The notes under the pieces are model-generated. The model did not search any database. It was given only the letters and a program-made list of their open reading frames with translations, and had not been told where the DNA came from. Below, one piece after another: positions 1 to 64,000 of a DNA stretch of 64,000 nt. How positions within the stretch are numbered: position 1 is the stretch's first letter; each line of letters begins with the position of its first letter. The DNA is from an uncultured Alphaproteobacteria bacterium (GTDB lineage: Bacteria > Pseudomonadota > Alphaproteobacteria > HIMB59): positions 248,001 to 312,000 of the forward strand of contig CACMGP010000001.1 of the NCBI GenBank assembly GCA_902613185.1, written 5' to 3'. The translations under genes were made by a program, and so were the position numbers.

Positions 1-557
1 CAAATCCAAAATATAGCTGGCAAGAAAAATATTAAAGAGGTACCCACTAAAATCGACAAATAGAGCCTTCCTGCAGATTGCGATTCAGCGTTTTGCTTAT
101 GTCCAACTAAAGGGAAAGTTGAAAAAGTTAATATTTCATAAAAAATAAATAAGACTAGAAGATTTCCAGACCAAGCTATTGCCAATGCAGCATGGATTGC
201 GATTGAATAAAAAATTACAAATCTTGTTTGATTTTTTTCTCCAGCACCCCTCATATAACCAATAGTGTAGATAGATGCCAGTATCCATAATGAAGATGCC
301 ACTAAACTAAAAATAGATCCAAGAGCTGATACTTTAAAAGCAAAATCTACCCCATCAAAAAGTGTAAAAAAAGTTATTTGATATACCTCATTATTTTGTA
401 TTCCATGAAAAATTTTTAAACTGATTACAAAGGTTATGAGACCTCCAATTATACCAAAAGAGTCTCTTAAGTTATTATTATATCTACAGACATAAGAAAA
501 TAATGCTGCAAAAAGTGGGGTGATAATACCCAGTATAATTAAAAACGAATTACTCAA
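1..557 (-). CDS. Mrp/Mnh antiporter MnhD/NuoN-like membrane subunit (3'-truncated by the window edge; TTG start)
   Basis: Minus-strand reading frame not in the ORF track: (M)SNSFLIILGIITPLFAALFSYVCRY...LWILASIYTIGYMRG...HAALAIAWSGNLLVLFIFYEILTFSTFPLVGHKQ, typical of proton-translocating antiporter subunits. TTG start overlaps the upstream gene's stop (TTGA). Confidence 0.8.
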   Translation of the reverse strand, partial: MSNSFLIILGIITPLFAALFSYVCRYNNNLRDSFGIIGGLITFVISLKIFHGIQNNEVYQITFFTLFDGVDFAFKVSALGSIFSLVASSLWILASIYTIGYMRGAGEKNQTRFVIFYSIAIHAALAIAWSGNLLVLFIFYEILTFSTFPLVGHKQNAESQSAGRLYLSILVGTSLIFFLPAIFWI

Positions 558-2050
558 TTTTGATAACCTGATATTAAATAGTCTGCGGACAAGTTAGAAA
601 ATTCAATTATTGGTGTTGAATATATCCCAAAAACAATGATTGAAATTGTAACTATCCATATTGGTAAATAAATATAAGCATCTTCTTTTTCAGATTTAAA
701 TTTAATTTCTGAAAACCACATCTGTTCCACTATTTTCCAGAAATATACAACAGCTAATGCGGAGCTTACCGCAACTAAAGCGATTGAAAAATACATCTGG
801 TTTGTATAAAGAGCTTGAAATAAATATAATTTTGAAATGAAGCCATTTGTTAGAGGTAATCCAATTAAAGATAATCCACAAATTAATAAAGCAAATGAAG
901 TTATGGGGTATTTATAGCCAAAACCTTTTAAACTGTTTAGGGTTACTCGATCCTTATAAAGGATAGCGAAGTAACCAACAGCCATAAATAATCCTCCTTT
1001 GATCAAAGCATGATTAAATATATGCACAAAGCCCGAAGCTACTCCACTGTGGTCTTTAAGGCTAAAAGCCAGTGTGATGTAACCAATTTGCGCAATTGAG
1101 GAAAATGCCAAAAGTTTTTTGATATCATCTTGATAGATGGCTATTACAGTCCCAATGAATATAGCCAGTAAAGATAGAGGATATAAAACAAAATCTAAAA
1201 ACAAACTTAAATAGCTCGGATAAATTATGAATACTTCGTACAAAAGTCTCACAAAAAAATAAAGAATTGTTTTTGTTGCTAAAGCAGCCAAAAGTGTTGA
1301 GACAGCTGATGGAGCATAACTATATGCAGGTGGTAACCAAATATGGACAGGAAAAATTGCAGCCTTTACCATAAGACCTATAAGCATGAATGACATACCT
1401 GCGAAGATAGCTAACTGACCATCGGAATATTGGGCCAGTTGAATTACAAGATCATTCATGTTCAACGTACCTGTCATAGCGTAGGCAAAGCCAACCCCAA
1501 TTACATAAAATGTAGCCCCGATCGCCCCGATAATTAGATAATTAAAAGCTGCGAGTAATGCTTTTCTATTTTGTCCTGCACCTAAGGCAATTAAAGAAAT
1601 AGAAGCTAATGCAGATATTTCTAAAAAGACAAATAAATTGAAAATATCATTAGTTAAAATAATCCCGTTCAGGCTTCCAACTGCCAATAACCACAAAGAA
1701 TAGGCCTTTCCAGAGTCCCTATAGTCAATTTCATTCAAGAAGATTTTTCTTGAGTAAAATGTTGATACCAAAACAAAAATTGAAAATAACAATTGAAGTC
1801 CAATATTCACCCCGTCTATTTTAAAAGAAATACCCCATGGTGGTTCCCAATTTCCAAACTCATATATAATTAAACCAGAAACAGAAATTTCTTTAAGAAG
1901 ATGCAAAGATAAAAATAAATGTAACAACAAAGTGATGATTGAAATTATCCAAGGCCATATTTTTGACGGCATAAATGCAATAATTGCAGAAATAAGTAGA
2001 GGTAAAACTACAACCAATGCAGGAGCATCGTCTAAAAATATATCAAACAT
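554..2050 (-). CDS. mnhD: Mrp-type Na+/H+ antiporter subunit D
   Basis: 498 aa polytopic; proton antiporter motifs (LFVFLEISALASISLIALG, KAAIFPVHIWLPPAYSYAPSAVSTLLAALATK, LLAFSSIAQIGY); operon context. Confidence 0.9.
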   Translation of the reverse strand: MFDIFLDDAPALVVVLPLLISAIIAFMPSKIWPWIISIITLLLHLFLSLHLLKEISVSGLIIYEFGNWEPPWGISFKIDGVNIGLQLLFSIFVLVSTFYSRKIFLNEIDYRDSGKAYSLWLLAVGSLNGIILTNDIFNLFVFLEISALASISLIALGAGQNRKALLAAFNYLIIGAIGATFYVIGVGFAYAMTGTLNMNDLVIQLAQYSDGQLAIFAGMSFMLIGLMVKAAIFPVHIWLPPAYSYAPSAVSTLLAALATKTILYFFVRLLYEVFIIYPSYLSLFLDFVLYPLSLLAIFIGTVIAIYQDDIKKLLAFSSIAQIGYITLAFSLKDHSGVASGFVHIFNHALIKGGLFMAVGYFAILYKDRVTLNSLKGFGYKYPITSFALLICGLSLIGLPLTNGFISKLYLFQALYTNQMYFSIALVAVSSALAVVYFWKIVEQMWFSEIKFKSEKEDAYIYLPIWIVTISIIVFGIYSTPIIEFSNLSADYLISGYQN

Positions 2051-2413
2051 TTATTTATCTGACTTTAGCTCCAAAGACTCTATTTCTTTTTCTTCAATTG
2101 TTTCGTAGTTCTTGTAAATTTGTAATACTAAAGCTAATCCAAGCGCTGAAGTAGCCACTCCAACGACGATAGCGGTCAGTATTAAGACGTGTGGCAATGG
2201 ATTTGAATAGGCATTTGCCATTTTTGTTAATATAGGGGCGGTTCCATCTAAAACTTTTGCAAGTGATACAAAAAATACAAAAACTGCAGTTTGAAAAATT
2301 GCTAAGCCAACTACTTTTTTTAAATAGTTTTGACTTGTGATGATTATAAATAATCCGCCAACCATAAGTAAAATAAAGGCAAAATGGTTCCAAAAATAAA
2401 TAAAATTACTCAT
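2051..2413 (-). CDS. mnhC: Mrp-type antiporter subunit C (MnhC/NuoK-like)
   Basis: MSNFIYFWNHFAFILLMVGGLFIIITSQNYLKKVVGLAIFQTAV; NuoK-like. Start trimmed to internal ATG at 2413 (ORF track extends to 2452). Confidence 0.85.
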   Translation of the reverse strand: MSNFIYFWNHFAFILLMVGGLFIIITSQNYLKKVVGLAIFQTAVFVFFVSLAKVLDGTAPILTKMANAYSNPLPHVLILTAIVVGVATSALGLALVLQIYKNYETIEEKEIESLELKSDK

Positions 2414-2843
2414 TAATTTCCCCAAAGGAAGCAAAAGAGTGATACAAAGCAATCATTACAGTTGCAACTGTAATGCCTACTCCTAGCTCAACTAATATAA
2501 TACCAATATGTTGACCAGTTGATGGGTCTGATGACAAAACATTGTAATCTAAATACATCCCATCAAGAAATATTGAAACTATTCCGACACCTGCATATAA
2601 CAAAACACCTGTGCACATTAAATATCGATTGATCATTATTGGAACTAAAGTTTCTCCTTTTGAAAGCCCAAATATCATTGAATACAATATAAATGCTGCC
2701 GCTACAATTACCCCAGCCTGAAATCCACCGCCTGGTCCATAGTCACCATGAAATTGAACGTAAAGCCCAAATATAATAATCGGTGCGAAAAGAATTTTGC
2801 TAACAACGCTTAATACTGGACTAGATGAAATTTTATCTCTCAT
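2406..2843 (-). CDS. mnhB: Mrp-type antiporter subunit B
   Basis: 145 aa; FHGDYGPGGGFQAGVIVAAAFIL is the MnhB signature (GHxxPGGGFxxG). Confidence 0.9.
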   Translation of the reverse strand: MRDKISSSPVLSVVSKILFAPIIIFGLYVQFHGDYGPGGGFQAGVIVAAAFILYSMIFGLSKGETLVPIMINRYLMCTGVLLYAGVGIVSIFLDGMYLDYNVLSSDPSTGQHIGIILVELGVGITVATVMIALYHSFASFGEINE

Positions 2844-3402
2844 TTTTTTTATTTTTTTTAAAATTAGTTTTACGATTAAGAGTGTTGCTAGTTAATAAAG
2901 CAATGACACCTAAGCCTGCGGTAAATATTACTATTGTTTCTCCCAAAGTATCAAAACCTCTATAACTTGCTAAAATATTAGTAACAACATTAGGTATATG
3001 AAAAAAATCTTTACTTTCCTTTAAGTACTCTGGAACTACATGAAGATGTATTGGTGCATTAGGATCTCCTAATAAAGGGAGGTTTGAAATTATAATAATC
3101 AATATAAGTGATATCGCTACTGCAAGAATAATGCTCGGAAATAAGTTTATTAATTTATTTTTTTTTCCTTCTGGTAATTTCGCAGCAGCCATTACCATTA
3201 AAATTGTTGATATACCAGAACCAACTGCAGCTTCAGTAAATGCTACATCAACCGCATCTAAATTCACATATATAGCTGAGCATAACAAAGTAAAAGCGCC
3301 TGTGAGTGCAACAACACTTATTAATGACGTGGTTTTAAAAATAAAAAAGGTTGTTACCAATAGAAGCGAAATTAAGAAAAAATTAATTAATAAAAAGTTC
3401 AT
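2833..3402 (-). CDS. Mrp/Mbh-type subunit equivalent to the MrpA C-terminal region (DUF4040/MbhD-like, plus MbhE-like)
   Basis: 189 aa; LDAVDVAFTEAAVGSGISTILMVMAA matches the MrpA C-terminal/MbhD motif (xPDVAxTEAAVGxG). Confidence 0.8.
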   Translation of the reverse strand: MNFLLINFFLISLLLVTTFFIFKTTSLISVVALTGAFTLLCSAIYVNLDAVDVAFTEAAVGSGISTILMVMAAAKLPEGKKNKLINLFPSIILAVAISLILIIIISNLPLLGDPNAPIHLHVVPEYLKESKDFFHIPNVVTNILASYRGFDTLGETIVIFTAGLGVIALLTSNTLNRKTNFKKNKKNER

Positions 3403-3713
3403 TTTTTATTTTTTCCCTTTGGCTTATACCCCGACTCATGTGCAAATAGAGCTATTGCATGGCCTGTTACAGGGCTAGTAAATATTAAAAATAACGGTAT
3501 TAATAAAAGTTTAAGACTTAATAAACTAAAACCAGAATAAACTATCAAAGCTAAGACTATAAAACCTGATCCTAGAGTATCAATTAAACCAGCAGCATGA
3601 ATTCGACTAAATACATCGGGTAACTTTATAAGGCCTAGACTTCCAGATAAAATGAAGAAGCAGCCAATAGCTAATAAGACTAAAGAAATTAACTCGATAT
3701 AATTATACGACAT
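3399..3713 (-). CDS. mnhG: Mrp-type antiporter subunit G
   Basis: 104 aa; GSLGLIKLPDVFSRIHAAGLIDTLGSGFIVLAL (MnhG signature). Confidence 0.9.
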   Translation of the reverse strand: MSYNYIELISLVLLAIGCFFILSGSLGLIKLPDVFSRIHAAGLIDTLGSGFIVLALIVYSGFSLLSLKLLLIPLFLIFTSPVTGHAIALFAHESGYKPKGKNKK

Positions 3714-3972
3714 TACTTTTTTTTCTTTTTATTTTGTAATACCTAAGTATTGCAATGGTGCCTAAAAAATTCAAAAGTATATACATCAAAGAAATATCGA
3801 CAAAATCAGGTCTATCAAATGCAAAACCATGAACACTGATACCTATGGCTATAATAGTTCCAATGCTTGATATAGATAATATTCTATCAAAAGGAGTTGG
3901 TCCTTTGATTGCTCGAACTAAACATAATGCTACAGAGACGCCCAGAAAAATTAAAGTTGCAAAAAAAATCAT
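3703..3972 (-). CDS. mnhF: Mrp-type antiporter subunit F
   Basis: 89 aa; LVRAIKGPTPFDRILSISSIGT (MnhF signature RxxxGPxxxDR). Confidence 0.9.
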   Translation of the reverse strand: MIFFATLIFLGVSVALCLVRAIKGPTPFDRILSISSIGTIIAIGISVHGFAFDRPDFVDISLMYILLNFLGTIAILRYYKIKRKKSNVV

Positions 3973-4463
3973 TTATCTAAATCCGTAATTACTTTGTTCA
4001 TATCATCTGTTTGCAAGTCTTCTGATAGCTTCTTACTTAATGCGTGAACTAGAAATGTTTTTTTATCTACTTCTATTGTTACTGTACCCGGAGTAAGAGT
4101 TATAGCGTTTGCATAGTTTGCAATACCTGTTCTATTCTTCTGAGATGCTTTAACACTTATTAGTTGTGGAGAGTATTTACCATTCCATATTAAAGCTGTT
4201 GTCGTAATTCCAGATTTAAAAATTTCTTTAAATAACCAAATCCAATAAAATGGTAATCTAAGAATAATTTTTAAAGGAAGAGAGTCTTCCTCGAGAGCTT
4301 TAGCTCTATAAGACATCCAAAAAACAAAAAGAACACTGACTAGTCCAAAAAAAAGTAAAAGCGATTTAAGGTAACCAGATAAAATAAACCAGAATACAAA
4401 AAGTATTATGAAATAAGTTATAAATGATAAGGTCTTAAGTGAATCTTTATTAAGTTTAGCCAC
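3969..4463 (-). CDS. mnhE: Mrp-type antiporter subunit E
   Basis: 164 aa; NAITLTPGTVTIEVDKKTFLVHAL (MnhE signature). Confidence 0.9.
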   Translation of the reverse strand: MAKLNKDSLKTLSFITYFIILFVFWFILSGYLKSLLLFFGLVSVLFVFWMSYRAKALEEDSLPLKIILRLPFYWIWLFKEIFKSGITTTALIWNGKYSPQLISVKASQKNRTGIANYANAITLTPGTVTIEVDKKTFLVHALSKKLSEDLQTDDMNKVITDLDK

Positions 4464-4472
4464 TAAAAGCTA

Positions 4473-5390
4473 TTATGAGAATAAATCACCCTCTGTAAAT
4501 ACTGCAGTATTCATGTCTTTAACAAATAATTTACCTTGGTCTGATTTAAATCTTGATACCTCAATAAATCCACCTTTAACTGCGATTCTGACGTTTTCAG
4601 CATTAATTGATATGATTTGACCTGGAAAATGCTCAGCACTTTGCTCGTCAATAAACTTAGTGTCATAAAAGACGTACTCATCACCCATGAATTCAGCCCA
4701 TGCACCAGGCTGAGGGTTGCAACCCCTTATTAAATTATAAATTTCGTTTCCGGGTTTTTTCCAATCAATTCTTGCATCACTTTTTTTACACCAAGACTCA
4801 TATGTTGCTTTAGAGTCATCTTGAGGTGTCTTTGGTGCATTACCAGACTCAATTAAATTTGCTGCTTCAACACAAGCTTCAAGACCTAATGGAAATATCT
4901 TTTTAAAGTAAACATCTCCTAAAGTATCATCAGGACCAATATCAACTTCTTTTTGAAGTAATATTTCACCCTCATCTAGCCCATCGTTTGGATAAAAAAT
5001 TGAAAGACCTGTTTTTGTGGAGCCACCAATTATAGGCCAGTTTATTGAACTTGGTCCTCTATGGAGTGGAAGTAGTGAGGGGTGAAAACAAATAGATCCA
5101 TGAGTGGGAATATCTCTCGCTCCTTCAGGCACAAAAATTATTACATAAGCCATGACACATAAATCGGCACCATGAGACTTAATTTGGTCTAGTACCTCTT
5201 GGTCTTTAAAATTTGAGGGTTGGTAAACAGGCAAACTAACACTTTGAGCGTATTCTTTAACAGGATCGACTGGTTTACCCTCTTTGTCAGGTGCACAATA
5301 TACCGCTACTACTTCATGGTCTGTTTCTGTATGAAATTTTTCTAAAGCACTTTTTCCAAATGCCTGTTGCCCCATTAAAATTATTTTCAT
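4473..5390 (-). CDS. Standalone formyltransferase resembling the N-terminal hydrolase domain of 10-formyl-THF dehydrogenase
   Basis: 305 aa; MKIILMGQQAFGKSAL..., HGSICFHPSLLPLHRGPSSINWPIIGG, DDGLDEGEILLQKEVDIGPDDT: formyl_trans_N with catalytic His and Asp plus a C-terminal FMT-like domain. No aldehyde dehydrogenase domain. Confidence 0.85.
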   Translation of the reverse strand: MKIILMGQQAFGKSALEKFHTETDHEVVAVYCAPDKEGKPVDPVKEYAQSVSLPVYQPSNFKDQEVLDQIKSHGADLCVMAYVIIFVPEGARDIPTHGSICFHPSLLPLHRGPSSINWPIIGGSTKTGLSIFYPNDGLDEGEILLQKEVDIGPDDTLGDVYFKKIFPLGLEACVEAANLIESGNAPKTPQDDSKATYESWCKKSDARIDWKKPGNEIYNLIRGCNPQPGAWAEFMGDEYVFYDTKFIDEQSAEHFPGQIISINAENVRIAVKGGFIEVSRFKSDQGKLFVKDMNTAVFTEGDLFS

Positions 5391-5416
5391 TATTGCTCCT
5401 TAAATTAAAATATATC

Positions 5417-6664
5417 TTATACTGCTCCGGCCTCTCTTACAGCTTTAATTTCATCGTCACTCATCTGACAAAATTCTTTTAATATCTCATCAGTATGCTC
5501 TCCGAGAAGTGGAGATCTTTCAACTTTTGCTGGGGAGTCAGATAACTTAATTGGATTACCAACAGTCAAATATTTCCCTCGTTCAGGGTGATCGACTTCG
5601 ACTATAGTATTAGTGTCTCTTAGGCCTTGATCTTCAGCTAATTCTTTTAGAGATAATATTGGGCCAACTGGTATATCTAAAGGGTTACATATATCCATAA
5701 CCTCAAATTTAGTCTTGGTCATTGTCCATGACTCAATTGTATCAAATATTTCGTTTAACCTTGGTAGTCTTTTAGCAGGAGTTGAGTAATTTTCATCCTC
5801 TTTCCATTCGGGTTTACCAATAACATCACATACTTTTTCCCAAACAGCCGCCTGGGTAATAAAATATGTATATGCATTAGGATCCTTTTCCCAACCTTTA
5901 CATTTTAGAATTCTTCCTGGCTGACCACCACCTGAGTCGTTACCTGCGCGAGGCGTAGAGTCACCAAAAGGAATGTCTTCTCCAAATTGAGAGTATTCTT
6001 TTAAAGGCCCTCTTGAAAGTCTCTGTTGGTCACGAAGTTTAACTCTGCAAAGATTTAAAACTCCATCTTGCATTGCGGCAGATACTCTTTGTCCCTTTCC
6101 TGACTTTTCTCTATGGAATAAAGCAGTAACTATACCCAATGCTAAGTGAAGTCCTGTTCCACTATCTCCTATTTGTGCACCAGTGACTAAAGGAACTTCT
6201 CCAAGCATACCTGTAGTTGAAGCAGATCCACCTGCGCACTGAGCAACATTCTCATAAACTTTACAATCTTCATATTTGCCAGGACCAAAACCTTTAACAG
6301 ACGCATAAATCATTCTTGGATTTATTTCTTGAATTTTTTCCCATGAAAAGCCCATTCTATCTAAAGCACCAGGAGCAAAATTTTCTACCATGACATCACA
6401 CTCTTGGATTAACTTAGTAAATATTTTTGAACCCTCTGGTTTCTTTGGGTTTAATGTTATGCTTCTTTTATTTGAGTTCAGCATTGTAAAGTACAAACTG
6501 TCTGCATCAGGAACGTCTCTTAGCTGACCTCTTGTAGCATCACCCACTCCTGGTCTTTCAACTTTTACGACATCTGCACCAAACCAAGCTAGTAATTGTG
6601 TGCAAGTTGGTCCGGACTGGACGTGTGTCATGTCTAATATTTTGACACCTTTTAAAGCTTCCAT
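5417..6664 (-). CDS. frc: Formyl-CoA:oxalate CoA-transferase-like (family III CoA transferase)
   Basis: 415 aa; [112 protein letters not shown]; glycine loop and overall layout match Frc. Confidence 0.88.
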
Positions 6665-6680
6665 AGTTTCCTCCTAAAGT

Positions 6681-8357
6681 TTATTTGTACATAGTCTGGT
6701 TTTTTGTACCAGGAGCAAATTCTTCTTTATCCACCCAAATATTTACGATTGCAGGTATACCTGACTTTACGGCTTCTCTAGCTCTTTGAAGGGCAGGTTG
6801 GATTTCTTTTGCTTCTCTAACAGCTTCGCCATGACCATCAAAGATTTTTGCAAACTCATCAAAGTTAACATCACCCAAGATGTTTCCAACATTTCCTTTA
6901 TCTTCACCATACTTCATAATTTGACCAAATCTGATCTGGTTTTGAGCAGAGTTATTACCAATAACTGTTAAAACAGGTGCTTTGTGTCTGACAAAAGCCT
7001 CGAAGTCCATTCCGGTCATCGAAAAAGCACCATCACCACAATATAAAAGAATTTCTTTTTCAGGTGCAGCTAATTTGGCTGCAAGCGCGTATGGTACTCC
7101 GACACCTAAAGTTCCAAGGGGCCCTGGGTCCATCCAAGCACCAGGCATTCTAGGTTGAACTGCTTGAGCACTTATGGTTACAACGTCTCCTCCATCACCT
7201 ATGTATATAGTATCATCATTTAAAAACTGGTTGAGTTCCCAAGCTACTCTATAAGGACTAATAGGAGATTTATCTGTTGTAAATGTAGGCATCAATTTTT
7301 CTAAAGCTGCCTCTTCTCCAGATCGAAGTTCATTAAACCAATCTGATCGATCTTTTTTTGTTCCAGCTTCAGAGATAGCCTTTAGAGTTGTTCCTATATG
7401 TCCAACTAAACCAAGTGATATATCTCTATTTTTTCCAACAGTTCTATAGTCCATATCAATTTGAATAACAGTTGCGTTAGGATTTAATCTTTTACCGTAA
7501 CCCATTCTAAAATCAAAAGGTGTTCCAACAATTATAATACAATCTGACTTGGTAAAGGCATTTCTTCTTGTTCTGTGAAAGTGATGTGGGTCTCCAGGAG
7601 GCATTGAACCTCTTGCAGCACCATTTAAATAAGCAGGGATATTCATATTTTTAACAAAGTCGATTGCATCTTTCGTAGATTGGCAAGTCCAAACCTGTTG
7701 ACCTAAAAGTATGCATGGTCTCTCTGCATTTGAAATTATGTCTGCAGCTTTTTGTACATCTACTGGGTCTGCTAATGTTTTTGATGAAGCACTATATTTT
7801 CCAGCTTCTGGTAAGACGGCTTTGCTCATTGGAATTGAAGAGTCAAGTATGTCTCTTGGAATTTCTAAAAATGATGGACCAAAAGATCCATTTCTAGTTT
7901 CCCTAAAAGCCATTGATACCATGTCTGCACATCTCTCGGTTGACATTACAGTTGCTGCAAATTTTGTAATTGGTTGCATCATGTCTACGTGAGGTAAATC
8001 TTGTAAAGATCCCATTTTATGTTGTGTGAGTGAACTTTGTCCTCCTATTAAAAGCATTGGGATTTCAGCTCTAAAAGCATTTGCTACTCCTGTTAATGCA
8101 TGTGTCGTGCCTGGTCCAGCAGTAACAACTGCACACCCAGGTTTACCTGTCATTCTTGCATAACCATCAGCTGCATGAGAGGCAACTTCTTCATGACGCA
8201 CGTCAATAATTTTAATTCCTTCGTTTAGACATCCATTGTAAATATCAATAATGTGTCCCCCACATAAAGTGTAAATAACCTCAACTCCCTCTGCTTTAAG
8301 GGCTTTAGCAACCAGCTCCCCGCCAGTTATCATTTGTTCATTAGATCCTGTAGACAT
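6681..8357 (-). CDS. ThDP-dependent enzyme; 2-hydroxyacyl-CoA lyase / oxalyl-CoA decarboxylase / acetolactate synthase-like family
   Basis: 558 aa; RHEEVASHAADGYARMTGKPG (ThDP Glu), GDGAFSMTGMDFEAFVRHKAPVLTVIGNN (GDG-X24-NN). Adjacent to frc, but lacks the Oxc Tyr-Glu pair. Confidence 0.8.
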   Translation of the reverse strand: MSTGSNEQMITGGELVAKALKAEGVEVIYTLCGGHIIDIYNGCLNEGIKIIDVRHEEVASHAADGYARMTGKPGCAVVTAGPGTTHALTGVANAFRAEIPMLLIGGQSSLTQHKMGSLQDLPHVDMMQPITKFAATVMSTERCADMVSMAFRETRNGSFGPSFLEIPRDILDSSIPMSKAVLPEAGKYSASSKTLADPVDVQKAADIISNAERPCILLGQQVWTCQSTKDAIDFVKNMNIPAYLNGAARGSMPPGDPHHFHRTRRNAFTKSDCIIIVGTPFDFRMGYGKRLNPNATVIQIDMDYRTVGKNRDISLGLVGHIGTTLKAISEAGTKKDRSDWFNELRSGEEAALEKLMPTFTTDKSPISPYRVAWELNQFLNDDTIYIGDGGDVVTISAQAVQPRMPGAWMDPGPLGTLGVGVPYALAAKLAAPEKEILLYCGDGAFSMTGMDFEAFVRHKAPVLTVIGNNSAQNQIRFGQIMKYGEDKGNVGNILGDVNFDEFAKIFDGHGEAVREAKEIQPALQRAREAVKSGIPAIVNIWVDKEEFAPGTKNQTMYK

Positions 8358-8374
8358 TTTTAACCTCTCTCTGG

Positions 8375-8391
8375 TGGTATAATGTATACCA
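8375..8391. promoter_or_regulatory. Predicted GntR-type operator, perfect 7-bp inverted repeat TGGTATA-ATG-TATACCA
   Basis: Palindrome read directly; about 18 nt upstream of the ThDP-enzyme start. Shares the 13-mer GTATAATGTATAC with 12306-12322. Confidence 0.7.
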
Positions 8392-8420
8392 GATTTAGAG
8401 GTCTTGCAAAGAATTTTGCC

Positions 8421-9080
8421 TTATGAATTAATGCTTTCTTGTATCTTATCAACTAAAGTAAGTGCGTGATTTTTAAGAAGTTTTTCTGCTTTTGATGCCT
8501 GGCCTGCGACAAGAGATCTAACAATGTCATTGTGTTCATCAATTGATTTCACAGCTCTATGTGACTCTATTACAAATTTTTTCCTCAAGTATTGTAAATG
8601 AATTAACTGTGACTCTAAAATTTCTCCCATTAATTTTACTTTAGTTAATTTCATAATTTGATTATGAAATTTAATATTATCATTTGAGTAGTTATCAAGT
8701 TCAGACAAAACGTTCTCTTTTGAGTAATGACAATACTTATTTAAACTTTCAATCTCATCTTTAGTTGAATTAGCAATAATTAAATGAGCTGCATAACCCT
8801 CTAGACCTGCCCATACAGTTACAATATCAATCAATTCTTTTTTTGATTTTCTGTGCACAAATACGCCTCTTCTTGGAACTGTTTTAACAATTCCCTCTTG
8901 CTCTAATTTAGCAACAGCTTCTCGAATAGGTGTCCGACTAACTCCTAGCTTTTCAGATAATTGCCTCTCATCTAGATGAAAATCACTTTGTTTTAAATAT
9001 ATATTAAGTGACAAAATATATTTTTTTAGTGAATCGTATACCTTACCTTTTAGGTTTACCGTTCCTATTTTTTGGATCAT
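8421..9080 (-). CDS. GntR family transcriptional regulator, FCD (FadR) subfamily
   Basis: 219 aa; LDERQLSEKLGVSRTPIREAVAKLEQEGIVKTVPRRGVFV (GntR wHTH); FCD metal-site-type D/H residues (FHNQI, DEHNDIV, KNHALTLV). Confidence 0.92.
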   Translation of the reverse strand: MIQKIGTVNLKGKVYDSLKKYILSLNIYLKQSDFHLDERQLSEKLGVSRTPIREAVAKLEQEGIVKTVPRRGVFVHRKSKKELIDIVTVWAGLEGYAAHLIIANSTKDEIESLNKYCHYSKENVLSELDNYSNDNIKFHNQIMKLTKVKLMGEILESQLIHLQYLRKKFVIESHRAVKSIDEHNDIVRSLVAGQASKAEKLLKNHALTLVDKIQESINS

Positions 9081-10604
9081 TTATGTAGTCTGTGCTTTTT
9101 TAAAAAATTTTTTGTAGAGAGGGCCAAATGCTGGCATAATTAAAAGTACAATTGCAATATACATTATGATTGCAGCAATAGGTTTTTCTGCCATATCAAA
9201 AAATATTCCCATACTACCATCAGATAAAATTAGAGACTGTCTTAAAGCTTTTTCAGCTAATGGACCAAGAACAATAGATAAAACAGCTGGTGCCACAGGG
9301 TAATCTAATTTTCTCAAAATATATCCAGCAAAACCGAATAGCAACATTAACCATACGTCGTGAAGACTTTGTGTAGGTGCATAACCGCCTGTTACACAAA
9401 GAACAAAAATAACCGGGGCCAAGATGGCAAATGGTATCCTTAATACCATTAAAAAAGCTGGAATTAATGCAATATTTAAAACCAGTGTAAAGAAGTTAGC
9501 GATGTAAAGACTACCAATTAAGCCCCAAACAAACTCGGGTTCTTGAGTAAATAAAAGAGGACCTGGTGTAAGTCCCCATAAAATCATGCCACCAAGTAAA
9601 ATAGCAGTTGTAGGTGATCCTGGAATACCTAATGTTAACATAGGGAGCATACTTCCAGTACTAGCAGAATTATTTGCACATTCCGGAGCAACAACTCCAG
9701 CAGGAACACCTGAACCAAATTCTTTTGAATTTTTTGATAATTGTTTTGTAATTCCATATGACATAAGTGATGCCGGTGTGGCACCTGCCGCAGGGAGAAT
9801 TCCCACAAAGAAACCAAGAAATGAACCAATGTTCATTGCCATTATAGTTTTTTTAAGAGCACCAAATGCTCTTCCAACTTCCTTCATGTTGACTGATAAT
9901 TTTGACATTTGAACTTTACCTTTTGTTTCTTCAAGGGTCCAAAGCATCTCTCCAATTCCATAAATACCGATAGCAAGTACAAGGAAATTAATTCCATGAA
10001 GAAATCCAGGGATATTAAAGAAAATTAATCTTGGCTTTCCTGTAATTAGATCTAAGCCTATAGTTGATAAAGCTAATCCAATTAATATAGAAAAAATAGT
10101 TTTTGGAACGTCATCTCCACCTAAGCCTACAAATGTAGCAAAGGCCATTACCATTAATGCAAAGGTTTCAGGCGCATTAAATCTTAGTGCTACCTCAGCC
10201 AGAGGTGGTGCAAATAAAGTAAATAAAATAACGGATACAGTTCCACCAACGAAAGAACCGACTGCTGCTGCAGTTAAAGCTGTCATAGCTTCTCCCTTAA
10301 CAGCTAAGGGTCTTCCATCAAAAACTGTAGCTACTGCAGTAGAAGCTCCAGGTATACCTAGCATTACGGAACTTATGGCACCTCCATACATAGCGCCGTA
10401 ATAGACAGCTGCTAAAAATATTATTGCTGCAGTGGGTGGTATAATAAATGTAATTGGAATAAGTATTGCAACACCATTAACTGAACCAAGACCAGGCATT
10501 GCACCCACAAATAATCCAATTAGACAACCAAATACTAAAAGACCAAGGTTTAAGGGCTCAAAGGATACAAAAATTCCCTCTAGAAGAAGTATGAATACAT
10601 CCAT
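9081..10604 (-). CDS. tctA: Tripartite tricarboxylate transporter large membrane subunit TctA
   Basis: 507 aa; GLFVGAMPGLGSVNGVAILIPITF, AAVYYGAMYGGAISSVMLGIPG, TLGIPGSPTTAILLGGM. Confidence 0.95.
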   Translation of the reverse strand: MDVFILLLEGIFVSFEPLNLGLLVFGCLIGLFVGAMPGLGSVNGVAILIPITFIIPPTAAIIFLAAVYYGAMYGGAISSVMLGIPGASTAVATVFDGRPLAVKGEAMTALTAAAVGSFVGGTVSVILFTLFAPPLAEVALRFNAPETFALMVMAFATFVGLGGDDVPKTIFSILIGLALSTIGLDLITGKPRLIFFNIPGFLHGINFLVLAIGIYGIGEMLWTLEETKGKVQMSKLSVNMKEVGRAFGALKKTIMAMNIGSFLGFFVGILPAAGATPASLMSYGITKQLSKNSKEFGSGVPAGVVAPECANNSASTGSMLPMLTLGIPGSPTTAILLGGMILWGLTPGPLLFTQEPEFVWGLIGSLYIANFFTLVLNIALIPAFLMVLRIPFAILAPVIFVLCVTGGYAPTQSLHDVWLMLLFGFAGYILRKLDYPVAPAVLSIVLGPLAEKALRQSLILSDGSMGIFFDMAEKPIAAIIMYIAIVLLIMPAFGPLYKKFFKKAQTT

Positions 10605-10632
10605 CTTTTATGTCTTTACTTTACCAATCTCA

Positions 10633-11157
10633 TTAAGAATACATAAAATCGTATACTGGATAAAATAAGGGCTCTGAAATACCTTGGGGTAAAGGTATTT
10701 TTAAAAGCCATTCAAAAAATAAAAAGGTTAAAACTGGTGTGATTAAAGAGAATACAGATATAAATAGGACACTTTTAGAACTAAAATATCTAAGATAAAA
10801 AGCTAAAAAAAAGATAAGTGAAAAGTAAATTCCCAAATAGCCTATTGCTAAAACTAAAATAACTAATGAAATAATTGTTACTGCAATATATTTGAATGCT
10901 TCAGCCTCAATAAAAGGAGAGTCATCTTTAGATTGTGGTGACCTTTTTAGAACGAATTTAATTATGGTAAGGACAGTGCAGATAAGCATGCCAAGAGAAA
11001 GGTAAAAAGGAAGAAATCCCGCACCCATGTTTTCTTCTGCGTTCCATGTAATTCTATTCTCAGCACTTTTAATCATCAGAGCGATTGAGCATAACGCTAA
11101 AATAACGGCCACCGCAATTTCTGCTCTTTTGACAGTTATTTTGTTTGTTATGCTCAT
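10633..11157 (-). CDS. tctB: Tripartite tricarboxylate transporter small membrane subunit TctB
   Basis: 174 aa, 4-TM protein between tctC and tctA; GAGFLPFYLSLGMLICTVLTII. Confidence 0.85.
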   Translation of the reverse strand: MSITNKITVKRAEIAVAVILALCSIALMIKSAENRITWNAEENMGAGFLPFYLSLGMLICTVLTIIKFVLKRSPQSKDDSPFIEAEAFKYIAVTIISLVILVLAIGYLGIYFSLIFFLAFYLRYFSSKSVLFISVFSLITPVLTFLFFEWLLKIPLPQGISEPLFYPVYDFMYS

Positions 11158-11176
11158 ATCACTCTTAATTTAAATA

Positions 11177-12154
11177 TTAGTCAAAGTTTTTAATGATCTC
11201 ACCGTGCTTAGCATATTCGATTGCTAAGAAATCTTTAAGACCAAAACCCTCTAACCAGCTCATTAACTTTCCATCGTCGATGTTGAAAGTTTGGAACTCG
11301 TCATCATGATAAACAGTGTGAAGAAGTCCTGTGTAGTACTTCTCTACCTCTGCATCAACACCAGCTGGAGCCATGAATGCTCTCATCATATAGTATTCAA
11401 GATCAGGATAACCTAATTCATATGAAGATGGTACTTCTGGGAATGCAGGATTTCTCTCAGGAGTCATCATAACTAATGCTTTTGAATCACCTGATTGATA
11501 GAATCCCATCTGCTCAGAAGGGTTGTTTAATGTAAAATCTGACTCGCCGCCAACTAGACCTTTTGCAACAGCACCACCACCGTCATATGGTACGTACTTT
11601 GCATCAAATCCAAACTGACCTCTCATCATACCAAGAAGTAATTCGTCCTCAGACATACTTCCTGTGCCACCCATTACTAGACCATTGCCTTTAGCAAGTG
11701 CGATGAAGTCATCAAATGTTTCTACACCTTGAGTATTTTTACCTTCAGTTGCAATCCATACTAAGAATGTATCTGTAATAAGTCTTGCTAATGGTGTGAA
11801 GTCATTAAAGAAGTCAATTCCTAACTCAGGCTGGTTAACAGGTGTAGTTAGAACGTTGTTAAGAGTAATGATAAGTGTGTGCTCATCACCAGCTTTTTTC
11901 TTAACATAAGTCATAGCTTCACCACCAGAACCACCTTTTTTATTAATCGGAATCACTGGCTTAGATGCGTAGTCGTTTTTCTCGATAACACCTTGAACTA
12001 ATCTAGCAATTTCGTCAGCTCCACCACCTTGACCAGCTGGGATAATAAGTTCAATAGGCTTCTTTGGACTAAAAGGCTTCGCAGAAGACACTGAACTAAC
12101 AGCGACAAGTGAAAGTGAAACAATAACTAATGCTAATTTTTTGATTATTGACAT
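11177..12154 (-). CDS. tctC: Tripartite tricarboxylate transporter substrate-binding protein TctC
   Basis: 325 aa with signal peptide; FSPKKPIELIIPAGQGGGADEIARLV (Bug/TctC family). Strong RBS (GGAGGAAAC) upstream. Confidence 0.9.
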   Translation of the reverse strand: MSIIKKLALVIVSLSLVAVSSVSSAKPFSPKKPIELIIPAGQGGGADEIARLVQGVIEKNDYASKPVIPINKKGGSGGEAMTYVKKKAGDEHTLIITLNNVLTTPVNQPELGIDFFNDFTPLARLITDTFLVWIATEGKNTQGVETFDDFIALAKGNGLVMGGTGSMSEDELLLGMMRGQFGFDAKYVPYDGGGAVAKGLVGGESDFTLNNPSEQMGFYQSGDSKALVMMTPERNPAFPEVPSSYELGYPDLEYYMMRAFMAPAGVDAEVEKYYTGLLHTVYHDDEFQTFNIDDGKLMSWLEGFGLKDFLAIEYAKHGEIIKNFD

Positions 12155-12193
12155 ATTGTTTCCTCCTATAGGTTAAGCAGTACAATAAACTAT

Positions 12194-12222
12194 TTAAGAG
12201 AATATTAAAAATATATTCTTAA
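12194..12222. repeat. Imperfect inverted repeat TTAAGAGAATATT-aaa-AATATATTCTTAA in the tctC leader
   Basis: 13-nt arms with 2 mismatches, read directly; about 40 nt upstream of the tctC start. Confidence 0.45.
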
Positions 12223-12305
12223 TTTAGGATTTAGTTTAAAATTAGAAAAATCCTTGTTTTAGCATTGATATTCTTGACATTTACAACAGTGATTGTGTTA
12301 TTTAA

Positions 12306-12322
12306 TTGTATAATGTATACAA
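12306..12322. promoter_or_regulatory. Predicted GntR-type operator TTGTATA-ATG-TATACAA in the tctC/qor divergent intergenic region
   Basis: Perfect 7-bp inverted repeat. Inner 13 bp identical to the site at 8377-8389. Contains a consensus-like -10 TATAAT (12309-12314). Confidence 0.7.
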
Positions 12323-12341
12323 AATACCACAGGCAGTTAAA

Positions 12342-13316
12342 TTGAAGTTTATAAATTATAAAGATGGGAGTTTGTTTCTAGACGAAAAAGAGATCGCTGA
12401 CCCTCTTGATGAACAAATCCAAATTGAAATTCATTTCGCTGGAATAAATAGAGCAGATATTCTCCAAAAAAATGGACATTACCCACCACCCTCAGGTGAG
12501 AGTGAAATTATTGGATTAGAGTGTTCCGGAATAGTTACCAAATTAGGAAAGTCAGTAAAAAACTTTAGTTTAGGAGAACAAGTTTGTGCAATTCTTGGAG
12601 GTGGCGGATATGCGGAGTACGTAAATGTTAATGAAAAACAAGTAATGCCATTACCAAAAAATTTAAATTTACATGAAGCTGGTTGCTTACCAGAAACCAC
12701 ACTCACTGTTTTTGAGAATATTTTCAATGTATCTAAATTTCAAAGAGATGAGGCGATTTTGATACATGGTGGAAGTAGTGGTATCGGCACAACTGCTATT
12801 TCAATTCTTAAAAATTATACAAAAAATATTTTTGTAACCGCTGGTACGAGTGGGAAATGTAAGAGTTGTATCGAATTAGGAGCCACTGATGCTATTAACT
12901 ACAAAGATACAGATTTTGAAGAATATTTTAATCAGAAAAAATTAAAGGTTGATGTAATATTAGATATGGTTGGAGGAGATTACTTAAAAAAAAATTTAAA
13001 AATATTAAATTTTAAAGGAAGACTTACTTATATTGCTGCCCTCGGTGGGATTAAAGCAGAAACTAATCTTTTACATATAATGAATAAACAATTAAAAATA
13101 TCTGGATCAACATTAAGATCAAGATCTCCATCTGAAAAGGGAAATATTGTTGATCAGGTTGTCAAAGAAATATGGCCTTTGATAGAGAATGATAAATATA
13201 AACCAACGATTTTTGAAACTTTTAATATGAGTGATGTAAATAAAGCACATGAGGTTATGGAAAAATCTGAACATACAGGAAAAATAGTTTTAAGCATAAA
13301 AGGAGAAAAAAAATGA
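12342..13316 (+). CDS. Zinc-independent NAD(P)H:quinone oxidoreductase family (PIG3-like)
   Basis: [31 protein letters not shown]..., [17 protein letters not shown]. Start trimmed to TTG at 12342 because the ORF-track start (12306) lies in the operator. Confidence 0.85.
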
Positions 13317-14500
13317 ATCTGCACGAATACCAAGCAAAAATATTATTAAAAAATAATAACGTTAGAGTTTTAAATGGCTACCCAGTATTAGATTATAGCG
13401 ATATAGAAACTGCTGTAGACTCTATCCAAACACCCGTTATGGTTGTGAAGTCTCAAATTCATGCAGGTGGAAGAGGCGCAGGAAAATTTACAGATAGTGG
13501 TGATGACAAAGGTGGTGTGAGAGTTTGCTTCTCAAAAGATGAAGCCAAAGACAATGCAAAAAAAATGTTTGGTAAAACTTTAGTTACAAAACAAACTGGC
13601 CCAAGTGGAAAACAGGTAAATAGACTTTATATCGAGGAAGGGTGTGATATCAAAAAAGAGTACTATCTAAGTATGCTCGTGGATAGAGCCTCATCTTCAA
13701 TTTCAATTATAGCCTCTACTGAGGGTGGTATGGAAATCGAGGAGGTAGCAGAAAAGCAACCTGAAAAAATTATTACTGTTAATGTCCCTGGGGACAGTAT
13801 TATAGACCAAAATAGTTTAAATAAATTAACTAAGGGTCTTAATATAGATCAAAATCTATCAAATGATTTTTGTGATCAAATTCAAAAAATTTACAATAGC
13901 TTTTTGTCTTCAGATGCCTCTTTAGTTGAAGTTAATCCTTTTGTATTGACTGGTGAGGGTAATTTTTTGGCTTTAGACGCGAAGGTGTCGATAGACGATA
14001 ATGCGCTTTATAAACATAAAGATGTAGCTTCAATGAGAGACGAAACTGAAGAGGACCCTGCAGAGATTGAGGCTTCAAAACATGAGCTTAACTACGTCAA
14101 ATTAGATGGTCAAATTGGATGCATGGTAAATGGAGCTGGTCTTGCAATGGGGACAATGGATATAATTAAATTACATGGTGGAAGTCCTGCAAATTTTCTA
14201 GATGTAGGAGGAGGAGCTACAAAAGAGAGAGTGGCAAAAGCTTTTTCTATAATTCTGCAAGATCCAAATGTAAAAGCTATTTTGGTTAATATTTTTGGTG
14301 GCATTATGAAATGTGACATTATCGCTGAGGGTGTGGTAGCTGCAGCTAAAGAGCTATCTATTCAAGTTCCATTGGTAGTAAGATTAGAAGGGACCAATGT
14401 TGACCTAGGAAAAGAAATTTTAAATAAATCTGGGCTGTCAATTATTTCGGCTGATAATTTAGAAGATGCAGCTCAAAAGGCAGTTAGGGCTTTAAATTAA
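13313..14500 (+). CDS. sucC: Succinate--CoA ligase (ADP-forming) subunit beta
   Basis: [13 protein letters not shown]...; [40 protein letters not shown]...[13 protein letters not shown]. Confidence 0.92.
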
Positions 14501-14510
14501 AGGAGAAATT

Positions 14511-15383
14511 ATGTCAGTATTAATTAATAAAAACACAAAAGTTATTTGCCAGGGTTTTACTGGTTCCCAAGGTACATTTCACTCAGAACAAGCTATAAAA
14601 TATGGAACTCAAATGGTTGGTGGGGTGACACCAAAGAAAGGTGGTCAAGAGCATTTAGGACTTCCTGTGTTTAATAGTGTTAAAGAGGCAAAAGACAACA
14701 CAGATGCAAATGCAACTGTAATATACGTTCCACCTCCTTTTGCAGCTGGTGCTATAACTGAAGCGATTGATGCAGACATGGAAATAATTGTTTGTATAAC
14801 TGAAGGAGTTCCAGTTCTTGATATGATGCAAGTAAAAAGAAAATTGGAAAAATCAAAATCGCGTTTAATTGGACCCAACTGCCCAGGAATAATTACTCCT
14901 GATGAATGCAAAATAGGCATTATGCCGGGTCATATTCACCAAAAAGGAAAAATAGGAGTTGTTAGTAGATCTGGCACATTGACATATGAAGCAGTAGCAC
15001 AAACTTCTGCTGTAGGTCTAGGTCAATCGACTTGTATTGGTATTGGGGGAGATCCTATTAACGGAACAAACTTTATAGATTGCCTTGATCTTTTTTTAAA
15101 AGATCCGGAAACCGAAGGAATCATAATGATTGGAGAGATTGGTGGAACTGCTGAAGAGGAAGCTGCAGAATTTATTAAAAAATCTGAAATAAAAAAACCA
15201 GTTGCTTCTTTTATAGCCGGTGCTAGTGCTCCTGCTGGAAAAAGAATGGGTCATGCAGGTGCAATTATTTCTGGTGGAAAAGGCACTGCAGAGTCAAAGT
15301 TTAGTGCTTTAGAAGAAGCAGGAGTTCATATATCCAAATCACCAGCAAAACTAGGTGAGACAATCAAAGAAGCTTTAAACTAA
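14511..15383 (+). CDS. sucD: Succinate--CoA ligase (ADP-forming) subunit alpha
   Basis: [29 protein letters not shown]...; [27 protein letters not shown]. Confidence 0.93.
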
Positions 15384-16357
15384 TATAATTTAGCTTCTTT
15401 AGCTCTAAGTTTAGTTAAAGCAAGAACTGTATCAATTGTAGGAGTTGGAACATTTGTAATTTTTCCAAGCTCTTGAACAGATGTGATTAAAGCATCAATC
15501 TCCATAGGTCTATCACGTTCTAAATCTTGAAGCATAGATGTTTTATGTTCGCCAACTGCTTTAGCTGCATCAATTCTTCTCTCAACATCGAAAGGCTTGT
15601 CTATTCCTAAATTTTGAGAAATTGCATGAGCTTCATTCATCATATTTTTTATGACGGCTCTAACATCGTCGTTGCTACAAATTTTGACAAGTGTAGATGT
15701 TGTAAGTGCACTAATAGGATTAAGAGAAAGATTACCAAAAAGTTTTAACCAGATATCACCTTTTATATTAGGTCTAACAGGTGCTTGAAAGCCTGCTTTC
15801 TCTAAAGTCTCAGAAAGATTTTTAATTCTATCTGTTTCCTCTCCATTAATTTCTCCTAGTTGAAACTTATCTCCCTCTAAGTGCTGAATGACACCTGGTT
15901 TGATAACTTCTGATGCGGGATTAACTATACAGCCGATGATTTTTTCAGGGCCAATTCGATCCCATTGACTTCCATCTGGATCAACTGAAGTAACTTTTTT
16001 ATCTTTGAAATCAGGGTTAGTGTGATTGTAGAAATACCACCATGGGATACCATTCACACCCCAAACAAATGAAGTGTCATCTTTCATAAGAACTTCAAAT
16101 GCATCAAGACAACCAGGAACTGAATGAGCTTTTAGAGTAACAAAAATATAGTCTTGCTTTCCTGCTTTTTCCGCTGTGTCTACACACTTTGGATACACAA
16201 CTAGTTCTTTGCCATCTTTCCTTAATCTCAGTCCATCTTGCTTGATAGCCTGATAATGAGGCCCCCTAGCAATTAAAGTTACATCTGCACCTATCTCAGT
16301 AAGTTTTGCTCCCAAATAACCACCAATAGCTCCTGCACCGTAAATACAAATTTTCAT
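15380..16357 (-). CDS. Ketopantoate reductase family protein (PanE/ApbA-like)
   Basis: 325 aa; [32 protein letters not shown] (Rossmann), [17 protein letters not shown]. Stop overlaps the sucD stop convergently. Confidence 0.8.
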
Positions 16358-17518
16358 TTAAGCCTTTAAATGTTTGATGGCAGCAGCAACACCACTTCCA
16401 AGTTCAAATTTTATTCCCACATCGTACATCGCTAATTCTGCAGTAGAAATTGCACCTAAAATCATGGTGCTATTTAAATCTCCAAGGTGACCTATTCTAA
16501 ACAACTTTCCTGCTACTTTATTAAGCCCTCCTCCAAACGAGGTGTTATACTTGTTGTATGCTGTTTTAACAACATCAGTAGAGTCAATTCCCTCAGGTAC
16601 CATTATTGCTGTGACAGTATTTGAATAAAGTGATGGATCTTTTGCACAAAGTTTAAGACCCCATGCAATAGATGCTTTTTGAACAGCTTGAGCTAAAAAT
16701 TTATGACGTGCATAAATATTATCAATTCCCTCTTCCATCATCATATTAAGCGCCTCTCTAAGTCCTCTTAATAGTGGCATTGGATTAGTATAAGGCCAAT
16801 AGCCTGTTTCATTTATTTTAAGCATATCATGATAATCATAGTAAGCTCTGGGTAAGTTAGATGTTTTTGCAATTTCTAAAGCCTTTTGGCTTACACATGA
16901 TATAGCTAAACCAGCAGGTAACATAAATCCTTTTTGAGAGCCTGAAACTGCAACATCAACCCCCCATGCATCCATTTCAAATTTGATTGAACCTATTGAG
17001 CTTACGCCATCAACAAATAGTAAGGCAGGATGATTAAGATTATTTAAAAGGTCTCTTGTTGCTTTAACATCATTTGTAACCCCTGTGGAGGTTTCATTAT
17101 GAGTTACAAGAACTGCTTTAATTGTATGATCTTTGTCTTCTGATAATATTTTTTCAAATTCGTCATGAGGCGTCCCGGAACCCCACTCTAAATCAACTTC
17201 CTCAACATCAATATGTAGTTTTTTACACATTTCTATCCAAAGGTGTGAAAAATGTCCAAATCTAGCTGATAAAACTCTATCTCCCTTACTTAATAAATTT
17301 GTAAGTGCTGCTTCCCATCCACTTGAACCTGTACCAGGGAATATAATTGGTTGTGCAGATGTTGTCTCAAAAACTTTTTTTAAATCGTTTATTAGTGGGT
17401 GCCAAAATTTATCCATACCGGGTGCACGATGGTCCTCATTTGAAATATCCATCGCCTGTCTTACCCTATCTGGCATGTTTGTAGGTCCTGGTACGAAAAG
17501 TGAAATTTTACCTGGCAT
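16358..17518 (-). CDS. sgaA: Serine--glyoxylate / alanine--glyoxylate aminotransferase (class V)
   Basis: 386 aa; FVPGPTNMPDRVRQAM, VLVTHNETSTGV, DAWGVDVAVSGSQKGFMLPAGL (PLP lysine). Confidence 0.85.
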   Translation of the reverse strand: MPGKISLFVPGPTNMPDRVRQAMDISNEDHRAPGMDKFWHPLINDLKKVFETTSAQPIIFPGTGSSGWEAALTNLLSKGDRVLSARFGHFSHLWIEMCKKLHIDVEEVDLEWGSGTPHDEFEKILSEDKDHTIKAVLVTHNETSTGVTNDVKATRDLLNNLNHPALLFVDGVSSIGSIKFEMDAWGVDVAVSGSQKGFMLPAGLAISCVSQKALEIAKTSNLPRAYYDYHDMLKINETGYWPYTNPMPLLRGLREALNMMMEEGIDNIYARHKFLAQAVQKASIAWGLKLCAKDPSLYSNTVTAIMVPEGIDSTDVVKTAYNKYNTSFGGGLNKVAGKLFRIGHLGDLNSTMILGAISTAELAMYDVGIKFELGSGVAAAIKHLKA

Positions 17519-17619
17519 AATTTATTCTATATCCTTTCTATACAAATAATGACCTTATGGATTGCTTTAATACAATATTTATTAAAATTTCACAAAGTGA
17601 AATAAAAAAGTCAATATTT

Positions 17620-17694
17620 TGGCATCTCCTACGGGAATCGAACCCGTGTCTTCACCGTGAAAGGGTGATGTCCTAACCGCTAGACGAAGGAGAC
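17620..17694 (-). tRNA. tRNA-Glu (anticodon TTC), CCA encoded
   Basis: Reverse complement GTCTCCTTCGTCTAGCGGTTAGGACATCACCCTTTCACGGTGAAGACACGGGTTCGATTCCCGTAGGAGATGCCA folds as a cloverleaf with CCTTTCACG anticodon loop. Confidence 0.95.
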
Positions 17695-17741
17695 ATCGGT
17701 GTTTAAAACAAACAAAATAGCTAGATTTACTAAAAAATCAA

Positions 17742-19463
17742 TCAATGAATATCTTCAAGATGAATTATAGTTTTTTCACTATAGGTATCTTTTTTTACCT
17801 TAAAATAGCAATTAAACTCAGGTTTGTTTGATAAATAATTTTTTAATTCTTTCGATGAAATATCGAAGAACATGCCTTCACATGAAAAGCCAAGATTATC
17901 GGATACTTTTAATTTGGCATGCTTATCTTTAAAAATTTGTAATATTTCAATTTTAGCATTTTCAATTTTAAATATTGGCTCAGCATTTTGTTGGCCAAAG
18001 GGACTTAAAGACTCAAGGTCACTTAAAAGATTATTATTGATCACATTAACATCAATTAAAGAGTCATATGACTTTTCATTTAAAATTTCCAAGTTATTTG
18101 TCTCTTCAATTAAAAAGTTTTTAAAGTCATCAACATTTTCTTTTTTTAAAGTAAAACCACAAGCTTTATGGTGACCACCACCTTTTATCAAAATACCTTT
18201 TTCCGTAGCTTGCATCATCAATAATCCAATATTTTTTTCACCCTGCGATCTACCTGATCCAACAACTAAATCGTTTGATTGAGTCATTACAAATGATGGA
18301 CGATTATTAATACGCATTAATCTTCCAGCTATAATTCCTACAACGCCAATATGCCATTTTTCATCATAGAAAAAATTTATATTTAAATTGTTATTGATGT
18401 TAATATCTATTTCTTTAACTATTTTCGATTGAATTTTTTGTCTGTTTTGATTGTGTAGCTCAATAATTTGTGCAAACTGAACAGCTTGGTGTATATTTTC
18501 TGAAGATAAAAGATTATAAGCAAGTAAAGACTCTCCCATTCTTCCTCCAGCATTAATTCTAGGGCCTATAATATATCCGAGATGATACTCTGATATTTTT
18601 TGTTTTATCTTCGAAAGATTAATAAGAGTTTTTATGCCTTTATTACTGTTATCAGAATTAATTATTTTCAGTCCTTGTTTTACAAGTGTTCGATTTATAT
18701 TGTTTAAAGGAACTAAATCACAAATAGTAGCAAGAGAAACAAGATCTAAAAATTGTAATACGTCTTTTTTTTCAAATATTTCCTCATTGTTTAAAAAAAC
18801 GATAACTAAAAATGATAGAGCTGTTGCACATAAATCATCAAGATTAGATTTATCCTCCGGTGTTTTAGGATTTATAACAATCGATTCATTAAAATAATGA
18901 TCACATTCATGATGATCAATTACAAGAAGTTCTGCACCTTGGCTGTTAATATACTTCTGTTCATCAAAATTATTGCTACCACAATCTAAAACCAAAATGT
19001 TCGAGCTAAATTCTAGTAATTTATTACAGGCGGGTGTGCTTAATCCATACCCTTCATTTAATCTATTTGGAATATAAACAAAAACCTCAATTTCAAATTG
19101 AGTTAGATATTTTTTGAAAATTGATGCAGCACAGGCTCCATCTACATCATAATCTGAGAATATAGAAATTTTTTTATCATTTTTTATTTTTTTAAAAAAT
19201 GAAGTTATTTTTTTTAAATTATTTAATTTTAAAATTTCATTAAAAGATATGTTATCTTTTAATTTTGAACTTAAAAAATTTTGTATTTTACTAATTTTAC
19301 GATTTATTAATAATTTTGAAAGATTAATAGATATATTATTCTTTTGAGCTACTTCAAAAACTAATTCATCATTTAAATCTGAATTTAATGGTCTCCAAAT
19401 AGTACCGTTAAAACTCTTATCAGTAGTCAAGTTGTTTGATGTCAAAATTGTGTTTTCCATCAA
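17742..19463 (-). CDS. recJ: Single-stranded-DNA-specific exonuclease RecJ
   Basis: 573 aa; DYDVDGACAASIF, VIDHHECD, GPRINAGGRMG, GGGHHKACGFTL (DHH/DHHA1 motifs). Confidence 0.93.
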   Translation of the reverse strand: MMENTILTSNNLTTDKSFNGTIWRPLNSDLNDELVFEVAQKNNISINLSKLLINRKISKIQNFLSSKLKDNISFNEILKLNNLKKITSFFKKIKNDKKISIFSDYDVDGACAASIFKKYLTQFEIEVFVYIPNRLNEGYGLSTPACNKLLEFSSNILVLDCGSNNFDEQKYINSQGAELLVIDHHECDHYFNESIVINPKTPEDKSNLDDLCATALSFLVIVFLNNEEIFEKKDVLQFLDLVSLATICDLVPLNNINRTLVKQGLKIINSDNSNKGIKTLINLSKIKQKISEYHLGYIIGPRINAGGRMGESLLAYNLLSSENIHQAVQFAQIIELHNQNRQKIQSKIVKEIDININNNLNINFFYDEKWHIGVVGIIAGRLMRINNRPSFVMTQSNDLVVGSGRSQGEKNIGLLMMQATEKGILIKGGGHHKACGFTLKKENVDDFKNFLIEETNNLEILNEKSYDSLIDVNVINNNLLSDLESLSPFGQQNAEPIFKIENAKIEILQIFKDKHAKLKVSDNLGFSCEGMFFDISSKELKNYLSNKPEFNCYFKVKKDTYSEKTIIHLEDIH

Positions 19464-20373
19464 TCTCTCTAATAGTTCCCGTTTTTGAACGCATCACAAT
19501 AGAGTGTGTTGTAGCAAAATTCTTGTTTATGTTAATTCCACGAAGCATTGTACCATCAGTTACGCCTGTAGCTGAAAACATAACATCTCCTTTAGCTAGA
19601 TCGTTGAGCTTATAAATCTTATTTAAATTTGTTATGCCCGTTTTTTTCGCTCTATCAGTTTCTTGTTCATTATAAAAAATAAGCTGCCCCTCTAAATATC
19701 CTCCAACACATTGTAAAGCGGCAGCGGCTAGCACACCCTCTGGAGCGCCACCTATACCGTAATACATATCAATGTTACTACTATCTATGACAGAGGAAAT
19801 GACAGCACTTACATCTCCATCACCAATAATTTTTATTCTAGCACCTGCAGATCTTATTATTTCAATATCTTCTTGGTGTCTTTCTCGATCTAAAACACAT
19901 ATTACTAAATCCTCAGTATTAATTTTTTTATATTCTGCAAGTGCTTTTATATTTGATCTAAGATCTTGGCTGAGAGATACAACATTTTCATTTTCAACCT
20001 TTGCTGAAATTTTTCTCATATAAACATCTGGTGCATTTAAAAAACCACCCTCTTGAGCCAACGCAATAACAGCCATAGCGTTCTCTCCACCTTTTGCAGT
20101 TATTGTAGTGCCCTCTAAAGGATCAAGGGCTATATCCACATTAGGGCCACCCTGACCAACTTTCTCACCTATGTAGAGCATGGGCGCTTCATCTCTCTCA
20201 CCCTCACCTATAACTACTGTCCCAGATATTGTAAGAGAATTTAGACATTTTCTCATTGCGTCAACTGCAGCCTGATCAGCTGCCTTTTCATTTCCTCTTC
20301 CAATATGTTTAGAAGCAGCTAATGCTGCGAATTCAGAAACTCGAACTAACTCAATAGCAAGATTTCTATCCAA
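19420..20373 (-). CDS. glpX: Class II fructose-1,6-bisphosphatase GlpX
   Basis: 317 aa; GRGNEKAADQAAVDAMR, VVIGEGERDEAPMLYIGEKVG, ALDPLEGTT, GIGGAPEGVLAAAAL. Confidence 0.93.
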   Translation of the reverse strand: MDRNLAIELVRVSEFAALAASKHIGRGNEKAADQAAVDAMRKCLNSLTISGTVVIGEGERDEAPMLYIGEKVGQGGPNVDIALDPLEGTTITAKGGENAMAVIALAQEGGFLNAPDVYMRKISAKVENENVVSLSQDLRSNIKALAEYKKINTEDLVICVLDRERHQEDIEIIRSAGARIKIIGDGDVSAVISSVIDSSNIDMYYGIGGAPEGVLAAAALQCVGGYLEGQLIFYNEQETDRAKKTGITNLNKIYKLNDLAKGDVMFSATGVTDGTMLRGININKNFATTHSIVMRSKTGTIREIDGKHNFDIKQLDY

Positions 20374-21652
20374 TATTTTCCTCTATCCTAATAACTGATA
20401 TCTCGTTTTTAATAAAACTTGTCTTCTTTAAATTATTTACAACTTGAGTGATATTTTTTATACCAACAGGATCAGATATAATAATTATTGGAACAACTTT
20501 TTCATTATTAGCATTCAATTGAATTATAGATTTTATGGAAATTGATTTTTGAGAAAATAATTGGGCAATCGATTTAAGAACACCAACTTTATTGAGCACA
20601 GACATTCTTAAGTAATATGGTCTAATTCTTTGAGATTGATTGACAAACTTTGCATTCAACATTTGTGAGTATTTTTTTATAAAAATACCTTTAATAGAAG
20701 AATAATTAATAAATCTCTTTATATCTGAGATAATAGAAGTAGCTGTCGGGTAACCTCCAGCTCCTTTACCAACTAAACTAGTTTTTAAAAAATTCTCACC
20801 TTCTAAAGTAATAACGTTTTCTTCAAAATTAGTTTTTGCAATCAAACTTGACTCTGGCACAAAACAGGGTGCTACAGATGAAAAAAACTTATCTTTATAT
20901 CTCTCTGTTAAAGAGACAAGTTTTAATTTATAACCAAGGTTAAGGCCTTGCTCTAAATCTATTAGCTTAATATTTTCAATTCCATCATAGTGCATATCAG
21001 AAAATTTAAACTTTTTTCCAAAAGATATATTTGAGAGTAAAACAAGTTTGTGCATAGCATCTTTTCCAGATAAATCAGCACTAGAGTCTTGTTCAGCAAA
21101 TCCATTTTTAATAGCTTGTTCTAATGTTTCTTTGAAACTGATCTTATTTTCATACATTTTTGAAATAATATAGTTAGTTGTGCCATTAAAAATTCCATAA
21201 ATTGAATTAACCATTGAGGGGTGAATACTATTCTCTATTGTTCTTATTACTGGCACAGCACCCAATACAGCAGCCTCAAAACCTAAAAATAAATTCGACT
21301 TATCAAAGCCCTCAAAAAACAAACTAGACTTTTCTGCTAATTGAGCCTTATTAGCAGTAATAAGAGATATTTTATTTTTTAAACAAAATTTATATAGATC
21401 ATTTATGTACTTTCCTGTGCCTCCTATAGTTTCAATGATTAAATCAGGTTTAAATTGGATTAAGCTCTTATAATCGCCAACCCATTTGTATTTACTAATA
21501 TTGATTATTCTTTTCTTTTTCTTATTTTTTGCACCAATAGCAACTATTTCACATTTAGTATCATCCAAAATATATGAATTTTTTTCTAATAGCTTTACAA
21601 CATGAGAGCCTACGACTCCTAAACCTAAAACTGCTATTTTAATCTTGTTCAT
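20366..21652 (-). CDS. hom: Homoserine dehydrogenase
   Basis: 428 aa; VLGLGVVGSHVVKLL, ITANKAQLAEK, GIFNGTTNYIISKM, AEQDSSADLSGKDAMHKL, C-terminal ACT domain. Confidence 0.93.
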   Translation of the reverse strand: MNKIKIAVLGLGVVGSHVVKLLEKNSYILDDTKCEIVAIGAKNKKKKRIINISKYKWVGDYKSLIQFKPDLIIETIGGTGKYINDLYKFCLKNKISLITANKAQLAEKSSLFFEGFDKSNLFLGFEAAVLGAVPVIRTIENSIHPSMVNSIYGIFNGTTNYIISKMYENKISFKETLEQAIKNGFAEQDSSADLSGKDAMHKLVLLSNISFGKKFKFSDMHYDGIENIKLIDLEQGLNLGYKLKLVSLTERYKDKFFSSVAPCFVPESSLIAKTNFEENVITLEGENFLKTSLVGKGAGGYPTATSIISDIKRFINYSSIKGIFIKKYSQMLNAKFVNQSQRIRPYYLRMSVLNKVGVLKSIAQLFSQKSISIKSIIQLNANNEKVVPIIIISDPVGIKNITQVVNNLKKTSFIKNEISVIRIEENIG

Positions 21653-21860
21653 TTTGAGATTTTAAAATTTGTTCTTTTCTAATATTACTCTTTTCGTTAA
21701 ATTCCTCTAATTCTTTTTTCTTTTCCATCAAATTTTTATCAAAATTTTGGAATGATCTTTCGCAAGAAATAGTAATTATTAATAGTGAAATGACAGAAAA
21801 AATAAATAAAAAATTATCTTTTAGAGAACTGAAAACTTCGTCTAGCTTTTTGCCTACCAT
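21639..21860 (-). CDS. Small single-TM coiled-coil protein of unknown function overlapping the rpsI 3' end
   Basis: 73 aa; hydrophobic [17 protein letters not shown] followed by a charged coiled-coil-like tail; sits between rpsI and hom. Confidence 0.4.
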
Positions 21861-22203
21861 ACTTTTTTCGTTCTACTGTTCTAGAGTCTCTTGTTAAAAA
21901 CCCATTTTTCTTTAAAACATCTTTGGTGTTTGGATCTATTTTTGTTAAAGCTCTGCTAAGTCCATGTTTAATAGCTCCAGCTTGACCAGATAAACCTCCA
22001 CCTAATACTGTAATTCTAAGATCCACAGAGTCTGATTTTTTTGCAACCTCTAATGGTTGGTTAATTATCATTCTTAATGCTTTATCAGGAAAATATTCAT
22101 CAATATTTTTTTTATTAATTGTTATATTTCCTGTTCCATTAGAAACCCAAACTCTTGCAATAGACTCTTTACGTCTTCCAGTACTATAGACTTGATCAGA
22201 CAT
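21814..22203 (-). CDS. rpsI: 30S ribosomal protein S9
   Basis: 129 aa; [15 protein letters not shown]...[18 protein letters not shown]...[14 protein letters not shown]. Confidence 0.97.
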
Positions 22204-22663
22204 TTACTTTGTTCTTCCTATTAATAGACTTAAAATCTAAGTTTTTTGGATTTTGAGACTCATGTGGATGATTGGCATCTCTATAAAGTTTTATACTATT
22301 TTTCATAAGGTCTCTAAATAAAGGAGAGTTTGGAAGCATTCCTTTTATTGCTTTTTTAATAATATCATCAGATTTATTATTTTCTTTTAGTTTGTCAGGT
22401 GTAGTTTCTTTAATTCCACCAGGGTGACCTGTGTGTTTGTAATATTTTTTGTCAGTGTTTTTATTACCTGAAAATTTTACTTTATCTGTGTTAATAATAA
22501 TTACACCATCTCCGACTGGTAAATTAGGGGAGTATTGAGGTTTGTTTTTACCTTTAAGAATTAAACTTACCCTTGAAGCAAGCCTTCCTACAGAGATATC
22601 TGTGGCATCTAGTAAATGCCATGCTTTTTGAAATTCAGATTTTTTTAAAGTAGTAGTTTTCAC
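22196..22663 (-). CDS. rplM: 50S ribosomal protein L13
   Basis: 155 aa; [61 protein letters not shown]. Confidence 0.97.
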
Positions 22664-22769
22664 GATAGAGGGAATATAAGTAAAATCATTAAAAAAGCAA
22701 GGATTATAGATAAAATTTTCCTCATTAATTGATAATAAACTTAATTTTTAAACATTATTCTCATTTTTT

Positions 22770-22846
22770 TGGTCGGGGGTACTGGACTTGAACCAGCGAC
22801 CTCACGCCCCCCAGACGCGCACTCTACCAGACTGAGCTAACCCCCG
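22770..22846 (-). tRNA. tRNA-Pro (anticodon GGG), CCA encoded
   Basis: Reverse complement CGGGGGTTAGCTCAGTCTGGTAGAGTGCGCGTCTGGGGGGCGTGAGGTCGCTGGTTCAAGTCCAGTACCCCCGACCA; acceptor CGGGGGT/ACCCCCG, loop CTGGGGG. Confidence 0.95.
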
Positions 22847-22847
22847 A

Positions 22848-23156
22848 TTATCTTGACTTTTTTAATAGTCCCAATAAATCCTTTAAGTCTGAGAGGATAT
22901 TATCATCTAGCGATTTCATTTTAAGCTTTGATTTTGATAAATAATCGTTGACACCATCAAGTGTCAATTTTTGAACATCAAGTAAGTATTTTATTTTTTT
23001 TAGAAGAAGTAAATTTTCATAATTATATAATCTATGTCCAGATTGAGTTCTGATAACTTTAAGTTTTTTTATTCTACTCTCCCAAAATCTAATTGTATGT
23101 TTCTGCTCTCCCACTAAATGAGATACGTCATCAATATTATAAAAATTTTTGTTCAT
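22848..23156 (-). CDS. MerR-family transcriptional regulator
   Basis: 102 aa; NIDDVSHLVGEQKHTIRFWESRIKKLKVIRTQSGHRLYNYENL; conserved position downstream of ihfA. Confidence 0.88.
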   Translation of the reverse strand: MNKNFYNIDDVSHLVGEQKHTIRFWESRIKKLKVIRTQSGHRLYNYENLLLLKKIKYLLDVQKLTLDGVNDYLSKSKLKMKSLDDNILSDLKDLLGLLKKSR

Positions 23157-23428
23157 AAGACTAATTTATTTGATTTTTTAAAACTTATAACTTTTCTAGA
23201 TTTTATTAAATACTCCTCTTTAGTTTTTGGATTTCTACCTATTCTCTCATTTTTTTTTTTTATTTTAAATGAACCAATATTACTTATTGATAAATCAGAA
23301 ATAATCATTTCATTGCTCCAAATTTCAAGAATTTTATCAATTTTTTTGTAAACCGTGGAGTATGCTATACCAAATTCAATAGATATTTGTTTAGCAATAC
23401 TCTCTCTAGTTGCTTTATCTTGAGACAT
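23153..23428 (-). CDS. ihfA: Integration host factor subunit alpha (HU family)
   Basis: MSQDKATRESIAKQISIEFGIAYSTVYKKIDKILE...IGSFKIKKKNERIGRNPKTKEEYLIKSRKVISFKKS; start trimmed from 23443. Confidence 0.82.
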   Translation of the reverse strand: MSQDKATRESIAKQISIEFGIAYSTVYKKIDKILEIWSNEMIISDLSISNIGSFKIKKKNERIGRNPKTKEEYLIKSRKVISFKKSNKLVL

Positions 23429-24419
23429 TTTTCTTAATCTCATTTAATAAATCATTGTCAATACATTTTATACCAAACTCTATAGCATTCGCGAATGCAT
23501 GTGAGTCAGCATTACCGTGACTTTTAATTACAATACCATTTACACCTATAAACATACCACCATTGTAATTTCTAGGATCAATTAAATTTTTAAAGTCTTT
23601 GAAATTTTTTTTTAAAAGTAAAGATAGTATTTTTGAGAAAGAGGTGGAGGTTAGACTTTTTTTTAGAGAGTCAGTTATGAATTTAGATACACCCTCGGCC
23701 GTTTTCAACGCAATATTTCCAGAAAATCCATCTGTGACAATAACATGATTATGTGTTGAGGTAATCTCATCAGCTTCTATAAATCCTTGATAATTTATTC
23801 TTTCATCACTCTTCATTAATTCATGTGTCTCTTGAATCAAATTATTGCCTTTGAGCTCTTCTGATCCAATATTTAAAAGTGCCACTTTGGTATCAATCTG
23901 TGGATAGAGAACTTTGTAATAAGTACTTCCCATAACAGCAAAATCTAAAAGATTTTCTGAGTTACACTCAGCATTTGCACCTAAATCTAAAAAACATACC
24001 GGATGTTTCTCTGAAGGAAAAAATGATGCTATTGCAGGTCTTGTAATATTTTCAATGGTCCTGAGATATACAGTTGAGTAAGCCATCATTGCGCCAGTGT
24101 TTCCTGCAGAAATAGTTATTTGATTTTTATTTTCTTTTAATTTTAAAATGGCATTTGACATAGAACTATTTCGATTATCCTTTTTTAAAGCGTCACTTGG
24201 TTTCATATCCGGAGAAATAAAATTTTCAGACTGTATCCATTTAGAGTTATTAAATAGCTTTGAAAATGGCGATTTAAATTTCTCATAAATATGTCTATCA
24301 GAATGTAAATTGAATTTAATAGAAGAATTTTTAGTTTGGGCTATTAATGCCCCTTCTAGAACTGATTGTGGGGCAAAGTCTCCTCCGTGTAGGTCAAGAT
24401 TAATTATATATTTACTCAT
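23415..24419 (-). CDS. plsX: Phosphate acyltransferase PlsX
   Basis: 334 aa; LDLHGGDFAPQSVLEGA, SAGNTGAMMAYS, LDLGANAE, VTDGFSGNIALKTAEG. Confidence 0.93.
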   Translation of the reverse strand: MSKYIINLDLHGGDFAPQSVLEGALIAQTKNSSIKFNLHSDRHIYEKFKSPFSKLFNNSKWIQSENFISPDMKPSDALKKDNRNSSMSNAILKLKENKNQITISAGNTGAMMAYSTVYLRTIENITRPAIASFFPSEKHPVCFLDLGANAECNSENLLDFAVMGSTYYKVLYPQIDTKVALLNIGSEELKGNNLIQETHELMKSDERINYQGFIEADEITSTHNHVIVTDGFSGNIALKTAEGVSKFITDSLKKSLTSTSFSKILSLLLKKNFKDFKNLIDPRNYNGGMFIGVNGIVIKSHGNADSHAFANAIEFGIKCIDNDLLNEIKKNVSR

Positions 24420-24498
24420 TAATGTTTATTATTGCTTTAAAGAAACTTATACCTTATTTGTTTTTATTGTGAATATTTTAAAAATACCTCTTATTTTT

Positions 24499-24801
24499 AT
24501 GGCATTATTAAGCTCAGTAATTTTATTTTCTTGTTCTAAAGAGGTATATTTTTCTGGTATTTCAGAAACTAGTTTTAATGAAATTAAAGAAAATTATCAA
24601 AATATTAATTACTCAAAAGAAGATGTGATAGCAATTATTGGACCTCCTTTAATAAAGGAAAACTCAGATAATTTATGGATTTATAGAACAGATAAAAAAA
24701 CAGGAATTGCTGCATTCAAACAAACAGCCTACAACAAGACCCTAAAGCTTAAATTTGAAGATAATGTTTTAAGGTCTGTTGAAGAAATTGAATTAAATTA
24801 A
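24499..24801 (+). CDS. bamE: BamE/SmpA-like outer membrane assembly lipoprotein
   Basis: [20 protein letters not shown] (lipobox-like), [27 protein letters not shown]...[13 protein letters not shown]; start trimmed from 24310, divergent from plsX. Confidence 0.75.
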
Positions 24802-26921
24802 ATAATATTTAAATGAACAACTATTGATAACAATAGAATTGATACAATATTTGTTATTTTAATCATCGGATTAACAGCTGGTCCAGCTGTATCCTTATAA
24901 GGGTCACCAACAGTATCTCCTGTAACAGAGGCTTTATGAGTTTCACTGCCTTTCCCTCCTAGGTTACCATCTTCAATATATTTTTTTGCATTATCCCATG
25001 CACCACCACCAGCGGTCATCGAGATAGCTACAAAGAAACCAGTGATTATAACTCCTATTAAAAGAGCTCCAAGTGCTTGAAAGGCGGTATTGACACTACC
25101 TGTAAGGGAATAAACGCCAAAGAAAATAATAACTGGTGAAAGCACGGGTAATAAAGATGGAATGATCATCTCTTTAATGGCTGCTTTTGTAAGTATATCA
25201 ACACACTTACCATAGTCAGGTTTTTCTTTTCCAGACATTATGCCTTTTTTTTCTTTAAACTGTTGTCTTACTTCTAAAACCACTGAGCCAGCTGCTCTTC
25301 CTACTGCAGTCATGCTTAGTGCACTAAACAAGAAGGGTAATAATCCGCCTAACAATAATCCAATTATCACGTATGGTTCAGATAAATCAAAAGATACTTT
25401 AAAGGCATTATTTCCTGTTTCTTGATTAAAAAATTTAAGATCTTCAGTGTAAGCAGCAAACAAAACTAATGCACCAAGTCCAGCTGATCCTATGGCGTAT
25501 CCTTTAGTAACAGCTTTTGTAGTATTTCCCACAGCGTCTAAGGCATCAGTTCTCTCTCTGACTTTCTTATTCAAACCTGACATTTCAGCAATACCGCCAG
25601 CATTATCTGTGACGGGTCCGTATGCGTCCAAAGCAACCACCATTCCTGCGAGAGCCAACATTGATGTCACTGCAATTGCGATACCAAAAAGACCAGCAGT
25701 TGAAAAAGTTAAACCAATTCCTGCACATATAATTAAGACAGGTATTGCTGTAGACTCCATCCCCATAGCAAGTCCTTGAATAATATTCGTTGCATGACCA
25801 GTTTGGGATGCTTCAGCAACACTTTTTACGGGTCTATACTCAGTACTAGTGTAATATTCTGTGATAAAAACAAGTGCTAAAGTAATTACTAATCCGTAAA
25901 CCGCACATAAAAATAAATCCATTCCGTTGTACCACTTATTTCCTAATTGAAAAAATTGATCAAAGCCGATTGAATATTGGGTTATAAGCGCAAATAAAAT
26001 TACTGAAATAAATAGTGTCATGAAAAACCCTTTGTACAATGCTCCCATAATTGAGGATTTAGGGGTAGATATTGATACAAACTGTGAGCCAATAATAGAT
26101 GCTAAAATACTTGAGCCTGCGATTAGTAGTGGATAAATAGTTAGTTCACTGACAGTTCCCTGAAAAATAATAGCTAGAACCATTGTTGCCACAATTGATA
26201 CAACATAAGTCTCAAATAAGTCGGCTGCCATACCTGCACAATCTCCAACGTTGTCTCCTACGTTATCTGCTATAACAGCTGGATTTCTTGGGTCATCCTC
26301 TGGAATATTTTTTTCTACTTTTCCAACCAGATCAGCTCCGACATCTGCTCCTTTAGTAAAAATTCCACCACCTAATCTTGCAAATATGGAAATTAATGAA
26401 GATCCAAAACCAAGAGCAACTAAAGGCTCTATAAGCTCTCTTCCTGTTCTTTCAAATCCAAAATATAAAATCATGAAATATCCTGCTATACCAGCTAAAG
26501 CGAGTCCAACAACTAATAATCCTGTTACTGCCCCAGCGTTAAATGCAACATAAAGTCCTTTTTTGAGTGAAGAACTTGCAGCTTGTGCTGTTATAACATT
26601 TGCTCTAACAGATACATTCATTCCAATATAACCAGCGAGACCTGATAAAGCTGCACCAATTAAAAAACCAACTGGTACATCATAAATGTGTTTAAATGGT
26701 ATTAAAAAGAATGCAAAAAAAATAACAATACCTACGATTGATATAGTTGTGTACTGACGATTAAGGTAAGCTTTAGCCCCCTCTTGAATAGCACTAGAAA
26801 TTGTAGTCATCTTTTTTGTGCCTTTTGGTAAACTTAAAATTTTATTAGTTGTGAATATTCCGAAAGCAATTGCCGCTATTGCAGCAAATATTACTATTTG
26901 TAAGTACTGTATTTGAGACAT
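24798..26921 (-). CDS. hppA: Membrane-bound proton-translocating pyrophosphatase (predicted K+-independent class)
   Basis: 707 aa; [82 protein letters not shown]. Confidence 0.96.
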
Positions 26922-26952
26922 GGTAAGTTGTTAATCTATTTTAATTTTATTT

Positions 26953-27339
26953 TCAAGGAGCTTTTTTAGAGGCATCATCTAACAAATAATTGAAGTATTT
27001 TACCTCTTCTTGTGTAAGAAAATCCTTAGAAAGATTGATATATTCGCTCATTAATATCTTTTTATTATTTTTATTTAAAAGATACTCAGAGCAAAAGGCA
27101 TAAAGAAGGAAAACTGTTATTTTGTTGGTTTTTTCAATAATCTTAGAATCTATTAGTCCTTTAATTTTTTCTAAATTAGAATTAAAGCTCTCATTTAGCG
27201 AAATTAATTTTTTTTTATTAAAAGGCCTTTTTTTAATATTTTTTTTTATAAATTCTTCTAACTCAAAGTCAGTTGAATAATTTCTTTGAAATATAAACTG
27301 AAAGAAAAATAGTCTGGTATTTTTATTTAGATTAAGCAT
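26953..27339 (-). CDS. nusB: Transcription antitermination factor NusB (divergent)
   Basis: 128 aa; RLFFFQFIFQRNYS...FLLYAFCSEYLL; conserved position after ribH. Confidence 0.75.
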   Translation of the reverse strand: MLNLNKNTRLFFFQFIFQRNYSTDFELEEFIKKNIKKRPFNKKKLISLNESFNSNLEKIKGLIDSKIIEKTNKITVFLLYAFCSEYLLNKNNKKILMSEYINLSKDFLTQEEVKYFNYLLDDASKKAP

Positions 27340-27743
27340 TTGATCATATTAACCATAGCATTTGCCGCTTCTATTCCTTTATTTTTTGATTTTGATCTTT
27401 TTAATGCTTGAGACTTATTGTAAGCATTTATGATACCATTAGATATAAGTGTATTTTTATTTTGATTTACAATATCTAAAAGAGCCTTCCCAACAGAGTC
27501 AGAAATTACTTCAAAATGATATGTCTGGCCTTTTATAACACAGCCTAGGGCAATAAATAAATTATAACTACTAGTCTTAATTTTCCACTTTATCATTTGA
27601 GGAATTTCATAAACACCAGGAACAGTTATAATTTCATATTTAAGATTATTCTGTTCTAAAATATTAACACAAGATTTTGTTAATGGATTAGTTATTTCTT
27701 TATAATAATCTGCAACTATAATTTTAATTTTTAATTTTTTCAT
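27327..27743 (-). CDS. ribH: 6,7-dimethyl-8-ribityllumazine synthase
   Basis: 138 aa; VPGVYEIPQMI, ALGCVIKGQTYHFEVISDSVGKALLDI, NGIINAYNKSQAL. Confidence 0.92.
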   Translation of the reverse strand: MKKLKIKIIVADYYKEITNPLTKSCVNILEQNNLKYEIITVPGVYEIPQMIKWKIKTSSYNLFIALGCVIKGQTYHFEVISDSVGKALLDIVNQNKNTLISNGIINAYNKSQALKRSKSKNKGIEAANAMVNMIKCLI

Positions 27744-28813
27744 AGGCTCTCTATTTTATTCACGCTTAATCCATAAATGCCAAGATCTAAATCCTCACCT
27801 AGTGAATTAGATAATACAGAAATATTATTGATAGAGAAATTTTTAAGAATTTGAGCTCCTAAACCATAATATTTTACCTTTTCGTCATTTGATAACTTCC
27901 CTAGATCGCCTAATATAGGATTGTTAATTAGCACAATTATTCCAGATCCATGAGATTTTATTTTTTCAATTGAAGCGTGTAAGTCTTTTGTTTTAGGATT
28001 ATTAAAATTCATAATTATGTCATCAAAACCCTGAACAGGATGAACTCTTGTCATTACGCTATCTTGTTTGGATAAATCTCCTAAGTGTAATGTTGCATGA
28101 TGTAACCCATCAATGGTGTTCTCAAAAACATTAAACTCAAAAATATCCGAATAAATATTTTTAATTTGGTGTTGCTTTTCAGGAATTTTTTTTATGAGCA
28201 AATCATTTTTAATTCTATATGCGATAAGATCTTGAATTGTCCCTATATTAATGGAGTGTTTTTTTGCGTAGGTTATCAGGTCTGGAACCCTAGCCATAGT
28301 GCCGTCATCATTCATAATTTCGCAAATTACTGCAGAGTCATTTAATCCAGCTAATCTAGATATATCTACAGCTGCCTCCGTATGCCCTGCTCTCGTTAAC
28401 ACTCCACCATCCCAGGCAATTAATGGAAATACGTGACCAGGGCTTACAATATCACCAGATTTAAAATTTGGATTTATAGCGGCTTTTACTGTTTCTGCTC
28501 TATCAAATGCAGAAATACCTGTGGTTATATTAGTGCTCGACTCTATTGAGACAGTAAATGCAGTGGTTTTTTTTTTCCAGTTATCAGGATTCATCAATGG
28601 AAGCTTTAATTCTTTTGCTCTCGTCTCAGATATAGATAAACAAATTAAACCTCTTCCATAAGTCGCCATAAAATTTATGTGTTCTGGTTTACAAAGAGAT
28701 GCAGGTATAATTAAATCACCTTCATTCTCTCTATCCTCACTATCAACTAAGATATACATTTTACCATTACGGGCATCGCTAATAATATTTTCAATATTTG
28801 TAAAATCTGACAT
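27740..28813 (-). CDS. ribB: RibBA-type fusion: active-looking DHBP synthase plus GTP cyclohydrolase II-like domain lacking zinc cysteines
   Basis: 357 aa; DSEDRENEGDLIIPASLC, GHVFPLIAWDGGVLTRAGHTEAAVD; C-terminal domain reads SVMTRVHPVQGFDDIIMNF where GCH II has SxCxTGDxxxSxRCDCG. Confidence 0.9.
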   Translation of the reverse strand: MSDFTNIENIISDARNGKMYILVDSEDRENEGDLIIPASLCKPEHINFMATYGRGLICLSISETRAKELKLPLMNPDNWKKKTTAFTVSIESSTNITTGISAFDRAETVKAAINPNFKSGDIVSPGHVFPLIAWDGGVLTRAGHTEAAVDISRLAGLNDSAVICEIMNDDGTMARVPDLITYAKKHSINIGTIQDLIAYRIKNDLLIKKIPEKQHQIKNIYSDIFEFNVFENTIDGLHHATLHLGDLSKQDSVMTRVHPVQGFDDIIMNFNNPKTKDLHASIEKIKSHGSGIIVLINNPILGDLGKLSNDEKVKYYGLGAQILKNFSINNISVLSNSLGEDLDLGIYGLSVNKIESL

Positions 28814-28825
28814 TAATCTAATAAC

Positions 28826-29404
28826 CTATGATTTTGAAGAGTGAGCGTATCTTGCAAGCATATCGACTTCAAGATTTAAAATTTCATTTTTCTTATATGT
28901 GTGAATATCAGTATATTTATAAGTATGAGGTATGATCATACAATGACATTTATTTGAATTAACTTCATTTATTGTAAGTGAAATACCATTTAGAGAAATA
29001 GAACCTTTTTGGACGATAAATTTTTTTAGATTTTTTGGAAACTTAAAAGATAAAAACCAACTACTACCAACTTTATATAATTCTTCAACAGAACAAGTGG
29101 TATCAATGTGACCAAAAACAAAATGACCAGAGATCTCATCGCCAACTTTTAAAGATTTTTCCAAGTTTATTTTTTTACCAACTCTCCAGTATTTAGCATT
29201 AGTTTTATTCATAGTTTCATATGAAATATCAGCTTTAAAAGTATTTTTATTTTTTGATGTAACTGTTAAACAAATACCAGAACAACATATTGAAGAACCT
29301 AACTTATATCCTTTTAAAGAGGAATAAATTTCAACTACCAAAGATTTTTCTTTCCTAGATAGTTTTTTAATTTTACCTTGAGATTGAATTATTCCACTAA
29401 ACAT
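28826..29404 (-). CDS. ribE: Riboflavin synthase (alpha chain)
   Basis: 192 aa; MFSGIIQSQGKIKKL, GSSICCSGICLTV, SGHFVFGHIDTT, GSISLNGISLTIN. Confidence 0.93.
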   Translation of the reverse strand: MFSGIIQSQGKIKKLSRKEKSLVVEIYSSLKGYKLGSSICCSGICLTVTSKNKNTFKADISYETMNKTNAKYWRVGKKINLEKSLKVGDEISGHFVFGHIDTTCSVEELYKVGSSWFLSFKFPKNLKKFIVQKGSISLNGISLTINEVNSNKCHCMIIPHTYKYTDIHTYKKNEILNLEVDMLARYAHSSKS

Positions 29405-30393
29405 TAATTTACAAATTTATAAATTGTATCTTGTCCATATTCAAAAGAGGATTTTAATTTAAGATTATTTTTTAATGATTTCATTGATAAAAAGTATTTT
29501 TTATTAAAATTTTTTATAATCATATTTGATTGGCAGACTATAATCTCGTCAAACAAATTACAATTAAGAAAATATTTAAAGGTGCTAATTCCGCCTTCGA
29601 TTAGAATAGATTGAACTTTTAAATTTCTAAATAAAGAAAAATCCTTATTTAATATTTTTTTATAATTAACTTTAAGTGACAAGTAATTTTTAATTTTATT
29701 TTTTTTATTTGAAAAAACGATTTTTTGAATATTTTTTTCAACCCCCTGTAATCTACAAGTTAATTTTGGTTTATCATCCAATAATGTATTCATACCGATA
29801 GCAATAGCATCGTGTGATAATCTCATCCTATGCATAAAATATTGAGTTTGTTCAGAGGTAATATTATTAATTGTTGGGCTTTTACTAAAACCGTTTTTGG
29901 AGATAGCAATTTTGAGAGTAATAAAAGGCCTATTTAAAGTTTGGTGAGTGTAAAAATATTTATTAATTTTTTTAAATTTATCTAAAGATTTTGAAGAGTG
30001 AATTACTTTGATATTTTGCTGCTTTAAAAATTTAATCCCCTTTCCTTTTATATTTGGATTTGGATCTAATGAGCTTATAAAAACTTTTTTTATTCCAGCA
30101 TTGGCAATTGCTTTTGCACAACATTTATTATTTTTAAAACAAGGTTCTAAACTAATATACATAACGGTTTTATTATTTATTTTATTTTTAGATAATTTAT
30201 TTAAAGCATTAATTTCAGCATGTGGCCTACCATTTTTTGAAGTCAAACCATAACTAAGAATAATTCCTTTTGAAGACTTAGAGTAGTCTACTATTAAACA
30301 TGCTACTGATGGATTTTTTCCAGTTAATCCAATATTTTTGATAGATAAGTTATTTACACTTTGAAGATAGTTTAAGTGATTAGAACTAATCAA
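29404..30393 (-). CDS. ribD: Bifunctional riboflavin deaminase/reductase RibD
   Basis: 329 aa; GRPHAEINAL, MYISLEPCFKNNKCCAKAIANAGIKKVFIS, ILIEGGISTFKYFL. Confidence 0.92.
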   Translation of the reverse strand: MISSNHLNYLQSVNNLSIKNIGLTGKNPSVACLIVDYSKSSKGIILSYGLTSKNGRPHAEINALNKLSKNKINNKTVMYISLEPCFKNNKCCAKAIANAGIKKVFISSLDPNPNIKGKGIKFLKQQNIKVIHSSKSLDKFKKINKYFYTHQTLNRPFITLKIAISKNGFSKSPTINNITSEQTQYFMHRMRLSHDAIAIGMNTLLDDKPKLTCRLQGVEKNIQKIVFSNKKNKIKNYLSLKVNYKKILNKDFSLFRNLKVQSILIEGGISTFKYFLNCNLFDEIIVCQSNMIIKNFNKKYFLSMKSLKNNLKLKSSFEYGQDTIYKFVN

Positions 30394-30396
30394 ATT

Positions 30397-30855
30397 TTAC
30401 TTTTTATCTATTGTATCTAAAAACTGCTCAAAATCTTTAGTTTCTCTGAAATCTCTATAAACAGATGCAAATCTCACATAAGCTACTTTATCGATTGTAT
30501 AAAGAGCTTTCATGACAGCCTCACCAATAACATTAGAACTAATCTCGTTTTCACCCATACCTTCAACATCGTTAACAATTCTAGAAATAAGTTTTTCTTT
30601 AGCATCAGTATCAACAGGTCTTTTACGTAATGCCAACTCAACAGATTTTGCTATTTTATCTCTGTCAAAATTTACCTTGTCTCCATCTTTTTTAACAACA
30701 ACTATTTCTCTAAACTGAATCCTTTCATGTGTTGTAAACCTACCTTTACAATCAATACAAACTCTTCTTCTCCTAATTACGGAACCATTTTCTGATGGTC
30801 TTGAGTCTAAAACTGATGTCTCTTTGTTTTTGTCAATACAAAAAGGACATTTCAT
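30397..30855 (-). CDS. nrdR: Transcriptional repressor NrdR
   Basis: 152 aa; MKCPFC...VLDSRPSENGSVIRRRRVCIDCKGRFTTHERI...AYVRFASVYRDF. Confidence 0.97.
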   Translation of the reverse strand: MKCPFCIDKNKETSVLDSRPSENGSVIRRRRVCIDCKGRFTTHERIQFREIVVVKKDGDKVNFDRDKIAKSVELALRKRPVDTDAKEKLISRIVNDVEGMGENEISSNVIGEAVMKALYTIDKVAYVRFASVYRDFRETKDFEQFLDTIDKK

Positions 30856-30860
30856 CAGTT

Positions 30861-32135
30861 CTAATAAATTGGGTATTTAGAGCAAAGATCTTGAACTTCT
30901 TTATTTATAGAACTTTCAAGCATTGAAATATCAGAATTAGATACTGAGAGATTATTAATTATTGTTGATATTTTCTCTCCAATAAACTTAAACTCCTCTT
31001 CTTTAAAACCTCTAGTTGTTGCAGCTGGAGATCCTAATCTAATGCCTGAAGTAATAGTTGGTGGATTTGGGTCATTTGCAACACCGTTTTTATTACAAGT
31101 CATTCCCGCCCTCTCTAGGCTTTCTTCTGCGTCTTTACCAGTTACATTTTTAGACCTTAAGTCTACTAAGACCATATGAGAGTCTGTACCGCCGGTAACA
31201 ATATCTATTCCATTTGACATAAGAACTTCGCCAAGAATTGAAGCATTCTTTTTTACTTGTTGGATGTAAGTTTTAAACTCTGGTTGTAGAGCTTCTCCGA
31301 AAGCGACTGCTTTTGCAGCAATTACATGCATGAGTGGACCGCCTTGTAAACCAGGAAATACAGAGCTATTAAATTTTTTTCCGAGATCAAGGTCATTTGA
31401 AAGAATCATACCACCTCTTGGTCCTCTAATTGTTTTGTGAGTAGTAGATGTTACCACATGCGCGTGTGGTAATGGGTCTGGATACTCTTTTGCAGCAACT
31501 AGGCCTGAATAGTGTGCCATATCAACTAACAAGTAGGATCCAACTTTGTCAGCTATGTCTCTAAATTTTTTAAAATCAATATTTCTTGGATAGGCAGAGC
31601 CACCAGCTATGATTAAACTTGGTTTGTGTTCAATAGCTAGTCTTTCAACTTCATCATAGTCTATTAGGGAAGTTTCAGGATTAATACCATATTGAACAGC
31701 ATTAAAGTATTTTCCAGATTGGTTTGGTCTAGAGCCGTGAGTTAAATGTCCACCAGCATCAAGAGACATTCCCAAAATAGTGTCACCAGGTTTAATTAGT
31801 GCTAAAAATACAGCTTGATTAGCTTGTGCACCGGAATGAGGTTGAACATTAGCATAACTACATCCATACAATTTTTTTAGTCTATCGTTTGCTAAATTTT
31901 CAGCTATATCTACAAACTCGCAACCACCGTAATATCTTTTTGCACTATAACCCTCAGCATATTTATTGGTCATTATCGAACCTTGAGCTTCTAGTACAGC
32001 TTTAGATACGATATTCTCAGAAGCAATTAACTCAATTTGGTTTTGTTGCCTTGAAAGTTCTTGTGAAATACTTTGAAATAAATCTTTATCTGCATGTTCT
32101 AGATTACTAGAAAAAAAATTCTCACTAAGTGTCAT
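30861..32135 (-). CDS. glyA: Serine hydroxymethyltransferase
   Basis: 424 aa; [54 protein letters not shown]. Confidence 0.97.
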
Positions 32136-32572
32136 AGTTGCGATATTCTCCTTAAATGTCTCCCTTTGTCAAATTCTGTTTTAAAATAGGCGTTGAGCAT
32201 AGCAAAAATATTTTTTTTTACAAAAGGTCTTCCTTTTAAACATATAACATTGCTATTGTTGTGTTTTCTGGTCATTTTTGCTGTTTGTGCATTATGACAA
32301 AGCGATGCTCTTATGTGCTTATGTCTATTAGCACTAATACTTACTCCTATTCCCGATCCACAGATCAAGATACCCATGCTTGATTTATTGATATTTTTAC
32401 ATAATTTTTTTGCAAATTTTGGATAATCTACAGATTTATCTGAATTAGTGCCTAAATCGAAGAAATTAAATTTTTTTTTGGCCAAATATTCCTCAATAAT
32501 TAATGATTTTAATCTAAAACCTGCATGATCAGAGGCTATATAAATAGTTTTATAATTTCCTGGTAATTTCAT
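32132..32572 (-). CDS. rpiB: Ribose-5-phosphate isomerase B
   Basis: 146 aa; [49 protein letters not shown]. Confidence 0.94.
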
Positions 32573-33182
32573 CTCTAGAAAAAGGTAAATTAATATTCAA
32601 ATTAATCAATACTCTGTTAACTATTCTGCTCATAAAATCAAAAAAAACCAACTGATGATCTTTGTTATCTTTCAAATGTTCATAAATAAGCTCATAAGTT
32701 TTCAAATTACTTATATCGTCGAAATTGAAAATTTTTTTTAAAACACTCTTATTCAAATCGGGTTGATAACCTGAAGCTTTTAAAATTTCAAGCTCAAGTA
32801 GTAATAGCTCTGGAAGGTAATTAGATCTTTCGTTCAATTTAGAAATCAATAAAAAATAATTACTTACAACATTTGAATTTTGGTCAGCTAAAAATAATAA
32901 TTTATTAATTAAAAAACAAAAATAATCAATTGTCTTTAACTCATATTTTGAAAACAAAAACCATTTAAATGTATTTATAGATGTTGAGGAAAGGCAAACA
33001 TTATTATTATCAAATTCAATTTCATTAATTGATCCTTTAACATATGTAGAATTTTTTTTTTTTGATTTTCCTCCAAAAACTATTAGAGATTTTTGCCCAT
33101 ACTCAGTGGAGTAAACTGAAATATTTAAATGATTTTCTTTAAAATTTTCAACTTTCGTTATTATGGCTTCAGTTTTGTACAA
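32550..33182 (-). CDS. recO: DNA repair protein RecO
   Basis: 210 aa; EAIITKVENFKENHLNISVYSTEYGQKSLIVFGGKSKK (RecO OB fold); conserved position near rnc. Confidence 0.85.
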   Translation of the reverse strand: MYKTEAIITKVENFKENHLNISVYSTEYGQKSLIVFGGKSKKKNSTYVKGSINEIEFDNNNVCLSSTSINTFKWFLFSKYELKTIDYFCFLINKLLFLADQNSNVVSNYFLLISKLNERSNYLPELLLLELEILKASGYQPDLNKSVLKKIFNFDDISNLKTYELIYEHLKDNKDHQLVFFDFMSRIVNRVLINLNINLPFSRDEITRKL

Positions 33183-33186
33183 TAGA

Positions 33187-33840
33187 TTATTTACTAAATT
33201 TATTGATGATCTTGATCATTTTTTTTGCTGCTAAAATTTCGGCTTTTTGTTTTGAAACTCCCTCTGCTTCTACTTCATTATCCTTAATTTTCAATGATAC
33301 TAAAAATTTAGGTTTATGTTTTGTTCCAGCTTCCTCAATTAATTTGTAAAGAGGAATTGTCTTATATTTCTTTTGACAATATTCTTGTATAAATGTTTTA
33401 GGGTCTTTTTGTGGAAGTATGTCTAATTCATTTTGCCATAATTCCATTATTAATTTTTTTGAAAATACTAAACCTTTTCTTGTGTAAACAAACCCGATGA
33501 GAGACTCTAATGCATCAGCGTATATAGAATTTTTACTTGAGTCGGGATCAAGTTGATGTTTAAAGATATCACCTAAATTATTTTTTCTGAATATTTTGGC
33601 TAAGGTATTTGTATTAACAAGATGAATAAACCTTCTTGAAATCTCATCTAAAGTATTGTGTGAAAAAGTAGTTATCAAATATTCTGAAATTACTAAACCC
33701 AAAACTCTATCTCCTAGAAATTCATATTTTTGAAAGGGTTTATCGGTATTTTTTTTTGATTTTTCAAAACTATCGTGTTCTATGCTTTTATTAAAACCCT
33801 CAAGGCTTTTAATTGTTTTGAAAATTTGTGTCTTATTCAA
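33187..33840 (-). CDS. rnc: Ribonuclease III
   Basis: 217 aa; KYEFLGDRVLGLVISEYL, YADALESLIGFVY, dsRBD KPKFLVSLKIKDNEVEAEGVSKQKAEILAAKKM. Confidence 0.94.
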   Translation of the reverse strand: MNKTQIFKTIKSLEGFNKSIEHDSFEKSKKNTDKPFQKYEFLGDRVLGLVISEYLITTFSHNTLDEISRRFIHLVNTNTLAKIFRKNNLGDIFKHQLDPDSSKNSIYADALESLIGFVYTRKGLVFSKKLIMELWQNELDILPQKDPKTFIQEYCQKKYKTIPLYKLIEEAGTKHKPKFLVSLKIKDNEVEAEGVSKQKAEILAAKKMIKIINKFSK

Positions 33841-33845
33841 AATAT

Positions 33846-34577
33846 TTATTTGATAATTCTAAAGAGCCTATCATATCTAATATGAAAGGGTAAATTCCAA
33901 AATTTTGATAGAGAGAAATCTGTATCAACTGAGAACCAAATAAACCAAACTTTGCCAACTATATTAACTTTTGGCACAAATCCAACTCCACTTAAAATTC
34001 TACTATCCGATGAGTTATCTCTATTATCACCCATGAAAAAGAATTTATTTTTTGGTATTTCGTACTCAGGAGTGTAATCAAGTGGTCCATCATTCGTGAT
34101 ATTTAATATCCTATACTCATTTTCAATTAACTGCTGAATTTCCTTACCGTATTGATCATCATAAAAAAATCCATCCTCTATCTGATCTAGCCTTTCAAAA
34201 TCAGTTGAATTTTCGGTTTTTAGATAAATTTTGCCATTTACAACTTTTATTGTTTCTCCTGGTAGCCCAACTAATCTTTTCACATAATTGATATTTTCTT
34301 GTCCTGGGAGTTTAAAAACAATTATATCGCCTCTCTCAGGTTTACTTTCAAAGATTTTTCCTTTGAACGGAGGAAGTCCAAAAGGAAATGAGTATCTTGA
34401 GTATCCATAATCCCACTTAGAAACAAATAGAAAGTCCCCAACCAATAAGTTGGGCTTCATTGATCCAGAAGGAATTTTAAATGGCTCGATAGCAAAAGTT
34501 CTAATTACCCCTGCAATGATTAAAGCCCAAAAAAGCGCTTTAAAATTATTAATTAAAGATGATTTAACTTTGCTCAA
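33846..34577 (-). CDS. lepB: Signal peptidase I
   Basis: 243 aa; EPFKIPSGSMKPNLLVGDFLFVSKWDYG, RGDIIVFKLPGQENINYVKRLVGLPGE, FFMGDNRDNSSDSR. Confidence 0.95.
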   Translation of the reverse strand: MSKVKSSLINNFKALFWALIIAGVIRTFAIEPFKIPSGSMKPNLLVGDFLFVSKWDYGYSRYSFPFGLPPFKGKIFESKPERGDIIVFKLPGQENINYVKRLVGLPGETIKVVNGKIYLKTENSTDFERLDQIEDGFFYDDQYGKEIQQLIENEYRILNITNDGPLDYTPEYEIPKNKFFFMGDNRDNSSDSRILSGVGFVPKVNIVGKVWFIWFSVDTDFSLSKFWNLPFHIRYDRLFRIIK

Positions 34578-34932
34578 TAATTACCGACGCAATCGAATAT
34601 AATTTTGTGTCTGTTAGGCTAACATGAATAACATATTTCCCAAAAGTATCATTTAAATAACTTTCAAGTTTATTTTTTAGAGAAATGACTGGTTTTCCTA
34701 ATTCATTACGACTAACCACAATATTATTTGGGTAACAAGGAGATCTAAAGCCCATACCTATACTTTTTGAAAAAGCCTCTTTTATTGCAAAATTATTTGC
34801 TAATAAGTTTTTATTAATTGATTTGAATTGATCATTCAAAAAGTATTTAGATATGAAATTTTTCTTATATTTAGCATAGATATTATTAACTCTATCTATC
34901 TCAACTAAATCTATACCATGACCAATTATCAT
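34564..34932 (-). CDS. acpS: Holo-[acyl-carrier-protein] synthase
   Basis: 122 aa; MIIGHGIDLVEIDRV, ANNFAIKEAFSKSIGMG, HVSLTDTKLYSIASVI. Confidence 0.93.
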   Translation of the reverse strand: MIIGHGIDLVEIDRVNNIYAKYKKNFISKYFLNDQFKSINKNLLANNFAIKEAFSKSIGMGFRSPCYPNNIVVSRNELGKPVISLKNKLESYLNDTFGKYVIHVSLTDTKLYSIASVIIEQS

Positions 34933-35636
34933 TTTTTTATTAAATTTCTAAAAATATTTATAGTCTTGGTTAGTGAAATAAATATTGCTTCAGATATTAT
35001 AAAATGACCAACGTGAACAGTATCGACATGTTTTCTTTTTTTTATAAACTTAATATTTTTAAAATTTAAACCATGCCCTACATTTACAATTAATTTTTTA
35101 GAGTGAGCATACTCAATCATTTGATTTATTTGATTTATTGTGGATTTTCTAATAATTTTTTTATCTAAATTACCTGTGTGTAGTTCTACTGTATCAAAAC
35201 CTAAATTTTTAGCTAAATTAATCATTTTTTTTGTCGGGTTTATAAAGGCACTTAATTGTATATTTTTTTTTCCAGATATTTTTAATAATTTTTTTAATTT
35301 TGGTTGTGATATTTTGTTTAAATTAAGACCACCCTCTGTTGTAATTTCATTTCTTTTTTCGGGAACAATACAAATAAATTTTGGATTGATCTTGCTTGCT
35401 ATTTTTATCATCTCTTCCGTAAGCGCCATTTCAAGATTTATAGGAATTTTAGAATATTTTTTTAATTCAAAGAGATCTTTATCTTTTATGTGCCTCCTAT
35501 CTTCTCTTAAGTGAACAGTTAGTGTATCAATTTTTGCTTCTTGACAAACTTTCAATGCTCTAATTAAATTTGGATTATCCTGACCCCTAGCATTACGAAG
35601 AGTCGCTATATGATCTATATTAACGCCTAGTTTCAT
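34929..35636 (-). CDS. pdxJ: Pyridoxine 5'-phosphate synthase
   Basis: 235 aa; KLGVNIDHIATLRNARG, DTLTVHLREDRRHIKDKDL, VNVGHGLNFKNI. Confidence 0.95.
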   Translation of the reverse strand: MKLGVNIDHIATLRNARGQDNPNLIRALKVCQEAKIDTLTVHLREDRRHIKDKDLFELKKYSKIPINLEMALTEEMIKIASKINPKFICIVPEKRNEITTEGGLNLNKISQPKLKKLLKISGKKNIQLSAFINPTKKMINLAKNLGFDTVELHTGNLDKKIIRKSTINQINQMIEYAHSKKLIVNVGHGLNFKNIKFIKKRKHVDTVHVGHFIISEAIFISLTKTINIFRNLIKK

Positions 35637-37777
35637 TAATAATTAATTGATTGTCTTTTAACTTTATCAACTTGGCTTAAAGTTTTCATTTCGGCAAGAA
35701 CAAATTTTAGTTTATCTGAGCTTTCAATACTTATATCTATAATAAATGTGTAAACTTTTTTAGTTCTATTAGCGATACGAATATTTTCGATATTAATTTC
35801 ATGCTTATCGAAGATTGATGTAATACTAAATAGAGCTCCGGGTTGGTTTTTAATAACTATCTCTATCCTTGAGTTAAATTCAGATTGACTTTCTCCTTCC
35901 CCCCATTCAGATTTATAAAAATTATCTTTATGATAATAACCTAAACTGTCACAAATTGTATTGTGTACTACTAGACCTCGACCATATGACATTATTGAGA
36001 TAATGCTATCGCCTTTAATAGGAGAACAACAAGTTGCATAATTAATAGCAATACCATTTTCATATTTTAATACATTTACTCTTTCTTCGTCATCATTAGA
36101 TTGAAAAATTTTTTTTACAATATTATCTTCCATTTCCTTAAATAATTTATCTAGTTCAGCTCTAGATAAAAAACCTCTTCCAACATTTTCAAAAAGTTTA
36201 TTTTTAAATTTAAAATCAGTTTTGTTTAAAATTTTGTTAAAAGTATTTTCGTCGGCAGCAATGTTTTTAGACTTTGCGATATAGTTTAAAATATCTTTAC
36301 CTAGTATTTCAAACTCTCTTCTTCTTTTTGACCTAAAAAAATACCTTATTTTTTCTTTTACTTTTTCTTTTTTTACAAATCTAATCCATAAAGGTGAAAT
36401 TGTAGTGCTTTCATCAAGAATGATTTCAACTTGATCTCCATTATTTAGTTTTGTACTTAAAGGTGACTCTTGTCCATTAACTATTGCTCCAGCGCATCTA
36501 TCTCCAATATCTGTATGAATAGTATACGCATAGTCAACTGGAGTGGAGTCAACTGGGAGTGTAAATAATTCTCCTTTAGGTGAAAAAACATAAATTTGTT
36601 CATCAAAAAATTGTTGTGAGGTTTTGTTAAGGATGAGATGTTGTTCATCTTTTTCCTCAACATAATTTACAGCATCTCTTAACCAAGCATAGACGCCCTC
36701 GCTTTGACTATCTTTATTTAAATATTTATATCTCCAATGTGCAGCTATACCATTTTCCGCTATCATATGCATAGCTCTTGATCTTATTTGTACTTCAAAT
36801 ATTTTTTTTTGAAAAATAAGATCAGAATGTATCGATCTATACCCATTGGGTTTTGGACTAGATATATAATCTTTTGTTCTTCCAACTTTAGCGGAAAAAT
36901 TTCGGTGAATAATACCCAGAACCCTGTAACAATCTCTTGTTGATTTAGTAATGATCCTGACAGCAGCTATATCAGATATAGAATTTAAATCTGTATTTTT
37001 CTTATTTATTTTTTTCCAAATAGAGTAAGGATTTTTTTTTCGGTAATGAATCTCAGCATCAATATCAGACTTGGAAAGTTGCTCCCTCATTAAATTTTCA
37101 AGATCAATAAATGAACCTTCTAAGTTTTTGAAGGTATTATCTATTTTGTCATTGATTCTGTTAAAAATATCTGGGTGTAAATTTTTAAAAGATATATTTT
37201 CTAAAATTGATTTCCAATTCTCAAATCCTAATCTTTGAGCAAGCGGGGCATAAATTAATAAAGTTTCATTGCTCACTCTTTTTCTTTTTTCAACATCTTT
37301 AAAATAATGAATAGTTTTAATATTATGAAGTCTGTCAGCTAATTTTATAATTAAAACTCTTATATCTTTAGCAGTAGAAATTAATAATTTTCTGAAATTT
37401 TCGGCCTCTTTTTCTGATCTTGTTGTTTTTTTTTCTTCCAAAAAATCTATTTTGGTCAAACCATCAACGAGGCCAGATATTGCATCGCCAAAATTTTTTT
37501 TTAATTCATCTTTTGAAAATTCAGTATCTTCAATGACATCGTGTAGTAAGCCAGTAATTACAGTTTCAGTATCTAATTTTAATTCAATTAGTGATTTACA
37601 TACTTCATATGGATGAATTATATACGGATCTCCAGAGGCACGAAATTGGTCCTTATGAGAATTTTCAGCAACCTCAATAGCTTTTACAAATAGATCCTCT
37701 CTAAAATTTTTGTCATATGATTCTAATGCGGATTTAAACTCGCTGTAACTTTTGTTGAAGTAGCTGGTTTGGAACAT
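35636..37777 (-). CDS. spoT: Bifunctional (p)ppGpp synthetase/hydrolase (RelA/SpoT homolog)
   Basis: 713 aa; HPYEVCKSLIELKLDTETVITGLLHDVIEDT (HD), VGRTKDYISSPKPNGYRSIHS (synthetase), TGS and ACT domains. Confidence 0.96.
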   Translation of the reverse strand: MFQTSYFNKSYSEFKSALESYDKNFREDLFVKAIEVAENSHKDQFRASGDPYIIHPYEVCKSLIELKLDTETVITGLLHDVIEDTEFSKDELKKNFGDAISGLVDGLTKIDFLEEKKTTRSEKEAENFRKLLISTAKDIRVLIIKLADRLHNIKTIHYFKDVEKRKRVSNETLLIYAPLAQRLGFENWKSILENISFKNLHPDIFNRINDKIDNTFKNLEGSFIDLENLMREQLSKSDIDAEIHYRKKNPYSIWKKINKKNTDLNSISDIAAVRIITKSTRDCYRVLGIIHRNFSAKVGRTKDYISSPKPNGYRSIHSDLIFQKKIFEVQIRSRAMHMIAENGIAAHWRYKYLNKDSQSEGVYAWLRDAVNYVEEKDEQHLILNKTSQQFFDEQIYVFSPKGELFTLPVDSTPVDYAYTIHTDIGDRCAGAIVNGQESPLSTKLNNGDQVEIILDESTTISPLWIRFVKKEKVKEKIRYFFRSKRRREFEILGKDILNYIAKSKNIAADENTFNKILNKTDFKFKNKLFENVGRGFLSRAELDKLFKEMEDNIVKKIFQSNDDEERVNVLKYENGIAINYATCCSPIKGDSIISIMSYGRGLVVHNTICDSLGYYHKDNFYKSEWGEGESQSEFNSRIEIVIKNQPGALFSITSIFDKHEINIENIRIANRTKKVYTFIIDISIESSDKLKFVLAEMKTLSQVDKVKRQSINY

Positions 37778-37806
37778 CAGCTAAAATAATAAACTAAATA
37801 TAACTT

Positions 37807-38073
37807 TTAATCTTCAAGAAGATGATCTTCGTTTTCTTCTTCTTTTTCTTGAACTAATTGATAACTCTTAATAATGTCTTCTTTGACATCTCCGACACTA
37901 ATTTTTTCATCAGCAATTTCTCTAAGAGCTATGACCGTGCTTTTATCATTATCTAGTGGAACCTGGGCTTCATTACCTGCATTAAGAACCTTTGCTCTGT
38001 GAGATGCCAGTAAAACTAAATCAAAAAGACTATCAACGTTTTTAGTACAATCTTCTACTGTAACTCTTGCCAT
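37807..38073 (-). CDS. rpoZ: DNA-directed RNA polymerase subunit omega
   Basis: 88 aa; [33 protein letters not shown]...[16 protein letters not shown]. Confidence 0.95.
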
Positions 38074-38116
38074 GTGAGGTTTATATGAAAAAGTAAGTAA
38101 GATTACAAGAAAATTA

Positions 38117-38554
38117 TTATTTTTTTAAAATTCTTTGTCTTTTACGATCCCACTCTCTTTGCTTAATTGTCTCCCTTTTATCAAATTTCTTTTTACCGAT
38201 GCCAACTCCAAATTTTACTTTTGCTAAACCTTTTTCATTAAAGAAAATCTCCATAGGAACCGCTGTAAAACCTTTTGTGGTCAACATTCCTAAAATCTTC
38301 TTTATCTCTCTTTTATTAAGTAAAAGTTTTTTTACAGATCTCGTCTTCTTTTTGAGGTCAAAATTCTTACCTCTTGAAATAATTTCAAAATTATTGATGT
38401 AAATTTCACCTTTTTGTTCATTAATAAAACTTGACTGAATAGAGGCTTTCCCACTTCGAAGTGGTTTAACTTCATTGCTTTCAAGCACTATTCCAGCAAC
38501 ATAAGTTTCTTTGATTTCATAATCAAATTTTGCTCTACGATTTTGAATAGACAA
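38117..38554 (-). CDS. smpB: SsrA-binding protein SmpB
   Basis: 145 aa; [29 protein letters not shown]...[19 protein letters not shown]. Confidence 0.96.
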
Positions 38555-39427
38555 TTAAATAAAATTTAAATCTTTTATTATTTTTCTTACTTGTTTTTTT
38601 GTATCAGAGCTTAATTCATACAAAGGTTCTCTTAAATCAGCTTTACATTTACCCATTAAAGAAAGGGCATACTTAGCTGGTGTAGGATTAGGTTCAGCAA
38701 ACAATATTTTTGACAATGGAGCTAATTTTAAATTTACTTTATCAAATTCCTTATAATTCTTTTTTTTCCAATGATAGTGGAGCATTGATGTAAGTTTAGG
38801 AGCAACATTAGCTGTAACTGATATACAGCCATGCCCGCCTTGAGCTAAAAAACCAGCAATGGTTCCATCTTCACCAGACAAATAATTAAAATCTTTTTTC
38901 ATAAAAGTTCTCATAATCAAAGGTCTTGACATATCATTGGAGGCGTCTTTAATACCGACGATGTTTGATACTTTATTTAGTTCCTTAAAGCTATCAAAAG
39001 ACAAGTCTACAATTGATCTTCCTGGTATATTGTAAATTAGTTGTTTTAAAGGTGAAACTTTTGCAATTTTTTTGAAATGGTTAATCAAACCTAATTGATT
39101 AGGTTTATTATAATATGGTGTAACGACTAATCCGTAATTTGCTCCTGCTTTAAAGGCGTGTTTAGTAAATTCAATTGCCTCTTTAGTCGAATTAGATCCT
39201 GTACCGGCAATAACAGGTATTTTTTTTGAAGCAACTTTTATTGCGAACTCGACTAACTTCATATGCTCATCATGTGATAAAGTTGGTGACTCCCCTGTGG
39301 TTCCACAAACCGTTACTCCAGATATTCCACTTTTAATTTGCCAGTTTAGTAGTTTTTCAAAACTATCGTAGTCAACTTCACCATTTGAAAAGGGAGTTAT
39401 TATTGCTGGTATAGATCCTGTGAGCAT
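38555..39427 (-). CDS. dapA: 4-hydroxy-tetrahydrodipicolinate synthase
   Basis: 290 aa; GSIPAIITPFSNGEVD, GVTVCGTTGESPTLSHDEH, PYYNKPNQLGL, IYNIPGRSIVDL. Confidence 0.95.
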   Translation of the reverse strand: MLTGSIPAIITPFSNGEVDYDSFEKLLNWQIKSGISGVTVCGTTGESPTLSHDEHMKLVEFAIKVASKKIPVIAGTGSNSTKEAIEFTKHAFKAGANYGLVVTPYYNKPNQLGLINHFKKIAKVSPLKQLIYNIPGRSIVDLSFDSFKELNKVSNIVGIKDASNDMSRPLIMRTFMKKDFNYLSGEDGTIAGFLAQGGHGCISVTANVAPKLTSMLHYHWKKKNYKEFDKVNLKLAPLSKILFAEPNPTPAKYALSLMGKCKADLREPLYELSSDTKKQVRKIIKDLNFI

Positions 39428-39472
39428 TATTATTTTTTACTATTTTTATATCAAATATATATGTTTTTTTTA

Positions 39473-39564
39473 TGGCGGAGAGAGAGGGATTCGAACCCTC
39501 GGTACAACTTGCGTCGTACGGCGGTTTAGCAAACCGCTGGTTTCAGCCACTCACCCACCTCTCC
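39473..39564 (-). tRNA. tRNA-Ser (anticodon GCT), CCA encoded
   Basis: Reverse complement GGAGAGGTGGGTGAGTGGCTGAAACCAGCGGTTTGCTAAACCGCCGTACGACGCAAGTTGTACCGAGGGTTCGAATCCCTCTCTCTCCGCCA; long variable arm. Confidence 0.95.
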
Positions 39565-39641
39565 ATAGGCTTATTTATAGCCGAAATATAGTCGAATAAA
39601 AAGAATTGTCATTCTTATTATTGATAAAAATGTCTATGCAG

Positions 39642-41078
39642 TTACTTTTTAAGTTTTTCGAGAAGGATTTTATTTATTAATTTAGGATTACCTTTACCTT
39701 TTGTAGCTTTTAGACATTTACCAACAAAATATCCTAAAACTCTATCAGAACCTCCTTGAAATTTTAAAATGTTCTCCTCTTCTCCTACTAAAGCTTCATC
39801 AATTATTTTTTCCAATTCACCTGAGTCAGACACTTGTTCAAGTCCTAATTCCTTTACAAGTTCAGATGGCTTACCTTCACCATTTAAAACTTTCGGTAAA
39901 ATTTCTTTACCAGCTTTATTTGAAATTACATCATCAGAAATTAATTTCAAAAGATCAGTAATATCTTTTGTTTTATCATTTAGACTATTTACTTCTAAAT
40001 TATTTTCTTTGATAAATGCAAATATATCTCCAACTAACCAAGCAGCTATAAATTTTGGTTTCACGGTTGACTCAGAAATCATTTTTTCAAATAAATTTGC
40101 GTTTTGTTTTTCAGCAATTATGATTTTAGCTATGTCTTTATCTAAACTGTAATTATCTAAATATTTATTTAACTTATCTTGGGGAAGTTCTCCTACTAAG
40201 GGTTTTATTTTATCAATTTGCTCTTGGCTTAAATTTACAGGTAATAAATCGGGATCAGGAAAATAACGATAATCATGTGAGAATTCCTTACTTCTCATTG
40301 CTCTTGTTTCCCCGGTGCTTGTATCAAACAACATAGTATTCTGTTCAATTTCTCCACCACCATCAATTATATTAATTTGTCTTTGAAATTCATATTCAAT
40401 AGCTTGTTTAATGAATTTAAATGAATTTAAATTTTTTATTTCACATCTAGTGCCAAGTTCTTGGCCCTTTTTGCGAACAGATAAATTTACATCAGCTCTT
40501 AAAGAACCTTCCTGCATATTTCCATCACACACATCTATGTACATAAGCAATTGTCTTAAAGAAGACATGTAGTTAATTACTTCATCTGCAGATGATAAAT
40601 CAGGATACGAAACTATTTCTAATAATGGTGTGCCTACTCTATTGAGATCAATAAAGCTATATTTCGGATCAATATCATGAATACTTTTGCCAGCATCTTG
40701 TTCTAAATGGGCTCTCTCAATTCTAATTTTTTTTTGATTATCACCACTATCAATATTGATATAACCCTCGCTAAGAATGGGGAATTCAAATTGACTAATT
40801 TGGTAACCTTGAGGTAAATCAGGATAGAAGTAATTTTTTCTTTCGAAAACAGAATACTTGTTAATCTTAAAATTTAATGCGTATCCTGTTTTTATTGCCA
40901 TTTCAATACAACCAAAGTTCATAACTGGAAGCATTCCAGGCATTCCTGAGTCAATAAAATTTACATTCTCATTTGGCTCAGATCCAAATTGATTTGGTGA
41001 GGAGGAAAATAATTTAGATGAAGTTTTAAGTTGGGCGTGTACTTCAAGACCTATGACCATTTCCCAATTATTACTCAT
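39642..41078 (-). CDS. gatB: Aspartyl/glutamyl-tRNA amidotransferase subunit B
   Basis: 478 aa; MVIGLEVHAQLKTSSKLFSS, YFYPDLPQGYQISQ, GSLRADVNLSVRKKGQELGTRCEIKNLNSF. Confidence 0.96.
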   Translation of the reverse strand: MSNNWEMVIGLEVHAQLKTSSKLFSSSPNQFGSEPNENVNFIDSGMPGMLPVMNFGCIEMAIKTGYALNFKINKYSVFERKNYFYPDLPQGYQISQFEFPILSEGYINIDSGDNQKKIRIERAHLEQDAGKSIHDIDPKYSFIDLNRVGTPLLEIVSYPDLSSADEVINYMSSLRQLLMYIDVCDGNMQEGSLRADVNLSVRKKGQELGTRCEIKNLNSFKFIKQAIEYEFQRQINIIDGGGEIEQNTMLFDTSTGETRAMRSKEFSHDYRYFPDPDLLPVNLSQEQIDKIKPLVGELPQDKLNKYLDNYSLDKDIAKIIIAEKQNANLFEKMISESTVKPKFIAAWLVGDIFAFIKENNLEVNSLNDKTKDITDLLKLISDDVISNKAGKEILPKVLNGEGKPSELVKELGLEQVSDSGELEKIIDEALVGEEENILKFQGGSDRVLGYFVGKCLKATKGKGNPKLINKILLEKLKK

Positions 41079-42513
41079 TGAAACTTAATTCCTTTTCTGC
41101 AAGCGCTGCTAATTGTAAAAGTGATTTTTCTTCAAAATAATTTCCAATAAATTGAACTCCCAAAGGTAGACCATTTTTACTTAATCCAGATGGAATAGAT
41201 ATGCCAGGAAGGCCAGCAAGACTTGTGGGAACAGTATAAATATCATTTTTATACATAGATATAGGATCAAGTTTATCACCAATTTTAAAAGCCTCATTTG
41301 GTGTTGTGGGTGTTAGTATAAAATCAACTTCGTTCAAAATTCTTTGAAAATCATTTTTAATCAATCTTCTAACTTTTTGGGCTTGTCTGTAGTAAGCATC
41401 GTAATAACCAGCTGACAATACATAAGCGCCTATAAGTATTCTTCTTGTAACTTCATCACCAAATCCCTTTGTTCTGGAATTTAGATAAATATCATCAAGA
41501 CTTTCGCCGTCTTCTCTAACTCCGTAGCGTATTCCATCATATCTTGCTAAATTTGACGAAGCTTCAGCTGGTGCTAAAATATAATAAGTTGAAAGTGCGT
41601 ATTCGGTAGTCTTAAATTTTACATCAACAAATTCTATGCCATGTTTGGAGAGTGCTTTTTTTGTATTATCAATTTGATTTAAAATGTCGTCACTGACATC
41701 TTCAAGATAATCAGAGGGAATTCCAATTTTAATTTTTTTTTCAAAGCTGTTGTTGATATCAACTAAATAGTCTTCTCTTTGATGATTTGAGCTGGTAGAG
41801 TCATTAAAATCATATTTGTTTATTGAATTTAAAACATAAGCCGCATCCTCTACACAGTTTGTCAAAGGTCCTGCTTGATCTAAACTAGAGGCAAAAGCTA
41901 CAATTCCCCATCTTGAACATGAGCCAAACGTGGGCTTTAAACCAACTATTCCGCATAAGCTAGCTGGCTGTCTGATTGAGCCACCAGTATCTGTACCCAT
42001 TGATGCTACACATGAGCCCTCTGCCACAGCTGCTGCTGATCCCCCTGAGGAGCCGCCTGGAACTAGATTATCTTTTTGAGAATTTTTATTCTTCCAAGGA
42101 TTAATTACAGGACCAAAATAACTAGTTTCATTTGAAGAGCCCATCGCAAATTCATCACAATTATTTTTGCCAATAAAAATTGAACCATCATTTAAAAGTT
42201 GCTGAGTCACAAAAGACTCATAATTAGGGATGTAATTACTCAAAATTTTTGATGATGCTGTTGTTCTTATTCCTTTAGTACAGAATAAATCTTTTATACC
42301 TAAAGGAATACCATCTAAAGGTAAAGGATTGCCATTGTCGTATCTGTTTTGAGAGTCGTTAATTGATGAAATATTGTTTTCCCTGTCAATCACTAAGTTA
42401 AAGCTGTTGTTATTACCAGATTTAGCTTTTGCTAAATATTCGTCATAAAGTTCACCTACACTTATTTTTTTTTCAATAAGAGCTTTTTTAATTTGGCTAA
42501 TTGAATTCTTCAC
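41071..42513 (-). CDS. gatA: Aspartyl/glutamyl-tRNA amidotransferase subunit A
   Basis: 480 aa; LDGIPLGIKDLFCTKGIRTTASSKIL, VPGGSSGGSAAAVAEG, GTDTGGSIRQPASLCGIVGLKPT. Confidence 0.96.
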   Translation of the reverse strand: MKNSISQIKKALIEKKISVGELYDEYLAKAKSGNNNSFNLVIDRENNISSINDSQNRYDNGNPLPLDGIPLGIKDLFCTKGIRTTASSKILSNYIPNYESFVTQQLLNDGSIFIGKNNCDEFAMGSSNETSYFGPVINPWKNKNSQKDNLVPGGSSGGSAAAVAEGSCVASMGTDTGGSIRQPASLCGIVGLKPTFGSCSRWGIVAFASSLDQAGPLTNCVEDAAYVLNSINKYDFNDSTSSNHQREDYLVDINNSFEKKIKIGIPSDYLEDVSDDILNQIDNTKKALSKHGIEFVDVKFKTTEYALSTYYILAPAEASSNLARYDGIRYGVREDGESLDDIYLNSRTKGFGDEVTRRILIGAYVLSAGYYDAYYRQAQKVRRLIKNDFQRILNEVDFILTPTTPNEAFKIGDKLDPISMYKNDIYTVPTSLAGLPGISIPSGLSKNGLPLGVQFIGNYFEEKSLLQLAALAEKELSFNE

Positions 42514-42795
42514 TTACTCAACCACTTTAGGCACTTTGAAAAAATTTTGTGCTCTCTCTGGAGCATTACTTAATACATCATTAACAGAATTACTTTTACT
42601 TACCTCATCATTTCTAATTGATACGGTTTTTTCAGTTACATTATGCAAAGGTTCTGTTTTACTTGTGTCAACTTTTTTAAGATTATCTACCCATTTAATT
42701 ATATCTTTTAAGGAATTAGAGTAAAATTCCTCTTTTTCTGAGGGTAATTTTAGCTTTGCTAAATAAGAAATTCTTTTAATATCAATGTCACTCAT
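42514..42795 (-). CDS. gatC: Aspartyl/glutamyl-tRNA amidotransferase subunit C
   Basis: MSDIDIKRISYLAKLKLPSEK...VSKSNSVNDVLSNAPERAQNFFKVPKVVE; start trimmed to 42795. Confidence 0.92.
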   Translation of the reverse strand: MSDIDIKRISYLAKLKLPSEKEEFYSNSLKDIIKWVDNLKKVDTSKTEPLHNVTEKTVSIRNDEVSKSNSVNDVLSNAPERAQNFFKVPKVVE

Positions 42796-42796
42796 A

Positions 42797-43243
42797 ATGG
42801 TCGTCGATACTATATCAGATTTTCTTGTAAGCAATAATTATACCAAGAAATTTATTGCTATAGATTATGGTCTAAAACACATTGGAATGGCTATCAGCGA
42901 TCCATCAAATATCATTTCTGTTCCTTATGGAACTTTTACCGAAACATTATTATTCGAAAAAATTATAGAAATAATAACAAATGAAAATGTTCATGGAGTC
43001 GTGATTGGTAAACCTTACCATCTTGATGGTTCTTTATCTGAAATGGTAAATAAAGTTGAAAAATTTGCCGAAAAATTAGAGAAAATTATCTCTTGTCCAA
43101 TTTTGTTTATCGATGAGAGACTGTCTAGTAATCCCTATAAATCAAGGAAAAAATCAGAAAACACAAATATTCATGAAAAAAGCGCATGTTTAATACTTGA
43201 TGATTTCTTAAGTTTGTATAGAAACTCCTCTAGTGAAAAATAG
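42797..43243 (+). CDS. ruvX: Holliday junction resolvase-like RuvX (YqgF)
   Basis: KKFIAIDYGLKHIGMAISDP, GVVIGKPYHLDGS, LFIDERLSS; start ATG 42797 (ORF-track alternative 42785). Confidence 0.9.
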   Translation: MVVDTISDFLVSNNYTKKFIAIDYGLKHIGMAISDPSNIISVPYGTFTETLLFEKIIEIITNENVHGVVIGKPYHLDGSLSEMVNKVEKFAEKLEKIISCPILFIDERLSSNPYKSRKKSENTNIHEKSACLILDDFLSLYRNSSSEK

Positions 43244-44126
43244 AAAGATCACTTCTATAGACGATCTATCAGCTAAGGATATTCACTCTATTGCTGAGTT
43301 AGCTATAAAATTTAAAAAATCAAAAAAAAGAATTTTAGGAAATAAAACAAAAAATATTTTTAATCTATTTTTAGAGCCCTCTACAAGAACTACAATAAGT
43401 TTTGAGCTTGCAGCAAAAAATTTGGGATACAATTCAGTAAACATAAATTTTGAAAAAAGTTCTTTGTCTAAAGGTGAAACGTTTAATGACACCATGGATA
43501 CTTTGATGAGTATGAAACCAGATGCTTTAGTCATCAGAGATAAAAATAATTTTTCACCAATGAACATAGCAAAGAAAAGTAATGTTCCTGTAATCAATGC
43601 TGGAGATGGAACTAATGAACATCCCACACAGGCGCTACTTGATTATTGTGTAATTAAAGAAATTTTTAAAAAGAAAATAATAAAAATTGGTATTTGTGGA
43701 GATATTAAACATAGCAGAGTAGCTCACTCAAATATCAAACTTCTTTCAAAAATGGGCTATCAAATTCATATAATTGCACCTACATATTTTTTAAACAGAA
43801 ATGAGTTGATTAAAATAAATGATAAAATTAAATTTCATAAAAATCTGAATTATCTAGAAAAGCTAGATGTCTTGATGATGTTGAGAGTTCAAAAAGAGAG
43901 AATTCCAAAAGGTGCAAAGAATATGATGAAATCTTTTAAAAAAGAATTTTGTTTACAAAATAACCATCTATTAAATAAGCCCTATTTGATGCACCCTGGC
44001 CCAGTAAATAGAAACATTGAAATTAGCGATGAAGTTTTAGATAATTATCCTAAATCACTGATCTTAAAACAAGTTGAGATGGGTGTTTACCTCAGAATGG
44101 CTTGTTTACATTATATATTAAAGTGA
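43233..44126 (+). CDS. pyrB: Aspartate carbamoyltransferase catalytic subunit (GTG start)
   Basis: 297 aa; NLFLEPSTRTTISFELAAKNLG, NAGDGTNEHPTQALLDYCVI, YLMHPGPVNRNIEI. Confidence 0.95.
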   Translation: MKNRKITSIDDLSAKDIHSIAELAIKFKKSKKRILGNKTKNIFNLFLEPSTRTTISFELAAKNLGYNSVNINFEKSSLSKGETFNDTMDTLMSMKPDALVIRDKNNFSPMNIAKKSNVPVINAGDGTNEHPTQALLDYCVIKEIFKKKIIKIGICGDIKHSRVAHSNIKLLSKMGYQIHIIAPTYFLNRNELIKINDKIKFHKNLNYLEKLDVLMMLRVQKERIPKGAKNMMKSFKKEFCLQNNHLLNKPYLMHPGPVNRNIEISDEVLDNYPKSLILKQVEMGVYLRMACLHYILK

Positions 44127-44710
44127 TGTTTCTAATATTAATGTTTGCCTATTTGATGGGATCCATACCTTTTGGGAAACTAATAACCAAATTTTTAATA
44201 GACAAAGACATAACCAAGACAGGATCAGGTAATATAGGTGCAACCAATGTATACAGAAGTGTATCAAAAAAAGCTGGTATTGCTGTCCTGTTATTAGATG
44301 GAATAAAACCTATTTGTGCATTTTTAATAATCTATTATTTATTTCCAGAACACTACCTGAAATATAAATATTTAATTTTCCTTTTTTCTATAATTGGACA
44401 TATTTTTCCAATTTGGCTTTATTTTAAAGGTGGAAAAGGTGTTGCGTGCTTTTTTGGTGCTAATTTATTTTTAACTCCTATTCCAACGATTTTAGCAATG
44501 ATCCTGTGGTTTTTTACAGTCAAAATTACTAAACTTTCTTCATTAGGAGCCCTTTTATCAATATTTCTTTTGACAATTTATCAATTAATTTTTATTTATG
44601 GCATTTTAGAAAAAGGAATAGTTTTTATTATTTTTCTTTTAATATTTTTTAAACACAGTTCAAATATTAAAAGATTAATTAAAGGCGAAGAAAATAAAAT
44701 AAATTTATAG
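44102..44710 (+). CDS. plsY: Glycerol-3-phosphate acyltransferase PlsY
   Basis: 202 aa; AYLMGSIPFGKLITK, KTGSGNIGATNVYR, FKGGKGVACFFG. Confidence 0.93.
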   Translation: MFTLYIKVMFLILMFAYLMGSIPFGKLITKFLIDKDITKTGSGNIGATNVYRSVSKKAGIAVLLLDGIKPICAFLIIYYLFPEHYLKYKYLIFLFSIIGHIFPIWLYFKGGKGVACFFGANLFLTPIPTILAMILWFFTVKITKLSSLGALLSIFLLTIYQLIFIYGILEKGIVFIIFLLIFFKHSSNIKRLIKGEENKINL

Positions 44711-44712
44711 TC

Positions 44713-47226
44713 ATGAACTTACTTGTTGTAGAGTCACCCGCAAAAGCTAAGACGATTAATAAATATCTTGGAAATAATTTTGAAGTCATAGCTACGGTTG
44801 GTCATTTTAGAGATTTAGCAAAAAAAGATGGTGTTAAAGTGACTGAAGACTACAGTGATGTTGAGTTGAATTGGGAAATAACAACTGCAGGAATGAAAAT
44901 GTTGGACAGTATAGAGAAAAAAGCAGAAGGTTATGAAAAAATTTACCTTGCAACCGATCCAGACAGAGAAGGTGAAGCGATTACATGGCACTTAGTGAAA
45001 TCTTTAGAAAAAAAAATAGATAAAAATAAATTTGAGAGAATTACATTTAATGAAATAACTAAAAATGCAGTAATAAATAGTTTTAAAGAGTCTAGGAAAG
45101 TTGATGATAATTTAGTTTCTGCATATTTAGCCCGAAGAAGTTTAGATTATTTAGCGGGATATAGTTTATCTCCTGTTCTCTGGAGGAAAATGCCTGGTAG
45201 TAGATCTGCAGGAAGAGTGCAATCTGTAGCAGTAAGACTCATTTATGAAAAAGAAATTGAGATAGAACAATTTGAGCCAGAGAAATTCTATAAAATAAAT
45301 GTACATGGGGAAATTAACGGTGCAAAACTTGATACATCAATTACAAGTTTAGATGGGCAAAAAGTAGACAAGCTCTTCTTTAAAAATGAGGCTTTAGCTG
45401 AAAAGGCTAAAAATTATTTAAATAGCAACAAATTTTTTATCAGAAAAATTGATGAAAAGACAATATCTCGAAAACCAAAAGCACCTTTTAATACTTCAAC
45501 TCTGCAACAAACAGCAAATAGTCAACTTAATTTTAGTGCCAGTCAAACTATGACTATCGCTCAAGGTTTATATATGGGCATAGATATAAATAAGGAAACT
45601 ATTGCTTTAATAACTTATATGAGAACAGATAGCATAACGCTTTCAAAAGACTCAATTGATACAATAAGAAAAAATATAAGTGAGCAATATGGTGATAAAT
45701 ATTTACCAGATAAGCCAATTGAGTATAAGTCTAGAAAAAAGAACGCACAGGAAGCGCACGAGGCAATTAGGCCAACAGATATTTCAATAAAGCCTGAAAG
45801 TATAAAAGATTATCTAAGTGAAGAACAATTTAAACTTTATGATTTAATATGGAAAAGAACATTGGCATCTCAAATGACAAGTGCTGAAACGAACCAAAAT
45901 ACACTTCAAATAGATTGTGAAGAAAAAAACATGACTTTAAAAGCAACGCTTGGTAAATTAATTTTTGATGGATATAAGAAAGTTTATAACCTACAAGAGG
46001 ATGATGAAGAACAGATTATTTCACTATTAGAAAATATAAAAGAAAATGATAAATACATTGTAAGTGAAGTTGAAACATTAGAGTCATATACTTCTCCTCC
46101 ATCTAGATATACTGATGCCAGTTTAGTAAAGAAATTAGAAGAGTTAGAAATTGGAAGACCCTCAACCTATGCCTCTATAATTCAAACAATTGTTAATAGG
46201 GGTTATGTTTTAAAAAGTGGAAAATCATTTATACTTAATGATCGCGGTAGAGTAGTAAATGTATTTTTATGTAATTATTTTAAAAAATTTCTTGAATATA
46301 AATTTACAGCTGATTTAGAAAATCAGCTTGATGATGTGGCTGCTGATAAAGCAGAATGGAAAAATATTGTTTTAAATTTTTGGAAAGATTTTGAGTTTTT
46401 CATAAATGAGGTTATGGGTAAACCTAATAGAGAAGTAATTGATGTGATAAATGAAGAATTATCACCAGTTATTTTTAAAAAAATTGGAGGAGATATTGAC
46501 ATCAAATGCTCCTCTTGGGCAAACACAGAAAATTGTGAAGGCAATTTGGGTGTGAAAGTTGGAAAAATGGGAGGATTTATTGGCTGTTCAAATTACCCTG
46601 AATGTAAATTTACAATTTCTATAGGTGCATTCGTTAAAGAGGTAAATCCAAAAAATCGTGAGGGAGATGAAATCATCACTTTTCCAAGAACCCTAGGTAT
46701 AGATGCTGACTCTAAAAAAGAAATAGCAGTTCACTTGGGTCCTTATGGATATTATCTACAATTAGGAAAAGAAACTGATGAAGATAAACCTAAAAGAGTA
46801 ACTCTTCCAAAAAACTATGATCAAAATACAATTGGCATGAATATTGCTAGTCAGTTAATTAAGTTACCAATAACACTTGGAAATTTTCCGAATAGTGAAG
46901 ATCCGGTAATAGCAAACATAGGAGCTTATGGACCATATGTTAAATACCAAGATATTTTTGCCTCTTTGGGAAGAAAATATGATGTCTTGGAAATTGATTT
47001 AGATCAAGCAGTGGAATTGATAACTATTAAAAAAAATAAACCTACCAATAAAGTAAGAGAAATAGGAGTTCTAAAGAGAAGGAAACAAAGAGCAAATCTC
47101 TATAAAGGGAAGTCAGGAAAATTTTATTTTAAGATAGGGATAATGAATTACAAAATTCCTCCAGAATATGATGGAGAAAATTTAACAATTGAGGATGTAG
47201 AAAAAATACTTAAAGCTAATCGCTAA
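44713..47226 (+). CDS. topA: DNA topoisomerase I
   Basis: 837 aa; VVESPAKAKTINKYLG, LATDPDREGEAITWHL, LITYMRTDS; zinc-ribbon-like C-terminal part. Confidence 0.97.
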   Translation: MNLLVVESPAKAKTINKYLGNNFEVIATVGHFRDLAKKDGVKVTEDYSDVELNWEITTAGMKMLDSIEKKAEGYEKIYLATDPDREGEAITWHLVKSLEKKIDKNKFERITFNEITKNAVINSFKESRKVDDNLVSAYLARRSLDYLAGYSLSPVLWRKMPGSRSAGRVQSVAVRLIYEKEIEIEQFEPEKFYKINVHGEINGAKLDTSITSLDGQKVDKLFFKNEALAEKAKNYLNSNKFFIRKIDEKTISRKPKAPFNTSTLQQTANSQLNFSASQTMTIAQGLYMGIDINKETIALITYMRTDSITLSKDSIDTIRKNISEQYGDKYLPDKPIEYKSRKKNAQEAHEAIRPTDISIKPESIKDYLSEEQFKLYDLIWKRTLASQMTSAETNQNTLQIDCEEKNMTLKATLGKLIFDGYKKVYNLQEDDEEQIISLLENIKENDKYIVSEVETLESYTSPPSRYTDASLVKKLEELEIGRPSTYASIIQTIVNRGYVLKSGKSFILNDRGRVVNVFLCNYFKKFLEYKFTADLENQLDDVAADKAEWKNIVLNFWKDFEFFINEVMGKPNREVIDVINEELSPVIFKKIGGDIDIKCSSWANTENCEGNLGVKVGKMGGFIGCSNYPECKFTISIGAFVKEVNPKNREGDEIITFPRTLGIDADSKKEIAVHLGPYGYYLQLGKETDEDKPKRVTLPKNYDQNTIGMNIASQLIKLPITLGNFPNSEDPVIANIGAYGPYVKYQDIFASLGRKYDVLEIDLDQAVELITIKKNKPTNKVREIGVLKRRKQRANLYKGKSGKFYFKIGIMNYKIPPEYDGENLTIEDVEKILKANR

Positions 47227-48991
47227 CTTTTTTTAAATTTAACTCTTTTAATTGTTTATCCTCTATTTTAACTGGTGCGTTCATCATTAAGTCTTGGGCT
47301 CTTTGGTTAAAAGGGAAAGCTATTACTTCTCTAATATTTTCATTATCACTGAGTAACATAATAATTCTGTCTAGACCCGGTGCACATCCTCCGTGAGGGG
47401 GAACTCCATAATGAAAAGCATCAAACAAAGCACTAAATTTTGATTTAATCTCACTTTCGCCATATCCTGCAATTTCAAAAGCTTTTTTCATGATATCTGG
47501 TCTATGGTTTCTTATGGCTCCAGATGACAATTCTATTCCATTACATACGATGTCATATTGATATGCTAAAACACTCAAGGGGTCATCTTTTGTCAATGCA
47601 TCCATACCTCCTTGAGGCATAGAAAAAGGATTGTGACTAAAGTCAATCTTGCCAGTTAAAACATCTTTTTCATACATAGGGTAGTCAACAATCCAGCAAA
47701 ATTCATATTTATTTTTATCAATTAAATTTAAATCCTCTCCTACTTTTGAAATAACCTTTGATGAGAACTCATATGACTCATCTGGTAAATCACATACAAA
47801 AAGTAATCCATCATTTAAATTAAAATTATTATGTTTAATCATTTGGTTTAACTTTTCTTGATTAAAATTTTTAGCTAATGGGCCTTTTGGTAGTGAATTT
47901 TCAAAGTTTATATATCCAAGACCCTTTTTTCCTTGTTCTTGAGCCCATTTATTAAGGTTATCATAAAAACTTCTTGGCTTACCCTCAGAATTGAGAGCTT
48001 GAATACAATTCACGATAGCGCCCTTTTTAATTAAATTTTCAAAAATTTGAAGACCTGAGCCCTCAAAATAATTTGTTACATTAGCTAATCTCAGTGGATT
48101 TCTTAAATCTGGTTTATCGCATCCAAAATTTTCCAAACTTTCTTTGTAAGTAAAAGTTGGGAATGGAAGTTTATTTATTAATTTATCTTTAAGTTTAAAT
48201 CTATCAAAAGTATTAAATAGTAAACGACTGATGACGTCTAAAACATCCTCTTGTGTAGCAAAACTCATTTCCATATCAATTTGATAAAATTCACCAGGGG
48301 ATCTATCAGCCCTACTATCTTCATCTCTGAAACATGGAGCTATTTGAAAATATTTATCAACACCAGAAGCCATATAAAGTTGTTTAAATTGTTGAGGTGC
48401 TTGAGGCAAAGCATAAAAGGATCCTTTATGTAATCTGGAAGGTACCAGGTAATCTCTAGCGCCTTCTGGAGAGGGAGCTGTTAGAATTGGAGTAGCTAAT
48501 TCCATGAAACCCTCATTATTCATAAAATCTCTTACATAATTTATAATTTGATTTCTTAACTTAATGTTACGTTGCATTTTGGATCTTCTAAGGTCTAAAT
48601 ATCTATATTTTAACCTTACCTCTTCACCATAATCATTATCAGAATTTACCTCAAGTGGGAGAGTTTTAGAGCATCGGCTTAATATTTCAAAACTTTCTAT
48701 TTTTAATTCAACTTCGCCTGACTCTAAATTTGTATTAATGGTTTCCTCGCTTCTTTTGGTTATTAGACCAGAAATTTTAATAACATCCTCGTTTTTTATT
48801 TTCGATAATTCAGAAAAATTAACAGATGTATTATCTACAACACATTGCAAAAGTGAGGTTGAGTCTCTTAAGTCTATAAATAATAAATTTCCGTGATCTC
48901 TTGATCTATTAACCCATCCAGAGACCGTAATTTTTTTATCTACTAGTTTATTATCAATATCTTTTAAATAATAATCCCTATAACTGTTCAT
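47216..48991 (-). CDS. aspS: Aspartyl-tRNA synthetase (probably non-discriminating, given GatCAB)
   Basis: 591 aa; VSGWVNRSRDHGNLLFIDLRD, LPQAPQQFKQLYMASGVDKYFQIAPCFRDEDSRADR, GGCAPGLDRIIMLL. Confidence 0.96.
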   Translation of the reverse strand: MNSYRDYYLKDIDNKLVDKKITVSGWVNRSRDHGNLLFIDLRDSTSLLQCVVDNTSVNFSELSKIKNEDVIKISGLITKRSEETINTNLESGEVELKIESFEILSRCSKTLPLEVNSDNDYGEEVRLKYRYLDLRRSKMQRNIKLRNQIINYVRDFMNNEGFMELATPILTAPSPEGARDYLVPSRLHKGSFYALPQAPQQFKQLYMASGVDKYFQIAPCFRDEDSRADRSPGEFYQIDMEMSFATQEDVLDVISRLLFNTFDRFKLKDKLINKLPFPTFTYKESLENFGCDKPDLRNPLRLANVTNYFEGSGLQIFENLIKKGAIVNCIQALNSEGKPRSFYDNLNKWAQEQGKKGLGYINFENSLPKGPLAKNFNQEKLNQMIKHNNFNLNDGLLFVCDLPDESYEFSSKVISKVGEDLNLIDKNKYEFCWIVDYPMYEKDVLTGKIDFSHNPFSMPQGGMDALTKDDPLSVLAYQYDIVCNGIELSSGAIRNHRPDIMKKAFEIAGYGESEIKSKFSALFDAFHYGVPPHGGCAPGLDRIIMLLSDNENIREVIAFPFNQRAQDLMMNAPVKIEDKQLKELNLKKVSD

Positions 48992-49598
48992 AATACTTTC
49001 TAATTAGTGACAAATTAATATTATGGTTATTCTCATAAAGCAAATGATTAATGGTTTTTGCTGCCTCAAATGCTGCTAGATATGTTCTTTCAATATGATT
49101 CATTACTTCAATAATAATCTGTTCTGGAACAGTAATAGATTTTAAAAACAAATATTTTTTTATTAATTTTAAAAGAAGGTCTTTATTAGGGTTTTGTATA
49201 TTGCATAAATTGAATTGTCTTAACCTTGACTCAATATCTGGTAAATAAATTTTGTCAGATAGATTTTCAATAGAACTGTCAGAAGTAAATATAGTTAATG
49301 GAATATTATTTGATATAAAGTGCTGTAAAAAGTGAAAAAAATTGTCATCTTTTGCAGGTAAATTATTTAAGTCTAAATAAGTTTCTTTCTTTATATTTAA
49401 GTCTTTTGGTAATTTATTAATCAAATTAGTTTCAAAAACCTTAGAAAAATTATTTGCAATCGAGGTTTTACCAGATTTTCTAGGTCCATAAATAATTAGG
49501 TATTTTACTCTTTTCTTGAGCGATTGAATTACTGAGTCATTTTCTGAAGATAGTATAATTTCCTCATCAGAGCTATCTAAATTTAAAAATGTTTGCAC
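48978..49598 (-). CDS. DnaA-homologous Hda-type regulatory ATPase
   Basis: 206 aa; YLIIYGPRKSGKTSIANNFS (P-loop), IESRLRQFNLCNIQNPNKDLLLKLIKKYLF...VMNHIERTYLAAFEAAKTI; next to purM. Confidence 0.75.
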   Translation of the reverse strand: MQTFLNLDSSDEEIILSSENDSVIQSLKKRVKYLIIYGPRKSGKTSIANNFSKVFETNLINKLPKDLNIKKETYLDLNNLPAKDDNFFHFLQHFISNNIPLTIFTSDSSIENLSDKIYLPDIESRLRQFNLCNIQNPNKDLLLKLIKKYLFLKSITVPEQIIIEVMNHIERTYLAAFEAAKTINHLLYENNHNINLSLIRKYYEQL

Positions 49599-50233
49599 TA
49601 AAAAAAGTTTACCAAAAAATTAATCTGTTTATCATCATAGATATTTTCGAAATCTAATAGTAATTTGTTTTGTTCATAAGATAAAATCTTGGGCTCTAAA
49701 CCAGTAAAGTATTTTAATTTTTTATAACTTGATGTATCGATAGATAATTGATAAGAGCTTTTATTTTTATCCAATAGTTTAAACCATAATGATTTTAAAT
49801 TTATATTTTTTGAAAACTTGTGTAATCGAAAATAATTTTCATTAAAATTTAAGTATATGTAAGAACCTTTTTCAAAGTTTTGAATAATAAAATTTGGACA
49901 ATTTTCAAATTTATTATTAAATTTAAAAAAATTTTCTAGTAATGAACAATTTAAAAAAAATAAATTATGATCAATATTTTTTGCATATAAATCTTTAGAT
50001 AAATTATCTATATCGACATTAAGAGATATTTGAGTATTGCTAAAATTAATATTATAAATATTTTTTTCTATTGAAGATATAATGTCTTCCTCAGTAATTG
50101 AATTATTTATTCTTAAAAGTAATTCTTGATAATTTTGAAGATTGCTGTCTTTTTGAATAGTAATTTCTTCATAAGCTGATAAATTTTTTAAATTAAATGC
50201 AAGGAATATACTAATTAGATATAAATATTTCAT
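49598..50233 (-). CDS. Secreted protein of unknown function (position of DUF2066-type genes beside purM/hda)
   Basis: 211 aa; N-terminal signal peptide MKYLYLISIFLAFNLKNLSA; synteny only. Confidence 0.5.
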   Translation of the reverse strand: MKYLYLISIFLAFNLKNLSAYEEITIQKDSNLQNYQELLLRINNSITEEDIISSIEKNIYNINFSNTQISLNVDIDNLSKDLYAKNIDHNLFFLNCSLLENFFKFNNKFENCPNFIIQNFEKGSYIYLNFNENYFRLHKFSKNINLKSLWFKLLDKNKSSYQLSIDTSSYKKLKYFTGLEPKILSYEQNKLLLDFENIYDDKQINFLVNFF

Positions 50234-51183
50234 TGAGCAAACTATACAAAAAATCAGGTGTTGATGTAATAAAAACTGACAAACTTATTAGTCAGGCACT
50301 AAAATTCATTAAAAGCTCTCACAATGATAAAGTTTTAGGAAATAAATTAGGTTTTAGTGCAGAATATAGAGTTAACACGGATGTTACGCTTTGTGCCGCT
50401 ACGGATGGAGTTGGAACTAAGGCTATATTGGCTGCTGAGCTTAATGATTATAAAGGAATTGGACAAGATTTAGTTGCAATGTGCTCAAATGATTTGCTCT
50501 GCAACAAGGCAAAACCGCTATTTTTTTTAGACTACTTTGCCTGCGGTTCGGTCAAATCAAAACAATATACTGAAGTATTGAGGAGTATAACAAGTGCTTG
50601 CAAAAAAATTAATTGCTCACTCATAGGAGGTGAAACAGCTGAAATGCCATCTTTATATATGGGTAATCATTTTGATATTGCTGGCTTTTTAATTGGAATA
50701 AAAGAGAGATATAAAACTTTAAATATAGCAAAAGGAGATCTTATATTTGGGATAAAATCAAATGGATTTCACTCTAATGGATATTCTCTTATAAGAAAAA
50801 TTATTAAACAAAATAAGATTAATATAAAAAGAGCTAAATTTAATAAACAAAAGCTATCTGATCTCATAATGAGGCCTACACGTCTTTACCATAGGTATAT
50901 TAACAATTATGATTTGAAGTGTATAAAGACTCTCTCTCACATAACTGGAGGTGGAGTATATTCAAATTTTAAACGTAGTATTCCTAAAGGTACAAAATTT
51001 GATTTAAATATAATGAAGCTACCAAAAGAATACGATTTTATTAAAGATAATATAAATATTTCTAATCTTGAATTAATGGAAATATTTAATTGTGGTATGG
51101 GTATGATATTTGTAATTAATAAAAAATATTATAAGAGATTTAAAATAAGGAACTTGTTTAGTCTTATAGGTGAAATTAAATAA
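50233..51183 (+). CDS. purM: Phosphoribosylformylglycinamidine cyclo-ligase (TTG start)
   Basis: 316 aa; YKKSGVDVIKTDKL, ATDGVGTKAILAAEL, GIGQDLVAMCSNDLL, GGETAEMPSLY, LSHITGGGVYSN. Confidence 0.94.
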   Translation: MSKLYKKSGVDVIKTDKLISQALKFIKSSHNDKVLGNKLGFSAEYRVNTDVTLCAATDGVGTKAILAAELNDYKGIGQDLVAMCSNDLLCNKAKPLFFLDYFACGSVKSKQYTEVLRSITSACKKINCSLIGGETAEMPSLYMGNHFDIAGFLIGIKERYKTLNIAKGDLIFGIKSNGFHSNGYSLIRKIIKQNKINIKRAKFNKQKLSDLIMRPTRLYHRYINNYDLKCIKTLSHITGGGVYSNFKRSIPKGTKFDLNIMKLPKEYDFIKDNINISNLELMEIFNCGMGMIFVINKKYYKRFKIRNLFSLIGEIK

Positions 51184-51712
51184 TCATAAAAACGTTTCCT
51201 TTTTAATATCAGGAAGTGGTTCTAATCTTCTAGAAATATTAAAAAAAAATCACAAGGATAAAAATTTTAAAATAGTAACTATTATTAGCAATAATAAAAT
51301 CTCAACAAAAATTAAATCATATGTAAGTAAGTTTTATAAGGATGTTTTAGTTATAGAGCATCAAAGAAAGTTACAAAAAAAAATTTTCTATAATACTGAA
51401 GTTATTTTTTCAGTTGGTTATATGAGGGTTATTGAAAAGAATATAATCGAAAACTTCGATATTATAAATTTACATCCCTCTATCCTTCCCTATTATAAAG
51501 GACTTATGACTCAAAAAAGAATGTTAATAAATAATGAAAAATACCATGGTTTTACCATTCATAAGGTTTCGCCTGAATTAGACGATGGTAAAACAATCTC
51601 AAAGAAAACCAGAAAAATCAATACTAAAAATGAGTCAGAGCTTTTGAAAAAACATAAAAGATTAGAGCATCAATTTGTATATAAACAACTAGTTAATTAT
51701 TTACTAAACTAG
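51170..51712 (+). CDS. purN: Phosphoribosylglycinamide formyltransferase (divergent)
   Basis: 180 aa; [48 protein letters not shown]. Confidence 0.9.
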
Positions 51713-52117
51713 TTCAGATCCTGAAAAAAAGAAACTAATTTCAATTTTTGCATTTTCCTCAGAGTCGCTACCATGAACTGAATTTGCTTCGATAGACTCA
51801 GCGTATTGTTTTCTTATAGTGCCCTCTTCAGCTTCATCTGGGTTAGTAGCTCCCATAATTTTACGATATTTTATAACAGCGTCCTCTCCTTCTAAAACTT
51901 GTACTTGAACAGGACCGGATGTCATGTAATCAACTAAACTTTTAAAAAAAGGTCTTTCTTTATGAACTTCATAAAAAATTTGTGCATGATTTTTCGTCAA
52001 ATATATTTTTTTTGAAGCTAAAATTTTCAAACCTGCACCTTCAATCATTTGATTGATATGGCCGATTAAGTTTCTTTTTACAGCATCAGGTTTAATTATC
52101 GAAAAAGTTTTTTGCAT
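51704..52117 (-). CDS. ndk: Nucleoside diphosphate kinase
   Basis: 137 aa; [49 protein letters not shown]. Confidence 0.97.
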
Positions 52118-52125
52118 ATTTACTC

Positions 52126-53505
52126 CTAATTTTTGAAATACTTACTTATAAAGTCTGCAATTAATGTCAAGCCGAAACCAGTTGAACCTTTATTGTTCAT
52201 GATATCTCCAGCATTTTTCCATGTGGTTCCAGCAATATCAAGATGAGCCCATTTTGTATCTTTTTGAATAAACCTTTGTAAGAATTGTGCGGCTGTCACT
52301 GATCCTCCATATCTTCCCGCACCAATATTTTTTAAATCTACGAAAGGTGAGTTAAGCTCTTTGTCAAAATCATCATGAAGAGGCATTCTCCAAACTTTTT
52401 CATTCGTATCTATTCCTGATTTATAAAGTAATTCTGCCAATTTATCATCGTTACTAAATAAACCTGCATAATGTTGGCCAAGTGCAACCATAATTGCCCC
52501 AGTGAGTGTCGCAAAATCAATAACAATCTTTGGGTTATATTTTTCACATCCATATGTGATTATGTCAGCTAATACAAGTCTACCCTCAGCATCAGTATTA
52601 AGAACTTCAACATTAATGCCTTTGTAAGATTTGATAATATCACCTGGCTTATATGCGGTGCCACTCGGCATATTTTCAACTAAACCTACTATACCAGCAT
52701 AGGTAAAATTTGTTTTAAGTGCACTTAAATATTTAATTATAGATACAGTCACTGCGGCTCCAGCCATATCCCATTTCATATCTTCCATACCACCACTAGG
52801 TTTTATAGATATTCCCCCGCTATCGAAACATACACCTTTGCCAACAAATAAAATATCAACATTTTTTTTTGTATTTTTTTTTATAAACTCCATAACCATC
52901 GGCTCTCTTTTGCTGCCTTGACTAACAGCTAAAAGACAGTTCAAACCAATTTTTGTTATTTGTTTTTTGTTCAATGAGGATACTTTGACATTTTTTTTAT
53001 TTATTTCGGTTAAAGTTTTTTTAGTGAATGATGTTGGATAAATAATATTACTAGGTTCAGAAACTAATTCTTTAAGAAAATTAATAGAATTAATTAAACT
53101 TAAATATTCATTTGATAGTTTAAAATTAGTTTTAAACTTTTTTAAAGATGAATTTTTTTTATATTTTGAGAAAATAAAATCTTTCTGCAAAAATCCATAG
53201 ACTATGGCATTTAAATCAATATCCTTACTGCCTTTTATTAAAATCTGAGATATTGAGTATTTAATTGAATTATCATAAATGAAAGAACCTAATACAGATT
53301 TATTGAAATGATTTTTAGAAATTTTTTGTACATAAATTTTTAAAATATATTGGGAATTGATAATATTGATTGAGTATTTGAAAATAGATAAATTGTTATA
53401 AGTATATTTTTTTAAATCATTTTTGTTAGATGATTTACTACTTATATCTACTGTTAATTTTATACTTTGCTTAGATTTATTAATTAAGTTAAATTGAGCA
53501 TTCAT
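52126..53505 (-). CDS. pepA: Leucyl aminopeptidase (M17)
   Basis: [43 protein letters not shown]; start trimmed to ATG at 53505. Confidence 0.94.
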
Positions 53506-54541
53506 GGTTGGAGGAACTAAATCATACATATTTTATAACTATTTAAAATATATTTTACTTAACATTATTATCTTCATTGGTTTGATATGGCTTTCACAAA
53601 TTTTGAGAATATTAGAATTACAACATTCCATAACAACTCAGTTAATTGATGTAATTAATACGACTATATTAGTTTTACCGAGTTTCATAAGTCCTTTGAT
53701 GCCATTTTTACTAATTTTAGCAAGTTTTTTTTTAAATTATAAATTTAATAGCACTAACGAAATAATTATACTAAAACAGTATTTTTCAATAAAAAATAAT
53801 TTAATATTATTTTTTACCCTATCAATAGGGATTTTTATTTTTTATTTTCTTAACAATGAAATTTTATCAGTAAATTTATATGAAAAATATAAGATAAAAG
53901 AACTAGATATAAGAAATAACTTAAAATTGGGTGTTCCATCTACTAAAGAATTTCATATTGAAAATGAAGTAAGTATTTTTTTTAAAAATCAGGTAAATAA
54001 TAAATTTTATAATGTTGAGGCAGTAATTTTTGAAGATGGACAATTTATAAAATCAAATCAAGCAAACATAGAAATTAAAAAAAAAAGTTACAATATAATT
54101 TTTTATGAGGGTGAGAGAGTAATATTAAATACTGATGAAAAAAGTAAAACTTTATTTGATAAGTTTGTCTATAGTATTGAGAATAATGAAATTGAACAAC
54201 TTATGTTTGATAAAGAGCATTTCAATACTTTAGAATTATTGAATAAAGAAGATAGAGACTTTTATTTGCAAGGACACAATAGAATTTATCAATATTTTCT
54301 AGTATTAGTCATGATCTTAATTTCTTTTAGAATTTTCTTTATATACCCTGCGAAGAAAAGTACTTTTAAATATTACTTATTTATATTTCTTGGAGTTTTG
54401 ATTGTTCAGCTAATAAATTCATATTTTATTTTTATTTTAAAGAATAATAATTTTTTTAATTTATATTATTATTATTCTTTAAATTTTTTATTTTTATCAA
54501 TTTTTAGTTATTTAATATTTAATTTTAATGAAAATAATTAA
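53504..54541 (+). CDS. lptF: LPS export permease LptF
   Basis: 345 aa; 6-TM YjgP/YjgQ topology; followed by a second permease and lptD. Confidence 0.83.
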   Translation: MVGGTKSYIFYNYLKYILLNIIIFIGLIWLSQILRILELQHSITTQLIDVINTTILVLPSFISPLMPFLLILASFFLNYKFNSTNEIIILKQYFSIKNNLILFFTLSIGIFIFYFLNNEILSVNLYEKYKIKELDIRNNLKLGVPSTKEFHIENEVSIFFKNQVNNKFYNVEAVIFEDGQFIKSNQANIEIKKKSYNIIFYEGERVILNTDEKSKTLFDKFVYSIENNEIEQLMFDKEHFNTLELLNKEDRDFYLQGHNRIYQYFLVLVMILISFRIFFIYPAKKSTFKYYLFIFLGVLIVQLINSYFIFILKNNNFFNLYYYYSLNFLFLSIFSYLIFNFNENN

Positions 54542-55484
54542 ACTATTATATTTTAAATACATTCTTTCGTTCTTAATATGTATAATTTCTAGTATTGTAA
54601 TATTTTTTATTTTCTCTTTGTTAGGTAATTTGAGTGAAGATTATTTATTTAAAATAATAATTAATTTAAGTTTATTGAATTCTTTTCAAATTTTAACATA
54701 TGTACCATCTTTTATTTTTTTACTATCTGTAATGTTATTTACAATATTTTTAAGATCAAAAAATGAGATGATTATTATTAAAAGTTACATGAATATTAAA
54801 AGACTTATGTTATTTTTTTTACCAATAGTATTAATATTTACAATTTTAGAAATAAATAAAAATAGCTTGGTAGATTTTATTGAGGACAAAAAAACTCTTT
54901 TAATAAAAGAAAGTGATAAAATAGCGTCAAAAATTCTTATTAATGAAAAGAATGGATCAAGAACTTTTACTATATTAAAAAATATTAATTTTAAACTTTT
55001 ACAAGATGCCGAATACCGAACATATGAGATATATAATGATAAAATACAATTAGCTCAATTCAGTAATAATTTAATAATATCTAACAACACACTTATTGCG
55101 AATAATTATACTCAATACAAAAATGATTTAATTGAGGATTTAAATGTAAAAAAAATTATAAACATTGACCTAAATAATTTAGACAAACAAAGCTCAATTT
55201 CTCAAAATATTTCTGATAAAAGAAGATTTGAGCTAAATATTCAATTTATTAATTTATTAATTTTTTACATACTTTTTTATAGTTTTATTTTTTTAGTGTT
55301 TTCTAGTAAAAGATTTGTAAGTATTAAAGTAGGCTTAACTTATCCCATATTTATATGTTTTATATCTTTACTATACTCTTTTTTAATTTTTAATAATTCA
55401 ATAAATTTTTACAAACAAGAGTTTGAAATTATAGCTAGCTTTATAATAGCTATGTTCATTTTAAAAGAGGGTTTAAATGAATAA
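54528..55484 (+). CDS. lptG: LPS export permease LptG
   Basis: 318 aa; YjgP/YjgQ-like topology (FLLSVMLFTIFLRSKNEMIIIKSYMNIKRL); between lptF and lptD. Confidence 0.8.
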   Translation: MKIIKLLYFKYILSFLICIISSIVIFFIFSLLGNLSEDYLFKIIINLSLLNSFQILTYVPSFIFLLSVMLFTIFLRSKNEMIIIKSYMNIKRLMLFFLPIVLIFTILEINKNSLVDFIEDKKTLLIKESDKIASKILINEKNGSRTFTILKNINFKLLQDAEYRTYEIYNDKIQLAQFSNNLIISNNTLIANNYTQYKNDLIEDLNVKKIINIDLNNLDKQSSISQNISDKRRFELNIQFINLLIFYILFYSFIFLVFSSKRFVSIKVGLTYPIFICFISLLYSFLIFNNSINFYKQEFEIIASFIIAMFILKEGLNE

Positions 55485-57621
55485 AATATCTATTATTTTT
55501 CTTGTATTAATATTGCTAATAAGACAAATATTCGTTCTAAGCGCTAATGATGAAACTTATATAAACACTACTAATATCACATATGATGAAGAAAGAAATA
55601 TTTTAGAATTTGCTGATGATTCAAAGATTAATATAGGTAATAGTAATATTTTAGTCGATCGAGGAATAATTGATTACAACAAAAATGAAATAGAAATATT
55701 TGGTAATTTCTACCTTTATCAAGAAACTAATATACTTAGTGGAAAAGATTTAATAGGTGATACTAATTTACAAAACTTTAAAGCTAATAAGGTAAGTTTT
55801 ATATATGATAATGAATTAAAAATTGACTCTGATAGTGCTTTGAGAACTGGTAACGATGTCTTTTTTTATAATAATTTTTTAACACCTTGTGAATTAATTG
55901 GATATTTTGGTTGTCCTACTTGGTCCTTGAGAATTGATAAAACAAAATATGATGTAAATAGAGATAAATTTATACATTATGACTCTTTTTTACAAATAGC
56001 AGATTACAAAATTTTTTATCTTCCTTATTTTTCACATTATGGAAATAAAGCTCCACGACAAAGAGGATTTTTAACACCAACTATTGAATTTGCTATAGGG
56101 GGCAATAGTGGAATTTATACACCTTACTATCTTCCGATAAAAGAGAGCACAGATATAAAATTTACTCCTAAATTTATATTTTCAGATAATTTTAATTTTA
56201 TTAATAATTATCATCTAAATACAATCTTAAATCATAAATTATCTGGTGGAGATTTAACTTTTGATGTTGATAATATAAAAAATCAAAATAGAGACGATAT
56301 AAATAATACATTTAGAGTAAACTTAAAGCAGGTTTTGGATAAAAATAAAATATTATCTTTAAATGGAGTATTAACCAATAGTGTCTCAACAACTAGATCA
56401 CAAAATGAATATCCTATAAGATTTGAAGATATATTTCTTAGACTAGATAACTATAATCTTGCTCTTAATAATGACTATCTTAGAGCTGAGATTACTACTG
56501 TTGAGTCTTTTGACTCCACAAATGTATCCTTGATACCATTTTCACCTCACCTTAATTATTATAATACATTTAAGCTTAGCAATAGTATTTCAAACCAAAA
56601 TGAAATTGACTTTAGAATTATTAAAAGAAATAAATCTCAGGTAAGTACACCCTCTGAAAATAATACTCTAAAGATAAATAATTATTTTACATCTAATAAA
56701 AAAATTAATGATTTAAATATTTATAATAAACTTTCTTTATTTAATAATATAAGCGACTATAGTTTTGAACATGATGGTGAATTAAATGGTGAAGAGAGAT
56801 ATCATCACCTTATTTTATCTTCTGATTTTTACCTCAAATTAAATAATAACATTAATCCCAGATTTAAAATTATTCACAATCAGGATATATATCATACGGA
56901 TAACATTATTAATGAAGATAGTAACTCTTTGACATTTAATTATCAAAATCAATATTCAGATAACAGATTTTTTGGAACAGATAATAGAGATAATACGACT
57001 AGATTAGTTTATGGTGTTGAGTCAGATTTTGAATACAACAAATACGAATTTGACATCAATATCAATCAGTCATATGACTTTAATAAACAAAATAATTTTA
57101 ACCAGAAATTAAAACAGATATCACACTTTTCTGATTATGCTTTAGAAGCTAGCACAAAAATTAATAATTTTTTAATTAATTTAGATCTTAGAATTGACGA
57201 AAAAAGCTTATCTAAAAAAGAGATGAATTTAGGTATTGAAACAAATGACCCTTTGAATATATCAATAAATTATCATGAGACTCATAAAGATGCATTTATT
57301 GAAAAATCAAATGATACAGAATATTTAGGGATTAACTTACAAAAAGAAATCAACGATAATTTAACATTTGAGTATAGTACAAACATTGACCTAAGAAACA
57401 ACTTTAATTCATATTATGATATTATTGGATTAAAAATTTCAGATGAATGTTCTGAACTATCTATTCAATACTCAAATAGGAGTTACAATGACAATTATAA
57501 TACAACACCAGAGCAATTATTTAGTATAAATTTCTATATGGACTACTTAGGATTTTTTGGATACCAACAAACAACAGATTTATTTTTTCAAAAACCAGGT
57601 AATATTGATTATGGTTTATAA
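55477..57621 (+). CDS. lptD: LPS assembly protein LptD
   Basis: 714 aa; N-terminal OstA-like domain, LRTGNDVFFYNNFLTPCELIGYFGCPTWSLRIDKTKYD, APRQRGFLTPTIEF. Confidence 0.88.
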   Translation: MNKISIIFLVLILLIRQIFVLSANDETYINTTNITYDEERNILEFADDSKINIGNSNILVDRGIIDYNKNEIEIFGNFYLYQETNILSGKDLIGDTNLQNFKANKVSFIYDNELKIDSDSALRTGNDVFFYNNFLTPCELIGYFGCPTWSLRIDKTKYDVNRDKFIHYDSFLQIADYKIFYLPYFSHYGNKAPRQRGFLTPTIEFAIGGNSGIYTPYYLPIKESTDIKFTPKFIFSDNFNFINNYHLNTILNHKLSGGDLTFDVDNIKNQNRDDINNTFRVNLKQVLDKNKILSLNGVLTNSVSTTRSQNEYPIRFEDIFLRLDNYNLALNNDYLRAEITTVESFDSTNVSLIPFSPHLNYYNTFKLSNSISNQNEIDFRIIKRNKSQVSTPSENNTLKINNYFTSNKKINDLNIYNKLSLFNNISDYSFEHDGELNGEERYHHLILSSDFYLKLNNNINPRFKIIHNQDIYHTDNIINEDSNSLTFNYQNQYSDNRFFGTDNRDNTTRLVYGVESDFEYNKYEFDININQSYDFNKQNNFNQKLKQISHFSDYALEASTKINNFLINLDLRIDEKSLSKKEMNLGIETNDPLNISINYHETHKDAFIEKSNDTEYLGINLQKEINDNLTFEYSTNIDLRNNFNSYYDIIGLKISDECSELSIQYSNRSYNDNYNTTPEQLFSINFYMDYLGFFGYQQTTDLFFQKPGNIDYGL

Positions 57622-58282
57622 ATTTTATAAGTTAGTTTTCAAAATATTAATTTTTTTTTTTATAACGCTAAATTCTCTTGCTAACATAATATATGATAAA
57701 GAAAATATTGTAATTACAGAATTTGATTTAAGTTACTATAAAGATATATATTTTGGTAAATATAACGAAGAGATTAATAATTCTAAAGCTATGAAAAATC
57801 TTGTTATTATAAAAAAACTGGTCATAGATTTAGAAAAAAATAATAATAAATTTCTAAAAAAAATTGACAAAGATATTTTAGATGAAATTGGTGAAGAAAA
57901 TATAAAATCACAGACAGTTTTTGATATTATTAGATATTTTAAAACAAGAAATGAATTTGTTATAAACTATTTCAAAAATAATTTTAGTAAATCTGATTTA
58001 GAAAATGTATTTAGATCTTTTGATAATCTTAACTTTCCTATAAGCAATAATAATTGTTTAACTATGATTAAAGTAATTGATTTAAAAAATAATAAAGAAT
58101 TTATTGATAATTTTTTCACAAGCATAAAAAAACAGTCTGATATAATTAGAATTTCTAATGATAATAAAAATTATAATGTTTGTATCAATCAACTTAATAG
58201 AAACATAATCGACAATGAAATTTTAAAGTATATAGAATCTAAAACTGAAGATGAATTCAATAAATTTTTATATGCAAAATAA
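57611..58282 (+). CDS. Secreted SurA-like N-terminal-domain protein without a detectable parvulin domain
   Basis: MVYKFYKLVFKILIFFFITLNSLANIIYDKENIVITEFDLSYY...; lies exactly at the surA position between lptD and pdxA. Confidence 0.55.
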   Translation: MVYKFYKLVFKILIFFFITLNSLANIIYDKENIVITEFDLSYYKDIYFGKYNEEINNSKAMKNLVIIKKLVIDLEKNNNKFLKKIDKDILDEIGEENIKSQTVFDIIRYFKTRNEFVINYFKNNFSKSDLENVFRSFDNLNFPISNNNCLTMIKVIDLKNNKEFIDNFFTSIKKQSDIIRISNDNKNYNVCINQLNRNIIDNEILKYIESKTEDEFNKFLYAK

Positions 58283-59195
58283 AATAAAAAATAACAGGAA
58301 GTATATTTTTTTGGGCGATACTGACTCAATTAATATTGAAATAATTGTTAATTCTCATAGTTTTTTAAAAAAAAAGATAGAATATTTAATTATATGTAAC
58401 AGATTAGAAATTGAGTATTACATAAAAAAAATTAAATCCAAATTAAAAATTAAGGAGATATTAGATCCAATAAAGTTTTCAAATTACAATAAAGATTTTA
58501 TTAACATATTTAATGTTGAGAATAAATATAGACAGAAATATAAAAATTTACTTAATCAATTAAAATTATCAAATAAATTATCAAAAAATACTGGTTACGA
58601 TTTAGTAACAATGCCAATTGAAAAGTCAATATTTAAAAAAGAAATTAATTTTATAGGTGTTACCGAGTATTTAGGAAAATTGAATAAGGTTAAAACCTTT
58701 ATGCTAATGCACGGTGAAATTTTTTCAATAATTCCACTCACAACACATATAAGTATTAGAGATGTGCACAAAGAATTAACAAAAAATAAAATATTTTTCA
58801 AACTTACAAAAATAATAAATTTATTATTTTTGAAAAAATACAGCTTAAACTTTAAACATATAAAATTTATATGTTACAATCCACACTGCGGTGAAGAGAG
58901 AACTATTGGTAAAGAAGATGGGGTTATAACTAAATTAATAAATAAAAGATTTAAAAAAATATCAGGACCATATCCTGCTGATAGTGTATTCAAAAATATA
59001 AAAAAAAATACATTATTTATTTCTACTTATCATGATCAAGCACTAATTCCTTTTAAAATTCTTAATAAAAAGGGTATTAATTTGACTTTAGGATTAAGCT
59101 ATAGACGGCTGAGCCCTGCTCATGGGACAGCAAAGGATATCAAATTTCTGGGTAAATCAAAAAATAATTCGTACATAGAATGTATGCTAATTTAA
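58251..59195 (+). CDS. pdxA: 4-hydroxythreonine-4-phosphate dehydrogenase (divergent)
   Basis: 314 aa; GVTEYLG, IIPLTTHISIRDV, YNPHCGEERTIGKEDG, GPYPADSVF, TYHDQALIPFK, RRLSPAHGTAKDI. Confidence 0.88.
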   Translation: MNSINFYMQNKIKNNRKYIFLGDTDSINIEIIVNSHSFLKKKIEYLIICNRLEIEYYIKKIKSKLKIKEILDPIKFSNYNKDFINIFNVENKYRQKYKNLLNQLKLSNKLSKNTGYDLVTMPIEKSIFKKEINFIGVTEYLGKLNKVKTFMLMHGEIFSIIPLTTHISIRDVHKELTKNKIFFKLTKIINLLFLKKYSLNFKHIKFICYNPHCGEERTIGKEDGVITKLINKRFKKISGPYPADSVFKNIKKNTLFISTYHDQALIPFKILNKKGINLTLGLSYRRLSPAHGTAKDIKFLGKSKNNSYIECMLI

Positions 59196-59917
59196 AAAAA
59201 AAATTTAGTCAAAATTTTCTCATAGATAAAAATATACTAAATAAAATTGGAAATTTAATAGATAAAAATAATTTAAAGATACTCGAGATTGGTCCAGGAG
59301 ATGGGAAACTAACACATAAAATTATTGAAAAGAAACCTAAAATACTTGATTTAGTGGAAATAGATAAGGATTTGATTAAACATTTATACTTAAATTTTGA
59401 GCAGTATGAATTTATTAATATTTTAAATGAAGATTTTCTTAAAATAGATGTAGAAAATAAATATGATTTAATTATATCTAACTTACCATACAACCTTTCA
59501 TCAAAAATTTTAGAGAAAATTACTTTACTTAAAAATAGCCCTAAAACACTAATTTTTATGTTTCAAAAAGAATTTGCAGAAAGATTGCTTAATGATGACT
59601 TAAATTCAATCAATTCATTAATAAAATGTTTTTTTAAAATTAGGCTAGAATTTCATGTCAGTAAGAACTGTTTTAGGCCAATTCCAAAGATTGAGTCTAG
59701 TGTTTTAAAATTTGAAAAATTAAAAAAAAGTTTAATTAAAAAAGATGAAATAGAAAATTTTATAAAGTTTAAAAGATATGTTTTTTCTTATAAAAGAAAG
59801 TCACTCAGAAAAATTTTAAAAAAGTATGATATCAAGGAAGACATTAGTCTAGGTTTAAGAGCCGAAAAATTACAACTAATTGATTTTTTAAAAATTTATA
59901 GACAAATTAAATTCTAA
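59180..59917 (+). CDS. rsmA: 16S rRNA dimethyladenosine transferase RsmA/KsgA
   Basis: 245 aa; KKKFSQNFLIDKNILNKIGN, ILEIGPGDGKLTHKI, LIISNLPYNLSSKI. Confidence 0.95.
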   Translation: MYANLKKKFSQNFLIDKNILNKIGNLIDKNNLKILEIGPGDGKLTHKIIEKKPKILDLVEIDKDLIKHLYLNFEQYEFINILNEDFLKIDVENKYDLIISNLPYNLSSKILEKITLLKNSPKTLIFMFQKEFAERLLNDDLNSINSLIKCFFKIRLEFHVSKNCFRPIPKIESSVLKFEKLKKSLIKKDEIENFIKFKRYVFSYKRKSLRKILKKYDIKEDISLGLRAEKLQLIDFLKIYRQIKF

Positions 59918-60527
59918 ATTTGTTAACAAATTTTGTTAAATCAATTAATCTTGACTTTTTCAATCTCTCTGACTCAATGATGTGTAATATCTGTTTTACA
60001 CAATTGTCTAAATTTTCATTTATAACAACATACTCATATTCAGGAAAGTGGGAAATTTCATTTTGAACAAGTTTCATTCTTTTTTTCATTTCTTCTTTGG
60101 TATCTCTTGCACGTGTTTTTAGTCTATTAACTAATTCTTTTTTGCTTGGAGGTAGAATAAATATACCCACTACTTCAAAGTTACTTTGTTTTAATTGCTG
60201 ATAACCTTGCCAATCAATATCAAACAAAACATCTTTTTTCTTTTTGAAGAAACCATTTATAGTTTCTTTTAAAGTTCCGTATCTGTAACCGAAAACTTTT
60301 GCGAATTCTAAAAATTTATTTTTTTTTATAGAATTGTTAAATTGCTCATCATTTAAAAAAATATAATCTTTTTTATGTAATTCTCCCCGTCTAATAGGTC
60401 TTGTAGTGCAAGAAATTGATAACGCCAATGAACTATCTTTTTTAATTAATTTTTTTGAAATAGAAGTTTTTCCGGCCCCAGAGGGCGATGATAAAACTAT
60501 ACAAAAATTTTTACTTTTAAATACCAA
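59907..60527 (-). CDS. gmk: Guanylate kinase
   Basis: 206 aa; VLSSPSGAGKTSISKKL, SISCTTRPIRRGELHKKDYIFL, VLFDIDWQGYQQLK. Confidence 0.95.
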   Translation of the reverse strand: MVFKSKNFCIVLSSPSGAGKTSISKKLIKKDSSLALSISCTTRPIRRGELHKKDYIFLNDEQFNNSIKKNKFLEFAKVFGYRYGTLKETINGFFKKKKDVLFDIDWQGYQQLKQSNFEVVGIFILPPSKKELVNRLKTRARDTKEEMKKRMKLVQNEISHFPEYEYVVINENLDNCVKQILHIIESERLKKSRLIDLTKFVNKFRI

Positions 60528-61749
60528 TTACCAAACTAGCGTTTGTACCGCCAAAACCAAAAGAATTAGATATAATATTTCTTACAGATACTGAAATTGA
60601 CTCATGTGGTATAAGATTTATTTTACTATTTGTGTCTGGATTATCTAAATTTAAAGTAGGTGGTAAAGTTTTTGTCTGAATTGATTTAAGAGAAAACACT
60701 GCCTCTACAGCTCCTGCTGCTCCTAATAAGTGTCCAATGGCAGATTTATTTGAACTCATGAATAAGTTTTTTTTTGATCCAAATAACTTTTCGACTGCAG
60801 ACAATTCAATAATATCTCCCACTTGTGTTGAAGTTCCGTGTGCATTCACATATTCTATTTGATCTGAATTAAGTTGAGACTCTTTTAAAGCCATTTTCAT
60901 TGCTCTGTATCCTCCATTGCCGTCATCTGATGGTTTTGTAATATGAAAAGCGTCTCCAGACATTCCATATCCTTTTATTTCTCCGTATATATTCGCATTT
61001 CTTTTTTTTGCATGTTCAAATTCTTCTAAAACTAAAATGCCAGCACCCTCACCCATTACAAAACCTGATCTATCTTTATCCCATGGTCTAGAGCTTTTTT
61101 CTGGTTGGTTATTAAAAGTACTACATAATGCTCTAGCCGCAGAGAAACCAGAGATACCTAAAGGGCATATTGCAGCCTCAGCTCCTCCACAGACCATCAA
61201 ATCAGCCTTATCATTTTTAATAATTGTAAAAGAGTCGCCTATTGCGTGAGTACCTGTAGCACAAGCAGTTACAGGTGAACTATTTGGCCCTCTAAGATTG
61301 TACTTTATAGATATATGTCCAGATAATAAATTTATTAAAGAAGATGGAATAAAAAAAGGAGAGATTTTTTTTATACCCTGATCATCTAAAATTGAAGAAT
61401 TTTTATAAATAGTGTCTAATCCTCCTATTCCCGAACCTACCATTACACCAGATCTAGAAGAATTATCATTATCAGAAACAAAACCAGAGTCACTTATTGC
61501 CTCTGAAGCGGCAATTAATCCTAGAGTAATAAACCTATCAATTTTTCTTTGTTCTCTCTGGCTTACTATTTCTTCATTTATTTTTGAATTATCTATTGAG
61601 CCAGCTATTTTACAAGGATAGTTCTCAACATCAAATTGAGTAATTTTTGAGATACCACTTTTAGAATTAATCAACGAATTCCATGAGGTATCAACGGTGT
61701 TGCCTAATGGATTTATTGTTCCTAGCCCAGTAACTACTACTCGCCTCAA
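60517..61749 (-). CDS. fabF: 3-oxoacyl-ACP synthase II
   Basis: 410 aa; VVVTGLGTINPLGNTVDTSW, TACATGTHAIGDSF, NAHGTSTQVGDIIE, SNKSAIGHLLGAAGAVEAVF. Confidence 0.97.
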   Translation of the reverse strand: MRRVVVTGLGTINPLGNTVDTSWNSLINSKSGISKITQFDVENYPCKIAGSIDNSKINEEIVSQREQRKIDRFITLGLIAASEAISDSGFVSDNDNSSRSGVMVGSGIGGLDTIYKNSSILDDQGIKKISPFFIPSSLINLLSGHISIKYNLRGPNSSPVTACATGTHAIGDSFTIIKNDKADLMVCGGAEAAICPLGISGFSAARALCSTFNNQPEKSSRPWDKDRSGFVMGEGAGILVLEEFEHAKKRNANIYGEIKGYGMSGDAFHITKPSDDGNGGYRAMKMALKESQLNSDQIEYVNAHGTSTQVGDIIELSAVEKLFGSKKNLFMSSNKSAIGHLLGAAGAVEAVFSLKSIQTKTLPPTLNLDNPDTNSKINLIPHESISVSVRNIISNSFGFGGTNASLVIGI

Positions 61750-61766
61750 TTTTATTTTATCTTATA

Positions 61767-62003
61767 TTAGTTTGAATTGGCAGATAAGTATGTAACTGCA
61801 TCTTTAAGTGTTACAATTTTTTCTGCAGCATCATCAGGTATTTCACAACCAAATTCCTCTTCAAAAGCCATAACTAATTCAACAGTATCTAAACTATCAG
61901 CACCTAAATCGTCAATAAATTTTGAGTCACTTTTGATTTTAGCTTCTTCGACGCCTAAGTGTTCAACTACAATTTTTTTTACTCTTTCTTCGATATCGCT
62001 CAT
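61767..62003 (-). CDS. acpP: Acyl carrier protein
   Basis: 78 aa; [21 protein letters not shown]...[35 protein letters not shown]. Confidence 0.98.
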
Positions 62004-62063
62004 TTTAAAAACCTCTTAAATAATTCTAAATTTCGTACCACATTATAGTTAATAATCAAATAA

Positions 62064-62774
62064 TTAAATTAATGCTAAACCGCCATTTACGTGCAGAGTC
62101 TGTCCAGTAATGTAATTAGCATCTTCAGAGCATAAAAAGCCTACTGCATTAGCAATATCATAAGAATTACCAAGTTTTTTCATAGGGATTCTCTCTAAAA
62201 TAGTATTTTTTTGGTCATCATTGAGTTTATCAGTCATGTTAGACTGAATAAAACCAGGAGCTACACTATTAACTGTAATATTTCTTGTTGATAATTCTAA
62301 AGCAAGAGATTTTACAAGCCCCGAGATAGCTGCTTTTGATGCAGTGTAGTTAGCTTGGCCTGGATTACCAGTATAAGCAACTACAGATGAAATAAATACA
62401 ACTCTACCAAATTTCTTCTTTACCATTTTTTTTGTAAAATGCTTTAATAAATGGAAAGATGAATTTAAATTAACATTAATCACATTATTCCAATCGTCCG
62501 TGGACATTCTTAAAAAAATATTATCCTTGTTTAGTCCTGCATTTAAAACAAGATAATCTATATCGAAATTAAAGATTTCATCTAAATTTAAGTCTCCAAT
62601 ATTATTCAGATTTAATTCTTTGAATTTTATGTAATCTTGGTTGGATTTTACCTTACTCATATTTGTAGTTGTTGAGTAAATTTCTTTACAGCCATTTTTA
62701 TTGAAGTGATCACATATAGAACTACCAATGCTGCCAGTACCACCAGTTACTAATAAATTTCTATTATTAAACAT
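62064..62774 (-). CDS. fabG: 3-oxoacyl-ACP reductase FabG
   Basis: MFNNRNLLVTGGTGSIGSSICDHF..., YTASKAAISGLVKSLALEL; start trimmed to 62774. Confidence 0.94.
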   Translation of the reverse strand: MFNNRNLLVTGGTGSIGSSICDHFNKNGCKEIYSTTTNMSKVKSNQDYIKFKELNLNNIGDLNLDEIFNFDIDYLVLNAGLNKDNIFLRMSTDDWNNVINVNLNSSFHLLKHFTKKMVKKKFGRVVFISSVVAYTGNPGQANYTASKAAISGLVKSLALELSTRNITVNSVAPGFIQSNMTDKLNDDQKNTILERIPMKKLGNSYDIANAVGFLCSEDANYITGQTLHVNGGLALI

Positions 62775-63675
62775 TATCAATGTCCTCAGTAGAGCAAAAT
62801 GAAAATTTTTCACCTTTAAAATCTTTTGGTAAAAAGTTCAATAATGTTTTTTTTGGCCCAATTTCAACAAATGTATTAATTTCATCATTTAGGATTTTCT
62901 TGATAGTGTCTGACCACATAACTGGTGAGTATATCTGAAGTGATAATTGGTTACTATAATATTTTTCTGATAAATTTTTATAATTAACAAGTTCGTGATT
63001 AGAAATTAAATCTATATTAATTTTTTTAAATAAATAATTTTTAATTTTATCGCTAAACATTTTTGCGCTATCTCTCATTAAATCAGAATGAAATGGTGCT
63101 GAAACATTTAATTGTATAAATTTACCAATCTGATTTTGTTCTTTGAATTGATTGACGGAGTCTTTAAGTCCACAAATGACTATTTGTCTATCAGAATTAT
63201 AATTTGCAATATATACACCATCACCAAATATAGACTGATCAATCTTTAAATCTTCTTTTTTTAAGATTGCATACATCGCATATTTACTAGGATCTGAAAC
63301 AATTGACATTGAGTCACCTCTACATTTAACTAGCTTAAGCATTTCCTCAAAATTTAGTGACTCAGCAAAATACAATGCACAATATTCACCCAAAGAATGA
63401 CCTGCTAGTATTATTTTAGAGAAATTTTTATGCAAATAATCTCTGCAAAGATCAATTACTATTGAGCTAAAAACAAAAATCATTGGTTGGCTGTATTGAG
63501 TTAAGTTTAATAAATTTGGGTCTTTTTGAGCCTTTAATAGATCATAGCCTAGTATTTTTGAGCTTATATCATACCTTTCTTTTACCCAATCGAACTTTTC
63601 TAAAAAATCAGTACCCATTTCAGAAAATTGTGAGCCTTGACCAGTAAAAAGCAAAGAAAGATTTTTATTTGACAT
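62767..63675 (-). CDS. fabD: Malonyl CoA-acyl carrier protein transacylase
   Basis: MSNKNLSLLFTGQGSQFSEMG, ILAGHSLGEYCALYFAE; start trimmed to 63675 (ORF track 63732). Confidence 0.94.
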   Translation of the reverse strand: MSNKNLSLLFTGQGSQFSEMGTDFLEKFDWVKERYDISSKILGYDLLKAQKDPNLLNLTQYSQPMIFVFSSIVIDLCRDYLHKNFSKIILAGHSLGEYCALYFAESLNFEEMLKLVKCRGDSMSIVSDPSKYAMYAILKKEDLKIDQSIFGDGVYIANYNSDRQIVICGLKDSVNQFKEQNQIGKFIQLNVSAPFHSDLMRDSAKMFSDKIKNYLFKKINIDLISNHELVNYKNLSEKYYSNQLSLQIYSPVMWSDTIKKILNDEINTFVEIGPKKTLLNFLPKDFKGEKFSFCSTEDIDNV

Positions 63676-63707
63676 AGTTAAATTATATCTGTAGACACTC
63701 TTTTTAC

Positions 63708-64000
63708 ATGAGTAACATATATGAAACAACAATTATAGTAAAACCTGACTTGGCTAATGATCAGATGAAAAGTCTTAACAATTCTATTGATCAATTCTTT
63801 TCTGAAAATAATGTTTCTATAGGCTATAAAGAAGATTGGGGTATTAAAAATTTAAAATCAGCTATAAATAAATACTCAAAGGGTTCTTTTAAATTTATGC
63901 GGTATGATGCTTCATCTGACTTTCCAAAAAAACTAGATGTTTTTTTAAAATTTAACACCGACTGTCTTCGATATCTTATTACAAAATCACTTAATGGGCT
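63708..64000 (+). CDS. rpsF: 30S ribosomal protein S6 (truncated by the window end)
   Basis: MSNIYETTIIVKPDLANDQMKSLNNSIDQFFSENNVSIGYKEDWGIKNLKSAINKYSKGSFKFMRYD...; not in the ORF track; conserved divergent neighbour of fabD. Confidence 0.93.
   Translation, partial: MSNIYETTIIVKPDLANDQMKSLNNSIDQFFSENNVSIGYKEDWGIKNLKSAINKYSKGSFKFMRYDASSDFPKKLDVFLKFNTDCLRYLITKSLNG

Follow-up and report, generated by a model that had tools for sequence, protein, structure and literature searches.

Gene content of the locus

The window analysed here is a stretch of 64,000 nucleotides from an uncultured marine alphaproteobacterium. Positions 4473-5390 hold, on the minus strand, an intact open reading frame of 305 amino acids with an ATG start codon and an AGGAG ribosome-binding site (5396-5400, minus strand). 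We refer to its product, a standalone formyltransferase resembling the N-terminal domain of ALDH1L1, as FDHN. Two Pfam domains are found above their gathering cutoffs, Formyl_trans_N (96.6 bits, cutoff 26.1) and Formyl_trans_C (67.9 bits, cutoff 21.1), and these are the only ones: a Pfam search of the 305 residues returned no carrier or ALDH domain. The best solved relatives in the PDB are ALDH1L1 hydrolase domains (E 1e-62, approximately 36% identity), with methionyl-tRNA formyltransferase (Fmt) behind at 5e-38 and PurU giving a weak match only (E 2.4e-4). The reading frame, Pfam and PDB results bear out an earlier note on this DNA, which described a 305-residue protein made of the hydrolase and FMT_C portions with neither a carrier nor an ALDH domain; we add that it is encoded on the minus strand. 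An AlphaFold (AF2) model, for which the window and locus sequences were the input, has a pLDDT of 94.2, and its best E-value in Foldseek is to the ALDH1L1 hydrolase domain. The TM-score to Fmt (0.92) is slightly above that to the ALDH1L1 N-domain (0.86), although the E-values favour the latter. Because the TM-scores do not separate these two families, the fold alone is silent on the formyl acceptor.

FDHN is the last gene of a set that runs along the minus strand from position 12154 to 4473, its members separated by 0-63 nt. The set begins with three genes assigned by Pfam to a tripartite carboxylate transporter: TctC, a solute-binding protein (11177-12154) which, given how its tree interleaves with those of sister operons, probably serves oxalate uptake; TctB, the small membrane subunit (10633-11157); and TctA, the large membrane subunit (9081-10604). 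These are followed by a GntR/FCD regulator (8421-9080; Pfam), which is conserved in the sister operons, and by a TPP enzyme resembling 2-hydroxyacyl-CoA lyase (HACL), proposed below to be a non-orthologous oxalyl-CoA decarboxylase (6681-8357). Directly upstream of FDHN, across a gap of 26 nt, lies frc (5417-6664), encoding formyl-CoA:oxalate CoA-transferase, so that the placement of FDHN in an frc operon by the earlier note holds. Frc scores 693.9 bits against TIGR03253 (cutoff 504.2), and carries the glycine-rich loop of formyl-CoA:oxalate transferases (SGGGQ) and the GDS context of the nucleophile. Scans for promoters and terminators gave results no better than those from shuffled sequence.

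About 3 kb beyond the operon, also on the minus strand, are an ApbA/PanE-like reductase (15380-16357), which is the only ApbA_C gene in the genome and a candidate oxalyl-CoA reductase, and a glyoxylate aminotransferase-like (BhcA/SGAT) gene that abuts it (16358-17518). Relatives of the reductase are found near some of the sister operons, and for ApbA2 of C. necator a role as CoA-acylating glyoxylate dehydrogenase has been proposed (PMC7486775). We infer membership of both genes in the pathway, and an assimilatory branch leading from oxalyl-CoA through glyoxylate to glycine is plausible in this organism. On the other side of FDHN, an operon for an Mrp/Mnh-type Na+/H+ antiporter (window positions 554-4463) begins 9 nt past the FDHN stop codon and is syntenic in the organism's own genus only. 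Because oxalate decarboxylation uses up protons, a link to this antiporter through pH is conceivable. The neighbouring SucCD was considered as a dedicated acid-CoA ligase and rejected: it is the genome's only succinate-CoA ligase, which points to an ordinary role in the TCA cycle.

FDHN and methionyl-tRNA formyltransferase

Three genes with a Formyl_trans_N domain are present in the genome of the organism (1.35 Mb, 92% complete). Besides FDHN these are a canonical fmt and a short one that is PurN-like. Could FDHN be an ordinary second Fmt? It does match the fmt equivalog model TIGR00460 weakly, and one plasmid-borne relative is annotated as fmt. However, its score of 157.3 bits falls below the cutoff of 201.5, whereas the canonical Fmt scores 246.1. 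The canonical gene adjoins def elsewhere in the genome, while FDHN has no linkage to def. The earlier note had already remarked on this missing neighbour and on a motif (FHPS rather than NVHxS) unlike that of Fmt, and both observations stand up to alignment and inspection of the gene neighbours; its proviso that the genome be checked for a separate def-fmt pair is answered by the one found here, which removes the possibility that FDHN is the only fmt. Considering the score, the motif, the existing def-fmt pair and the separate clade in which FDHN falls (below), we rejected this possibility, which we regard as very improbable.

The active-site motif of FDHN reads S-I-C-F-H103-P-S105 and is joined by D139. 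The codons for Cys101, Phe102 and the catalytic His103 occupy positions 5082-5090, and that for the catalytic Asp139, equivalent to Asp142 of ALDH1L1, occupies 4974-4976 (both minus strand). H103 and D139 are invariant in the 108 FDHN family rows of our alignment. Two residues before the histidine, the amine formyltransferases Fmt and ArnA and the organism's own PurN have asparagine, giving the Asn-x-His motif of Fmt, whereas FDHN has cysteine. Family-wide this position is Gln or Cys; ALDH1L1 has Ile here and HoxX has Val. A second block, RG[PA]S[AS]xxW, is common to the FDHN family, ALDH1L1 and HoxX, where Fmt has RGAAPxxR instead. Since the search patterns that yielded the L075-L154 set cover these positions, counts from that set, including those of Q/C, are in part preset, but the protein-searched set agrees. 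These comparisons suggest that the FDHN active site, which lacks the asparagine of amine formyltransferases, is of the thiol type, as in ALDH1L1 and HypX.

In a phylogenetic tree, the FDHN family and the ALDH1L1 N-domain are split from Fmt and ArnA by a branch with 100/99 support. The animal ALDH1L1 N-domain branches among bacterial FDHN sequences. Subject to the rooting of the tree, this placement suggests a bacterial source for the ALDH1L1 N-domain.

Distribution of FDHN

Within the genus, 42 of 52 genomes (the present one included) have a match at 81% identity or more, and those without a match are mostly incomplete drafts. We did not find FDHN in the sister family within the order. Beyond the genus the family is patchy: of 385 genomes sampled throughout the class, 34 have a clear member, two borderline hits (about 141-144 bits) not being counted, and some members occur in other classes, with homologues at 46-66% identity scattered through the Alpha- and Gammaproteobacteria. 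A scan of public genomes yielded 80 FDHN loci, from Rhodospirillales, Rhodobacteraceae, Hyphomicrobiales, Kiloniellaceae, Granulosicoccaceae, Thioglobus and others. A tblastn search of plasmids returned one real family member, on a Paracoccaceae plasmid, the remaining matches resembling fmt, and a scan of viral contigs found nothing. With its presence in most genomes of the genus and its synteny with Frc across classes, the occurrence of FDHN in this setting is far beyond chance.

Genomic association with Frc and Fhs

Neighbours of FDHN were counted with the organism's own genus left out, at loci picked by FDHN sequence only, so that the neighbours themselves were not selected for. In 72 of the 98 loci with room for it, Frc is the next gene upstream and has the same orientation, and the formate-THF ligase Fhs lies directly downstream in 41 of 68; the downstream gene, of 557 residues, is Fhs according to NCBIfam (931 bits, cutoff 652). 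When we considered the 63 loci where both sides of FDHN are visible, we found that 38 have both Frc and Fhs, 12 have Frc only, none has Fhs only, and 13 have neither. Metagenome-assembled genomes of Hyphomicrobiaceae encode, at two loci, in-frame FDHN-Fhs fusions uninterrupted by stop codons (L118:8180-10816, 879 residues; L119:10001-12652, 883 residues).

Co-occurrence was assessed in the 385 class genomes, counting Frc above its cutoff. FDHN and Frc are found together in 28, FDHN alone in 6, Frc alone in 7 and neither in 344 (Fisher p=2.7e-30; leaving out the organism's own genus, p=2.1e-26); these genomes are not independent of one another, but the hits span many families. Among eight genomes checked in which Frc is not beside FDHN, seven have an Frc above cutoff at another place in the genome. 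As for Fhs, 31 of the 34 FDHN genomes encode it, versus 174 of all 385. In the organism's own genus Fhs sits outside the operon, and in its own genome 182 kb away. The neighbours of FDHN in the 6 of 34 genomes without an Frc above cutoff have no consistent theme. The 7 genomes with Frc and no FDHN indicate that FDHN is not essential to the Frc cycle.

Several other features recur at these loci. In L143 and L144 (Thioglobus-like), L177 and L178, the TPP enzyme is directly beside FDHN, next to SucCD and GntR, and Frc is elsewhere in the genome. Two different Frc genes, one YfdW-like (about 70%) and the other of the window type, stand side by side before FDHN in genomes outside the Alphaproteobacteria (L196:5184-8335; L197:5796-8426). 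A universal-stress-family protein of 285 residues commonly follows Fhs (L097:12715-13572 and relatives), an NAD-type formate dehydrogenase is found near some operons, and several Rhodobacteraceae operons encode, downstream of TctA, a protein of 573-585 residues with a weak match to Zeta-toxin-like P-loop kinases (L151:15832-17553 and relatives).

Two TPP enzymes in otherwise similar operons

FDHN operons come in two kinds, and FDHN accompanies both kinds of formyl-CoA-producing TPP enzyme. One encodes a canonical oxalyl-CoA decarboxylase (OXC; TIGR03254, about 1000 bits, cutoff 739), and the other, to which the window belongs, encodes the HACL-like enzyme. In the Frc genomes we inspected, one or the other TPP enzyme is found beside Frc, with few gaps. 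The window enzyme is below the cutoffs of both TIGR03254 (245.8 bits, cutoff 739.4) and the 2-hydroxyacyl-CoA lyase model NF058623 (348.7 bits, cutoff 600), and the models match it as ALS/HACL-like only.

Since this enzyme is nearer to HACLs (32% identity to AcHACL, against 25% to E. coli Oxc), we had at first favoured a pathway in which the operon handles a 2-hydroxy acid by way of a 2-hydroxyacyl-CoA lyase rather than oxalate, with FDHN still acting on formyl-CoA. The trees of the partner genes led us to demote that reading. The TPP enzymes separate cleanly into two clades, but the FDHN, GntR, TctA, TctC and Frc trees interleave the HACL- and OXC-type operons, and AU tests gave p-values from 1e-5 to 1e-94. 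The window Frc groups with five Frcs from OXC operons (support 97/96), and a topology in which the HACL-operon Frcs stay in one group fails the AU test (p 1e-94). The simplest reading of this pattern is that the decarboxylase was repeatedly swapped within one oxalate pathway. The window Frc is in addition a TIGR03253 protein with the glycine loop of formyl-CoA:oxalate transferases, and the operon has no conserved gene for handling an aldehyde, both of which speak against a 2-hydroxy acid. We consider that substrate rather unlikely. From the sequence comparisons, the HACL-like enzyme seems to have replaced the canonical oxalyl-CoA decarboxylase, to which it is not orthologous, repeatedly in otherwise identical operons, the shared substrate of both operon kinds is most likely oxalate, and we infer the same substrate for the operon of this organism.

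Proposed role of FDHN

In oxalate degradation by Frc and a decarboxylase, formyl-CoA is the catalytic CoA donor and formate is the product. Formyl-CoA decays, with a half-life of 1.9 h (PMC3720670), or is lost when oxalyl-CoA is diverted, a need that Fhs and FDHN would meet from formate and ATP. In E. coli, YfdE has been proposed to prime the Frc/Oxc cycle (PMC3720670); leaving E. coli aside, a second gene of the transferase class of YfdE is near Frc in 4 of 95 scanned loci, and only one of these is YfdE-like and distant. Precedents for formyl transfer to a thiol exist in the relatives of FDHN. HypX has been proposed to form formyl-CoA from 10-formyl-THF (PMC6802093), and in intact ALDH1L1 the N-domain passes the formyl group to the thiol of the 4'-phosphopantetheine arm (PMC8748788), which makes the earlier note's description of this domain as an established hydrolase incomplete.

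Together, the linkage to formyl-CoA enzymes and Fhs and the thiol-type active site point to the reversible reaction 10-formyl-THF + CoA <-> formyl-CoA + THF. FDHN is probably a standalone 10-formyl-THF:CoA formyltransferase, able to exchange formyl groups in either direction, that serves oxalate breakdown by Frc and oxalyl-CoA decarboxylase in concert with Fhs, with CoA as the predicted acceptor and a reaction predicted to be reversible. His103 and Asp139 would activate the CoA thiol (or N10 of THF), so that the formyl group would move between sulfur and N10. Fhs would use ATP to convert pathway formate to 10-formyl-THF, which FDHN would then convert to formyl-CoA, and this formyl-CoA would prime the Frc cycle and replace losses through hydrolysis or through withdrawal of oxalyl-CoA for assimilation. 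Bookkeeping of the pathway tilts us slightly toward formyl-CoA formation as the net direction.

The same enzyme might instead work with the opposite net flow, draining formyl-CoA into 10-formyl-THF for serine and purine synthesis, or through reversed Fhs to ATP and formate, a scenario that overlaps with the exchange proposed above. FDHN does sit between Frc and Fhs, the previous step yields formyl-CoA, and no TIGR01591 formate dehydrogenase scores above cutoff in the organism's own genome, so that C1 units may have to exit by way of folate. However, Frc needs formyl-CoA for the next oxalate, and without a different CoA donor the cycle would break if it were drained; the pathway moreover already yields one formate per oxalate, which Fhs could capture. 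We view a net flow of this kind as possible though somewhat doubtful. Release of formate, the other option raised in the earlier note, has lost ground, whereas its alternative of a connector between formyl-CoA and folate has gained from the linkage to Frc and Fhs, the fusions, the co-occurrence and the ALDH1L1/HypX-type site. If it released formate, FDHN would be a 10-formyl-THF hydrolase (or formyl-CoA deformylase), as the isolated ALDH1L1 N-domain is in vitro, which would fit the lack of carrier and ALDH domains and the naming of its closest solved relatives as hydrolase domains. Yet fusion to or co-transcription with Fhs would then amount to a futile, ATP-burning cycle, making a hydrolase less likely than a connector, and a formyl-CoA deformylase would squander a thioester on which Frc depends; we judge this activity unlikely. 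Most characterised family members formylate amines, and FDHN could likewise formylate an amine or other acceptor from a folate donor, with the linkage to oxalate genes merely supplying formyl groups. The conserved asparagine of amine formyltransferases is missing from FDHN, however, and the conserved neighbours include no amine-sugar or tRNA partner, leaving little probability for such an acceptor.

Returning to FDHN as a folate-CoA formyl exchanger, a more encompassing proposal, which we put forward only tentatively, is that FDHN and Fhs constitute an ATP-driven formyl-CoA synthetase operating via folate (formate + ATP + CoA -> formyl-CoA), fused in some Hyphomicrobiaceae. Joined by Frc, they would amount to an oxalate-CoA ligase with formate in a catalytic role, paired in this streamlined marine alphaproteobacterial lineage with an unrecognised second, non-orthologous oxalyl-CoA decarboxylase.

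Significance and relation to known systems

Formyl-CoA is the turning point of both the Frc/Oxc and the 2-hydroxyacyl-CoA lyase pathways, and at issue are the source of the first formyl-CoA and the fate of any surplus. No dedicated formyl-CoA enzyme was found in PMC7176365, and our search of the open-access literature found no report of an enzyme such as we propose FDHN to be. The occurrence of FDHN in oxalate operons suggests a known kind of enzyme in a new pathway role. If our proposal is correct, a dedicated folate-CoA formyl exchanger would fill a pathway step that has had no assigned enzyme, annotations of FDHN relatives as "methionyl-tRNA formyltransferase" would be corrected, and a ready-made formate-to-formyl-CoA module would be available for synthetic C1 assimilation. 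FDHN moreover places the domain that may be the source of the ALDH1L1 N-terminus in a bacterial functional setting.

Fmt shares with FDHN its fold, its folate substrate and the His/Asp pair, but has the Asn-x-His motif, the def linkage and the above-cutoff TIGR00460 score that FDHN lacks. PurU, a formyl-THF deformylase, likewise cleaves the formyl group of folate with a Formyl_trans_N domain, but is an ACT-domain hydrolase. YfdE/UctC, an acetyl-CoA:oxalate CoA-transferase, resembles FDHN in its proposed role as primer of the Frc/Oxc cycle (PMC3720670), although it is an unrelated class III CoA-transferase that uses acetyl-CoA and is essentially absent from FDHN operons. The N-domain of HypX/HoxX, which acts in CO synthesis for NiFe hydrogenase, is close in its proposed transfer from 10-formyl-THF to CoA (PMC6802093), its HP motif, its RGPS-x-x-W block and its lack of the asparagine; it differs in being fused to a crotonase-like decarbonylase, in serving hydrogenase maturation, in having Gly in place of Ser, and in its great divergence (branch length 8.1). 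The ALDH1L1 N-domain has the same two-domain Formyl_trans_N/C fold, about 36% identity, the H-P-S...D residues without asparagine two before the histidine, and the block RG[PA]S[AS]INW. Unlike it, FDHN is free-standing, is encoded in oxalate operons, has Gln or Cys where ALDH1L1 has Ile, and is at times fused to Fhs.
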